From Chloroflexota bacterium (lineage in GTDB: Bacteria > Chloroflexota > Dehalococcoidia > JACVQG01): a stretch of DNA of 46,821 nt. Positions within the stretch are counted from its first letter, which is position 1, and every line of letters starts with the position of its first letter. A program made the position numbers and the translations under genes. Below the pieces are notes generated by a model. It had not been told where the DNA came from. It was given only the letters and a program-made list of their open reading frames with translations, and searched no databases. Positions 1 to 46,821 of the stretch are shown here, in pieces. The stretch is taken from assembly GCA_016210545.1 (NCBI GenBank), contig JACQTY010000040.1, positions 1 to 46,821 of the forward strand, given 5' to 3'.

Positions 1-30
1 AAATAACATGGACTCAGAAAACATTACCCG

Positions 31-100
31 AGGCTGTCCGAAATTGTCATTCTGGAGCGAAGCGAAGAATCTCAGGGCTGGGGGCGTTTTCGGACAGCCT
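31..100. repeat. Small element with 13-bp perfect inverted ends
   Basis: The ends AGGCTGTCCGAAA (31-43) and TTTCGGACAGCCT (88-100) are perfect inverted repeats around a 44-bp core. The core contains GAGCGAAGCGAAGAATCTCAG, a motif that recurs between genes in this kind of genome. It has no coding capacity. It may be a MITE/REP-like unit, or may serve as a terminator beyond the NHL gene that ends at 200. No target-site duplication was established. Nothing else is visible in 1-199. Confidence 0.6.
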
Positions 101-199
101 GTATAGACTATTATGAGACCATTAGTAAATGAGAGCCATAACCGTCGAACATAGCCGGTCCGGCTTCAGTAAAGAACTGGCTGTTTCTTTCCCACTCCC

Positions 200-2136
200 T
201 CAGCCTGTAACGGCAGCGATGATCCTCTGTACAATTTGGATGAGCGCGTCTGCCTGCTGGTTGGTCAGGGCTTTGCCACGTTGCGCATTGACCTGGTTGA
301 CGAAGGCTCCAAGCTGGTTTACCGCTGCCTGCGTCTGCCCCTGCTGTAAAGAGGCCACAGCGGCATCCAGTTTGCTTGTTAGAGAGGTCTCCGTGCCCTG
401 GGGCAAGTTGAGGCCCCTGACAGTATTGGTCAGCGTCTCCGTGGCCTGCGCAGGAGAGAGTACGGTATAGGTGTTGGTAACGGTGGTTACGTTGCCTGCC
501 CTGTCAGTAGCCGTGACGGTGTATGTCTTTACACCCATTGTAGCTGCGTCAACGGCCTGGCCATTAGGGGTGGTGGCCGAAGTGGCGGCCACACCGGACA
601 GAGTGTCCGATACACTCCAGCTTGCCAGCACGGTCTCGCCCTGGATGAACTGCGCGCCATTAGCGGGCGAGGTGATGGCCACTACCGGTGGAGTTTTATC
701 TATGTTGATAGGGCCAAAGCTGGCGCTGGCAGAGTTGCCCGCATTATCGGTGGCAGTGCCGGTAGTAGACGCTATAGAAGCGCTGAAGGTCTGGTCTCCA
801 GTACAACTGGCTATGCCCGAGCCGGAGTCGGCGCAGGTGTAATGGACAGTTACATCCTGGTTGGCCCAGGAATTGGTGGCATGGGCTGAACCATCTGCCT
901 TTCTGGCGTTGGCGGTGATGGTGGGTGGAATCTTGTCAATGTTAATGGGGCCAAAGCTTACACTGGCTGAGTTGCCAGCATTATCGGTGGCCGTGCCGGT
1001 AGTGGATACTGTAGAAACGCTGAACGTCTGGTCTCCCGTACAACTGGCCAGTCCCGACCCACCGGTATCCGAGCAGGAGTAGTGGACAGTTACATCCTGG
1101 TTAGTCCACGAGCCAGGAACATAGGCAGAGCCATCGGCTTTAGTGGCACTGGCGCTGATGGTAGGTGGTATGGTATCGGGGCTAGCAACTCCGAATACCT
1201 GGATGCGGTAGTTAGCGGTATCTGCCACATACACGTTGCCCGAACCGTCCACAGCCACGCCTCTGGGAGCATAGAACCGACCACTCCCGCTACCCCACGT
1301 GCCCCACTTGGTAAGGAATAAGCCGGAATTGCTGAATTTCTGGATGCGGTGGTTGCTCATATCACCCACATAGACGTTGCCCAAGCTATCCATAGCCACA
1401 CCCCAGGGTGCTGAGAACTGGCCATCGCCGCTGCCAAATATGCCCCACTTGGTAAGGAATAAGCCGGAATTGTTGAACTTTTGGATGCGGTGGTTGCTAG
1501 TATCAGCCACATAGACGTTGCCCAAGCTATCTACAGCTACGCCCCTCGGCCAATAAAACTGGCCATTACCACCGCCATATGTGCCCCACTTCGTGAGGAA
1601 AGTGCCGTTGCTACTGAACTTCTGGATGCGGTGGTTGCCGAGGTCAGTCACATAAATATTTCCCGAACTGTCCACGGTAACACTGAAAGGCAATTGGAAC
1701 TGTCCATCACCGCTGCCTGCGCTGCCCCACTTGGTAAGGAAGGCGCCGGTGCTGCTGAACTTCTGGATACGGTGGTTGTTAATGTCGGTCACATAGATAC
1801 TTCCCGAACCGTCCACGGCCACACCGTGAGGATTAATGAACTGTCCATCACCACTCCCATAGCTCCCCCATTTCGTCAAGAATCGGCCAGAATTGCTGAA
1901 TTTCTGGATGCGGTGGTTCCATTGATCGGCCACATAGACGCTGCCCAAGCTGTCCAAAGCCACGCCATACGGTCCGGAAAACTGGCCATCGCCGTTGCCG
2001 TAGCTGCCCCACACTGGGGCGGCGACTCCTCCGCTACAGCCACCGAAGGCAAAAGGAGCCACGTTGCCATCAAAATGATGACAGACAGGACATGAAGACA
2101 CCGCCGTGCACTGGGGGAGCCATTTAACCGTTTCAT
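200..2136 (-). CDS. Secreted NHL-repeat beta-propeller protein with Ig-like and FIMAH domains (apparent frameshift)
   Basis: An ATG at 2136 follows AAGGAG at good spacing and opens a classic signal peptide (MKRL, basic stretch, hydrophobic core, VAVA-EE). The propeller lies in another frame that is open from 2101. In that frame six NHL repeats of about 47 residues (WGSxGxGDGQF...NHRIQKFS..G.FLTK) should form a six-bladed propeller. Two near-identical Ig-like repeats (IPPTI...DNAGNSAS.SFGPINIDK), one further Ig-like domain and a helical C-terminal tail (SLTSKLDAA...FVNQV.AQRGKALT) that I read as a FIMAH domain follow. Adding one base in the four-G run at 2016-2019 joins the frames as EESPPPVWGSYG, giving about 645 residues. 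This is therefore either a sequencing slip or a recent frameshift. An extracellular binding or adhesion role is likely, but the ligand is unknown. A promoter lies upstream. Confidence 0.85.
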
Positions 2137-2197
2137 AATTTAGTTCTCCTTGTTTCTCCCCGGTGATTGGAGGAGGCCAGCGGATTAAAACGCAGGT

Positions 2198-2227
2198 ATA
2201 GTATCACTTTCAGCAAATCACTGTCAA
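2198..2227 (-). promoter_or_regulatory. Promoter for the NHL-repeat gene
   Basis: On the minus strand, TTGACA (2222-2227) and TACTAT (2198-2203) are separated by 18 bp. They would start a leader of roughly 55 nt ending in the AAGGAG site before the ATG at 2136. The -35 is a perfect match and the -10 matches at 4 of 6 bases. Confidence 0.55.
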
Positions 2228-2305
2228 TACTGTTATCACGTGGCACAAATTGGGTTTTTCGCTTTGTAAGCTATCCCATATCTCCGGGTGCATAGATACC
2301 AAACG

Positions 2306-2653
2306 CTATCCCCGGCTGAAACGTTTGTCGACTATCTTGCCAAGCTCCCCCTCCAGCCATTCCAGGTAGCTCTGGCTGCCTTCCAATACGGGTATAGCCA
2401 GGATTTCGGGGACCTCGTATGGGTGGACCTCGTGGATGGCGGATTCCAGGTCTTTGTACAGGTCCCGCCGGGTCTTAATGAGGCACAGCCATTCCTCGGC
2501 GGTCTCCATCTTGCCCTTCCACCGGTAGGTGCTGCTGACCGGGCCGATAACCTGGACGCAGCCCGCCAGTCGCTTTTCCACCAGCGCCGCGGCAATTGCC
2601 TGGGCCTGTTCTTTTTTGTCTACGGTTGTCATGACCTGGATGAACTCTTGCAT
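2306..2653 (-). CDS. cutA: Divalent-cation tolerance protein CutA
   Basis: This 115-residue protein matches the usual length and pattern of the small trimeric ferredoxin-fold CutA family. It has an N-terminal strand (IQVMTTVDKKEQAQAIAAAL), AGCVQVIGPVSSTYRWKGK in the middle, EEWLCLIKT, and the HPYEVPEILAIPV signature, ending with a short helix (YLEWL). CutA proteins are cytoplasmic and linked to metal-ion tolerance, although their molecular role is still unclear. The ATG at 2653 is supported by AAGGAG nine bases upstream. The gene stands alone between the NHL gene and a toxin-antitoxin pair, with about 100 bp of palindromic repeat on its upstream side. Confidence 0.92.
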   Translation of the reverse strand: MQEFIQVMTTVDKKEQAQAIAAALVEKRLAGCVQVIGPVSSTYRWKGKMETAEEWLCLIKTRRDLYKDLESAIHEVHPYEVPEILAIPVLEGSQSYLEWLEGELGKIVDKRFSRG

Positions 2654-2680
2654 TTGGTGCAGCTCCTTAGGGAGCTAAAT

Positions 2681-2748
2681 CCCCCGTTCCGAATCACCTC
2701 GGTAATTCGGAACCGCCCCCTTTACTAAAGGGGGTTGGGGGATTCCCC
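2681..2748. repeat. Two intergenic palindromes, including a CCCCCTTTACTAAAGGGGG unit
   Basis: GTTCCGAAT (2686-2694) pairs with ATTCGGAAC (2704-2712). Next to it, CCCCCTTTACTAAAGGGGG (2716-2734) is a near-perfect palindrome. The second unit, or a half of it, recurs near 5683, 31547 and 45642, so it is a dispersed repeat. Its position between the PIN gene and cutA would also suit a terminator. Confidence 0.6.
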
Positions 2749-2754
2749 CCTCCG

Positions 2755-3180
2755 CTATTTCGACTCACCGCCGGGCAGCACCGTGAACCCGGCGGCTATG
2801 AAACCGTCGTCAAAGGCAAAGCAATCGGTGATGCCGTGCTGCTTCATGGCGACGCAGGACGTGCCGTCTACGAAGCTGAAGGCCTGTCCCGGGTACTGCT
2901 CCAGTAACTTGTACGCCTCCTGCTCCATTTCCTCGGAGACGAAGATGTGGCTCAGCCGCCTGGCCTGCCGCACGTTTCTCAGGAATTCCGAGGCAACCGC
3001 ATGTCCCAGTCTGAAGCGGATCAGGGTATAGCTCTCGCCGATGACGTGGTTGGTGGTGGACATATCCCGGTAGTTGGCCAGGGCCCTGGTGAGGAAAGCC
3101 GCGGCCTGGGGATGGTGGGCGTCGGAGGCATCCACCAGGGCGTACCATGCCGAGGTGTCGACAAAGATACTTGCTTTCAT
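2755..3180 (-). CDS. PIN-domain ribonuclease toxin (VapC-like)
   Basis: This 141-residue PIN domain carries the expected acidic metal-binding residues: D8 in FVDTSAW, E49 in VIGES, D105 in FSFVDGTS and D124/D125 in FAFDDGF. VapC-type toxins are Mg2+-dependent endoribonucleases that typically cut tRNA or rRNA and are held inactive by a cognate antitoxin. The ATG at 3180 overlaps the stop codon of the upstream RHH gene by four bases (ATGA), so the two are translationally coupled. All catalytic residues are present, so the toxin is predicted active. The RNA target cannot be read from the sequence. Confidence 0.88.
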   Translation of the reverse strand: MKASIFVDTSAWYALVDASDAHHPQAAAFLTRALANYRDMSTTNHVIGESYTLIRFRLGHAVASEFLRNVRQARRLSHIFVSEEMEQEAYKLLEQYPGQAFSFVDGTSCVAMKQHGITDCFAFDDGFIAAGFTVLPGGESK

Positions 3181-3437
3181 GGTCTTGCCTGGGTTCCCTC
3201 GTGCTCCGGCGCGGGGTTGTCGTGCTCTTCCGATGTTTTGCCCGGCTCGCCGTGCGCCAAGCCTACGATGGCCAGCAGGGCATTCTCCTCGCCAGCCATC
3301 TCCTCCCGAATGACACGCCAGGCGCCCTCTCGCAGGAGTTGCGCCTTGGACACCCGCCTGCGGGCCGAGACCCGCCCTAATTCTTCATCTAGCTCGGGTT
3401 CTATGTAGATCTGCATGCGCTTCATTTTGATGGGCAC
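3177..3437 (-). CDS. Ribbon-helix-helix antitoxin paired with the PIN toxin
   Basis: This 86-residue protein has an N-terminal RHH/CopG-like segment (MKRMQIYIEPELDEELGRV, then RRRVSKAQLLREGAWRVI) and a polar, probably disordered C-terminal tail of the kind that wraps a toxin. I chose the GTG at 3437 because GGAGGAGG ends six bases upstream. A longer in-frame extension up to 3515 would run back through the presumed promoter and operator. RHH antitoxins dimerise, bind palindromic operators and repress their own operon. Two identical palindromes lie just upstream. The gene overlaps the PIN gene by four bases. Confidence 0.85.
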   Translation of the reverse strand: MPIKMKRMQIYIEPELDEELGRVSARRRVSKAQLLREGAWRVIREEMAGEENALLAIVGLAHGEPGKTSEEHDNPAPEHEGTQARP

Positions 3438-3478
3438 GGTTCGCCTCCTCCGGTTGCCAACCGGCAGGTTGGCCGATG

Positions 3479-3510
3479 ATGTATACATGGTAAAATATAG
3501 ATGTATACAT
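3479..3510 (-). promoter_or_regulatory. Twin ATGTATACAT operator before the RHH-PIN operon
   Basis: Two identical perfect 10-bp palindromes, ATGTATACAT, occupy 3479-3488 and 3501-3510. Their centres are 22 bp apart, about two helical turns, with an AT-rich spacer. They sit about 40 bp upstream of the antitoxin start. The layout fits cooperative binding by two RHH dimers. Binding itself is inferred. No -35/-10 pair with good spacing was clear. Confidence 0.6.
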
Positions 3511-3515
3511 TGCAA

Positions 3516-3921
3516 TAGGGTGTGCCTTGACCATGATCCGTGGATTTCCCGCAGATAGAAAAGACGGCAAATCCCGATGGATCGGGACTCTCCCTCAAGG
3601 GGCGAGAGGAATGGGACGGGATGGGCGGTTCGCGAACCGCCCCTGGAAACGCATCCCTTCCCGCACCGGAAAGGACCAAGGGTCAGGTCGCGAATTCCCC
3701 TCTCTCCGCGTTCTCCGCGCCGTCCGCGTGAGTCCTCCTGAATCCGCCATCAAATCCCTCTCAATCTCCCCTTCGGAGATCCTTCGACAGGCTCAGGACT
3801 TGCTTCGCTCGGCTCATCCCGATTCATCGGGATTTGCCAAAGGGAGGCCGACACTTCGGCCCCAAAGGCGAGTGTAGCGCCAAGCTGGTGAAAGAACTTT
3901 CGATTTGAGTAGATTGGAGAG
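3516..3921. repeat. Non-coding gap with palindromic modules
   Basis: This stretch between the antitoxin operon and glyQS has no credible gene. It holds palindromes such as TCCCGATGGATCGGGA (3572-3587) and CCCGATTCATCGGG (near 3820). The latter is embedded in a segment (CTCATCCCGATTCATCGGGA) that recurs near 5659. Sequences of the CGACAGGCTCAGG type also occur. The predicted peptides in all frames are low-complexity and look spurious. Confidence 0.6.
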
Positions 3922-3999
3922 GTGGCGGATTTTGGTCCTTCCCCGCCTTTGACTTTCCCCCTGAAAGCTGATAACTTTATTGCTCAGGAGGTCAGCAGA

Positions 4000-5565
4000 G
4001 TGCTCAGAATCTCTACCAAATCTGTCGACATGGATACGATTGTCTCGCTGTGCAAACGGCGGGGCTATGTTTTCCCCTCCAGCGAAATCTACGGCGGCCT
4101 GGGCTCGGCCTGGGACTACGGACCCCTCGGCGTGGAGCTGAAGCGCAACGTGAGGGAGGCCTGGTGGCGAGCCAACGTGCAGGAGAGGGACGACGTTGTC
4201 GGCTTGGACTCGGCCATAATCCTCAACCCCCAGGCGTGGGTGGCCAGCGGGCATGTTAAGGGCTTCTCGGACCCCCTGGTGGAGTGTCTCGCCTGCAATC
4301 AGCGGTTCCGGCCCGATCAGGTATTAGCGGGCGAGGTGGTCCGCTTCGGCACACCACCAATAGTGTATTTCACCACATTGAATGCAGTCGACTATCAGCG
4401 AGAGTGGGCAAGGGCGCAATTGGCACCCGGTGCAGATTCCGGAACAGTTATGTCGGCATCTCCGCCTCCTAGAACATTCCAGCAGTTCGACTCAAAGAAG
4501 CTGCCCTGTCCGTTCTGCGGAGCCATCGGCCAGTTCACGGAGCCCCGCCAGTTCAACCTGATGTTCAAGACCTTTGCTGGCCCTGTGGAGGATGCGGCGT
4601 CGGTGGTGTACCTGCGACCGGAAACGGCGCAGGGCATCTTCCTGAACTTCCAGAATGTGCTGACGACCACCCGGCGGAAGCTGCCCTTCGGTATCGCTCA
4701 GATAGGTAAGGCGTTCCGCAACGAGATCACGCCCGGCAACTTCATCTTCCGCACCCGCGAGTTCGAGCAAATGGAGATCGAATACTTCGTCAAGCCCGGC
4801 GAGGACGAGAAGCCCTTCCAGGACTGGCTCCAGCAGCGGTTCAACTGGTACCTGAATCTCGGGCTCAGGAAAGAGAACCTCCGTCTGCGCCAGCATGGCA
4901 AGGACGAGCTGGCCCACTATGCCAAAGACTGCTACGACGTGGAATACCTCTTCCCGATGGGCTGGTCGGAGCTGGAGGGGATCGCCAACCGCGGCGACTT
5001 CGACCTGAAGCAGCATTCCCAGCACAGCGGCAAGGATCTGAGCTATTTCGATGAAGGGACCAAAGAGCACTTCATTCCCTGCGTCATCGAGCCTTCGGCC
5101 GGCGTCGACCGCTCGGCCCTGGCCTTCCTCATTGATGCCTACGACGAGGAGGAGGTAAAGGGAGAGAAGAGGGCCATTCTGCGCCTGCATCCCGCTCTGG
5201 CTCCTATAAAGGTGGCCGTGCTGCCGCTCAGCCGCAACGAGAAACTGGTTCCCCTGGGCAGAGAGGTCTACTCGACGCTACGCAAGTCGTGGATGGTGCA
5301 GTACGACGACGCCCAGAGCATCGGTCGCCGCTACCGCCGCCAGGACGAGATCGGGACGCCGTTCGCCGTCACCATCGACTTCCAGTCGCTGGAAGACAAC
5401 ATGGTCACTATCCGGAGCCGCGACAGCATGGCCCAGATACGCGTGCCCATCGCCACTCTTCGTGGAACGCTGGGCAAGAAGCTGGCAGGAGAAGCAATCG
5501 AGGCGCTGCCCGAGGGCGGGGTGATGTGGAAGACCGAGGAAAAACAGGAGACGGCGAAGGCTTGA
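4000..5565 (+). CDS. glyQS: Glycyl-tRNA synthetase, single-chain (alpha2) type
   Basis: This class II synthetase charges tRNA-Gly and is of the homodimeric type found in archaea, eukaryotes and some bacteria, not the alpha2beta2 type. Signatures are MDTIVSLCKRRGYVFPSSEIYGG near the N-terminus, two Cys pairs (CLAC and CPFC) suggesting a zinc site, RPETAQGIF, motif 2 (IGKAFRNEITPG...FRTREFEQMEIEYF), ELEGIANRGDFDL, and motif 3 (IEPSAGVDRSALAFL). The C-terminal anticodon-binding domain is complete (APIKVAVLPLSRNEKLV to QIRVPI). The GTG at 4000 is chosen because AGGAGG ends eight bases upstream. The ATG at 4030, closer to usual family starts, is the alternative. The product is 521 residues. Confidence 0.95.
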   Translation: MLRISTKSVDMDTIVSLCKRRGYVFPSSEIYGGLGSAWDYGPLGVELKRNVREAWWRANVQERDDVVGLDSAIILNPQAWVASGHVKGFSDPLVECLACNQRFRPDQVLAGEVVRFGTPPIVYFTTLNAVDYQREWARAQLAPGADSGTVMSASPPPRTFQQFDSKKLPCPFCGAIGQFTEPRQFNLMFKTFAGPVEDAASVVYLRPETAQGIFLNFQNVLTTTRRKLPFGIAQIGKAFRNEITPGNFIFRTREFEQMEIEYFVKPGEDEKPFQDWLQQRFNWYLNLGLRKENLRLRQHGKDELAHYAKDCYDVEYLFPMGWSELEGIANRGDFDLKQHSQHSGKDLSYFDEGTKEHFIPCVIEPSAGVDRSALAFLIDAYDEEEVKGEKRAILRLHPALAPIKVAVLPLSRNEKLVPLGREVYSTLRKSWMVQYDDAQSIGRRYRRQDEIGTPFAVTIDFQSLEDNMVTIRSRDSMAQIRVPIATLRGTLGKKLAGEAIEALPEGGVMWKTEEKQETAKA

Positions 5566-5639
5566 ACGGGGCGGCTCTCTCGGAGACGCGGAGCAGGCTT
5601 GATCCTGCTGAAACGAATGGTGGGTTACGCGGGAATCCT

Positions 5640-5700
5640 CCAACCCCCCGCCGGCAGGCTCATCCCGATTCATCGGGATTTAGTAAAGGGGGGGAATCCG
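5640..5700. repeat. Dispersed palindrome copy between glyQS and the AOR gene
   Basis: The module CTCATCCCGATTCATCGGGA followed by TTAGTAAAGGGGG is shared with the region near 3818 and, in part, with the CCCCCTTTACTAAAGGGGG units. The rest of the 238-bp gap (5566-5803) shows no gene. Confidence 0.5.
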
Positions 5701-5803
5701 GCGCCGCACCCACTCTGGATTCTCTGGATTCCGGCTCGGAGGCCGGAATGGCAAATTCATATCTTTAGGACTATTGGATTTCAATCAACACAGGAGCGTG
5801 AAC

Positions 5804-7723
5804 ATGGCGACGTCCCCTTACACCGGCAAGATTCTACGGGTAGACCTGTCCACGGGAAAAGCCACGGAGACGCCGACAGAAGCCTACGCCGATCGTTTTC
5901 TGGGCGGGCGCGGCATCGCCGCCAAGATCTATTGGGACGAGGTCCCCGCCGCCGTGAAGGCCCTCGACCCGGAAAACCGGTTGATCTTCGCTATGGGCCC
6001 GCTGGGATGCTACCCGGTTATCGGCGCCAGCCGCTGGGTGGTCTGCGGTAAGTCCCCGGCGCTCAACCCCGAGCATTTCTGCTATTCCAACTTCGGCGGC
6101 CACTGGGGCGCCGAGCTGAAATTCGCTGGCTACGATGCCCTGGTAGTCCACGGCAAGGCATCCAGACCCGTTTACCTCTTCATTCACGACGGCAAGACGG
6201 AGATACGGGACGCCTCGGCGCTGTGGGGCAAGGGGGCGATGGACGCCCGGGAGGCCCTCAAGGCCGAGATGGGCAGTTCAGTCAAGGTGGTCGCCACCGG
6301 CCCGGCCGGCGAGAACCAGGTGGCGCTGGCCACCATACTGGCCGACAACGACGCCAGCGGCTCGGGCGGGCTGGGGGCAGTGATGGGTTCCAAGAACCTC
6401 AAGGCCATCGTGGTTAGGGGCGCCAAAAAGTCCTTCCCGATCGCCGACTCTCAACGATACCGTGAATTCCTCGACACCTTCCGCGTCCTGCGCAAGGGAA
6501 ACCCCATGTCCATCCAGGGGCTAAAAGAAGGGCCTAATACAAAAAAGGACCCGTGCTACGGGTGCATCGGCAGTTGCTCGCGGCGGGTCTACCGGGCGGA
6601 GAACGGGCAGAGCGGCAAGTTCATGTGCCAGGCCAGCCTGTTCTACCAGGCCAGGGCCGACAAGTTCTACGGCAAGCCGACGGAGGTACCCTTCTTCGCT
6701 ACCAAGCTCTGCGACCAGTACGGCGTCGACACCAACACTTTGGACGTCATGCTTCTATGGCTATGGCGCTGCTTCCAGGCGGGCATCATCACCGAGGAGA
6801 CCACCGGTATCCCCCTGTCCAAGCCGGGCAGCCTGGAGTTCATCGAATCCCTGGTCAAGACAGTTGCCTTGCGGCAAGGCTTCGGCGAGGTCCTGGCCGG
6901 GGGAACGTTCAAGGCGGCCGCCCAGTTGGGTCCAAAGGCCCAGGAGCAACTCACCGACTACTTCACCCTGTCCGCCCAACGGGCCGACTACGAGCCCCGC
7001 GTCTACATTGCCAACGCGCTTCTCCTGGCCATGGAGCCACGCATGCCCATTCAGCAAATGCACGAGATAACCCTGCTCGTCGGGCGGTGGCTGAAGTGGG
7101 TGCACAAGGAGCCGGGTGCCTTCGTCTCGAACGACCTTATCCGGGACGTCGCCAGGAAGTTCTGGGGGAGCGAACTGGCCGCCGATTTCTCGACCTATGA
7201 GGGCAAGGCTCTGTGCGCCCTTAAGGTCCAGGACCGTCAGAACGTCAAGGAGAGCCTGGTTCTCTGCGACTGGCTGTGGCCCATCACCGATGTGGAATTC
7301 GCCGACGACCACGTGGGCGACCCGGCCATCGAGAGCAAAGTCTTTTCCATTGTTACCGGCAAGGAAGTCGACGAAGCCGGGCTGAACAAGTTCGGCGAGC
7401 GCATCTTCAACCTTCAGCGGGCCATCATGGCCCGGGAAGGGCATCGCGGCAGAGAAGCCGATACGGTGACACCCGCCTGGTTCACTACACCACTGAAATA
7501 CCACCCCGTGCAGCACGAATGTCTGGTGCCGGGCAAGGATGGCGCCGTGGTCTGCCGCAAGGGCGAGGTGCTCGACAAGCAGAAGTTCGAGGGGATCAAG
7601 GACGAATACTATGCGCTGCGGGGCTGGGATGTGGCCACGGGCCTGCAGACAAAGGCCAAGCTGGCCGAGCTAGGGATGGGTGATGTGGCCGAGGTGCTGC
7701 AAAAGGAAGAACTGTTGGCGTAA
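5804..7723 (+). CDS. Aldehyde:ferredoxin oxidoreductase family protein (tungstopterin)
   Basis: This 639-residue AOR-family enzyme would oxidise aldehydes, or reduce carboxylic acids, using a bis-pterin tungsten (or molybdenum) centre and one [4Fe-4S] cluster. The N-terminal domain begins YTGKILRVDLSTGK and includes FGGHWGAELKFAGYDALVVHGKA. The central part has ASGSGGLGAVMGSKNLKAIVV. Cluster ligands are visible as CYGCIGSC (CxxCxxxC), with the fourth Cys in ESLVLCDW. The C-terminus YYALRGWDVATG is typical. The start at 5804 follows CAGGAG; an upstream in-frame ATG (5774) lacks such a site. The substrate cannot be assigned. No dedicated ferredoxin or partner subunit is adjacent. moaA and moaC, for early pterin synthesis, lie about 31 kb away in this window. 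Confidence 0.9.
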   Translation: MATSPYTGKILRVDLSTGKATETPTEAYADRFLGGRGIAAKIYWDEVPAAVKALDPENRLIFAMGPLGCYPVIGASRWVVCGKSPALNPEHFCYSNFGGHWGAELKFAGYDALVVHGKASRPVYLFIHDGKTEIRDASALWGKGAMDAREALKAEMGSSVKVVATGPAGENQVALATILADNDASGSGGLGAVMGSKNLKAIVVRGAKKSFPIADSQRYREFLDTFRVLRKGNPMSIQGLKEGPNTKKDPCYGCIGSCSRRVYRAENGQSGKFMCQASLFYQARADKFYGKPTEVPFFATKLCDQYGVDTNTLDVMLLWLWRCFQAGIITEETTGIPLSKPGSLEFIESLVKTVALRQGFGEVLAGGTFKAAAQLGPKAQEQLTDYFTLSAQRADYEPRVYIANALLLAMEPRMPIQQMHEITLLVGRWLKWVHKEPGAFVSNDLIRDVARKFWGSELAADFSTYEGKALCALKVQDRQNVKESLVLCDWLWPITDVEFADDHVGDPAIESKVFSIVTGKEVDEAGLNKFGERIFNLQRAIMAREGHRGREADTVTPAWFTTPLKYHPVQHECLVPGKDGAVVCRKGEVLDKQKFEGIKDEYYALRGWDVATGLQTKAKLAELGMGDVAEVLQKEELLA

Positions 7724-7882
7724 TCGTAGAGACGCATAGCAATCCGTCTGAGCGCCCAAATTCCTCACCCAAAGCACGCGGTCGCGTGCAAGCCGGACTC
7801 GACATCGAAAACCCCCGTCCCGATAGAATCGTCCCGATGCAACGGGATTCACGTAAACGGGGTCCTGGTGCGCCTCCCTTCG

Positions 7883-7911
7883 TTGAAAGAATCAACATAT
7901 TGTAGTAGAGT
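7883..7911 (+). promoter_or_regulatory. Possible promoter for the M50 protease gene
   Basis: TTGAAA (7883-7888) and TAGAGT (7906-7911) are 17 bp apart. Transcription would begin only about 10 bases before the GTG at 7929, leaving at most a weak ribosome site. The -10 is poor, so this is tentative. Confidence 0.35.
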
Positions 7912-7928
7912 AATGACAGGTTAGATAA

Positions 7929-9092
7929 GTGAATCTTTTCAAGAATTTCTTCCAACAGCAAGAGGGTAAGATAAGCAACGCTTTCCGCCTGGGCAAAATC
8001 ATGGGCATTCCCATCTACCTGCACCTATCGTGGTTCGTGATTTTCGCGCTGGTCATGGTATCTCTGTCGCTACAGTTCTTCCCACGGGCCTACCCTCACT
8101 GGGACAGGAGCCTCACCTGGACTGCAGGCGTGATCACCAGCATCCTATTCTTCGCCTCGGTGGTCTTCCACGAGCTTGCCCATAGCTGGTTCTCACTGCG
8201 CCAGGGGATACCGGTGAAAAGCATCACCCTGTTCATATTTGGCGGAGTGGCCCGCATTAGCCGGGAATCGCCCAAGCCCCTGCAGGAGCTCGCCATGTCG
8301 TCGGCCGGCCCCCTCTCCAGCCTGGTCATAGCCGGTGTGTTCGCCGGCATCAGGTGGACAATCGGGCCTATGAACGAGCCAATCCTCGCCGTGTCGAGCT
8401 GGCTTTGGAGGATCAATGTAGCCCTGGCCGTGTTCAACCTGATCCCCGGCTTCCCCCTCGATGGCGGCCGCGTACTGCGCTCCATCCTGTGGAAGGCCAG
8501 CGGCAACTACAAGAGCGCCACCCGCTGGGCATCCTGGGTTGGACAGGGGGTGGCCTACGCTTTCATCGTTTTTGGGATTGGGCTCGCGGTTATCACGGGA
8601 GACTGGTTCAGCGGGATATGGCTGGCTTTCATAGGCTGGTTCCTGGAGAACGCCGCCTCGACGAGCTATCACCAGTCGATGTTGCGGGAAGCGTTGCGCG
8701 GCCTGACGGTCAGAGACGTCATCACCAGGGACTGTGTCACGCTGCCCAAGGACCTCACATTGAAACAAGTAGCTCAGGAGCATATCCTGCCAACCGGCCG
8801 GAGTTGCTTCCTGGCCACTGATGGCGGACATCTCACGGGAATAATCACGCTGAGGGACATCAAGGCCATTCCCCAGGCCCAGTGGGGGAACACGAAATTG
8901 GACCAGGCCATGACCCCCATTGACAAGTTGAGGACTTCTCGCCTCGAGGAGAGTGCTGTGGAGGTGCTGGACCGGCTGGATGAAGAAGAGATAAATCAGA
9001 TGCCGGTGGTGGAGAACGGGAACATCATAGGAATTGTTACACGCGATAGCCTGCTCCGCTATATTCGAACGCGCACGGAACTGGGGATCTGA
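7929..9092 (+). CDS. Site-2-type M50 metalloprotease with C-terminal CBS pair
   Basis: This 387-residue membrane protease has the zinc motif HELAH (residues 81-85) in a transmembrane helix and the second motif NLIPGFPLDGGR (170-181), whose Asp completes the metal site. About six hydrophobic segments fill residues 25-240. Two CBS domains follow (LTVRDVITRDCVTLPKD... and QAMTPIDKLR...MPVVENGNIIGIVTRD), which in relatives bind adenine nucleotides and may gate activity. Family members cleave membrane-embedded proteins such as anti-sigma factors, but no substrate is evident here. The GTG at 7929 gives the conserved FRLGKIMGIPIYLHLSW lead-in, although only a weak AGG precedes it. The gene is probably its own transcription unit. 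Confidence 0.9.
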   Translation: MNLFKNFFQQQEGKISNAFRLGKIMGIPIYLHLSWFVIFALVMVSLSLQFFPRAYPHWDRSLTWTAGVITSILFFASVVFHELAHSWFSLRQGIPVKSITLFIFGGVARISRESPKPLQELAMSSAGPLSSLVIAGVFAGIRWTIGPMNEPILAVSSWLWRINVALAVFNLIPGFPLDGGRVLRSILWKASGNYKSATRWASWVGQGVAYAFIVFGIGLAVITGDWFSGIWLAFIGWFLENAASTSYHQSMLREALRGLTVRDVITRDCVTLPKDLTLKQVAQEHILPTGRSCFLATDGGHLTGIITLRDIKAIPQAQWGNTKLDQAMTPIDKLRTSRLEESAVEVLDRLDEEEINQMPVVENGNIIGIVTRDSLLRYIRTRTELGI

Positions 9093-9170
9093 GGAAATGC
9101 CACATGCCCCTTTGGTGGGGCCCCGCGAAGGGTGAAAATGTCGGCATCCCGCACTTGAGTGCCAGCCCCC

Positions 9171-9225
9171 CCGTAGGGGCAGGCCTCGTGCCTGCCCTGG
9201 GCGACCACGAGGGTCGCCCCTACGG
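9171..9225. repeat. GTAGGGGC-bounded palindromic repeat
   Basis: CCGTAGGGGC (9171-9180) and the reverse-complementary GCCCCTACGG (9216-9225) enclose two inner hairpins. Related copies lie at 12785-12883 and 45719-45777. This is a common intergenic repeat type and is not coding. Confidence 0.6.
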
Positions 9226-9287
9226 AGGCCACGCCAGTAATCCGGCAAGCTAACGCTCATTTTCGGGGAAACAGAACCCAGGTTGTC

Positions 9288-9315
9288 CATACCCCAGGCA
9301 TCGTCCTGGGGTATG
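9288..9315. repeat. 11-bp-stem hairpin CATACCCCAGG/CCTGGGGTATG
   Basis: A perfect 11-bp stem with a 6-nt loop lies about 50 bp before hisS. The same ATACCCCAGG arm forms a perfect 26-bp palindrome at 15705-15730 before folD. No U-tract follows, so it reads as a repeat family more than a terminator. Confidence 0.65.
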
Positions 9316-9366
9316 CTTTGAACAGTCCACTAACCGGGCCCGGGTTATCTACTAGAGGAGGCTTCC

Positions 9367-10629
9367 TTGTTCAAGGCCCCCAGGGGCGCCGCCGATGTCC
9401 TCCCGTCTGAGCAACGGTATTGGCGCTACATCGAAAGCAATGCCGTTGCACAGTGCAGCCTTTATGGCTACCATCGAATCGATACCCCCATATTCGAAGA
9501 CGCCGGCCTCTTTGTACGCACCATCGGACAGGGGACGGACATCGTCGAAAAGGAGACCTACACGTTTCAGGACCGCGGTGAGAGCCTGCTGACTCTCCGA
9601 CCGGAGGGCACAGCGCCCGTGTGCCGGGCCTACATCGAACATGGCATGCACAATCAGCCCCAGCCTGTAAAGCTTTATTACTTCTCTTCGATCTTCCGCT
9701 ATGAGCGACCCCAGTCGGGCCGTTACAGGGAACACCACCAGTTCGGCTATGAGGCCATCGGCGAGGCCGACCCCGCCCTGGACGCCGAGGTCATCGATAT
9801 GGCCTGGCAACTCTACGGGTCGCTGGGTCTCACCGGGCTCAGTCTGGTGCTAAATTCCATCGGTTGCAGGGAGTGCCGTCCCAGGTACCTTGAGACCCTG
9901 AAGAGATACTACTCCGAACACCTGCCTCAGGTGTGCCCTGATTGCCGCGTCCGCTACGAGAAGAACCCCTTGCGCCTGTTGGACTGCAAGCAGGAAAGCT
10001 GTCAGCCGGTGGCCGGGGCCGCCCCGCGGACAGCCGACTACCTATGCGCCGAATGCAGCAATCACTTCGCCTCGCTACAGAAGTACCTCGGAGCCCTGGG
10101 CATAGCCCTCCAAGTGAACCATCGCCTGGTGCGGGGACTGGACTACTATACGCGGACCGTCTTCGAGGTCCAGCCGCAGGAAGAAGGCGCGCAGAGCACC
10201 ATCGGCGGGGGGGGCCGCTACGACGGCCTGATACAAGAACTTGGGGGGCAGCCGACTCCGGCCGTAGGCTTTGCCACAGGCATTGAACGCATTGTCCTCA
10301 ATCTGAAGCGCCAGAACGTCGAGCCGCCACGGACCCCTTCCCCATCGGTTTTCATAGCTTCTCTGGGTGAAGCAGCCAGGTCCGAGTCAGTGGGAATCGC
10401 AGGAGCGTTGCGTAAGAGCGGGATTGGCGCCCTGCAAGGCCTCGGCGGGAAGAGCCTCAAGGCCCAGCTTCGTCAGGCCGACGCATGGGGCGCCAGCTTC
10501 ACCATAATACTGGGAGACGATGAGCTGCGTCAGGGTGTGGTATTGATACGGGACATGAAGGGTGGGGAACAGCGGTCAGTGCCCAAAGACAAGTTAGTAG
10601 CCGAGTTGGGCCAACTGAAGATGGCGTGA
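9367..10629 (+). CDS. hisS: Histidyl-tRNA synthetase
   Basis: This 420-residue class II synthetase activates histidine and charges tRNA-His. It carries the family lead-in (KAPRGAADVLPSEQ), LRPEGTAPVCRAYIEHGM, motif 2 (YYFSSIFRYERPQSGRYREHHQFGYE), the histidine-specific RGLDYYTRTVFEV, and motif 3 (GGGGRYDGL...AVGFATGIERI). A C-terminal anticodon-binding domain of about 90 residues follows. A CxxC/CxxC-like set (CRECRPR, CPDC, CAEC) sits in the insertion domain, as in many bacterial HisRS. The start is a TTG at 9367, five bases after AGAGGAGG. The length is normal and no truncation is seen. An intergenic hairpin repeat precedes it. Confidence 0.95.
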   Translation: MFKAPRGAADVLPSEQRYWRYIESNAVAQCSLYGYHRIDTPIFEDAGLFVRTIGQGTDIVEKETYTFQDRGESLLTLRPEGTAPVCRAYIEHGMHNQPQPVKLYYFSSIFRYERPQSGRYREHHQFGYEAIGEADPALDAEVIDMAWQLYGSLGLTGLSLVLNSIGCRECRPRYLETLKRYYSEHLPQVCPDCRVRYEKNPLRLLDCKQESCQPVAGAAPRTADYLCAECSNHFASLQKYLGALGIALQVNHRLVRGLDYYTRTVFEVQPQEEGAQSTIGGGGRYDGLIQELGGQPTPAVGFATGIERIVLNLKRQNVEPPRTPSPSVFIASLGEAARSESVGIAGALRKSGIGALQGLGGKSLKAQLRQADAWGASFTIILGDDELRQGVVLIRDMKGGEQRSVPKDKLVAELGQLKMA

Positions 10630-10818
10630 AGACGCCTTAGCCGTATCCCGTCGATGCTCGATCGATGCGCGAATTCAGCTTGAAAAGGGGAGCGCAGCGA
10701 ACGGGGGGCGAGGTCAGTTCAAACATCGAGGCACGGTCTCGCTCCTTTCGGGTTTACCGGCTACCCGGCTGCTTCACCCTGTCTCGCTCTCCCCCCATCG
10801 AGGACGAGAGGATCATGC
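10630..10818. other. Unassigned gap between convergent hisS and the PlsY-like gene
   Basis: There is no gene here. Complementary stretches (GGGGGGCGAG near 10704 and CTCGCTCTCCCCCC near 10783) could fold and act as a terminator for either gene, but I do not recognise an RNA family. Confidence 0.3.
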
Positions 10819-11466
10819 TCAATCGAACAGAAGGTGCTTCACCACCGCCCGGGCCGTTAGCCGCTTTGCCGCAGATTCCTCGGCAATACCCTTGACAAGC
10901 CTCTTTACCATAATGGCGACGAACACCCCCAACAAGGCCAGGGTCACCGGCTCGGCCCGCCCCATCAGCCAGCTAGAGACTGGAAGCGAAGCAAATGCGA
11001 CGCACATCCCCAGAGGCAGGCTACGGGAATGGGGGGGGCCTAGCGCCGATTGACCCCTTCGCAAGTGAGTGATTACCCTGTAGCCTATCCCCACCGCCAC
11101 TGCCGCAAGCGCGATGAAAAAAGCGCCAGGGGCCAGCGCGCCCGCCATGGCCATCCCTGTGCTGTTACCCCCGCCGCCGGACCGTAGCATAAAAGCCGGC
11201 CACACCTGCCCCAGCACAACCATCACACCGGCTAAGGCCACTACTTCATCGGGAAACCCCAACCACCTCCCCACCAGCACCGGCGTTGGCCCTTTCGCCA
11301 GGTCAATAGCAAAGCCGATGGCTCCCAGACGGTGGCTAAGCCCCCACAAAGACTCGTGCAGGTCGCCGTTAAGCGGGACATCCCGGGCCCTGGCCCTTCG
11401 CAGCCAGTAGACCTGAGGCAACGTACCGAGGAAATACGCCCCTACGATGAACGCTAATGACGACAT
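10819..11466 (-). CDS. PlsY-like polytopic membrane protein with degenerate motifs
   Basis: This integral membrane protein of about 215 residues resembles PlsY, the acyl-phosphate:glycerol-3-phosphate acyltransferase, in its hydrophobic layout and in the segment GAIGFAIDLAKGPTPVLVGRWLG (the DxxKG motif). The other PlsY motifs are eroded. The usual GSGNxGATN site reads NGDLHESLWGLS, and the usual FKGGKGVAT site reads RSGGGGNSTGM. Standard acyltransferase activity is therefore doubtful, and it may be a paralogue with another substrate. The ATG at 11466 is chosen because an upstream in-frame extension is Cys/Trp/Arg-rich and overlaps the preceding small gene. No clear ribosome site is seen. It probably shares a transcript with the 53-aa membrane protein upstream. 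Confidence 0.7.
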   Translation of the reverse strand: MSSLAFIVGAYFLGTLPQVYWLRRARARDVPLNGDLHESLWGLSHRLGAIGFAIDLAKGPTPVLVGRWLGFPDEVVALAGVMVVLGQVWPAFMLRSGGGGNSTGMAMAGALAPGAFFIALAAVAVGIGYRVITHLRRGQSALGPPHSRSLPLGMCVAFASLPVSSWLMGRAEPVTLALLGVFVAIMVKRLVKGIAEESAAKRLTARAVVKHLLFD

Positions 11467-11518
11467 AGACCATACAGCAAGAGCCGGGTCTGTGGGCCTG
11501 GCAGAACACGGGTACTGG

Positions 11519-11680
11519 TCACGCCGGGCGGCCCAGAAGCAACGACCACACGGCCAGCAGCGACGCCACAGACCCCAGCAGCACATGTAGCCAGGGAGCG
11601 CGGGTCACATCCTTGGTGGTGAAAGGGAAAAGGATGATCCAGATGCCAATCATGACAATGGCCCCGCTCAGTTGCATCAT
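11519..11680 (-). CDS. 53-residue membrane protein, SPW-repeat-like
   Basis: A strong AAGGAGG sits seven bases before the ATG at 11680. The peptide begins MMQLSGAIVMIGIWIILFPF and has two hydrophobic segments separated by a short charged loop (TTKDVTRAPW), ending LLAVWSLLLGRPA. The pattern of paired helices with APW...LLGS resembles one SPW-type repeat. The function is unknown. It lies 52 bp upstream of the PlsY-like gene on the same strand and just downstream of the PHP gene, so the three may be co-transcribed. Confidence 0.65.
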   Translation of the reverse strand: MMQLSGAIVMIGIWIILFPFTTKDVTRAPWLHVLLGSVASLLAVWSLLLGRPA

Positions 11681-11724
11681 GGGGACTCCCTCCTTTAGTT
11701 CCTGTCGAATGGGCTTCGCGGTTT

Positions 11725-12483
11725 TCAGGCTAATGCCTGGGGAGCGCATTCCGATTCCATTTCCTGCGGGAACCTTATTCTGGTCTCGTATTCCCGGAAA
11801 GCCAGCCGGAGGCTGTCCAGGTCAAGTTTGGGGAGATTGGCATAAAAGGGACGCCTGCCCACCTCCGCCGGCGCGTGGCCATCGGAACCCTGGATACACG
11901 CCCTGCCTTGCGGATAGCCGGGCATCTGGCCCTTATTCCACAGCGGCTTGTTTTGAGGAATGGTGATCTCCAGGGCCTGAAGGTTGGGACTGGAGTAGAT
12001 ACGCCTCTTCACTTCGGTGGGGATCTCCGAGGCAGCTATGAAGCCGCGCGGCCGGCGGTCCACGTGGGCCGAAATGGCCAGCCCGCCTTGTTCCGCCACG
12101 ATGTCAAAGATCTCGTCCATCCATCGCGTCCCGTCGAGATAGCCCAGCCCAAATTGCTGCGGGGTAAAGCCAAGGTCCAGGACCAGCTTCCGAAGCTCCG
12201 AAGACTGGGTCTGCGGCGGAAAGAAGGCCAGAACGTGCCCGCCTTTGGCCGAGATTTCGATCCCGGGAAACACGACCAGCGACGTACCGCTTGCGGCATC
12301 CCTTACCCTATCTACCCACTCGGCGCTATTGTGGTCGGCTATGCCTATGGCGTGAAGCCCCGCTGCCACCGCCGCCCCGACGATGTCATCGGGTGAGGTA
12401 TGCAAGTTGGACTCGGGGCTCATGTTGTCAGTGTAGCAGTCTGAGGCCGGAGAGTGGATGTGGAGGTCGATCTTTCTAAACAT
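11725..12483 (-). CDS. PHP-domain metal-dependent phosphoesterase
   Basis: This 252-residue PHP-family protein shows the metal-binding motifs in order: DLHIHSPASDC at the N-terminus, GIADHNS, FPGIEISAKGGH, ISAHVDR and GSDGHAP near the C-terminus. PHP proteins are cytoplasmic trinuclear-metal hydrolases acting on phosphoesters. Close relatives of this stand-alone form are annotated as nucleoside-phosphate or 3',5'-bisphosphate phosphatases, but the substrate here is not determined. The insertion around FGLGYLDGTRWMDEIFDIVAEQ looks like a lineage-specific cap. The ATG at 12483 has no ribosome site, but a near-consensus promoter would start transcription a few bases upstream, suggesting a leaderless mRNA. 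Confidence 0.85.
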   Translation of the reverse strand: MFRKIDLHIHSPASDCYTDNMSPESNLHTSPDDIVGAAVAAGLHAIGIADHNSAEWVDRVRDAASGTSLVVFPGIEISAKGGHVLAFFPPQTQSSELRKLVLDLGFTPQQFGLGYLDGTRWMDEIFDIVAEQGGLAISAHVDRRPRGFIAASEIPTEVKRRIYSSPNLQALEITIPQNKPLWNKGQMPGYPQGRACIQGSDGHAPAEVGRRPFYANLPKLDLDSLRLAFREYETRIRFPQEMESECAPQALA

Positions 12484-12495
12484 CGAACAGAAGCG

Positions 12496-12524
12496 ATTAT
12501 AACAGCCCTAATAGGAGAATTCAA
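12496..12524 (-). promoter_or_regulatory. Near-consensus promoter of the PHP gene (leaderless)
   Basis: On the minus strand, TTGAAT (12519-12524) and a perfect TATAAT (12496-12501) are 17 bp apart. Only 12 bases separate the -10 from the ATG at 12483, so the mRNA should start within about five bases of the codon. No Shine-Dalgarno sequence fits in that space. Confidence 0.7.
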
Positions 12525-13033
12525 TGGTGCAAACATTCCTCTCGCTCTTTGCTCCGCGCGGCGGAGTCTGCGACGGGAGAGAGTTAGAGAGAGGGGGTAA
12601 ACTCACGCGGAGGCGCGGAGAACGCGGAGGAAGTTTGTTGAGTTCGTTGTGGTTCTTGACTTCTTTGGGTTCGGGGCTAACCCCTGCCCCTTCCCTTCTC
12701 TTCGCTGCCCCTTCGCTTCGCTCAGGGCTACGGATCGAGGGCTGGGCCGGAGTTTACCCTGAGCCTGTCGAAGGGTGTCTGCCCTTGTAGGGGCGGGTTT
12801 GAAACCCGCCCTCCCAAGGTCCCGCACTGGAGTGCAACCGGTTTCGGTTGACATAGGGCGGTTCGTGAACCACCCCTACAGGGATACGGGGTGGCGATTC
12901 CCCTTCCCATTCTGGGAAGGGGCCGGGGGTTAGGTGCAACCCCGTTCACGCACGCCTGCAGTAGGGCGCATACTAATCCATGGTTCGCACGCGCTCCAAA
13001 GTGGGGGCACGGTCCCGACTTGTCGGGATGCCC
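12525..13033. repeat. 500-bp repeat-rich gap
   Basis: No gene is visible. The gap contains a GTAGGGGCGGGTTTGAAACC palindrome and related arms (12785-12883), CGACAGGCTCAGG-type sequence, and CCCGACTTGTCGGG (13014-13027). Short peptides encoded here (for example GRAGFKPAPT-type strings) are well-known artefacts of such repeats. Confidence 0.65.
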
Positions 13034-13942
13034 CTACGGAGCCTTTTTGACGGCGTGTCCGCCGAATTGCTGCCGCAACGCTGCCAGCAGCCGCGCCGCG
13101 AAGGGTTGGTCCTGGCGAGAACGGAACCGGGCCTGTAGCGAGAGGGCGATCACCGGCAAGGGCACCCCCAGGTCGACCGACTCCTGCACTGTCCACCGCC
13201 CCTCGCCGGAGTCCTCCACATAGGCCATGATGTTGTCCAGCTTAGGGTTCTCTCTGAGCGCCGCCGCCGTCAAGTCCAGCAGCCAGGAACGCACCACGCT
13301 GCCGTAACGCCACATCTCGGCCACCTGGGCGAGGTCGAGGGCGAGGTCCTTCTTGGCCGCCATCAACTCAAAGCCCTCAGCGTAGGACTGCATAAGCCCA
13401 TACTCAATGCCGTTGTGGACCATCTTCACGAAGTGCCCCGCGCCTGACGGCCCCACGTAGCCATACCCCCTGTCGACAGCCGGGGCTAGCGTCCGGAAGA
13501 CCGGCTCCACCCGCTGGAACGCCTCCTTCTCGCCCCCGACCATCAAACAGTAGCCCTCTTGAAGGCCCCAGATTCCGCCGCTGGTGCCGGCGTCGAGATA
13601 GAACAGGCCCCGCTGTTTCACCGCCGCGGCGCGGCGCATGCTGTCCTTGTAGTTGGAGTTGCCGCCCTCGATGATGACATCACCGGGCGAGGCGGCGGCG
13701 GCCACCGCATTAACAGTATTCTCCGTCGGCTCGCCCGCGGGCACCATTACCCAGACAGCCCGGGGTTTGGCGAGTTGCTTGAGGAGATCGGGCATGGAGG
13801 AGGCGCCGCTGGCGCCCTGTTTGACCAGGTCTTTGATCGCCGCCGCCGACTGGTCGTAGACCACCACCCGGTGGCCGCCATTGATCAGCCGCAGCGCCAT
13901 GTTGCCGCCCATGCGGCCCAGGCCGATCATGCCCAGTTCCAT
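13034..13942 (-). CDS. gnd: 6-phosphogluconate dehydrogenase, decarboxylating, short type
   Basis: This 302-residue enzyme oxidatively decarboxylates 6-phosphogluconate to ribulose 5-phosphate. An N-terminal Rossmann domain (MELGMIGLGRMGGNMALRL) is followed by DVIIEGGNSNYKDS, the substrate-binding DAGTSGGIWGLQEGYCLMVGG and the catalytic GHFVKMVHNGIEYGLMQ. The all-alpha C-terminal domain is the short form, lacking the second half of the 470-residue enzyme. The ATG at 13942 is supported by AAGGAGG. A longer in-frame extension upstream translates dispersed repeat sequence and is rejected. The next gene upstream on the same strand is rpiB, so two consecutive pentose-phosphate steps are encoded side by side, 361 bp apart. 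Confidence 0.93.
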   Translation of the reverse strand: MELGMIGLGRMGGNMALRLINGGHRVVVYDQSAAAIKDLVKQGASGASSMPDLLKQLAKPRAVWVMVPAGEPTENTVNAVAAAASPGDVIIEGGNSNYKDSMRRAAAVKQRGLFYLDAGTSGGIWGLQEGYCLMVGGEKEAFQRVEPVFRTLAPAVDRGYGYVGPSGAGHFVKMVHNGIEYGLMQSYAEGFELMAAKKDLALDLAQVAEMWRYGSVVRSWLLDLTAAALRENPKLDNIMAYVEDSGEGRWTVQESVDLGVPLPVIALSLQARFRSRQDQPFAARLLAALRQQFGGHAVKKAP

Positions 13943-14303
13943 GTGGCCCTCCTTAGTGCAACTCCGGCCTCTGAGGGACACGTCCCAGGGAATTGCACGT
14001 GATATGAGTGAAATCCCAAATCCTAAGCACCAAATCCGAAACAATATCGAAGCGCCAATGACCGAAATCTCCTGCGCCAGACATCATGCTTGATGCTGGC
14101 TGCACAGGGCGCCGCGAAGTACGGAAATGGGCCCCGCGCTGTGCGGGTGTCGGGCTGGCCGCCATCCTGAGTCGAAGGACGAGCGGCCAGGCCGACGCTT
14201 CGATCCCGACAAGTCGGGACGCGGCGCTTGTTCTTGTCTTCGCGGGAATGGCCAGGTGGCTGTTTTCAGCGGAAGGGCTGGAGAATGCTCCAGGCGGCCC
14301 GCC
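13943..14303. repeat. Repeat-bearing gap between rpiB and gnd
   Basis: No gene is visible. Around 14005-14085 lies an AAATCCTAAGCACCAAATCC-like sequence whose minus-strand reading gives FRIWxxGF peptides, a known type of dispersed non-coding repeat. CCCGACAAGTCGGG is at 14205-14218. Confidence 0.5.
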
Positions 14304-14789
14304 TCAGGGGGAGCGATTGAGCGCGCCTTGTTCTATGGCCCTGAGCTTCTCCAACCGGCGACGGTACCGCTCCTCGCCGCTGAATCGCGCCTGCAGAAAG
14401 GCCATGACTATCTCTTTGGCAATCTCGATGCCGATGATGCGGGCGCCGAGGCAGATGAGATTCATGTCGTCGTGCTCCACACCCTGGTGGGCCGAGTAGG
14501 TATCGTGACACAGGCCGCCGCGGACGCCGGGGAACTTATTGGCCACAATACAGGCGCCGACGCCGCTGCCGCAGATAATAATGCCCCGTTCTGCCTTTCC
14601 GGTAGCTACGGCGCGGGCCACGGCCCCGGCGAAGTCGGGATAGTCGTCCTTGGAATCGTAAGCGAAAGCGCCCACGTCGAGCACGTCGCACTTGGCCTGG
14701 AGCCAGGGAAGCAGATCCGCTTTGAGGGGGAAACCCCCGTGGTCGGTCCCCAGAGCCACGCGCAGCTTGCCGGCAGTCTTGGTTGACAT
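14304..14789 (-). CDS. rpiB: Ribose-5-phosphate isomerase B family protein
   Basis: This 161-residue RpiB/LacAB-family sugar-phosphate isomerase would interconvert ribulose 5-phosphate and ribose 5-phosphate. Motifs are the N-terminal GTDHGGFPLK, DVGAFAYDSKDDYPDFAGAVA, the active-site segment IIICGSGVGACIVANKFPGVRGGLCHD containing the conserved Cys, and NLICLGARIIG. The C-terminal arm (RFSGEERYRRRLEKLRAIE) is standard. I chose the ATG at 14789 because the ATG four codons earlier abuts the only ribosome-binding sequence (GAGAGG). Together with gnd downstream it covers the oxidative-branch exit toward ribose. Confidence 0.92.
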   Translation of the reverse strand: MSTKTAGKLRVALGTDHGGFPLKADLLPWLQAKCDVLDVGAFAYDSKDDYPDFAGAVARAVATGKAERGIIICGSGVGACIVANKFPGVRGGLCHDTYSAHQGVEHDDMNLICLGARIIGIEIAKEIVMAFLQARFSGEERYRRRLEKLRAIEQGALNRSP

Positions 14790-14828
14790 AAATCTGGGCA
14801 TCCTCTCTTCAAGCTATCCCGCGCCTAT

Positions 14829-14858
14829 AGTATAGGACGGGGAACGGGGGTAAGGCAA
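14829..14858 (-). promoter_or_regulatory. Promoter for rpiB
   Basis: On the minus strand, TTGCCT (14853-14858) and TATACT (14829-14834) are 18 bp apart, giving a leader of about 35 nt before the ATG at 14789. Confidence 0.45.
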
Positions 14859-14942
14859 TACGGACAGAAAGCTTGACTCAAAGAACTCAATGAACCCAAT
14901 AGACTCTATGAACCCAAGGAGTCTACAGACTCGCCGCAGGTA

Positions 14943-14972
14943 TTGTTTTCGCCAGACACCCTGTGCTATAAT
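14943..14972 (+). promoter_or_regulatory. Promoter for thyX
   Basis: TTGTTT (14943-14948) and a perfect TATAAT (14967-14972) are 18 bp apart. A TG one base before the -10 makes it an extended -10 element. GAGGTG (14985-14990) then precedes the GTG start at 14996, so the leader is only about 17 nt. Confidence 0.65.
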
Positions 14973-14995
14973 TCTCAAGGTTTCGAGGTGATTTA

Positions 14996-15691
14996 GTGCG
15001 GGTGACCCTCATCCGGTATACCCCGGACCCTGAACTCACAATTGCGGCGGCAGCCAGGATTTCAGCTTCACCCTCTCCAGTTACAGAGCATCTGGAAAAG
15101 CTAACGGCCCAGAAAGCTGACCGGCTCCTCGCTCAACTCATCTCCGCCGGCCATATGTCGCCGCTGGAGCATGCCTCCTTTACCTTTTCTATCGAGGGCA
15201 TTTCCCGGGTCACCAGCCACCAGCTCGTCCGTCACCGGCTGGCCAGCTACACTCAACAGAGCCAGCGCTTTGTTTCCCTCAAGAACCTCGGCTTCGTGAC
15301 CCCACCCAGCATCAAGGGGAAGCCGCAACTTCAGGCCCAGTACCAGCAGGCAATAAGGTCGGCTTTCGAGCAATACCTGAAACTGCAAGAGGCAGGCATC
15401 CCCGCCGAGGACGCCCGGTACCTCCTCCCCAGCGCCCTGGAGACGCACATCGTCATGACCATGAACGCGCGGGAGCTTATCGCCGCGGCGGCGCTGCGGC
15501 TGTGCCTCAAGGCCCAGTGGGAGATCATCCAGTTGTTCGAGAACATAAAGGCGGAGACCCGCAAGGTCGCCCCGCGCATCGGCGAGGAACTGCGCCCCAA
15601 GTGTTACAAGCTGGGGTATTGCGATGAGCCTCAGAGTTGCGGGCTATTCCCGACTCTCAAAGACACTCCTAAGCCGCCCAAGCCCCATTAG
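14996..15691 (+). CDS. thyX: Flavin-dependent thymidylate synthase
   Basis: This 231-residue ThyX methylates dUMP to dTMP using methylene-THF, FAD and NADPH, and releases THF instead of dihydrofolate. The diagnostic RHRx7S motif is present as RHRLASYTQQS. Other family features are SPLEHASFTFSIEGISR, DARYLLPSALETHIVMTMNAREL and a C-terminal ALRLCLKAQWEI segment. The start is a GTG at 14996 with GAGGTG five bases upstream. The Pro/Lys-rich C-terminus is a small extension. folD and fhs follow on the same strand, so the methylene-THF supply is encoded next to its consumer. Confidence 0.95.
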   Translation: MRVTLIRYTPDPELTIAAAARISASPSPVTEHLEKLTAQKADRLLAQLISAGHMSPLEHASFTFSIEGISRVTSHQLVRHRLASYTQQSQRFVSLKNLGFVTPPSIKGKPQLQAQYQQAIRSAFEQYLKLQEAGIPAEDARYLLPSALETHIVMTMNARELIAAAALRLCLKAQWEIIQLFENIKAETRKVAPRIGEELRPKCYKLGYCDEPQSCGLFPTLKDTPKPPKPH

Positions 15692-15704
15692 CACCAAGTT
15701 CCAG

Positions 15705-15730
15705 ATACCCCAGGTTTAAACCTGGGGTAT
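15705..15730. repeat. Perfect 26-bp palindrome between thyX and folD
   Basis: The arms are ATACCCCAGGTTT and AAACCTGGGGTAT. They match the hairpin at 9288-9315. The element lies 14 bp after the thyX stop, where it could act as a terminator, but no U-tract follows. Confidence 0.65.
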
Positions 15731-15798
15731 GAAATAGGGGAGATTATCCAAATTTTCTTTCCCTCGTTCGCCGGGGGAGAGTCAGGGGGTGAGGTCTA

Positions 15799-16689
15799 TT
15801 GACAGCCGAAGTAATCTCAGGTACCAAGGTGTCAGAGGAAATCCGGGCGGAGCTGGTGGAAAAGGTCAAGAACGTCAAGGCCAAAGGCGTTACGCCCGGG
15901 CTAGCGGTAATCCTGGTAGGTGAGGACCCGGCTTCGGTATCATATGTGACGGGCAAGGCCAAGGCCGCCGAGGAGATTGGCGTGTTCGAGGAAACCTTCC
16001 GCATGCCGGCCTCGACCACCGAAGCGGCGCTTCTGGCCAAGATCGCCGACCTCAACAAGGACCCCAAGTTCCACGGCATCCTGGTGCAGCTTCCAATCCC
16101 CAAGCATATCGACGAGAAGAAGGTCATCAATGCCATCGACCCCGCCAAGGACGTGGACGCCTTCCATCCCGTCAATGTGGGCAAGATGCTCATAGGGGAA
16201 CCGGACTTCATGCCGGCCACGCCATCGGGCATCGTGGAGCTTCTCATGCGCAGCGGCAACGACCCTTCAGGCAAGCACGTCGTCATCTGCGGCCGCAGCA
16301 ACATAGTCGGCAAGCCCATCATGGCCATGCTGGTGCAGAAGGTCAAGGGCGGCAACGCCACCGTCACGGTGACCCATACCGGCACCAAAGACCTGGCCAG
16401 CTTCACACGTCAGGCGGATATTCTCATCGCCGCTACCGGCATCCCCCAGATGATCAAGGCCGACATGGTGAAGCCAGGTGTGGTGGTGATAGACGTGGGT
16501 GTCAACAGGATAGAGGACAAGACCAAAAAGAGCGGCTTCCGACTGGTTGGCGACGTCGACTTCGACGCCATCAAGGAGAAAGCCAAGGCCATAACTCCGG
16601 TGCCCGGCGGCGTCGGGCCAATGACCATAACCATGCTCATGGTCAGCACTGTGAAAGCGGCGGAAAGGGCGGCTGCGGCCAGGAAATAG
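15799..16689 (+). CDS. folD: Methylene-THF dehydrogenase / methenyl-THF cyclohydrolase
   Basis: This 296-residue bifunctional FolD interconverts 5,10-methylene-, methenyl- and 10-formyl-THF in the cytoplasm, with NADP+ as the usual cofactor. Visible signatures are VGEDPASVSYVTGKAKAAEEIG, with the catalytic Lys, the loop around VQLPIPKHIDEKKVINAIDPAKDVDAFHPVNVGKM, PATPSGIVELL, the Rossmann motif CGRSNIVGKPIMAML, and VTPVPGGVGPMTITMLM near the end. PATPSG replaces the more common PCTPxG. The start is a TTG at 15799 after GGTGAGG. fhs begins 86 bp downstream and is probably co-transcribed. Confidence 0.95.
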   Translation: MTAEVISGTKVSEEIRAELVEKVKNVKAKGVTPGLAVILVGEDPASVSYVTGKAKAAEEIGVFEETFRMPASTTEAALLAKIADLNKDPKFHGILVQLPIPKHIDEKKVINAIDPAKDVDAFHPVNVGKMLIGEPDFMPATPSGIVELLMRSGNDPSGKHVVICGRSNIVGKPIMAMLVQKVKGGNATVTVTHTGTKDLASFTRQADILIAATGIPQMIKADMVKPGVVVIDVGVNRIEDKTKKSGFRLVGDVDFDAIKEKAKAITPVPGGVGPMTITMLMVSTVKAAERAAAARK

Positions 16690-16775
16690 CGCGCAAAGCT
16701 CCGGCGGGGACCGTTGAGCACAATCAGACTGCACCAGTACGGAAACTAATGAATCAAGGAGGAGAATACACGTAG

Positions 16776-18539
16776 ATGCCTTATGATGCGGTAAAAATGA
16801 AGGACTGGGAGATCGCGGAAGCCGCTGAACCCGGCATGCCCACCCCGGAGCAGTGGATCGATAAGCTGGGCCTGAGGAAGGACGAGCTTATCCCCTTCGG
16901 GCGCACGCCCAAGCTGGACTTCCTGAAAATAATGGACCGCCTGAAGAACAAGAAAGACGGCAAGTACGTGGAGGTGACCGCCATCACGCCGACGCCGCTG
17001 GGCGAAGGCAAGAGCACGACCTCCTGCGGGATCGTCGAGGGACTGGGCAAGAGGGGCAAGAACGTCGGCGGCGCTCTCCGTCAGCCATCGGGCGGCCCCA
17101 CTATGAACGTCAAGGGCACGGCTGCCGGCGGCGGCAACGCCCTGCTTATCCCGATGACCGAGTTCTCCATGGGCTTGACCGGCGACATCAACGACATCAT
17201 GAACGCCCACAACCTGGCAATGGTCGCCCTCCAGGCCAGGATGCAGCACGAACGCAACTACAACGACGAGCAACTGGCCAGGCTCAGCAAGATGCGCCGC
17301 CTGAACATCGACCCGACCAGGGTGGAGATGGGCTGGATCATCGATTTCTGCGCCCAGAGCCTGCGCAATATCATCATAGGGCTTGGCGGCAAGCAGGACG
17401 GGTTCATGATGCAGTCCAAGTTCGGCATCGCCGTTAGCTCCGAGCTCATGGCCATGCTGGCTATCGTCCGGGACCTGTCCGACCTGCGCGAGAGGATGGA
17501 CAGGATCACCGTAGCGTTCGACAAGTCGGGCAAGCCGGTCACCACCGGCGACCTCGAGGTGGGCGGCGCCATGACTGCCTGGATGCGCAACACCATCAAT
17601 CCCTCTCTGTTGTGCACCGTCGAGTACCAGCCCGTAATGGTACACGCCGGCCCGTTCGCCAATATCGCCGTGGGGCAGTCCTCCATCATCGCCGACCGCA
17701 TCGGCCTGAAGATGTTCGACTATCACGTCACCGAAAGCGGCTTCGCCGCGGATATCGGCTTCGAGAAGTTCTGGAACGTCAAGTGCCGCCTCAGCGGCCT
17801 CAAGCCCCATGTTTCCGTGCTTGTCGCCACGGTCCGAGCGCTCAAGATGCATGGCGGCGGCCCGAGGGTGGTGGCTGGCGTGGCCCTGCCCGATGCCTAC
17901 ACCAAGGAAGACCTCAAGACCCTGGAGAAGGGCCTGCCCAACATGCTGCACCACATCGCCACTATCAAAAAGTCCGGCATCAACCCGGTGGTGTGCATCA
18001 ACTCCTTCCACACCGACACCCCGGCCGAGATCGCCATGATAAAGAAGGCTGCGGAAGCCGCTGGCGCCCGCTGCGCGGTATCCCAGCACTGGGCGAAGGG
18101 CGGCGAGGGCGCCCTGGAGTTGGCCGACGCCGTTATCGACGCCGCCAATCAGCAGTCGGAGTTCAAGCTCCTCTACCCCAACGAGATGAAGCTCCGGCAG
18201 CGCGTGGAGAGGGTGGCCAAAGAGGTCTACGGCGCCGATGGCGTGGCGTGGAGCCCCGAGGCCGAGGAAAAGGCCAAAGCGTTTGAGAACGACCCCAAGT
18301 ACGATGAGTACAACACCATGATGGTCAAGACCCACCTGAGCCTGACCCAAGACCCAACCAGGAAGGGCGTGCCCAAGGGCTGGCTGCTGCCCATCCGGGA
18401 CATCCTCATCTACTCGGGCGCCAAGTTCCTCTGCCCGATGGCCGGCCAGATAAGCCTGATGCCTGGCACGTCCTCCGACCCTGCCTTCAGGAGGGTGGAC
18501 GTAGACCCCAAGACCGGCAAGGTACACGGGCTGTTCTAG
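16776..18539 (+). CDS. fhs: Formate--tetrahydrofolate ligase, divergent form
   Basis: This 587-residue enzyme uses ATP to join formate to THF, the first folate step of the methyl branch of the Wood-Ljungdahl pathway. The P-loop is [11 protein letters not shown]. Much of the family pattern is preserved ([57 protein letters not shown]). The region after the P-loop is unusual: [19 protein letters not shown] replaces the common REPSLGPVFGIKGGAAGGG, and [16 protein letters not shown] replaces DFHAITAANNL-type sequence. AAGGAGGAG precedes the ATG at 16776. It follows folD and ends at a strong hairpin. Whether it works in acetogenic or folate-charging direction is not decided by sequence. Confidence 0.92.
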
Positions 18540-18586
18540 GGTCCAGCCTGCGGCCCACGGAGGGTAGCCCTCCCACCAGACGACAA

Positions 18587-18625
18587 GAACAGGAAGCCCC
18601 CCCGATTCGGGGGGGCTTCCTGTTC
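18587..18625. terminator. Strong bidirectional hairpin between convergent fhs and the glycan operon
   Basis: A perfect 17-bp stem (arms GAACAGGAAGCCCCCCC and GGGGGGGCTTCCTGTTC) has a 5-nt loop. It lies between two convergent transcription units, 47 bp after fhs and 63 bp after the opposing operon. There is no long U-tract on either side, but the stem is very stable. Confidence 0.8.
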
Positions 18626-18687
18626 AATAACGAGGCTACCTGTTGGCCCCTCTTTGCCGACGGAGAGGGGGGGTAAGGGATACGCGC

Positions 18688-20865
18688 TTACTGCTTCAAT
18701 GCCACTTTGATCACCTGAATGGGCGAGCCCTTCGTAGAGAAGGAGAACTGCTGTTGGTGGCCATCGATATCCGGCGAGACATCGTAATTCCAGATTTCAG
18801 GCGAACTAAATGTGGCCGTCTTGACGACGCCTGAATTGGTTAGTTGTATCTCAGCCAGGGGTCTCGAGAACTTCTCCAGCCGCCCCTGTCTTGTCTCCGC
18901 CAGCAAGGTGGAAACGGCGGCCCGCCCCACTCCCACATCCCGAAACACGACTTCCAACGTATATGGGCGACTGACATCCCCGACCGGGAGAACAAAATTG
19001 GCGTAATTCTCTGTTGACCCGAAAGCTGTCCTCACCCAATAGGTCTCGCCGCCAACCACTACCCTGGCAGGCGTTCCCCAACCTTCTCGCGAAATCCAGC
19101 CATTATAGTTCCCCAGCTTGTCTTTCCAGAACGCGCCGCTTTCTCCCACCCAGATCTCCGGAAGCGGCCCAGCGAGATAGAAGTTGCGGGATGACCGCTC
19201 ATAAATCCTCATCTCACCATTTGGGCCGAATTCAGCAACTTTGGTGAACAGTTCATCAATATACGACTGCAGTTGCGGCGTCACGCGCGAAAACGAATGG
19301 TTAACCTGTTTGTCGAGCAGGACTTTGTCGCCCGACAGAAACAGCGGGGTGTCGTCGACAACAATGAATCTCATTCTGTTTTCTTCTTCCCAGGTTATGG
19401 GCACAACCGCGGGATTCTTCGCTTTCTCGTCGTATATCCTGTAGACGACGAAGTCCGGCGGAGATATGTGCTGAAAATAGGCCGCAGGGAAACCTCCATA
19501 GTACACCATTACAGGGAACTGAGTGTTGGTTAGCACCCACTCACCCGGTTGAAATCTTTCCTTTATGAACAAGGCCCCTTGCCGCAGCGTGTCGCCCCAG
19601 AGCACGTCCCCACTGATCCTGGCGGAATACAGTTTTCCTAGCTGTCGGTATGGCACAAGACTGTATACGGACCCCGACAGAAGAAGCAAGACAAGAATGC
19701 CGGCAAAAGCGCCTGTTGCAGTGACAACGCGGGACCGGATGAGATCCCGGGTGTCCGACACAATCTCACTAATCCCGTAACCATACGCCGCTGTGATCGC
19801 GGCTCCGGCCATCAGCAGGTACCGCAGCCAGTAGAACGGTACGAAAACGATCATGGTGGTGACCGCCGTCGCTGCCAGGTACCAAGCTGCCGCTCGCGTG
19901 GTCCTCTTGGCAAACATCGCGGAGATACCCAGCAAGGCAACAGCCAGCAACGCGATCCCCCACCCCCTAGCGAGCGTCTGCAGGATGCCATACAAGCGAG
20001 ACGGGGCAGCCGCGAGGAAACCGAGCACATTAAAGCCTTTTCCACCAGCCCAGCCAGGCACACTAAAATACAGCGTTTCCTGGTTAGCCCGGAAGGCCTC
20101 ATACAGTATGGCGGGATTACCGGTGAGCAACCACGACATCGCAACCACAGCGAGCAAGGAACTTACGCCGATGACAAGTACGTCTTTGACTGCGGAGAAG
20201 AACCGGGTCTCCTTGGCCAGTATTCTGCCGAACGCGAAAGCCAAAACGGGCAGGGCGGCGGCGAGACCGTAGAGCTTCGTGACGCCGGCCATTCCCAGGG
20301 TTACGCCACTCATCACCATGTAGAACCAACGCGCGCGCCCCGTCTTCAGGGGATACCCCAGGCAAAAGAACATGCTGGCGGTTAGCCAGAACAGCAGGGG
20401 GATATCCATTTCGTTTATGCGGCTGTGCCATAGGGGATAGGGGTGAAAAGCAAACGTTGCGGAAGCTACCAGTGCCCCAACGGTGGTGTAACGCTTTACG
20501 GTGGCATAGATCAGCAATATGGTGATCGATCCCATGATCACGGTTGGCAACCGAAAGATGACCTCCTCGGGCATGGATATTCCCCACGCGGTGAACCACT
20601 TCCACAGCCACCCGCCCAGGAATATCTGCAACGGAGGATGAGCCGATCCTATTTGCCGCTCTACATCCCAGCTAAAACCTTCGGCAACAAACCTCTTGCC
20701 AAGAGTCACATATATCGACTCGTCGAAGCTAAAGGCATGTGCGCCCAAGTTCCACACCTTGATGACGGCGGAGGCAATGACTATGAGAACGATGAGGGCC
20801 AAGGGCAAGATACGTTGCCATCCGCTGGCCTCACGTCCGACAGCGGCCCCAGTATTTCTGCTCAT
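18688..20865 (-). CDS. PMT/ArnT-like GT-C glycosyltransferase, integral membrane
   Basis: This protein of about 725 residues has many hydrophobic helices in its first 450 residues and a large C-terminal soluble part. The N-terminal loop SFDESIYVTLGKRFVAEG, with an acidic pair after the first helix, and AHPPLQIFLGGWLW are typical of PMT/ArnT-type (GT39/GT83-like) enzymes that move a sugar from a polyprenyl-phosphate donor outside the membrane. The C-terminal half (about 270 residues, beta-rich, ending near SPEIWNYDVSPDID) is unassigned and may bind carbohydrate. The ATG at 20865 is two bases after the methyltransferase stop, so translation is coupled. An N-terminal in-frame extension would overlap that gene and is rejected. 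It is the last gene of the operon. The polyprenol-phosphate sugar synthase at its head would supply the donor. Confidence 0.82.
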   Translation of the reverse strand: MSRNTGAAVGREASGWQRILPLALIVLIVIASAVIKVWNLGAHAFSFDESIYVTLGKRFVAEGFSWDVERQIGSAHPPLQIFLGGWLWKWFTAWGISMPEEVIFRLPTVIMGSITILLIYATVKRYTTVGALVASATFAFHPYPLWHSRINEMDIPLLFWLTASMFFCLGYPLKTGRARWFYMVMSGVTLGMAGVTKLYGLAAALPVLAFAFGRILAKETRFFSAVKDVLVIGVSSLLAVVAMSWLLTGNPAILYEAFRANQETLYFSVPGWAGGKGFNVLGFLAAAPSRLYGILQTLARGWGIALLAVALLGISAMFAKRTTRAAAWYLAATAVTTMIVFVPFYWLRYLLMAGAAITAAYGYGISEIVSDTRDLIRSRVVTATGAFAGILVLLLLSGSVYSLVPYRQLGKLYSARISGDVLWGDTLRQGALFIKERFQPGEWVLTNTQFPVMVYYGGFPAAYFQHISPPDFVVYRIYDEKAKNPAVVPITWEEENRMRFIVVDDTPLFLSGDKVLLDKQVNHSFSRVTPQLQSYIDELFTKVAEFGPNGEMRIYERSSRNFYLAGPLPEIWVGESGAFWKDKLGNYNGWISREGWGTPARVVVGGETYWVRTAFGSTENYANFVLPVGDVSRPYTLEVVFRDVGVGRAAVSTLLAETRQGRLEKFSRPLAEIQLTNSGVVKTATFSSPEIWNYDVSPDIDGHQQQFSFSTKGSPIQVIKVALKQ

Positions 20866-20867
20866 TT

Positions 20868-21827
20868 CTATGCTTTTCGTGCGACCACCAGCATGCCCAT
20901 AGAAGGGGCTGTCCGGGGCAAAATGGCGTCCAGGTACGACAGCCCGTAGAAAAAGGGAAATGTCAGCCCGTAGAGCCAGTCGTATTTCGCGACATAGCCG
21001 AAGTCTCCGCCTTTTTCGACGCGGAAGACCGCAAGCCCCTCGAGGATATCGATACCCCACGTGCCGAACACCTTAAAGTAGCCTTTGACCGTTGTAACGC
21101 TCAAAGCTGCCTTTTCCATTTTCTCTGCAATCTCGGGCTCGGAATACCCGACGCGGACCTGGTAGTAAGGCACCAGGACCAGGTCAACATAGTTGCGGAA
21201 TGACTTCGCCTCTACCACCGGCCCGGAGCAGGCTTTTCTCTTGAACCAGTTCGGGCTGGACAGCAGGGCCTTAACGAACCTGGCGGGAATTCGGTCCCAG
21301 TTTTCAAACTCCCTGGGCACAGTGATTATGACCCTTCCGGACGGTTTCAACAGGCGGCTCGACTCCTTCAATACCAGATCGTCGCCAGCTATGTGCTCGA
21401 GAACACAGTTGGAAACCACAATATCGAAGCTGGAGTCCTTGTAGGGCAGCTTGGTGGCGTCTCCACGAGTAAAGTTGATCCTGGACTGCAGCCCCAACTG
21501 CTTCACCCGCCACCGCGCCCTCTCCAACGCGCTGTCCGACACATCGAGCCCCTCCACCTGGGCGCCCCGCCTGGCCATCTCAATGTCAAAGATGCCATCC
21601 CCACAACCTATGTCCAGAATCCGCTTGCCCTCTATGTTGCCTAGGGCGGGGAACACCATCCGGGCCTCCACCCGCCGCTGGTAGAAAGGCATACCAAGCA
21701 AGCGAAAATACATGTCCTTGAGTTTGTTGACCACCCCGCTGCCCTGTCGGAAATCCGGAACGTAGAAGGTGCCCATGAGTCTCGTTTCTGCCAGCTCCTG
21801 GCCAAAGTAGAAATGACCACCGAACAC
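20868..21827 (-). CDS. Class I SAM-dependent methyltransferase
   Basis: This 319-residue protein has the SAM-binding motif RILDIGCGDGIFDIEMARRGAQVEGLDVS, then GDATKLPYKDSSFDIVVSNCVLEHI and LLKPSGRVIITVPREFENW, as in Methyltransf_11-type enzymes. The C-terminal region is hydrophobic (LYGLTFPFFYGLSYLDAILP), suggesting membrane association. In its operon, between a family 2 glycosyltransferase and a GT-C enzyme, it may methylate a sugar or lipid carrier; this is inferred from context. The GTG at 21827 overlaps the previous stop by one base (TAGTG) and has GGGAG close upstream. The ATG at 21776 is an alternative start. Confidence 0.82.
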   Translation of the reverse strand: MFGGHFYFGQELAETRLMGTFYVPDFRQGSGVVNKLKDMYFRLLGMPFYQRRVEARMVFPALGNIEGKRILDIGCGDGIFDIEMARRGAQVEGLDVSDSALERARWRVKQLGLQSRINFTRGDATKLPYKDSSFDIVVSNCVLEHIAGDDLVLKESSRLLKPSGRVIITVPREFENWDRIPARFVKALLSSPNWFKRKACSGPVVEAKSFRNYVDLVLVPYYQVRVGYSEPEIAEKMEKAALSVTTVKGYFKVFGTWGIDILEGLAVFRVEKGGDFGYVAKYDWLYGLTFPFFYGLSYLDAILPRTAPSMGMLVVARKA

Positions 21828-22735
21828 TATCTCCCGGTGCGTCCGGCTACTGTCTTAGTCGTGGGGACCATCTCCCAAACTGCGTGGCTCTTCTTCTTGA
21901 CGCGGAAATCGTACCAGCCCAGGAACCGGGCATAAGCCTCCAGTAGAATCGTGTCCAGAGCCCAAAGATTGCGCCGGGGACTCCAGCCGAAGTAGGAGAT
22001 AGCGATGGGCAGCAAGACCTTGACCGACATGGTGGAAGTCTGATAGTGGAAACGCCGTTTCAGGTCCAGATGTCCGGCATAGATCCTGCGCCGTTGCCTC
22101 AAGAAATCGGACACCGTTTCCGGGGCCCGGTTGTATACGATGGCCTCAGGGACATACCTCAAGGCGAACCCATTCTGCGTGATCGCGGCCTCAACGTACG
22201 CCTCGTCGGTGGCGGTGTCCTCGGGGATTGACTTGACGACGTTACGGAACATCGCCATCTCGCCGAGCTTGGGGTCCTTCAACGCAATCTGGTTGTGCAT
22301 CCCCCACAGCATATGCCCGGCGAAGCCGGTGAAGCAGTCAGTGCGGTTTAGAGGTACCACCCGCCCACCCACCATCCCCACCTTCTCATCCCTGAACGCC
22401 AGGCACATCCTCTCGACGGCATCCTTCTCCGGGAGAACGTCGGCGCTGATGAGAAGACACAGGTCTCCCGAGGCCAGCTTCAGAAACTCGTTAATGGCGG
22501 ACGCCTTGCCCCTGCGGGTCGGCTGCCGCACCAGCCTTACCCTGCTGTCTTTCTCGCTGCAGGCAAGCACGATTGTATCGGTGTTGTCCGTCGAGCCCGA
22601 GGAGACGACAAACATCTCCCTGATCGCAGCTTGACTCAACTCCTGCGCTTGCAGGGCCTCGATGAGGCGGCCAACATTCTTTTCCTCGTTATAGGCGCAG
22701 ATGCCGGCGCTGACGCTAAGAAGGGATGTCTTCAT
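21827..22735 (-). CDS. Family 2 glycosyltransferase
   Basis: This 302-residue GT2 enzyme (GT-A fold) has SAGICAYNEEKNVGRLIEALQ at the N-terminus, VSSGSTDNTD, RRGKASAINEFLKLASGDLCLLISADVLPEKD (nucleotide-sugar and metal site) and a C-terminal acceptor region with RQRRRIYAGHLDLKRR, close to the QxxRW-type position. Weakly hydrophobic C-terminal segments suggest membrane association. The ATG at 22735 overlaps the GtrA stop by four bases (ATGA). An upstream in-frame extension is His/Arg-rich translation of gtrA and is rejected. It likely adds a sugar to a lipid-linked intermediate in this operon. Confidence 0.85.
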   Translation of the reverse strand: MKTSLLSVSAGICAYNEEKNVGRLIEALQAQELSQAAIREMFVVSSGSTDNTDTIVLACSEKDSRVRLVRQPTRRGKASAINEFLKLASGDLCLLISADVLPEKDAVERMCLAFRDEKVGMVGGRVVPLNRTDCFTGFAGHMLWGMHNQIALKDPKLGEMAMFRNVVKSIPEDTATDEAYVEAAITQNGFALRYVPEAIVYNRAPETVSDFLRQRRRIYAGHLDLKRRFHYQTSTMSVKVLLPIAISYFGWSPRRNLWALDTILLEAYARFLGWYDFRVKKKSHAVWEMVPTTKTVAGRTGR

Positions 22736-23196
22736 TGTCGGGAATGGGTAATCCGCCATATCCAGCCGATGCTGAATGCGTAGTTCAACACGATAGCCAC
22801 GCCGGTGCCGATGATGTTGGCGATGAAGTAGTGGACATTGAACACTTCCACGAGCAAAGTCAAGATACCCAGGGAGATGCCAATGCCTGTGGCCCTGACC
22901 AGGTTGTACTTCAACCACCGCACAGAGATCTGCGGGAAACTGGCAGAGCGCTTGACGTCGCGAAATGTCCAGACCTCATAACCGAGGAAATTCAGGGTAA
23001 TGCCAATCTCCCCCGAGAGGAGGGAGGCGGCGATGTAGACCATACCCAGATACTCTACCAAGACCCAGAGGAGGCCCATGCCTATGATTAGCCCGCTGGA
23101 GCCGACCAACGCGTATTTGATGAAGCGAAATATCTCCCGCCGGGAAGTGAGGGTCTGCACCAGTACGGCGAAACGCTGGGCTGCTTGAGTGGTCAA
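22732..23196 (-). CDS. GtrA-family membrane protein
   Basis: This 154-residue protein has four hydrophobic helices in the GtrA arrangement (FIKYALVGSSGLIIGMGLLWVLVE, YIAASLLSGEIGITLNFLGYEVWTF, NLVRATGIGISLGILTLLVEV, YFIANIIGTGVAIVLNYAFSIGWIW). The NF...Y.WTF and LNY.F patterns are characteristic. GtrA proteins are thought to help flip polyprenyl-phosphate-linked sugars across the membrane. The start is a TTG at 23196 with AAAGGA seven bases upstream. A nearby GTG is out of frame. It overlaps the glycosyltransferase gene by four bases, and a polyprenol-phosphate sugar synthase, its usual partner, heads the same operon. Confidence 0.88.
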   Translation of the reverse strand: MTTQAAQRFAVLVQTLTSRREIFRFIKYALVGSSGLIIGMGLLWVLVEYLGMVYIAASLLSGEIGITLNFLGYEVWTFRDVKRSASFPQISVRWLKYNLVRATGIGISLGILTLLVEVFNVHYFIANIIGTGVAIVLNYAFSIGWIWRITHSRQ

Positions 23197-23207
23197 GTCA
23201 CGTTCCT

Positions 23208-24239
23208 TTACAGGCGGACGGCAGCGCCGCCAGCCAGGCTCTGCGCAACTGCATCCATCACTCTGACCGTTCTTAGACCCGTTTCGACGCCAGGGAAATC
23301 GCTATTGGCTCCCTTCACATACAGCGCGAAATCCCGGTATAGATCGCGATAGAACATGAGGGCCCCCGTAAACAGCGACCCGTTCATCGTGCCGCGGAGC
23401 ATGAAGACGAATTTCTTAGCCAGCAAAGCGACGTCACCGGTAGGCATGGGATGGCCGTGATGCTCACTGACCTGATTGTAGAGGACGTCGGAGAACAGCC
23501 TCCCGCCGGTGCCCAGCATGGAAACCCTGAAGACCATGGGGCCGGTGAGCCATGACAGGTCCACCTCCCCGATCGCGCCCCCATCGAACTCTACCAGGGT
23601 GCAGACCTGATTGAGGAAGGAGCAGCAGGGCAACCCATTCGCGCCGACAGCTGTCACCCGGCGAGGTTCCGAGCCCACCAGCCAGATAAGGGTGTCGAAA
23701 GCATGCACTCCGATGTCGTCGAGCACCCCCCGCGTGCCTTCGAACCGCCACGGCGAAAGAGACCAGCTCAGCGGCGAGTGCTGATGCAACAGAATGTGGA
23801 CCGAGACCGGCTTTCCGAGGCGGCCCGAGACCAGGCGGTTCCGCGCATCCCGCAGTGCAGCATAGTAGCGGTAGTTCTGCACTATCCCAGCTTTGATGCC
23901 GCTTCGCTTCACTGTGTCCACTATGAACTGGGCATCGGCAAGGCTGTTGGCCAGCGGTTTTTCCAAAAGCAGAGGCTTGCCGCCGGCTGCAGCCAGAGAA
24001 ACTATCTCTTTGTACGCCACGGGAGGGACTGTGGCTACTATGGCCTCGACGCCGGGGTCCTGCACCAATTCCTGGGCGTGAGCGTAGGTCCTGGCAATTC
24101 CGAACTCGCGCGCTACGCGGCGGGCGCGCTCGATGTCCTGGTCCGCCACTGCTTCCACCCGGAAGTCGCTGAGCGCTTTCAACGCTGGCAGGTGGCCGCG
24201 CCTGGCTATCTCGCCGCACCCGATCAGACCGATGCGCAT
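23208..24239 (-). CDS. Gfo/Idh/MocA-family sugar oxidoreductase
   Basis: This 343-residue NAD(P)-dependent oxidoreductase begins with a Rossmann motif (MRIGLIGCGEIARRGHLPAL) and carries the EKP motif (PLLLEKPLANS). GTRGVLDDIGVHAFDTLIWLVG in the C-terminal alpha/beta domain holds the conserved Asp/His pair. Family members oxidise or reduce hydroxyl groups on sugars, often nucleotide sugars. Its place in a glycan operon suggests it prepares or modifies a sugar precursor, but the substrate is not readable. GAAGG precedes the ATG at suitable spacing. It lies 38 bp after the DUF362 gene and 11 bp before gtrA. Confidence 0.88.
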   Translation of the reverse strand: MRIGLIGCGEIARRGHLPALKALSDFRVEAVADQDIERARRVAREFGIARTYAHAQELVQDPGVEAIVATVPPVAYKEIVSLAAAGGKPLLLEKPLANSLADAQFIVDTVKRSGIKAGIVQNYRYYAALRDARNRLVSGRLGKPVSVHILLHQHSPLSWSLSPWRFEGTRGVLDDIGVHAFDTLIWLVGSEPRRVTAVGANGLPCCSFLNQVCTLVEFDGGAIGEVDLSWLTGPMVFRVSMLGTGGRLFSDVLYNQVSEHHGHPMPTGDVALLAKKFVFMLRGTMNGSLFTGALMFYRDLYRDFALYVKGANSDFPGVETGLRTVRVMDAVAQSLAGGAAVRL

Positions 24240-24277
24240 TTAAGCGCCTTCCCCGCAAGCAAGCGAGTCAAGTACAG

Positions 24278-25225
24278 TCATAGGGAAGAACGGCTTTCTC
24301 CAACGGCGGGTCTGGCTGTCTTTAGCTGCCGGCGCGCTCGCGACTGCAGTTTCAAGCCCACATCCATAATCAACCGTTCCAGTTGATTGCCGCGATAATT
24401 CCAGGAAGTCTTACTCAGACCATCTGTTACCAGTCCGTAGTCCATGGAGCCTATCCCGAGTTGCGCCGCCTTGCGGATATGGGAGATCAAAGGGGGACTG
24501 AAACCCATCATCCGGGCGCAAGCCGAGTCCACCGCTACGGGGTCTTTGCCGGTAATGAGCACCTGGCTGTGAATAGGTATCCCGAAAGCCGGCCCTTGAG
24601 GCCCCCCCTGGCCTATTATCCCATCCACAATGCCAAAGTCGGGGCGCATCACCTTGTTCAGATCGGCGATAACCTCGGCCAGATGGGGGTGATATATCTT
24701 CTTGTCCACAATCGTCGAGCAGCCGAACTGGTTTTTCAGAACGCACGTAATCGTGGACATGCTGTTGGTCTTTAGCTTCGTCAGGGAGATGAAATAGGCG
24801 TCATCAAAGACCCGCGAGACTGCTACCTCCTTGAGGTGGTGTCCACGGACCGCTTTCAAGGCGGTGGGGTGCTTGACCAAGTTGACCCATTGCACTCCCC
24901 ATTTCTCCAGGATGGGCTTAAACCCCAGCCACTCCATGGCCAGGTCAACCAGGATCACCGTGGCGTCGCTTTCTACCACAGAAATGGGATTGAGTCCGAC
25001 GTTCTCTCTAATATAGCGGAGCAGGGCGTCCAGGAGGTCGGGATGAGTGATGGCGCCGCTCTCAGGGGTCCTTACGTCACACAGATTGATCTTGATGACA
25101 ATCGGCTGAGATGGCGACACCTCGAGGCCGCCGGCAAGGGAGATAACCTTGCTCAGACGTTCAAACAGATGTTCATCGTATTCGGCCTTTACTGCAGCTA
25201 CAACAGGTTTCCTGTTCAGAGTCAA
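24278..25225 (-). CDS. DUF362-domain protein
   Basis: This 315-residue protein matches the DUF362 pattern: an early KINLCDVRTPESGAITHPDLLDALL, ISVVESDA, YFISLTKLKTNSMSTITCVLKNQFGC, DFGIVDGIIGQGG and DPVAVDSACARMMGF. DUF362 proteins are widespread in anaerobes and uncharacterised. Many carry an added ferredoxin domain, which is absent here. Its start overlaps the stop of the upstream GT-C-like gene by four bases (ATGA), so it belongs to the glycan operon. Any role in glycan or lipid modification is inferred from position alone. Confidence 0.8.
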   Translation of the reverse strand: MTLNRKPVVAAVKAEYDEHLFERLSKVISLAGGLEVSPSQPIVIKINLCDVRTPESGAITHPDLLDALLRYIRENVGLNPISVVESDATVILVDLAMEWLGFKPILEKWGVQWVNLVKHPTALKAVRGHHLKEVAVSRVFDDAYFISLTKLKTNSMSTITCVLKNQFGCSTIVDKKIYHPHLAEVIADLNKVMRPDFGIVDGIIGQGGPQGPAFGIPIHSQVLITGKDPVAVDSACARMMGFSPPLISHIRKAAQLGIGSMDYGLVTDGLSKTSWNYRGNQLERLIMDVGLKLQSRARRQLKTARPAVGESRSSL

Positions 25226-27417
25226 AGGCCAACTCCCTCTTGCTTGTCTCGCAATCGCCCGAGCGGAGGCGTCTTTTGCCGCCGACCGGACAAGTACCAG
25301 AGAACGCCAACCCCCACCCCAGCCGTGCCAGATAGGAAATAACCGAATAGAAGGATAGCATACCTGCTATGGTAAAGCAAATCCCGTTGGCCGTTACCGG
25401 ACGTGACAAAGGCGTTGGTGACTTCGAGGTTAGCCACCCCCGGGGCGCCATTCAGCCGCCATGCCGGGTCGTAGGGCAACGCGGCCACCAGGTACTTACC
25501 CGTGACTGGCCCCACGTCGTAGCGCACCGGCGACAGTCGCTGGTATTCAACAGGCTGGAAACCATCGGTCGTTCTCACGTCCGGCTTCGGAATCCCCATC
25601 TGGGACGTCTGCCCGTCCAGGATGAAGACCGCGTCGAGCAGGTCCACATCCGGTCGGCCAACAGCATCCAGCAACTGTGGCCACCCGGACGATAACCGAG
25701 ACGCGTCCACAGAGTAGAACGGCGCAACGGGGTGAAGGTTTTCCAGGAGCACCAGCCGTCCGTTCTCCAGGACGACCTTCAGATCGTTCTGACCCCGAAG
25801 GAAGTCGTATTCTTTGTAGTCCGCCTCCTTCGCCAGGATGACGTACTTTATGTTCATAGGGGCTAGCAATTCGCCCAGGCTCGTGACCCGATCTCTATTC
25901 CTGAGCAGAAACGACACATAGTGCTGGGCGGGATCGGTAGACTCGTTGTCAATTGGGCCAACCTCCAGGCTCTCACTCTGGAGCACCGGCCTATCGAAGA
26001 ACCACTTGGCCGGCGTGGCCAATGTCCGTCCAGTCCACGAGAAGGACATGAAGCCATGCCAGGGCAGAAAAAGGACGGTGAAATCTCCCGGTTGCCTGTT
26101 GAGGAAATCGTTCGCCTCCAGCCATTCGATCGGGTACTGCGCAGGCCTGAGCTGCCCCTTGAAACCCCACAGCATGTTCAGTGAATAGGCGAACGGCAAC
26201 GCCAGTACCGCGACTACCAGCGCCACACTGCCGGTTTTCAGCCCCAGCCGGGGACGGCCCGCCTTCGGACGGAGTTGCAACCAGATCTCTTCTGCGCCCA
26301 GCGCGCCCAGGTAGCAATAGGCCAGCACCAGGAGAGCCACCAACTTTTGGGAATCCCGGAAGGCGCGGAGGAAGAACAGGTTATTGAACATGAACTCGTA
26401 GGCGGGCGCGAAGAAGGGGGAGCTGGCGCCACTGCCCAGAAGGAGGGCGCCAAGTCCTATCAGGCCTGCTGCCTTAACTCCGCTGCCCAGCTTTTCGTCC
26501 CCGAACTTGCTCAAAAAACCGTGGACGGCCAGGAAGACGAATACAAGAGCAATGAGATACCAGAACGGAAGCACCTGTGATATGTATGTGACTCCTCCTC
26601 TCCAGAAGCCGTGCATAGAGGCAATCGCCCAGAACACGCTGCCCCCTGCCGTCAAGGGCCTCGCGGAGAAAACCTCCAGATCAGCGCGGCCTATTTGGTG
26701 AAGAAAGCCAGATTTGTGAGTGAAGGCAGGAAGCAACCAATAAAAACTGACGGCGGCGACCGTCGCCGCAAAGACGAGCCCATAAGCAAGGTGAGGGAAC
26801 ATGGTCCGACGCGCCCTCTCCCGGTTGAACGCACGGGCAGCATGCCACAGGACGATGACCACCTGGGCAGCCAGCGTCATAACCATCATGTGCGGGCTGA
26901 ATACACCGACAAGAGACAGCAACAAGGCGGCGGCTACGGCCTTCTTCACTCCAGGGCGCTGAGCAAAGGAGAGCGCGGCCTTGATGGCCAGTGGCGCCAG
27001 GGCATACCCAGCCAGGAACTGCCACTGCCCGGCCATAAAGCGGACGTAGACAAAGGGGTTCAACACATAGAGGATACCGGAGAAACACTTAGCCCACAGG
27101 CTCCGGGCGGGGCTGAGCCGGTGAGCAGAGTAGCCTGCCAGGAAGAGAATCCCGACAAGCAAGAGCTTTTGCACCAGCCACAGGGGAACGAGGCGACCCA
27201 GTAGAGATATGAGCGCCCAGGCGGGCAATTCCCCCCAGATATCGGCCCTTGTGCCGTAAAACCACTCGGCCAGCTTGATTTCCGGGCTGAAGACCATGTC
27301 CAGGGTAAGAATAAAGCCCGGCAGCAGCAACGGGCCGAGTACCAGCAGCGGTACCGTGGCGTACAGTATGAATGGGATTGCCCGGGCCACGAAGGTGGCG
27401 CCCTGCGACCTACCCAC
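25222..27417 (-). CDS. Large polytopic membrane protein, GT-C/YfhO-like
   Basis: This 731-residue protein has about a dozen hydrophobic segments over residues 10-420, then a soluble domain, and a final helix near the C-terminus (YAILLFGYFLSGTAGVGVGVLWYL). The first loop after helix 1 (LTLDMVFSPEI) has an acidic residue at the position where GT-C transferases often carry the catalytic Asp. The layout resembles YfhO and AftD-like membrane glycosyltransferases, but I see no diagnostic signature, so the family call is tentative. The GTG start at 27417 overlaps the end of the polyprenol-phosphate sugar synthase gene by eight bases. It probably uses a polyprenyl-phosphate sugar on the outer face. 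Confidence 0.7.
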   Translation of the reverse strand: MGRSQGATFVARAIPFILYATVPLLVLGPLLLPGFILTLDMVFSPEIKLAEWFYGTRADIWGELPAWALISLLGRLVPLWLVQKLLLVGILFLAGYSAHRLSPARSLWAKCFSGILYVLNPFVYVRFMAGQWQFLAGYALAPLAIKAALSFAQRPGVKKAVAAALLLSLVGVFSPHMMVMTLAAQVVIVLWHAARAFNRERARRTMFPHLAYGLVFAATVAAVSFYWLLPAFTHKSGFLHQIGRADLEVFSARPLTAGGSVFWAIASMHGFWRGGVTYISQVLPFWYLIALVFVFLAVHGFLSKFGDEKLGSGVKAAGLIGLGALLLGSGASSPFFAPAYEFMFNNLFFLRAFRDSQKLVALLVLAYCYLGALGAEEIWLQLRPKAGRPRLGLKTGSVALVVAVLALPFAYSLNMLWGFKGQLRPAQYPIEWLEANDFLNRQPGDFTVLFLPWHGFMSFSWTGRTLATPAKWFFDRPVLQSESLEVGPIDNESTDPAQHYVSFLLRNRDRVTSLGELLAPMNIKYVILAKEADYKEYDFLRGQNDLKVVLENGRLVLLENLHPVAPFYSVDASRLSSGWPQLLDAVGRPDVDLLDAVFILDGQTSQMGIPKPDVRTTDGFQPVEYQRLSPVRYDVGPVTGKYLVAALPYDPAWRLNGAPGVANLEVTNAFVTSGNGQRDLLYHSRYAILLFGYFLSGTAGVGVGVLWYLSGRRQKTPPLGRLRDKQEGVGL

Positions 27418-28111
27418 TCACCCGTTCCCGGCGGTAGCGGCGAAAGCGCCAGCACAGCTTGAGGAATTCCTTGACCTCACCCTGGTTCAGCTTCGATTGG
27501 CCCCGCAGCCGGTTGATGAAAATTATGGGGACCTCTTTCACCCTGGCCCGGGGTGACCTGGCCAGCACCTCGAGAAGGAGCTTATACCCTCTAGTCGAGA
27601 GCTTGCCCCTCAAGCCCTCCATCAGTTCGCGGCGGTACATGACATATCCCGAGGTGGTGTCCTTGACCGGTACACCAACGAGGACTCTGGCTATCAGAAT
27701 GGCGACGCGGCTAGCCATGTGTCTGGACAGCGGCCAGCCCAGTATCTTGCCGCCTTTTACGTACCTCGATCCGATGATGATATCAGCGTTCGAGAATGCC
27801 GCGATCATATCAGGCAGGGTCTCCGCGTCGTGGGAGAGGTCAGCATCCATCATGCCAACGAATTCACCTTCGGCCTGCTTCATGCCATCCAATACCGCCG
27901 TCCCGAGCCCCAACTTCCCCGGACGTTGCAGCAGTTTGACGCGGTTATCCCGAGACTGGAGTTCTTTGATGGCAGCAGCGGTGCCGTCGGGGCTGTTGTC
28001 ATCGACGAAGATGATCTCGAAATCGCTGATGACGGAGGCCACGCGCCTGAACAGGGGACCAACATTTTCCCGTTCATTGTAGGTCGGTACGATTAGAGAC
28101 AGTTGAGGCAT
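27410..28111 (-). CDS. Polyprenol-phosphate mannose/glucose synthase-like GT2 (DPM1-like)
   Basis: This 233-residue soluble GT2 enzyme closely follows the DPM1/Ppm1 pattern: LSLIVPTYNERENVGPLF, IIFVDDNSPDGTAAAI, RPGKLGLGTAVLDGM, the metal site MMDADLSHD, DIIIGSRYVKGG and TSGYVMYRREL. It would transfer a hexose from a nucleotide sugar to polyprenyl phosphate on the cytoplasmic face, making the donor used by the operon's GT-C enzymes. It lacks C-terminal membrane helices, so GtrA in the same operon may provide the membrane partner. It is the first gene of the eight-gene operon and has its own promoter. No ribosome site is seen before the ATG. Confidence 0.9.
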   Translation of the reverse strand: MPQLSLIVPTYNERENVGPLFRRVASVISDFEIIFVDDNSPDGTAAAIKELQSRDNRVKLLQRPGKLGLGTAVLDGMKQAEGEFVGMMDADLSHDAETLPDMIAAFSNADIIIGSRYVKGGKILGWPLSRHMASRVAILIARVLVGVPVKDTTSGYVMYRRELMEGLRGKLSTRGYKLLLEVLARSPRARVKEVPIIFINRLRGQSKLNQGEVKEFLKLCWRFRRYRRERVSG

Positions 28112-28128
28112 AAGAAGTTCTAGAGCGG

Positions 28129-28158
28129 ATTATATAGTAAGAGAGACGGCATAGTCAA
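28129..28158 (-). promoter_or_regulatory. Near-consensus promoter of the eight-gene glycan operon
   Basis: On the minus strand, TTGACT (28153-28158) and TATAAT (28129-28134) are 18 bp apart. Transcription should start about 10 bases before the ATG at 28111, where no ribosome-binding sequence fits. The rest of the 235-bp gap up to proA (28112-28346) shows nothing else clear. Confidence 0.75.
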
Positions 28159-28346
28159 TCCTTCCAGTGGCAGGCTTCAGACGACGGGCCTGTCTTCAGG
28201 ACCGCGTCTCACTATTGGATTGGTCACATTCAGAACCAGCGGATTCTGTCTGGCTGGGATAATACCCGGGCAAGCTCCTAGCCAAGAACGGGTGTTTGTG
28301 GTAGGCTTTTGATAGTTGCCAAACGCAATTCCAACGGGGTGATGCC

Positions 28347-29624
28347 ATGACAATTGTCGCTAATGAGCTGGAAGTAAAAGGACAGGCCGCCCGGGCAGCC
28401 GCCCGCAAAATGGCGTTCCTTCCCACCGAGGTCAAGAACAAGGCTCTTCTCAGCATCGCTGAGACGCTGAGCACGCAAGAGGCCGCCATCCTGACAGCCA
28501 ACAAGAAGGACTACGAGGCGGGCCTGGCAGCCAGCATGAGCGAAGCGCTTCTGGACCGTCTCCTTCTGAACCGCAACCGGCTCCAGGGTATGGCCAGCGA
28601 TGTAAGGTCTCTGGCCGCCCTTCCCGATCCCGTGGGCGAGGTCTTCGATATGCACACCCTCCCCAACGGGCTAACCGTTGGCCGCAAACGGGTGCCCCTG
28701 GGCGTTATTGGCGCCATTTACGAGAGCCGACCCAATGTGACTGTGGACATCTCCGCTTTGTGCCTCAAATCGGGCAACGCTGTAATCCTCCGAGGCGGTA
28801 AGGAAGCGCTGAATTCCAACGCCGCCCTGGCCCATGCGGTCCAACAAGCAGCAGTGAAGGCTGGGGTACCCCAGGACGCTGTCCAGTTCGTCGAGAACAC
28901 CGACCGCTCCCTGGTCGGCGAGATGCTCCAGATGAAGGACACTATAGACCTGCTTATCCCCAGGGGCGGGGAAGGGCTGATCCGCTTTGTCCGGGACAAC
29001 GCCAGTATGCCGGTGGTGGCCGGGGGCATCGGTGTATGCCACACCTACGTGGACAGCACGGCCGACCTGGACAAGGCCGTGGCCATCGTGTACAACGCCA
29101 AGGTGCAGCGTCCCACCGTGTGCAACGCCCTCGACACCGTCCTGGTGCACCGGGACATGGCCCAGCGTTTCCTGCCCAGGCTGGCCTACGAGCTGGGCAA
29201 GGCCGGCGTCGAGCTCCACGCCGACGAAGAAGCCTTGAACATCCTCAACCGGGAGCCGGCGGTGAAGGCCATCCCCGCCACACCTGAGGACTGGGGCAAG
29301 GAGTTCCTTGCCCTCATTGCTGCCGTCAAGGTGGTGAATTCCTTAGACGAGGCGCTGGCCCACATTGACCGCTACGGCTCCGGGCACTCCGAAGCCATAG
29401 TTACCGAGAACTACACCGTGGCGCAGCGTTTCCTCAACGAAGTGGACGCAGCCTGCGTATACGTGAACGCCAGCACCCGCTTCACCGACGGCGGGCAATT
29501 CGGCCTCGGGGCTGAGGTGGGTATCTCTACCCAGAAACTTCACGCCCGCGGGCCTATGGGGCTGAAGGAACTAACCAGCTACAAGTGGATAGTCTACGGA
29601 CAGGGGCAGGTGAGACCGGGATAG
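28347..29624 (+). CDS. proA: Glutamate-5-semialdehyde dehydrogenase (gamma-glutamyl phosphate reductase)
   Basis: This 425-residue NADPH-dependent enzyme reduces gamma-glutamyl phosphate to glutamate 5-semialdehyde, the second step of proline synthesis. Family features are RKRVPLGVIGAIYESRPNVTVD, CLKSGNAVILRGGKEA, IDLLIPRGGEGLIRFV, the catalytic Cys in QRPTVCNALDT, and the C-terminal TDGGQFGLGAEVGIST and ARGPMGLKELTSYKW. Length is normal. GGGGTGA precedes the ATG. proB and proC are not in this window, so the gene stands apart from its pathway. The next gene, 42 bp on, is unrelated but may share the transcript. Confidence 0.95.
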   Translation: MTIVANELEVKGQAARAAARKMAFLPTEVKNKALLSIAETLSTQEAAILTANKKDYEAGLAASMSEALLDRLLLNRNRLQGMASDVRSLAALPDPVGEVFDMHTLPNGLTVGRKRVPLGVIGAIYESRPNVTVDISALCLKSGNAVILRGGKEALNSNAALAHAVQQAAVKAGVPQDAVQFVENTDRSLVGEMLQMKDTIDLLIPRGGEGLIRFVRDNASMPVVAGGIGVCHTYVDSTADLDKAVAIVYNAKVQRPTVCNALDTVLVHRDMAQRFLPRLAYELGKAGVELHADEEALNILNREPAVKAIPATPEDWGKEFLALIAAVKVVNSLDEALAHIDRYGSGHSEAIVTENYTVAQRFLNEVDAACVYVNASTRFTDGGQFGLGAEVGISTQKLHARGPMGLKELTSYKWIVYGQGQVRPG

Positions 29625-29666
29625 ATCGGGAATACAACACCGTCAGGAACCGAAAAGGAGGACCAC

Positions 29667-31421
29667 TTGCAATTCCTCCTGGGACCCCAGCGCACCTCAT
29701 TATTCCTGCTCATCGCCGAGATCATAGTCCTGCTCGGCCTCTTCTACGGCTTCTACCTGATACGCTTCCGGCGAAAGGCCAAGGCCCACCATCACAACCA
29801 GACCACTTTTGTGTTAGTAAACCTGGGCCTTATCCTGCTGGTGATGGTCTTCGGGTTCTACCGTTACGTCGTCCAGGGAGGCGCCGCCAGCCCGGCAGTC
29901 GCCCGGATGATGATAGGTCACGCTGCTGTGGGGACTGTGGCCGAATTGATGGGGATCTACATCCTTATTGGAATGGGCAACCGCTTGCCCGAACGGCTGC
30001 AGATTACCAAGCCCAGGGGCATAATGCGGCTGACTCTGGCGCTGTGGACCCTGGCGGCTATTGGCGGCTTCGTCATCTATTACGCTCAGTATATAGCCAC
30101 AGCCCCTTCCGGTAAGCAAACGGGAACATCGACTCCTGCGCCATTCCCGACCACTGTCGGGGCCTTTGCCCTGGCAGGCTGGTCCGACAGGGAAGGGCCA
30201 AATGACAGCCTTACTCTGATAGTGGCCGACCTGCCGCCTCAAGCTTACGGTACGGTCTACCAGGGGTGGCTCGTGTCCAGCGCTTCCGCTGTTTTTGAGT
30301 CCCTGGGCATCCTGGAGGTCTCTGGAGATGGGACTGGCCTTCTAGCCTATCGTTCCCCGGGCGCCATTAATCTTCTCGGCGCCTATGACCGAGTATTAGT
30401 CACGGAGGAGAAGTCGCCGGCCGGCAAAGCGGGGCCATCTACTTCTACTGTGCTTGCCGGGAAAATGCCTTCGCAGGCTGGGATCCACCTCCAGCACCTG
30501 CTGGTCCAGGTACCCGGCTCACCGCTCGGCCTGGGTTCAGTGGATGCTTTGCGCCTCCACATGTTCGCCCTGGTAGTCCACTCCAATGAGATAGAGTCTG
30601 CCCGCAGGCGGGGCAATCTGGACTCGATGAAACGTCACGCGGAGCACGTCATCAACCTGGTCGAGGGCCAGTCGGGAAAGGACTACGGCGACCTGAACCG
30701 GGATGGATTTGTTCAGGACCCCGGAGACGGTTACGGGCTTCTGGCGTACGCCGCGCTCGCCTCTGCACAGGCCAGGTTGGCCAACGATGCCGCGGACGCC
30801 ACACCAGCTATCGCGACCCACGCCCCGCACGTAATCACCACAGCAGATAACATCAGCAAATGGGCAACACAGGTCAGAGACCATGCCCTGACGGTCATCA
30901 ATGCCGCCAGCCTCCAGGGAATGGAGTCCACCACAACCAACTCGATGACTCTCTCGGCCCGCGCCCTGGCGGGCTACGATGGAAACGACGACGGCGTGAT
31001 TTCTCCAATCCCCAATGAGGGCGGACTCGTGCAGCTACAGGCTCATGCTAAGATGATGGCCACGTTGGTCCTCCGGGCTGGACCGGGGGTCCCCATGCAG
31101 ACTCTCCGGCAGGCCACTCCGCCGGCACGGCCCACACCGACTCCGTCACCCGGCCCACAGACGGCGACGGTGCTGATGGAGGAGTTCGTGTACAAGGAGA
31201 AAACCATGATCATCAAGAAGGGCACTACCGTGATCTGGGTCAACAACGACCAGGCCGCACACAATGTCGTCCACGACGCCGGGGGGTTCAGGTCTGGCAG
31301 CCTGGCCAGGGGCGCTACTTACTCATTCAGCTTTAATGAGGCGGGGAGATTCCCTTACTTCTGCGAGTTCCACGGGGACAAAGGTGGAATAGACATGGCG
31401 GGCCTCGTGGTCGTGGACTGA
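29667..31421 (+). CDS. Membrane-anchored multidomain protein with C-terminal cupredoxin
   Basis: This 584-residue protein combines several parts. Residues 1-145 hold four hydrophobic helices with conserved His positions (KAHHHNQTTFVLVNLG, MIGHAAVGTVAELMGIYILIG), resembling the DUF420 family of small membrane proteins. Residues 165-270 resemble the extracytoplasmic domain of RskA-type anti-sigma factors (QGWLVSSASAVFESLGILEV). Residues 290-450 are helical with two Ca-binding-like loops (DLNRDGFVQDPGDG, DGNDDGVISP). After a Pro/Thr linker, residues 495-584 form a plastocyanin-like domain with type 1 copper ligands visible as AAHNVVHD and CEFHGDKGGIDM. The start is a TTG with AAAAGGAGG five bases upstream. 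Electron transfer or copper sensing outside the cell is plausible but unproven. Confidence 0.8.
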   Translation: MQFLLGPQRTSLFLLIAEIIVLLGLFYGFYLIRFRRKAKAHHHNQTTFVLVNLGLILLVMVFGFYRYVVQGGAASPAVARMMIGHAAVGTVAELMGIYILIGMGNRLPERLQITKPRGIMRLTLALWTLAAIGGFVIYYAQYIATAPSGKQTGTSTPAPFPTTVGAFALAGWSDREGPNDSLTLIVADLPPQAYGTVYQGWLVSSASAVFESLGILEVSGDGTGLLAYRSPGAINLLGAYDRVLVTEEKSPAGKAGPSTSTVLAGKMPSQAGIHLQHLLVQVPGSPLGLGSVDALRLHMFALVVHSNEIESARRRGNLDSMKRHAEHVINLVEGQSGKDYGDLNRDGFVQDPGDGYGLLAYAALASAQARLANDAADATPAIATHAPHVITTADNISKWATQVRDHALTVINAASLQGMESTTTNSMTLSARALAGYDGNDDGVISPIPNEGGLVQLQAHAKMMATLVLRAGPGVPMQTLRQATPPARPTPTPSPGPQTATVLMEEFVYKEKTMIIKKGTTVIWVNNDQAAHNVVHDAGGFRSGSLARGATYSFSFNEAGRFPYFCEFHGDKGGIDMAGLVVVD

Positions 31422-31722
31422 AGGGGGGCAGTTGTGGGCGCCCCTGGAGTGGGTAGGTACAGCGGCGCACCGATGACCCGTGGGGGGCCGTGAAAAGAAG
31501 CAGCAGCAAGATCCCCCGTCCCGTGCGCCTGGGGCGCCTCGGGACACCCCCTTTACTAAAGGGAGCGAAGTGGGCTTCACGCCCACATCCGCACATGCAC
31601 CACGTCCCACCTCAGTCGTGGAAGATGACATAAAGTCAGGTGTTTGCCTCGACGCAAGTCAAATGATCCTTGTGGTGCCGCAGAGCTATCCCGCTCTTCC
31701 CCAACAAGAGTTCAGAAACCGG
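31422..31722. repeat. Repeat-bearing gap between convergent genes
   Basis: No gene is visible. It contains CCCCCTTTACTAAAGGG (31547-31563) and GTGGGCTTCACGCCCAC, a short hairpin suitable as a terminator between the cupredoxin gene and the activase gene. Confidence 0.5.
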
Positions 31723-32502
31723 TCACGCCAGCCCGCCGGCCAGCAGCGCCGCGCCCAGCGCCCCTGTTAGCAGCGGGTCCGGCGGCACGAGTAGCTTCTC
31801 GCCCAGCCTGGACTCGATGGCCTTCACCAGACCCTGGTCTCTGGCCCCCCCGCCAGTGAAAGCCACCTCTTTCTCCAGGCGGACCCTTTGCACCAACGAG
31901 ACTACCTTTACAGCCATCGAGTCGTGCACGCCCGCCATGATGTCCTCTTTGGAAGCCCCCTCGGCGATGCGGGAGATGGCCTCCGACTCGGCGAAGACAG
32001 CGCAGCTAGTAGTGAACTGGACCACTTCCCTGGACCTGGCGGACAGGACGGCGAATTCCTCCAGCGGCGTCTGCAGCACTCGCGCCATCACCTCCAGAAA
32101 GCGGCCGCTCCCCGAGGCGCACTTCTCGCTCACCACGAAGTCGACAGCCTCCCCCTGGAGGTTCACCTTCATCACCCGCGTCGCCTGTCCACCCATGTCT
32201 ATGACCGTTCTCACCTGGGGAAAGAAGTGATGCACCCCTTTGGAATGTGCGGATATCTCGGTGGCTCTCCCCGCCTCATAGGGGACGTTGGCTGCGCCGG
32301 ACCCGGTAACGACAATCCTGGCGAGCTCACTTGTTGATAGGCCCGCCCGGGCCAGGATCGCCCCCAGCACGGTCTCCGCCGCCTTTCGGTAGTCCCCGCC
32401 GGAGCGAATGACTTCGGAGCCGGCCATGACACCGTCCTTCACCACCACCGCTTTGGCCGTCACCGAGCCGATGTCTACGCCCGCTATCCAGATTACTGCC
32501 AC
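31723..32502 (-). CDS. BadF/BadG/HgdC-type ATPase activator
   Basis: This 259-residue ASKHA-fold ATPase is of the type that activates 2-hydroxyacyl-CoA dehydratases and benzoyl-CoA reductases by ATP-driven electron injection. It shows IAGVDIGSVTAKAVVV (phosphate 1), VVTGSGAANVPYE, TVIDMGGQATRVMKV (phosphate 2), and the two cluster cysteines in SEKCASGSGRFLE and TTSCAVFAESE that hold a [4Fe-4S] across the dimer. The adenosine motif is VAFTGGGARDQGLV. The usual dehydratase or reductase subunits (HgdA/B or BcrB/C-like) are not adjacent, so its partner is unknown. The start is a GTG with weak GAGAG upstream. It lies 14 bp after the PIN gene and may be read from that operon. Confidence 0.9.
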   Translation of the reverse strand: MAVIWIAGVDIGSVTAKAVVVKDGVMAGSEVIRSGGDYRKAAETVLGAILARAGLSTSELARIVVTGSGAANVPYEAGRATEISAHSKGVHHFFPQVRTVIDMGGQATRVMKVNLQGEAVDFVVSEKCASGSGRFLEVMARVLQTPLEEFAVLSARSREVVQFTTSCAVFAESEAISRIAEGASKEDIMAGVHDSMAVKVVSLVQRVRLEKEVAFTGGGARDQGLVKAIESRLGEKLLVPPDPLLTGALGAALLAGGLA

Positions 32503-32516
32503 GCTCTCAACCCCGA

Positions 32517-32948
32517 CTATGATACAACATCAATGGCTTCCAGGCCCTCCGCCACGACGGCCAGCGCCAAACGGCTATCGGCTGTCATAAAGAACAGATG
32601 CGGGGTGGTATGCTTCACAACCTTGGCCGACGCCAGGTGCAATGCGTCCAGGGCCCGCAAGCCACTGCTCTCGGTCAGAGCCGCCGCGCTCCTGATCAGG
32701 AGGTCGTCAACTTCTATGATGTAATAGCTGTCCCATTCTGCGTTGAGGCTGCCTATCGTCTCCCGATATTGGGTCAAAGAGAGGTCCTTTTGCCGGTACT
32801 TTCTGGCAAAAGCTGAACAGGCTTCCACGTAGGCCAGGACAGAAATGCAAATTACACTCGCGTCTTCAGAAACGCGTCGAACATGCTCGGAACCAGGTTC
32901 GTCGAGATAAAGCTTCACCAGCGCGCTGGTGTCGAGATAAAGGTTCAA
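32517..32948 (-). CDS. PIN-domain toxin paired with a Phd-type antitoxin
   Basis: This 143-residue PIN protein has its acidic residues in place: D6 (LYLDTSALVKLY), E42 (YVEACSAF), D101 (LRALDALHLASA) and D124 (MTADSRL). LDTSALVKLYLDEPGS is typical of VapC-like toxins, which cleave RNA. The start is a TTG at 32948 that overlaps the antitoxin stop by four bases (TTGA), so coupling sets the start. It differs clearly from the PIN protein near 3 kb and has a different class of antitoxin. The activase gene follows 14 bp downstream. Confidence 0.87.
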   Translation of the reverse strand: MNLYLDTSALVKLYLDEPGSEHVRRVSEDASVICISVLAYVEACSAFARKYRQKDLSLTQYRETIGSLNAEWDSYYIIEVDDLLIRSAAALTESSGLRALDALHLASAKVVKHTTPHLFFMTADSRLALAVVAEGLEAIDVVS

Positions 32949-33217
32949 CCTCGCTCCTCAATGACTATTTCTGCTGCAGATTTGCCACCCACGCGAGGTG
33001 GATTGGCCGCCCCTTTCGGTTTGCCCCCCGCCCAGGAAGCACGGCCTTCGGCTACCAGCCGTCTCAGTGCTTCATCGGGATCTTTCTCGGAAGGAGGCGG
33101 AAGCAACATGGCTACAGAAGTCCCTCTATCGGTAACTACCACCGTCTCCCCGCTCTGGGCGCGCTTCAAATAATGGCTCAGTCGGTTCCTGAGCTGTCTC
33201 ACACCAACCTTCTGCAT
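32945..33217 (-). CDS. Phd/YefM-family antitoxin
   Basis: This 90-residue protein begins with the Phd/YefM fold (MQKVGVRQLRNRLSHYLKRAQSGETVVVTDRGTSVAMLLP). A C-terminal tail rich in Gly, Ala and charge follows and should neutralise the PIN toxin. Such antitoxins bind palindromes and autorepress. AAGGGGTGA precedes the ATG at 33217, and a strong promoter with embedded palindromes lies just upstream. The four-base overlap with the toxin gene shows they form one unit. Confidence 0.87.
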   Translation of the reverse strand: MQKVGVRQLRNRLSHYLKRAQSGETVVVTDRGTSVAMLLPPPSEKDPDEALRRLVAEGRASWAGGKPKGAANPPRVGGKSAAEIVIEERG

Positions 33218-33236
33218 ACGTCACCCCTTGTAGCAA

Positions 33237-33266
33237 CATTATACCATAATGTGTACACAATATCAA
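33237..33266 (-). promoter_or_regulatory. Promoter with overlapping palindromic operators, Phd-PIN operon
   Basis: On the minus strand, TTGATA (33261-33266) and perfect TATAAT (33238-33243) are 17 bp apart. A perfect palindrome TGTGTACACA (33250-33259) fills the spacer, and CATTAT-GGT-ATAATG (33237-33251) covers the -10. Binding by the antitoxin at either would block RNA polymerase. Regulation is inferred. Confidence 0.7.
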
Positions 33267-33371
33267 GGGAGACGTGGTGGCTTCAGGGTCTTTTCATTGT
33301 TGTCAGACGACTTTGCAAACGCGGAATTGTAGGGTGCGTGAAGCGAAGCGGAACATACCATGCGGCCAGGA

Positions 33372-34424
33372 TCAGTTCGGCCCCGTCTTCTGGATCAAAT
33401 CCAGCAACTCGCTGCCGAATACCTTGAGCGCCAGCATTCGGTCTTCGTTGGAAAGCTTGTTCAGTTCGCTCGTCAGACGACGCACCTGCGCCTTGTTGTG
33501 CCGGGCCTTATCGTACAGTTCGGCTATGGGCTTGAGCGAATCGGGTACCGGGACTGCCTTCTTTGGCGGAGTTGGCGCTGCGCCAGCGCGTCTCTCCCGC
33601 TGCCGCTTCTCCAGCACTTCCAGGTACTCCAGCAACGCCCTGGCCTTCTCATCGGTGGAGTCGCGAAGCTCTTCAATCCGGGCATCCATCTTCTTTTCCT
33701 GATCCCTCTCTGCGTCGTCCAGATCGGCCAGGTCGACTCTGTCCTCAACGCCCAGTATCCGGCTGAACATTCGCACCAGCGCCCGTGCAGCCTTCACATT
33801 GGCCTGCTCCATGGCGTAAACAGGGGCCTCGGCCACCAGGCCGAGAACATCGATCCCGCTCCGCATAGCCGCGCCCGTCAGGAATACGTTCAGGTTAAAG
33901 GCCACATTCACCGGGGGCGCCATCGGCAGGCCCAGCCCCCTCAAATACGCCAATAGCCGTTCATTGCTGGCAATGCCCATTACCTCCGGCTCATCCCGGT
34001 GGTGGATGTCCGTTGCGAAGGCGCCGGCAATATACATCCGCTCAACCCTGAGTCCTCTGGCCAGTTCCATCACCTTGAAGGCCAGTTCCGAACTCTTGCC
34101 CGGCAACGGCTGGGCATTGCCGGAGAAGAAAATCAGGTCGTTGGTCTTTCCGGTCCTCCAATAGTAAAACCTATTCTGTGGTTTGTCCCCTTCCCACTCC
34201 ATGTCGCCAAGCTTGATCAGGCCGTCCTCTATTCTCAGAACAAACGGAGGAGTAAAGAAGTTGTCCATCTCAATCTCGGCAAACGGCTCTGCCAGCAGGC
34301 CGCGCCTCAAATAGTCGACCGCCAGCAGGCCGGCGTTGCCCGTCCCGGGGCCGGCGGCCAGCATGTGCGGCCGGCGTAGCTTCACTTCCTGGATTATCTT
34401 TATAGGAGGGTTGAAGTTCTTCAT
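33372..34424 (-). CDS. PAC2-family protein
   Basis: This protein of about 350 residues contains a PAC2 (proteasome-assembly-chaperone-like) domain over residues 5-240: RRPHMLAAGPGTGNAGLLAVDYL, FFSGNAQPLPGKSSELAFKVMELA, RMYIAGAFATDIHHRDEPEVMGIAS and VLGLVAEAPVYAMEQANVKAARALVRMFS. The C-terminal 110 residues are highly charged and likely coiled coil (DLDDAERDQEKKMDARIEELR, then LEYLEVLEKRQRERR). Bacterial PAC2 proteins are poorly characterised. The ATG at 34424 follows CAGGAAT, and the in-frame extension above it lacks support. The gene follows the ABC transporter genes by 88 bp on the same strand, but a functional link is not evident. Confidence 0.82.
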   Translation of the reverse strand: MKNFNPPIKIIQEVKLRRPHMLAAGPGTGNAGLLAVDYLRRGLLAEPFAEIEMDNFFTPPFVLRIEDGLIKLGDMEWEGDKPQNRFYYWRTGKTNDLIFFSGNAQPLPGKSSELAFKVMELARGLRVERMYIAGAFATDIHHRDEPEVMGIASNERLLAYLRGLGLPMAPPVNVAFNLNVFLTGAAMRSGIDVLGLVAEAPVYAMEQANVKAARALVRMFSRILGVEDRVDLADLDDAERDQEKKMDARIEELRDSTDEKARALLEYLEVLEKRQRERRAGAAPTPPKKAVPVPDSLKPIAELYDKARHNKAQVRRLTSELNKLSNEDRMLALKVFGSELLDLIQKTGPN

Positions 34425-34512
34425 CACATTCCTGCCCGTAAGGTCGACAGGCTGGGACAAAACCCTCACCTGCTTTACTGCTCCGCGCCCAGCCGCGGCC
34501 AGGGGCTGCCCC

Positions 34513-35364
34513 TTACAGCCGGTTGAATACAGTTATCGACCATGTTATCAGAATCGCGGCGAAGACGCACAGCATGAGCACATCGAAACCTATCGTATGC
34601 ACAGCGAAAACCTGGATCGAGTGTGAGCGCAGGACTGCCGTCAAGCCTATCTGACGAATGGGGTCTACCCCGTAGGTCAACGGGTCAATCTTGCTCAGGA
34701 TGTCCATCCACGTGGGGAGGTCCTTCAGTGGGAAAAAAGCGCCGCTCAAGAAGTACAGGGGCATCACCAGGACCATCATCATCACCTGGAATGCCTGAAT
34801 AGACTTGATTATCGCCCCCAATGTGACGCCCAGAGAACTCGTGACCAGCGACAGCAAGAACAGGAAGGGGATCAGCTTCACAACCACGGATGCTGATAGA
34901 GAGGTCTCCGCCAGCCAGGGCACAAACATCAGCACGATGAGACCCTGGGTCGTGGCTATGGTGCTCCCGGCCAATATCTTGCCCAGGGCCACCACGTAGC
35001 GGCGCACGGGCGCCGCCAGAATCTCCTTGAGAAAGCCAAATTCGCGGTCCCAGACGACAGTAATCCCGTAGAACACGGAACTGAATAGCACCGACATCGC
35101 GATGATGCCAGGGAAAATGAACTTCTTGAAGTCGATCCCCCCGATCGCGTTGCCGACGGCGGGAGCAAGCCCATTGCCTATGATCAGCAGGAACAACAAG
35201 GGCTGGATCAGCGACCCGACGAGACGGGGCTTGTCCCTCCACACGTGCAGCAGCTCGCGTCGCCAGATGGTCGCCAGACCCTGCAAGTCTCTCTCGATCC
35301 TTGACTCGGTGGCCGGCACATGAATGTCTGTCGTGCTGGGCAGTGACGCGGGATGGCTTCCCAT
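34513..35364 (-). CDS. ABC-2-type transporter permease (DrrB-like)
   Basis: This 283-residue protein has the six-helix layout of ABC-2 permeases. After a hydrophilic N-terminus (WRRELLHVWRDKPRLVGSLIQPLLFLLIIGNGL) come FPGIIAMSVLFSSVFYGITVVWDREFGFLKEILAAPVRR, the conserved coupling segment, and PLYFLSGAFFPLKDLPTWMDILSKIDPLTYGVDPIR. DrrB-type permeases export drugs, lipids or glycans. It overlaps the ATPase gene by one base (TAATG), so they form one transporter. The substrate is unknown. The upstream adaptor gene makes this a three-gene export unit. Confidence 0.9.
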   Translation of the reverse strand: MGSHPASLPSTTDIHVPATESRIERDLQGLATIWRRELLHVWRDKPRLVGSLIQPLLFLLIIGNGLAPAVGNAIGGIDFKKFIFPGIIAMSVLFSSVFYGITVVWDREFGFLKEILAAPVRRYVVALGKILAGSTIATTQGLIVLMFVPWLAETSLSASVVVKLIPFLFLLSLVTSSLGVTLGAIIKSIQAFQVMMMVLVMPLYFLSGAFFPLKDLPTWMDILSKIDPLTYGVDPIRQIGLTAVLRSHSIQVFAVHTIGFDVLMLCVFAAILITWSITVFNRL

Positions 35365-36353
35365 TACCTGCTCAACTTAGCGGCCATACGCTGCCCCTCC
35401 GTCTCGTCGGCGCCCTGGCGGCGGATATCCCGCCCGGTGACCTTCAAGAACACATCATCCAGCGTAGGTCTCCTCAGGCTTATTCTCAGTATCCGTGGAC
35501 TTCTCTCACCATTACTGAAAGAGGCAATGAATTCAGGGATGAATCGGGCGCCGTCCGCAACCTCGAAGTGCAGCCCGTCGCCTCCCATCCTCACCGCGAC
35601 GCCGAACCGCTTTTCTATCAGTTCGGCAGCCAACTGGTTATCGTCGGTGTCCAGGTTGATGATGTCTTGGGCCGACATCGCCTTCAGAGCGGCGGGGGAA
35701 TCCAGGGCCACAATTTCACCGTGGTCGATAATGGCGATCCGACTGCAGTTCTCCGCCTCATCCATGTAATGGGTAGTCAGAAAGACAGTGATCCCCTCGT
35801 CGTGTCGAAGCCGCAATATGTATTCCCAGATGTGACTCCGGGTCTGGGGATCAAGGCCCAGGGTAGGCTCGTCCAGGAAAAGAATCCGCGGGTGATGCAG
35901 AAGCCCGCGGGCGATTTCCAGGCGGCGTTTCATTCCACCGGAGAAGGCGCCTACCAGTCTATCTGACCATTCCGAGAGATCGACCATGCCGAGGACTTCG
36001 GGTATTCGTCTACGCAAGACCACATTCGCTACGCCATACAGCTCACCATGTATTTGCAGGTTCTCCCGGGCTGTCAACTGGTTGTCCAGGCTCGTCTCCT
36101 GAAAAATAAGACCGATAGAACCCCTGACTTTCATGGACGCTGTGGAGACATCAAATCCGTTTACCAGGGCTGTTCCCGAGGTCAGCCGCAATAGAGTGCA
36201 CAGGATGCTGATGGTTGTGGTCTTGCCGGCCCCGTTGGGGCCCAGGAAACCAAAGACCTCGCCAGCCTCGACGTTGAAGCTAATGCCCTTCACCGCGGCA
36301 AAGTCACCGTACTTCTTGACCAGGTTACGGACCTCGATGATATTCGTGCTCAT
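35364..36353 (-). CDS. ABC transporter ATP-binding protein (DrrA-like)
   Basis: This 329-residue ATPase has Walker A GPNGAGKTTT, the Q-loop (GLIFQETSLDNQLTARENL), signature FSGGMKRRLEIARGL, Walker B ILFLDEPTLGLD and the switch His in TTHYMDEAE. The C-terminal extension (about residues 225-320, RRPTLDDVFLKVTGRDIR at its end) is characteristic of DrrA-type exporters. It powers the ABC-2 permease downstream, with which it overlaps, and itself overlaps the adaptor gene upstream by four bases (ATGA). Confidence 0.93.
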   Translation of the reverse strand: MSTNIIEVRNLVKKYGDFAAVKGISFNVEAGEVFGFLGPNGAGKTTTISILCTLLRLTSGTALVNGFDVSTASMKVRGSIGLIFQETSLDNQLTARENLQIHGELYGVANVVLRRRIPEVLGMVDLSEWSDRLVGAFSGGMKRRLEIARGLLHHPRILFLDEPTLGLDPQTRSHIWEYILRLRHDEGITVFLTTHYMDEAENCSRIAIIDHGEIVALDSPAALKAMSAQDIINLDTDDNQLAAELIEKRFGVAVRMGGDGLHFEVADGARFIPEFIASFSNGERSPRILRISLRRPTLDDVFLKVTGRDIRRQGADETEGQRMAAKLSR

Positions 36354-37027
36354 TTCGTATGTATGGTGACCTCCACTGATAGACCGGGGTACAGGCGGAA
36401 ATCGCCCTGATGTTGAAAACTGATCCTGACCGGCACATCCTGAGTGTTGGCTGCTACGACCAGGGAGCTGCCTGCTGGCTGTTGCACTATCGATGTGGTA
36501 CCCGGAACAACGAACTGCACCGCTCCTGCCAAGGTCTCGCCGGTGGCGTCTACGTGGATATCGACCTGCTGTCCGGGGCGCACCCGGCGTACTACGTTCT
36601 CATCCACATTGGCTATCACCCAGAGGTCGTCAAGGTTAGCCATAGTCACCAGGGACTGCCCGGGGGAAACCATATCACCCACGGCCACATCTTTGCTTAC
36701 AACTGTACCAGATACAGGGGCAAGGATGCTCTGGTAGATGTACTTCAGGCCACGGCTGTCAGAAGGCGAATTGGAACCACCGGTGCTTACCCGGATCGTA
36801 GCCACGGGTTGCAGCCTCTCCACATCATCTCCCGTATCGTAGGGCAAACGCATGACCTGGCCGCGGTTCTCGGCGAATACCTTTACCCTCGTACCCTCGA
36901 TCCGAGCATTGTCCGTGAAAACGAAACTGTACGTAGGTTGATACCAGTAGCGGATGAGGAGAAAGGAAACGAAGGAGAGGACAACACCGAGGACAACACC
37001 GGCTATGAACCGTCTACTCTTGGCCAT
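36350..37027 (-). CDS. Short HlyD/EmrA-like membrane adaptor
   Basis: This 225-residue protein has one N-terminal membrane helix (FIAGVVLGVVLSFVSFLLIRYW) and an extracytoplasmic biotinyl/lipoyl-like segment (YQSILAPVSGTVVSKDVAVGDMVSPGQSLVTMANLDDLWVIANVDE). An EmrA/HlyD-type beta-barrel part follows (VRRVRPGQQVDIHVDATGETLAGAVQFVVPGTTS, then LYPGLSVEVTIHTK). The long alpha-hairpin that reaches an outer-membrane channel is missing or very short, as expected in a cell without such a channel. It is the first gene of the transporter unit and probably aids substrate release or binding outside. Confidence 0.85.
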   Translation of the reverse strand: MAKSRRFIAGVVLGVVLSFVSFLLIRYWYQPTYSFVFTDNARIEGTRVKVFAENRGQVMRLPYDTGDDVERLQPVATIRVSTGGSNSPSDSRGLKYIYQSILAPVSGTVVSKDVAVGDMVSPGQSLVTMANLDDLWVIANVDENVVRRVRPGQQVDIHVDATGETLAGAVQFVVPGTTSIVQQPAGSSLVVAANTQDVPVRISFQHQGDFRLYPGLSVEVTIHTK

Positions 37028-37477
37028 CTGTTCTCAAGCCTCGATATCCGGCTCGATACTTACCTTAATTCGCCTTCAAACTCTGGGACCAATGGTGGCA
37101 CGCGTGCCGCCTTAAGTGCGGGCCTCACCCGTTTCTCCCCCTTTCGCAAAGAGGGACGAAAGGGGGATTTTCCTGCTACACATACAGCAGTGGAAAATCC
37201 CTCTCAGTCTCCCTTTTCCAAAGGGAGAGGTCACAGCGGCCGGGGCATGCCACTTATGGTGCGCTGAAAAAGCCCTGACCAACCCCCTGAATCCCCAATC
37301 TTGTCCGCTTTGCGAGACCCTCAAACCCCGACAAGTCGGGGTTCGGAGGGGGACTTTTAGATCTGTCCCGACTTGTCGGGAAGACCACCGTCAGGAGGTT
37401 TCCTGGACCTCTCTTCCAGCGGTCTGATCTGGTCTCACACGCCCAAAAGGCGCAGAAGGGATAAGAGGGAACATAAC
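37028..37477. repeat. 450-bp gap with several palindromes
   Basis: No gene is visible. GGATTTTCC (37165-37173) pairs with GGAAAATCC (37192-37200) around an inner CTGCT/AGCAG hairpin. CCCCGACAAGTCGGGG (37326-37341) and CCCGACTTGTCGGG (37367-37380) are copies of a palindrome also seen at 13014 and 14205. Confidence 0.6.
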
Positions 37478-38320
37478 CTACTCCAGTTCCACTGTCCCTG
37501 ATTTGCCGCCGCTCTTTTTCACCAACCGGACCTCGCCGATGGTGACACGGGGATCGTGGGCCTTGACCATATCGTAAATGGTCAGGGCGCTGACGGCAAC
37601 CGCCGTCAGAGCCTCCATCTCAAAGCCCGTCTTGCCGGCGCCGCGCACCCGGGCGGTTATCTCTACCTTGCTGCTTTCCTCGTCCAAACGGAATTCCACC
37701 TGGGTGCTCTCGATAAGCAGCGGGTGGCACAGAGGGATCAGGTCCGGAGTCCTCTTTGAAGCCAGCACGCCGGCGACCTGGGCTACGGCCAGCACATCCC
37801 CCTTGGTCAGCTTGCCCTGCTTTATCAGTTCCAGGGTCGCCGCCTGCATCCTCACTTCGCCCCGCGCCGCGGCTTCCCTGCGAGTGACCGGCTTCTCGCC
37901 GACGTCTATCATCCGGGCCGGTTCGAGCGCAGCCCGCGCCGGACCCATGCCGGCCATCTGGTTAGCAAGCTGGTGAGCTTCCAGCATCTCCGGGGTGGCC
38001 TCACCGGGTATCCAGTCCCAATGCAGTTTGCGACGGGCAACCAATTTGTCCAGGGCGTCCCACAGGTCCAGGTTGGCGCGACGCTTCCAGCCACGGGACA
38101 TGGTATAGATGAGATACTGGCTATCACTGTGAACCGTGACATCGGCGCCATCGGGTGTCGCAACCAGCGCCTGGATGGCCGCGGTGACCTCCATACGCTG
38201 ATTGGTGGCCTTCTCCTCGCGTCCCTTCAGGACTTGCTTCTTGCCGTCCTCAAAGAGTACAGCCGCCCAACCCCCTACCCGGCTGTCGGTACAAGCGCCA
38301 TCGGTGAAGATGTTGATCAT
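37478..38320 (-). CDS. RNase HI-like domain fused to MoaC (cyclic pyranopterin monophosphate synthase)
   Basis: This 280-residue protein joins two enzymes in one frame. Residues 1-125 form an RNase HI domain with three of the four catalytic acids (D7 in FTDGAC, E44 in RMEVTAA, D66 in HSDSQYLI). The usual GHxGHxxNExAD end reads [15 protein letters not shown], so the flexible-loop His and the last Asp are replaced (E107, H116). Residues 137-280 form a complete Moa[68 protein letters not shown] and KKSGGKSG. MoaC converts the MoaA product to cyclic pyranopterin monophosphate in molybdopterin synthesis. GGGGTGA lies before the ATG. moaA is upstream on the same strand. Confidence 0.92.
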
Positions 38321-38595
38321 GCTGAGGGGTCACCCCTGTTCTGCTTTGCGACCTGGCGCGCTTCTCCCGCGCGCCCTCTCTGCTGATGGCAGTGGTGAGA
38401 GGTCCAACAAGCCAGATGATGGTCATCGGCAAAATAGAACGACAATATTGCTCGACCTCACCGCCGTTAATCCCTCTCTCCGTTCCGGCTGGAGGAAAAG
38501 AGGTGTCCGGAGAACACCCCGCTATGGGAGGCGAGATGTGGGGCGCAAGAGGCAAGACCCACATCCAGCTTCACACCTCTCACCTCTCAAATGGG
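38321..38595. other. 275-bp gap inside the moa cluster
   Basis: No credible gene or recognised RNA lies between moaA and the RNase H-MoaC gene. No Moco-riboswitch pattern was identified. The gap is long compared with the tight spacing upstream, so a separate promoter for the fusion gene is possible. Confidence 0.4.
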
Positions 38596-39579
38596 TTAGC
38601 CGCCGATGTGGGCCATGGCTTTACCGAAAGGGCCTTTGCCCTCAGCCAGGTAATGCCGCTCGGGCTTCGCGGCCACTGCTCGCTGGAGGATAGCCTTGAT
38701 CTCCGCCTGGGACACTCCTGAACGTAAAGCGGCGCGCAGGTCCACCTCCGCTTCCCCCAGAAGACACAGATGAAGGTGGCCGTCGGCGGTCAGGCGCAGG
38801 CGGTTGCAGTTGGTGCAGAAATGCTCGCTGATAGGGCTTATGAAACCTATGCTTCCTTTGGCGTTCGGATACCTGAAATACCGGGCAGGCCCACCACCCG
38901 CCGCGGGCATGCACGCCTCCAGGGGACCGAGGGCCTCCAACCTCTCCCTTATCTCGGCGACAGGGATGTGGTTCTCTTCCTTCGCGCCCTCTTCGCCAAA
39001 AGGCATCAGTTCAATGAAGCGCACGTTCCAGCCATCGTCAATGGTCTTGCGGGCAAAATCGGGTATCTCGTCGTCGTTGATACCCCTCATGGCGACCACG
39101 TTTATCTTGACTGGGGTCAGCCCCAGTTCCTCAGCTACCCTCAAACCTTCCAGCACCTGCTCCAGACGCTGCCCCCGCGTGATGCGCTGGAACCTGTCGG
39201 GCCGGAGTGTATCCAGGCTGACGTTCACACGACGCAGCCCGGCAGCCTTAAGCTCCGCAGCATACCGGGCAAGCAGGACCCCATTGGTCGTCAGGGCAAT
39301 GTCTTCAATGCCCTCGATACCCGCCAGCATGGACACTAGCCGGCTCAGCCCGGCCCTGACCAGAGGTTCGCCGCCGGTCAGACGAACCTTGCTAATACCC
39401 AGTTCGGCGGCAGCCCGGGCCACCGTGTAGATCTCCTCGTAGGAAAGCATATCCTCTCTGGGGAACAGGTCTATGCCTTCCTCGGGCATGCAGTAGATGC
39501 AACGCAGGTTGCACCGGTCGGTTACCGATATGCGCAGGTAGTCTATGGGACGTTGAAACGAGTCTGAGAGTCCGGTCAT
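38596..39579 (-). CDS. moaA: GTP 3',8-cyclase MoaA
   Basis: This 327-residue radical-SAM enzyme converts GTP to 3',8-cyclo-GTP, the first step of molybdenum/tungsten pterin synthesis. The radical-SAM cluster motif is CNLRCIYC (VTDRCNLRCIYCMPEEG). KVRLTGGEPLVR and ALTTNGVLL follow. The second [4Fe-4S] site is in the C-terminal part (FCTNCNRLRLTADGHLHLCL), and the protein ends with the Gly-Gly tail typical of MoaA (AMAHIGG). The ATG overlaps the rdgB stop by four bases (ATGA). The partner enzyme MoaC is encoded next as an RNase H fusion. Confidence 0.95.
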   Translation of the reverse strand: MTGLSDSFQRPIDYLRISVTDRCNLRCIYCMPEEGIDLFPREDMLSYEEIYTVARAAAELGISKVRLTGGEPLVRAGLSRLVSMLAGIEGIEDIALTTNGVLLARYAAELKAAGLRRVNVSLDTLRPDRFQRITRGQRLEQVLEGLRVAEELGLTPVKINVVAMRGINDDEIPDFARKTIDDGWNVRFIELMPFGEEGAKEENHIPVAEIRERLEALGPLEACMPAAGGGPARYFRYPNAKGSIGFISPISEHFCTNCNRLRLTADGHLHLCLLGEAEVDLRAALRSGVSQAEIKAILQRAVAAKPERHYLAEGKGPFGKAMAHIGG

Positions 39580-40187
39580 CGAAGTATCCCCTCTGTGGCC
39601 CGCCGTTCCAGAAACTGACGGGCCTTCCTGACAGCACTGGCGCGATGGCTAATCTGATTCTTTGTTTCCGCCGATACCTCAGCCATAGTCTTCCCGAATT
39701 CAGGTAAGAAAAAGACGGGGTCATAGCCAAAGCCAAGACTGCCACGGGGTTCGAAGGCGATGACTCCACGGCACTCCCCATTGAACACCTCCAGCCCATT
39801 GCCCGGCCAGATCAGTGCGATCACGCAGCGGAACCGTGCCCGCCGCTTCTCCAGGGGTATGTCTTTCATCCGGTCCAGCAGGAAGCGGACGCGGTCGGCG
39901 TCGCTGGCGTTCTCTCCGGCGTAGCGAGCGGACAACACACCCGGCTCACCACCTAACGCCTCCACCTCCAGTCCGGAATCCTCGGCAAGTGTAGGGAGGC
40001 GGCTCAAAGGGGCGTAAATCCTGGCCTTTTCAATGGCGTTTTCCTCGAACGTGGCGCCGCTTTCAGGCGCCTTCATGGTTATCCCCTGCTCACTCAGGCT
40101 TGCCACTCTGTACGGCAACCCGGCCAGCAGGGACCTGTATTCGGTTATCTTGTGCTCGTTGTGCGTTGCCAGCAAAAGGTCTATCAC
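39576..40187 (-). CDS. rdgB: dITP/XTP pyrophosphatase (RdgB/HAM1 family)
   Basis: This 203-residue house-cleaning enzyme hydrolyses dITP, ITP and XTP to monophosphates and keeps deaminated purines out of nucleic acids. Motifs are LLLATHNEHKITEYRSLL, ESGATFEENAIEKARIYA, LAEDSGLEVEALGGEPGVLSARYAGE, GFGYDPVFFLPEFGKTMAEV and the C-terminal NQISHRASAVRKA. All are in place. The start is a GTG at 40187 after AGGGGG. It is seven bases after the FBPA/P gene and overlaps moaA, so it is an operon member with a different cellular role. Confidence 0.95.
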   Translation of the reverse strand: MIDLLLATHNEHKITEYRSLLAGLPYRVASLSEQGITMKAPESGATFEENAIEKARIYAPLSRLPTLAEDSGLEVEALGGEPGVLSARYAGENASDADRVRFLLDRMKDIPLEKRRARFRCVIALIWPGNGLEVFNGECRGVIAFEPRGSLGFGYDPVFFLPEFGKTMAEVSAETKNQISHRASAVRKARQFLERRATEGILR

Positions 40188-40194
40188 GCGCCCC

Positions 40195-41289
40195 CTAAAG
40201 CTCCGTCATCCGTCCTTCGAGTCTCTTCATTATCTGGGGCATGGTGGTATATTCCATCTCGTCCAGGGGCAGGCGGTGAGGCTCGAACGGGCCGTGCTGG
40301 CGGAGGTTATAGGCAATCTGATTCGCCTGCCGGCGGGCTTCATCGAAGGCCGGGTCGTCAAACATATCTCGGGGACCAATCAACTTGCCGTCAGACAACT
40401 GAAAGCCCAGACAGATGACGCGGGGTGGGCCATCGAAACGGGAAGGATTGGCCTCGCGGACAGCCACCGGCATAAGCGGGCCGTGATGGGAACCCCGCAT
40501 CCACCCCTCGACGATGAAGGAGTGAGCAAACGGCTCCAGCACCTCACCCACCGCCGGGAACGTTCCCTGACAGCGAACTACGCACACAGGATCGTCCTTG
40601 CCCACATAGCGTCCGGCGAGGAACGATAGCCGTTCCGTAGAGGAGACCGCAGCTATCTCATTGTTCTGCCGGCTGTACACATGCTTTACGGCGAACCGGC
40701 CCGGGGCGCCCAGGAATATGAGCATGTCGTAAATCTCTTCCGGGCAATTGAAGGACATTTTTTTATGGCCCTTAACATCGTGCACTTCGAAGGTGAACCC
40801 GGTGTGCATATTGGGAGCGATGACGAGTCCGATGGTGTTGAAGGGATCGGCGAACATTTTGTATAAGGGAAGATTCCATGCTCCGGCGGCGGTCTTGTCA
40901 GCCATGAATATTATTACCGGCTCGGACGGCCTCTCCTCTATCTCCATCTCGGCCACACCCGGGCCCATACCCTTCACGTTTCCCGAAAAGGCGTCCGCCA
41001 GGAGGTCCTGACCGGCGCCGTACAATTTGAGTTTCTTGGCCAGCTCTGTCCCCGCCTTCAGGGTATCCCAGGCCAGCCTGTGGATACGCTCGTTCAGTTC
41101 GCCCTGCTGGTGGGTCATGATAAGCTGGAGATCGTCGCCACAGGCGGTCACATGGTAGTCGATAAGAAGCCCCTGCTTCTTGGCCTTTTCCAGGCTCTCA
41201 CGGGCCAGGACCAGTATATCGGGATGGGAGGAAGAGTGGCCCACGTAGCCACCGATGTCGGCCTTTATAACGCTCAGGGTTACCTTCAT
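40195..41289 (-). CDS. Fructose-1,6-bisphosphate aldolase/phosphatase (archaeal-type FBPase V)
   Basis: This 364-residue enzyme is the bifunctional FBPA/P, which condenses triose phosphates and dephosphorylates the product to fructose 6-phosphate, making gluconeogenesis one-way. It follows the family throughout: TLSVIKADIGGYVGHSSSHP, HVTACGDDLQLIMTH, GNVKGMGPGVAEMEIEERPSEP, FMADKTAAGAWNLPLYKMFADPFNTIGLVI, GFTFEVHDV and EGWMRGSHHGPLMPV. The ATG at 41289 is preferred over the adjacent GTG because AAGGAG is then five bases away. FBPA/P is typical of archaea and deep-branching, often autotrophic or thermophilic bacteria. It lies 21 bp after the mutase gene. Confidence 0.93.
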   Translation of the reverse strand: MKVTLSVIKADIGGYVGHSSSHPDILVLARESLEKAKKQGLLIDYHVTACGDDLQLIMTHQQGELNERIHRLAWDTLKAGTELAKKLKLYGAGQDLLADAFSGNVKGMGPGVAEMEIEERPSEPVIIFMADKTAAGAWNLPLYKMFADPFNTIGLVIAPNMHTGFTFEVHDVKGHKKMSFNCPEEIYDMLIFLGAPGRFAVKHVYSRQNNEIAAVSSTERLSFLAGRYVGKDDPVCVVRCQGTFPAVGEVLEPFAHSFIVEGWMRGSHHGPLMPVAVREANPSRFDGPPRVICLGFQLSDGKLIGPRDMFDDPAFDEARRQANQIAYNLRQHGPFEPHRLPLDEMEYTTMPQIMKRLEGRMTEL

Positions 41290-41310
41290 CACCGCTCCTT
41301 CTTAATCTTA

Positions 41311-42960
41311 TTAGACCAGTACGGGCGCTTTGTATTCGCCAAACACGCCACGCAACACCCCGCACACTTCTCCCAGGGTAGCGTAAGCGCGAACAGAATC
41401 CAGGATATATGGCATCAGGTTCACCTCCCCGTGGGCGGCCCTCTCCAGGGCCTCCAGCTTCCGGGCTACCTCCCTCTGGTGCCGTTCCCGGCGCACCCGG
41501 TTGAGGCGCTCCAGGTGCCGCCTTTCTCCGGCTTCATCCATCTTCAGGATGGGGATGGATACCGGCTCCTCCATAGCATAGTCGTTTACACCAACTACGA
41601 CCTGTTCCTTATTGTCCATTGCCTGCTGGTATCGATAAGCGGAGTTGGCAATCTCCTGCTGGAAATAGCCGAGTTCCACGCACCTCAGGACTCCACCCCG
41701 CTCACCGATCTGCTTGAAATAGTCCCTTGCCCCGCTCTCCATCTGATTGGTCATTGTTTCAACGAAGAAACTACCGGCAAGCGGATCGACTGTATTCGCC
41801 ACACCGCTCTCATAAGCGATGATCTGCTGGGTACGCAGGGCGATCCTTACTGCCTTGTCGGATGGCAGAGCCAGGGCCTCGTCCATAGAATTGGTATGGA
41901 GAGACTGGGTGCCGCCGAGCACCGCCGCCAGCGCCTGCAAGGTGGTCCGAACGATGTTGTTCTCCGGCTGTTGAGCGGTGAGCGTGCAGCCGCCGGTCTG
42001 GGTATGGAAGCGCAGCCACTGGGAGCGTTCCCCCGCCCCGAAGCGCCCTTTCATCTCCCTGGCCCAGATACGCCTGGCCGCCCGGAATTTGGCGATCTCC
42101 TCAAAAAGGTCGTTGTGCGCGGCGAAGAAGAAGCTGAGACGAGGAGCAAAGTCATCCACCTTCAGGCCGCGCTCTATGCCTGCCTCCACATAGGCAAGGC
42201 CGTCGGCCAGTGTGAACGCCAGCTCTTGAACAGCCGTGGCCCCGGCCTCCCGAATGTGGTACCCGCTGATACTGATAGTGTTCCATGACGGCAGGTTCTT
42301 GCCTCCAAACTCCATGGTATCAGCAATGAGCCTCATGGAAGGACGCGGCGGAAAGATGTAGGAATTCTGGGCGGTGTATTCCTTCAGGATGTCATTCTGG
42401 ATGGTGCCGCCCAGTTTGCCCATGGGGATGCCGCGCTTTTCGGCTGCCGCGATGTACATGGCCCAGATGACCGGGGCCGGCCCGTTTATGGTCATGGATG
42501 TGGTTATCTTGTCTACAGGGATGCCGTCGAAGAGTATCTCCATGTCTGCGAGGGAGGAAACGGCCACGCCACACTTGCCGAACTCGCCGCGCGCCAGCGG
42601 GTCGTCGGTGTCGTAACCGGACAGGGTGGGGAAGTCAAAGGCGACGCTGAGCCCGGTCTCGCCGTGACCAAGCAGGAACTTGTAGCGGGCATTGGACTCC
42701 TCAGCCGACCCGAAGCCGGAGAACATACGCATCGTCCACAGGCGCCCGCGGTAGCCGGTGCTGTGGACGCCCCGGGTGAAAGGGAACTCCCCGGGGAGAC
42801 CCAGGTCCCTGAAGTAGTCTTGATCGGGAATGTGAGCCGGGGTGTACACCCTCTCCACCGGCAGACCGGAAGAAGTGACAAAGCCGTCCTTCCGTTCCTT
42901 GCCGTTTGGAGACCTATTGGGCCGGCTTCTGATTTCCTTTATCTTCTGCTGGTCGAACAT
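41311..42960 (-). CDS. Methylmalonyl-CoA mutase, large (substrate) subunit
   Basis: This 549-residue subunit holds the substrate-binding TIM barrel and lacks the C-terminal B12 domain, which must be a separate protein elsewhere. It would interconvert (R)-methylmalonyl-CoA and succinyl-CoA. Family features are FTTDSG-like [70 protein letters not shown] and [14 protein letters not shown] (catalytic His). The Tyr in STGYRGRLW and the Arg in RPSMRLIAD occupy the methylmalonyl-specific positions as I align them. MFSGF and YDTDDP depart from the common QYAGF and YDSDHP, so a related acyl-CoA mutase is possible. It starts inside the end of the bPH gene (47-bp overlap). cobO in the same operon supplies its cofactor. 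Confidence 0.88.
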
Positions 42961-43480
42961 CGGTTAATGCCGACTCCTTGAGCAAAGATTGTTCTCTGAC
43001 GATGCGGACCAGATCGAGGCTGGCCCCACGCCCCCCACCATGAAGCCTGAACCTGGCTTCGGCATCCTTATTGAGGCCAGGCGCACGGAACTGGACAAAA
43101 ACACTGGGCACGAAAACTCCAGCCAGTACCATTGCGACGCCTGCCCCAAGGGCAATCAAGTGGATGGGTACCAGCGGTCCAAGATTAAGACCGAACGAAC
43201 CTCCCAAAAGCCCTGACAACGATTTCAAAATGGGAGAGATTATGGCCAGCATCAGCAGGGAGCTTAGGAACGTAACGATAACCACAACCCCGGCGCGAAT
43301 CAGACCACGCCTCGGTTTCCGGGCCACCCCCACCGATGTCAAATGAGCATAGGGTATGTCGTCAACTTCCTCGCCAAACAGATGCTTCTGGTATCTTATC
43401 AGACGCTTGTTGGAGGCATAAAAATCACCGCACTGAGCAATGATTTTCTCCCCTTCCATGAGATAGGTCTGCAGCGGCAT
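42914..43480 (-). CDS. Bacterial PH-domain-like membrane protein
   Basis: This 188-residue protein has a small N-terminal PH-like segment ([43 protein letters not shown]), then two hydrophobic regions ([23 protein letters not shown] and [19 protein letters not shown]). A charged C-terminal region ([29 protein letters not shown]) follows. bPH domains are poorly understood and may sense lipid or envelope state. It lies 17 bp after cobO, and its last 47 bp overlap the mutase gene, so it is an operon member, but no functional link to B12 chemistry is apparent. Confidence 0.78.
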
Positions 43481-43497
43481 GTCTTAGCGGCCCAACC

Positions 43498-44073
43498 CTA
43501 GTAGTCTATCCCCTGCCGGGACAGGATGCCTTTGCGGTATGGATGTTTGACCTCCTTCATCTCGGTCACCAAGTCGGCCAACTCCACCAGTCGTGTGTCG
43601 GCGTAGCGTCCGGTCAGCACCAGGTCCAGCTTCTCGGGCTTCTCCCTCACCAACTGCGCTACCTCTTCCACCGCCACCAGGCCCCACGCCGAGGCCACGA
43701 GTACCTCATCAAGGACCACCACATCGTATTGCCCGCTACACACCGCCCGTCGCGAGGCTTCCAGCGCCTGCCTGGCCTGCGCCTTTTCCTCTTCCTTCAC
43801 GTGGAGCGGGTCAACGAACTCAAGGGAGCCGAAGCGCTCAAAGCTCAACCCAGGCAGGCACGTTAGAGACGTCTGCTCGCCGTAGGGGAACTCCCCCTTC
43901 ATGAAGAAGATGATGTGCACCTTCAGGCCGTGCCCCAGCGCCCGGAGTGCGATGCCCAGAGCAGCGGTGGTCTTCCCCTTGCCATTGCCGGTGAACAACT
44001 CCACCAGGCCCGGCGCGGACCGGGGAACAGAAACGGGGGCTGATACTGCTTCGTTCACGCTGGCTGCATTCAT
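43498..44073 (-). CDS. cobO: Corrinoid adenosyltransferase (CobA/BtuR type)
   Basis: This protein of about 191 residues is a BtuR/CobO-type ATP:cob(I)alamin adenosyltransferase that makes adenosylcobalamin. The P-loop is FTGNGKGKTTAALGIAL. Other motifs are KVHIIFFMKGEFPYGEQ, RRAVCSGQYDVVVLDEVLVA and LVLTGRYADTRLVELADLVTEM...HPYRKGILSRQGIDY. It would provide the cofactor for the mutase two genes downstream. The ATG at 44073 and a TTG at 44094 are both possible starts, and neither has a clear ribosome site. A promoter and a terminator-like hairpin with a U-tract lie directly upstream, so expression may be attenuated. It is the first gene of the operon. Confidence 0.92.
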   Translation of the reverse strand: MNAASVNEAVSAPVSVPRSAPGLVELFTGNGKGKTTAALGIALRALGHGLKVHIIFFMKGEFPYGEQTSLTCLPGLSFERFGSLEFVDPLHVKEEEKAQARQALEASRRAVCSGQYDVVVLDEVLVASAWGLVAVEEVAQLVREKPEKLDLVLTGRYADTRLVELADLVTEMKEVKHPYRKGILSRQGIDY

Positions 44074-44091
44074 CTCGACAGAAAGAGACAA

Positions 44092-44135
44092 CAAAAAGGC
44101 TGCCTGGCGGGAAAAGGGCAGCCGAATCCAGATTC
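44092..44135 (-). terminator. Terminator-like hairpin in the cobO leader (possible attenuator)
   Basis: On the minus strand a small GAATC-TG-GATTC hairpin (44124-44135) is followed by GGCTGCC (44117-44123), a 12-nt loop, GGCAGCC (44098-44104) and the T-run TTTTTG (44092-44097). It sits between the promoter and the first possible start codons, so it would cut transcription before cobO. The signal it responds to is unknown. I do not see the conserved boxes of a cobalamin riboswitch. Confidence 0.5.
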
Positions 44136-44141
44136 AACGAT

Positions 44142-44171
44142 AGTCTAGCAGTTTATAGGAAGGATTGTCAA
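44142..44171 (-). promoter_or_regulatory. Promoter of the cobO operon
   Basis: On the minus strand, a perfect TTGACA (44166-44171) and TAGACT (44142-44147) are 18 bp apart. Transcription would start near 44135, at the foot of the leader hairpins. Confidence 0.6.
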
Positions 44172-44413
44172 CCTACGGAGGAGGCGTGTAATCCGTGATT
44201 TCCAGCAGGGGGCATAAACGCTAACTCACGGACTGCTCTCGGTGTGACGGCACAATAATGGAGTGCGGTGATACCCGCCCTGCGAGCGGGATCTACGATA
44301 GGAGGCACATCCCGTAGCAAGAATGCCGGGTCTGAAGGCGCCCGTCTGCCAAGACCACGGCGGTTAAGGCCACTGAGATGGCCGAGCTTGGTGGGTTCTG
44401 AAATGTCCAAACT

Positions 44414-44443
44414 CCAGGCCCCGGGCTAAAGCCCGGGGCCTGG
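44414..44443. repeat. Perfect 30-bp palindrome
   Basis: The arms CCAGGCCCCGGGCT and AGCCCGGGGCCTGG are separated by AA. The layout resembles the ACCCCAGG palindromes at 9288 and 15705, and the CCAGG/CCTGG ends suggest one family. The rest of the 350-bp gap 44172-44524 shows no gene. Confidence 0.65.
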
Positions 44444-44524
44444 ACACGGACTCCCGTGCCGACGGCTTCAGCCGCGGGGCTGGAATCCTCCAATTATGGG
44501 TAAACCCCCTCCCCGTCTGTGCGG

Positions 44525-45121
44525 TCAGACCCACCCCCACCTTACCCCGGTCTTGAACACACGCCACGCGAATAGCCCCGACAACGCTATGAGCACAACG
44601 AAGGCAATCCAGTTCAATTGGCTGACCAACCTAACTCCCAGAAGCAAGGCGCTGAATACCAGGAAGAGGCAAGTCCCAGCCATCCTCTTCCGACGAGTTC
44701 GCAAGCCCATCAGGACCGGCTTCCTGTCATCGGACAGCAACTCGCCCGGCCTGAGTTGGGCGAGCAGAGCGTTTACCTTAGGCTGAAGGCTGAAATGTAT
44801 GTAACTGAGTAGCCCCAGCAAAGCGGCGACTGCCACCCACTTGAGCAACAACACCCAGTTGGCCAGGAGACCTCCCCACCCGAAGCCTTTCTGTCCCGCC
44901 GCCAGCACGAGTCCGGTAACCAACACTACCCCAAGATACGCGTAACAGCGGATGGCCTGGCTCGTTATCATCTGCTCCATATAGCGGTCAGTATTGTAGC
45001 CCGGGGGCGCCCCGAACCTGGCCCGTTCGTTTACCACCACGAGAGCGTAGAACGGCGCCGCCATCAGCAACACCCCCAGAAAATGAATGATGATCACTAT
45101 TGTCCGAACATCAGGCGACAC
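44525..45121 (-). CDS. Integral membrane protein, DUF2269/CopD-like
   Basis: This 198-residue protein has about five hydrophobic helices: IVIIIHFLGVLLMAAPFYALVVV, CYAYLGVVLVTGLVLAAG, LANWVLLLKWVAVAALLGLLSYIHF, GTCLFLVFSALLLGVRLVS and WIAFVVLIALSGLFAWRVF. A His in the first helix recalls DUF2269 or CopD-related proteins, but the match is loose and I assign no function. AAAGGAGG is five bases before the GTG at 45121, so the start is secure. It is a single gene, and nothing downstream is coupled to it. Confidence 0.75.
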   Translation of the reverse strand: MSPDVRTIVIIIHFLGVLLMAAPFYALVVVNERARFGAPPGYNTDRYMEQMITSQAIRCYAYLGVVLVTGLVLAAGQKGFGWGGLLANWVLLLKWVAVAALLGLLSYIHFSLQPKVNALLAQLRPGELLSDDRKPVLMGLRTRRKRMAGTCLFLVFSALLLGVRLVSQLNWIAFVVLIALSGLFAWRVFKTGVRWGWV

Positions 45122-45426
45122 AGATGCCTCCTTTCTCCGGCTAGGGGGCCAGGAATCCCGTGCTCCGGCCCTTTATCATTCACCGCCGCGAGTCTGGTTC
45201 AGGCAGCTTTCTCACCCCCTTCTCACGTCCGCCCTGCAGCCCCTCAAAATATTGTATGGCGAAGCATAAACCCTCTCCGTCATATTGTCAACAGGCGCAA
45301 GCACGTCCCGCGGCACATCTCCTGACTGCGAACTGCGACGCCACCCACTCACCACCGTGGACGACCGCTTGTCCCACCGGACAAGAGCCTAACATCGGTC
45401 TGCAACATCTCGTAAGCCTTACTTTT

Positions 45427-45459
45427 AGCACATTGTAAGCTCACTATAAGTACACTGTA
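45427..45459. repeat. Three tandem 11-bp repeats
   Basis: AGCACATTGTA, AGCTCACTATA and AGTACACTGTA follow each other without gaps (consensus AGYWCAYTRTA). The 11-bp phasing would place each copy on the same face of the helix, as in binding sites of some OmpR/PhoB-type regulators. It lies in a gene-free stretch 300 bp upstream of the membrane-protein gene and about 510 bp before the rubrerythrin promoter. The function is unknown. Confidence 0.5.
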
Positions 45460-45655
45460 ATGTATCTGCCAATCATCAATGCGCGGCGCGTCATACTGCA
45501 AGCCCACAGGTTTCCCCTCTACGACTGAGCATGTCCCACATTTCTGCTGGACACAAGGAGAATACTGTGCTAGCCATAGGGTGGGTGGAGTTAGCGCAAC
45601 CCGCCAGAACGGGGGTGGTGGGTCACGCCGGAATCCTTCCACCCCCTTTACTAAG

Positions 45656-45797
45656 AGATTATCTCAAAAAGGCCAGCGCTACACTCGCGTGCTAGAGCAG
45701 AGCACTGGCTGGTATCTGCCCCTGTAGGGCAGGTTTCCTAACCTGCCAGCGCAGTCGGGTTGGAAAACCCGACCTACGGCATTTTGAGATAGATTCT
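45656..45797. repeat. MITE-like element with imperfect inverted ends
   Basis: The ends AGATTATCTCAAAAAGGCC (45656-45674) and the inverted copy GGCATTTTGAGATAGATTCT (45778-45797) enclose a GTAGGGCAGGTTT/AACCTGCC palindrome and a GTCGGGTTGG/AACCCGAC palindrome. It is about 142 bp and non-coding. It resembles a non-autonomous element or a repeat-in-repeat. Confidence 0.5.
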
Positions 45798-45867
45798 AAA
45801 TAGGGGGAACTCGGGACTGCACTCACCCTACGATCTCCCTTCTTTCTCCCCAGATGCTTCGCGAAGG

Positions 45868-45901
45868 TCACCCTGAGCAGCGCCGAAGGGGCTCAGGGTG
45901 A
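45868..45901. repeat. TCACCCTGAG/CTCAGGGTGA inverted repeat
   Basis: Perfect 10-bp arms enclose a 14-nt loop (GCAGCGCCGAAGGG). It is a common dispersed intergenic palindrome in such genomes. No gene is seen in 45122-46088 as a whole. Confidence 0.6.
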
Positions 45902-45971
45902 CAGGTGGTACGGCCTTCCTCTATATGTGGCTCTCCAATAATGCAAGGACCTGCCAATACGCGCCAAACCT

Positions 45972-46000
45972 CTTGACCAATCTGGATACTGGTGATACAA
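45972..46000 (+). promoter_or_regulatory. Promoter of the rubrerythrin gene
   Basis: TTGACC (45972-45977) and TACAAT (45995-46000) are 17 bp apart, each matching consensus at 5 of 6 bases. It gives a leader of about 80 nt to the ATG at 46089. Confidence 0.7.
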
Positions 46001-46088
46001 TGCACTTACTCAGATAGCTATCCTCTTGTTTCCCACCTGCTATGCGTTAGAGTCAGACTTATCTAGCCCTCGCGGAGGACGCCCCCGT

Positions 46089-46592
46089 ATGAGAAAAATG
46101 ACCGAACAGAACCTTATGGCCGCTTTCATTGGTGAGAGCCAGGCCCATATGCGTTACCTGGTCTATGCCTACGTCGCCGAAAAAGACAACCGCCCCAACG
46201 TCGCCCGGCTGTTCCGCGCCATCGCCTTCGCTGAACAGGTCCACGCCACCAATCACTACAAGGAGCTGGGCCAGGTCAACTCCGTATCCCAGAACCTCCA
46301 GGTAGGAATAGACGGCGAGAACTATGAAGTGGACGACATGTACCCTTCCTACCGTGCGGTGGCGGAACTCCAGGGCGAAAGGGGGGCGCTGCGCACCACG
46401 GAATGGGCCCTCCAGGCGGAGAAGGTCCACGCCGGCATGTACCTGCGGGCAAAGCAGGCAGTCGATGGCGGCCACGACTTCGATCTTGGAGAGATGTACA
46501 TCTGCGAGGAATGCGGGTACACCGTGGAAGGAAAGCCTCCGGAGCGTTGCCCCTTGTGCGGCGCTCCGCGAGAGAGATTTCGAAAATTCTGA
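46089..46592 (+). CDS. Rubrerythrin
   Basis: This 167-residue protein has the ferritin-like di-iron domain, with E16 in IGESQAHMRY, E49 and H52 in FAEQVHATNHY, and a second Glu plus ExxH in GALRTTEWALQAEKVHAGMY. A C-terminal rubredoxin-like Fe(Cys)4 domain follows (ICEECGYTVEGKPPERCPLCGAP). Rubrerythrins reduce peroxide in anaerobes. The ATG at 46089 is chosen because GGAGG lies ten bases upstream and conserved sequence starts there. An in-frame extension to 46026 is unsupported. A ferritin-like gene follows 27 bp downstream, so the two likely form an oxidative-stress and iron operon. Confidence 0.94.
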   Translation: MRKMTEQNLMAAFIGESQAHMRYLVYAYVAEKDNRPNVARLFRAIAFAEQVHATNHYKELGQVNSVSQNLQVGIDGENYEVDDMYPSYRAVAELQGERGALRTTEWALQAEKVHAGMYLRAKQAVDGGHDFDLGEMYICEECGYTVEGKPPERCPLCGAPRERFRKF

Positions 46593-46619
46593 ACGCCGAA
46601 TAAGTTAGAGGAGGGACTT

Positions 46620-46821
46620 GTGACGCAACAAAGGGACAGGAAGAAGATCGTCGACGCTTTGAGTCAGGATGTGAGCCTGGAACTCGGAGCAATCATTCAA
46701 TATCTGTGGCACCACTACATGGCGGAGGGCATGGAAAGCCCGGCAATTATCGACATGTTTGAGGACACCTCGCGGGCCGAGATGAAACACCTGGAGAAGT
46801 TCGCCGAAAGGATCGTGGCCC
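46620..46821 (+). CDS. Ferritin-like / bacterioferritin-family protein (partial, cut by window end)
   Basis: A GTG at 46620 follows GGAGG by five bases and opens a frame that runs to the end of the window. The 67 visible residues begin MTQQRDRKKIVDALSQDVSL, continue with ELGAIIQYLWHHYMAEGM, and reach SRAEMKHLEKFAERIVA. The Glu in the first helix and the ExxH of the second (EMKH) are ferritin-like di-iron ligands, as in bacterioferritins. The C-terminal half is missing, so the subfamily is unsettled. It sits 27 bp after rubrerythrin on the same strand. Confidence 0.8.
   Translation, partial: MTQQRDRKKIVDALSQDVSLELGAIIQYLWHHYMAEGMESPAIIDMFEDTSRAEMKHLEKFAERIVA

Follow-up and report, generated by a model that had tools for sequence, protein, structure and literature searches.

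CtaM (YozB; DUF420, PF04238), which acts in oxidase assembly in Bacillus and Staphylococcus, is a protein with four membrane helices. In the accessible part of a 2026 paper (PMC13344008), copper export is proposed for CtaM, ctaM mutants are described as copper-sensitive, and planctomycete fusions of a Sco domain with DUF420 are put forward as support. According to the part of another paper that was available (PMC9145763), hemes a and a3 are formed without CtaM, which therefore argues against a haem-making role, and CtaM is listed among the proteins with unassigned function. Two further groups of proteins are relevant here, namely the membrane-anchored blue copper proteins of the plastocyanin, amicyanin and halocyanin families, and the Chloroflexota RskA_C Ser/Thr kinases and anti-sigma-like proteins, in which a beta domain is followed by a helical domain with Ca-type loops. 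The type 1 sites of blue copper proteins hold copper tightly and usually carry electrons.

We analyzed a gene in which parts of these systems are joined. It lies in a stretch of 46,821 nucleotides from a Chloroflexota bacterium (class Dehalococcoidia; GenBank assembly GCA_016210545.1, contig JACQTY010000040.1), and the whole of this stretch is referred to as the window. The gene occupies positions 29,667 to 31,421 of the forward strand, as do all features of the protein given below, and encodes 584 amino acid residues and a stop codon in a single open reading frame with Pfam matches and orthologues. An AGGAGG ribosome-binding site (29,656-29,661, forward strand) is located five bases upstream of the TTG start codon, and the start residue is the same in two orthologues, where the codon is GTG (genome G028) or ATG (genome G001). 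An Aldedh-family gene (28,347-29,624) ends 42 bases before the start, and a BcrAD_BadFG gene for a BadF/BcrA-type ATPase (31,723-32,502) follows on the opposite strand. An assembly chimera was considered and rejected as very unlikely, because the identical domain order is found in G028, a genome of another family, with 58% identity over the full length.

From the N- to the C-terminus, the Pfam matches and models delimit a DUF420-like four-helix membrane domain (residues 1-145, 29,667-30,101), an RskA_C-like beta domain (about residues 167-266, 30,165-30,464), a helical domain with Ca-type loops (about residues 269-464, 30,471-31,058), a Pro/Thr-rich linker (about residues 470-495, 31,074-31,151) and a plastocyanin-type cupredoxin (residues 496-584, 31,152-31,418). 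The protein scored 37.2 bits against Copper-bind (PF00127), above the cut-off of 21.2, and 26.7 bits against Cupredoxin_1, slightly below the cut-off. Its RskA_C score of 23.4 bits is below the cut-off of 29.4, which is exceeded by the two orthologues (39.2 and 31.9 bits). The DUF420 score is 16.7 bits, below the cut-off of 30.5, with positions 7-128 of the 130 profile positions covered; the orthologues score 24.3 and 21.6 bits over nearly the full profile, also below the cut-off, and a more distant fusion protein from genome G671 scores 18.9 bits. No Pfam family matched the helical domain of the window protein. The AlphaFold model of residues 1-152 consists of four long helices (mean pLDDT 89.5), and that of residues 146-584 (mean pLDDT 88.5) contains the beta domain with its strands, the helical domain with helices of high confidence, and the cupredoxin, the linker being of low confidence. 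A preliminary description, made from the letters of the window, had read the same domains in a single protein; the one reading frame, the ribosome-binding site, the conserved start and the full-length orthologue bear this out, and the domain reading agrees with Pfam, the orthologues and the models. The parts of the DUF420-cupredoxin architecture are already known, and no description of their combination was found in the literature searched, which was largely open-access.

The membrane domain is like CtaM in its four helices and in the conserved His near residues 41 and 85, R121, G134 and Y138, and a profile of 17 non-CtaM rows matched a profile of five CtaM rows with a probability of 95 over 116 columns. 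It is unlike CtaM in that the fusion scores below the Pfam cut-off, lacks the third His of CtaM, has M60 and M120 and carries three outer domains. In the four fusions that we found, the column of the third CtaM His (residue 116) is occupied by P, F, Y and W. The CtaM clade, in contrast, scored 124-135 bits against DUF420 in the three rows tested, has the third His and lacks M60 and M120. Judged from these alignments, the membrane domain is a homologue of CtaM because the profiles match, but lies outside the CtaM clade because the traits of the clade differ.

Eight columns are invariant in all 18 non-CtaM DUF420-like rows (L15, H41, M60, H85, G89, M120, G134 and Y138), and four of the eight are His or Met, although these two residues make up 6.3% of the residues in the same rows. 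H85 (29,919-29,921, outer third of helix 3) and Y138 (30,078-30,080, outer side of helix 4) are also present in 5/5 CtaM-clade rows, and M60 (29,844-29,846, outer third of helix 2) and M120 (30,024-30,026, inner side of helix 4) in 0/5. H41 (29,787-29,789, inner side) is directly followed by Cys in all seven stand-alone rows from the class to which the window belongs. Residue counts along the model helices put M60, H85 and Y138 at roughly one level toward the outer side, and H41 and M120 toward the inner side. The angle to the conserved face does not exceed 40 degrees for M60, H85, M120 and Y138 and is 60 degrees for H41. For helices 2 and 4 the conservation moment exceeded chance (permutation p 0.001 and 0.0125), which it did not for helices 1 and 3 (p 0.44 and 0.67). 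Four His-containing helices had been reported for this domain; its His residues are confined to positions 41-43 and 85, and two of them are conserved. No two His residues of the membrane domain are at one depth in the model, where the candidate His/Met pair by residue count is H85 and M60, and a structural search of the PDB with the four-helix model gave no significant match (best E 0.29), so that the structure check for haem or quinone sites offered no support for either. A second structural comparison of the same model returned common four-helix bundles with Z up to 14.3 and was treated as uninformative.

The C-terminal domain is, on alignment and modelling, a plastocyanin-type cupredoxin with a predicted type 1 copper site. 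Alignment to plastocyanin gives the ligands H532 (31,260-31,262, aligned to amicyanin as well), C566 (31,362-31,364), which is the sole Cys of the protein, H569 (31,371-31,373) and M577 (31,395-31,397), that is, the full His-Cys-His-Met set, with a longer loop between H569 and M577 than in plastocyanin. The cupredoxin model matched the purple cupredoxin 5fc9 with Z 14.3 and rmsd 1.0 over 81 aligned residues. Fold and ligands are like those of the membrane-anchored blue copper proteins, whereas the anchor here is a four-helix CtaM-like domain with a spacer of about 320 residues. Lys and Arg number five in the loop between helices 1 and 2 and four in that between helices 3 and 4, against one in the N-terminus and one in the loop between helices 2 and 3; from this distribution and the positive-inside rule, both ends of the membrane domain and the copper site are probably outside the membrane. 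The type 1 site of the preliminary description is upheld in its fold and all four ligands by Pfam, the plastocyanin alignment and the 5fc9 match. Its proposal of a quinol- or haem-linked copper carrier holds in the copper part (fold, ligands and probable outside position), but no positive evidence for haem or quinol was obtained.

The window protein shares with the Chloroflexota RskA_C Ser/Thr kinases and anti-sigma-like proteins the beta domain and the Ca-loop helical domain after it, but has no kinase or anti-sigma domain and carries the DUF420-like domain and the cupredoxin instead. A profile of this two-domain module matched 98 of the 380 genomes sampled from the phylum. Ten module proteins were scanned: RskA_C was found in all ten, a kinase domain in five and an N-terminal zinc ribbon in two (one by Pfam, one by our own reading); by our own reading two have a signal-like start and a hydrophobic end, and one, cut at the end of its locus, has two RskA_C copies. 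Many Chloroflexota Ser/Thr kinases have the module (loci L071-L098) as their outer part, and the helical half of the module has no Pfam family in the scanned proteins. The helical domain contains two loops that may bind Ca, at D342-G357 (30,690-30,737) and D438-G453 (30,978-31,025). In the 20 other rows of the module alignment (the alignment minus the three close fusions, with G671 included among the 20), G355 and G357 are kept in 20, D354 in 19, D438 in 20 and E451 in 19. As the module occurs with various partners in the phylum and the best-kept positions are in the Ca-type loops, we read the module as a widespread recombining outer spacer or sensor domain, with no evidence for sigma-factor control. 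The anti-sigma-like domain noticed earlier is thus present as an RskA_C-like beta domain, but not as a sigma-binding domain, and a true anti-sigma factor of the RskA type was rejected, since the N-terminal part is built of four membrane helices whose loops comprise about 16 residues. We also considered whether the helical domain has a conserved metal site of the His-x-x-His type, which was unsupported as a general feature; in the 20 other rows H274 is kept in 14, H277 in 12, H385 in 12, H388 in 7, H324 in 8 and H327 in 6, and the Ca-loop positions are better kept. The top structural row for the helical spacer, 7x8v_A (Z 15.1, rmsd 2.5, 149 aligned residues, 8% identity), was treated as a common arrangement.

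The fusion is present in four Chloroflexota genomes from two classes (the window genome G000, G028, G001 and G671) and is the sole DUF420-family match in each of them. Searching 60 genomes, which comprised the window's own and its relatives, detected it besides the window in G028 and G001. The G001 relative has 61% identity up to residue 490, with its cupredoxin in another frame. Note that this frame change (contig C66, L117, 284-2,000) is at the linker and is either a real break or an assembly error. The protein of G671, from another class, has 754 amino acid residues and begins with an additional N-terminal helix, after which come the DUF420-like domain, a first cupredoxin, the module and another cupredoxin, so that the architecture first noticed in the window recurs with its order changed. 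A single origin of the membrane domain of the fusions was unsupported, as a branch separating the four fusion rows from the rest occurred in 4% of the bootstrap trees. When the whole protein was used in a broad search of genome contigs, a single cupredoxin match was obtained, and no relative was found in the plasmid and viral collections. In the planctomycete Sco-DUF420 fusions, as given in the accessible part of PMC13344008, DUF420 is likewise joined to an outer copper-binding domain, which is a Sco domain there and a type 1 cupredoxin here; the comparison is one of described domain composition. The G028 genome also encodes a poly-cupredoxin, an open frame of 1219 aa (contig C19, 21,653-25,051, reverse strand) in which ten Copper-bind matches follow one another, and has about 0.8 kb from it a Sco match (25,888-26,202, forward strand).

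With profiles of the membrane domain, matches were obtained in 7 of 393 genomes from the class and 22 of 380 from the phylum, and with the widest profile in 11 of 353 class genomes; the three samples overlap, and the fusions are counted in them. Fourteen of the 22 genomes from the phylum search were used for a DUF420 tree of 23 rows. G469, G497, G511, G602, G633 and G719 were left out because their family (f110) was already represented, as were G597 (stop codon within the match) and G556 (partial match), and also G271 (weak, among the 12 places found with the widest profile) and G299 (E 9e-4, internal stop). The tree contains a CtaM clade of five rows (support 100/100) and a clade of seven rows from the class (100/99); the seven other stand-alone rows do not form one clade. 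Four CtaM-type genes are located within a few kilobases of cox genes, in G443, G427, G591 (by tblastn) and G556 (by position, partial match).

We also scanned the open frames of 25 DUF420-bearing loci with a cupredoxin profile. The loci (4 fusions, 7 stand-alones from the class, 9 other stand-alones and 5 from the CtaM clade) are 3 to 47 kb each, four of them being only about 3.4 kb. Cupredoxins were present at six, either fused (four) or as a neighbouring gene (two), which was expected because the profile was built from 11 cupredoxins with these hits included; the informative part of the scan is that no cupredoxin was found elsewhere in the 25 loci. In G134, a 1.8-Mb genome with a single Copper-bind match, the gene of that match is divergent from the stand-alone DUF420-like gene, and in G108 the DUF420-like gene is divergent from a cupredoxin gene that is one of four Copper-bind matches. 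Both of these cupredoxins have lipoprotein-like starts by our own reading, and COX1 gave no match in either genome. It is thereby shown that a divergent relative of CtaM is repeatedly paired with a type 1 copper protein. The G108 pair has a Rieske gene next to it, and in G134 (L163, contig C4, 58,038-59,400) a YgbA_NO gene directly follows the DUF420-like gene; with these neighbours, a redox or NO context is as visible as a copper context. The other five of the seven class loci have no cupredoxin near, nor do the 9 other stand-alone and 5 CtaM-clade loci. Three of those five class loci (L162, L165 and L168, in G014, G280 and G031) adjoin a B12-binding or radical SAM gene by Pfam, and the other two have comparable neighbours by our own reading.

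All four fusion genomes have COX1-family genes above the cut-off, and three of the four have a Sco match. In G671, four open reading frames separate the end of the fusion from COX2, which lies about 6 kb downstream on the same strand, and COX1 is about 7 kb away; the stretches examined around the fusion in the window, G028 and G001 contained no cox genes. A stretch that reads HPAQQV, which we take to be NO-reductase-like, is present in one of the COX1-family genes of G028 and in the clear one of G001, a genome that is 66% complete. The glutamine substitution used for this reading is described in the available part of PMC8756737.

Our preferred reading, to which we assign a probability of about 40%, is that of a blue copper protein tethered in the membrane, with a CtaM-like domain that handles Cu(I) on behalf of the cupredoxin in the same molecule. 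The DUF420-like domain would be in the membrane with both ends outside, the RskA_C-like and Ca-loop helical domains would form a spacer, and the Pro/Thr linker would carry the cupredoxin toward outer electron-transfer partners. Copper may be bound at an inner-mouth His/Met site (H41 and M120) and at a site in the outer third (M60, H85 and Y138); both could take up or pass on Cu(I), presumably in the direction that loads the type 1 site, and the loaded cupredoxin would then carry electrons. We infer copper handling by the membrane domain from the pairing with a cupredoxin, the His/Met positions and the proposal made for CtaM in the accessible part of PMC13344008. The full type 1 site, the fusion in four genomes, the invariant H41, M60, H85 and M120, and the paired neighbours suggest Cu(I) handling, whereas the lack of a cupredoxin at most stand-alone loci, the absence of the third CtaM His and the lack of a supported clade of fusions count against it. 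More generally, and as a doubtful extension, the non-CtaM DUF420-like proteins may be small membrane Cu(I) carriers, four-helix bundles with a pair of His/Met sites, one at either face, and may load blue copper proteins dedicated to them in a process independent of cytochrome oxidase, the fusion being carrier and client in one molecule.

The partner of the cupredoxin could also be an electron donor, since a type 1 site usually carries electrons. In this main rival, which we consider rather unlikely, the DUF420-like domain binds haem (e.g. with H85 and M60) or oxidises quinol and passes electrons through the cupredoxin to an oxidase or NO reductase. The complete type 1 site, the COX1-family genes in all four fusion genomes, the similar depth of M60 and H85 and the Rieske and YgbA_NO neighbours of the stand-alone pairs are consistent with such an input, but there is no His-His pair at one depth, no haem or quinone protein matched the structure significantly, and hemes a and a3 form without CtaM (available part of PMC9145763). 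It is unlikely that the fusion combines the task of CtaM with an outer copper carrier as an oxidase assembly factor delivering copper to a CuA or CuB site: homology to CtaM, the position upstream of COX2 in G671, and the status of the fusion as sole DUF420-family match in four genomes that all have COX1-family genes agree with this role, and yet type 1 sites hold copper tightly, the divergent pairs are in two genomes without detected COX1, no cox genes were found in the stretches examined around the other three fusions, Sco is also present in three of the four genomes, and the clear COX1-family gene of G001 (66% complete) is NO-reductase-like by our own reading.

Among rows that share 20-30% identity, eight invariant columns, four of which are His or Met, exceed what an anchor would require, which makes it quite unlikely that the DUF420-like domain merely holds a copper carrier in the membrane, even though the lipoprotein-like anchors that we read in the two pair cupredoxins indicate that anchoring of such cupredoxins is common. 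The membrane copper or redox sensor suggested in the preliminary description, in which the outer module would sense copper or redox state and signal via the membrane domain, gains something from the finding that Ser/Thr kinases and zinc-ribbon proteins of the phylum carry the module as their outer part. It is nevertheless very unlikely, as the protein has no kinase, sigma-binding or other cytoplasmic output domain, its inner loops are about 16 residues long, and the scan of window proteins, which covered a subset of the open reading frames, recognised no sigma factor.

As a second fusion kind unrelated to the Sco-DUF420 proteins, together with a neighbouring-gene form in genomes without detected COX1, the pairing would favour copper over haem a and would separate the chemistry of the DUF420 membrane family from the oxidase. 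Moreover, as the candidate copper handler in the membrane and a domain whose colour reports copper state belong to the same polypeptide, copper loading could be followed by spectroscopy, and the function of DUF420 is testable there.

The preliminary description had regarded the genome as apparently anaerobic, which does not fit its content of two CuA-type oxygen reductases: two COX1 genes of G000 encode an HPAVY active-site stretch, and each of them adjoins a COX2 gene with a CuA-type Cys-Cys-His-Met motif. The window also encodes an aldehyde ferredoxin oxidoreductase (5,774-7,723, forward strand), which, like the BadF/BcrA-type ATPase, is usual in anaerobic metabolism. With anaerobic-type genes and two CuA-type oxidases, the organism is perhaps facultative. 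Near the beginning of the window (200-2,101, reverse strand) there is a gene for an NHL-repeat protein with a C-terminal FIMAH domain.
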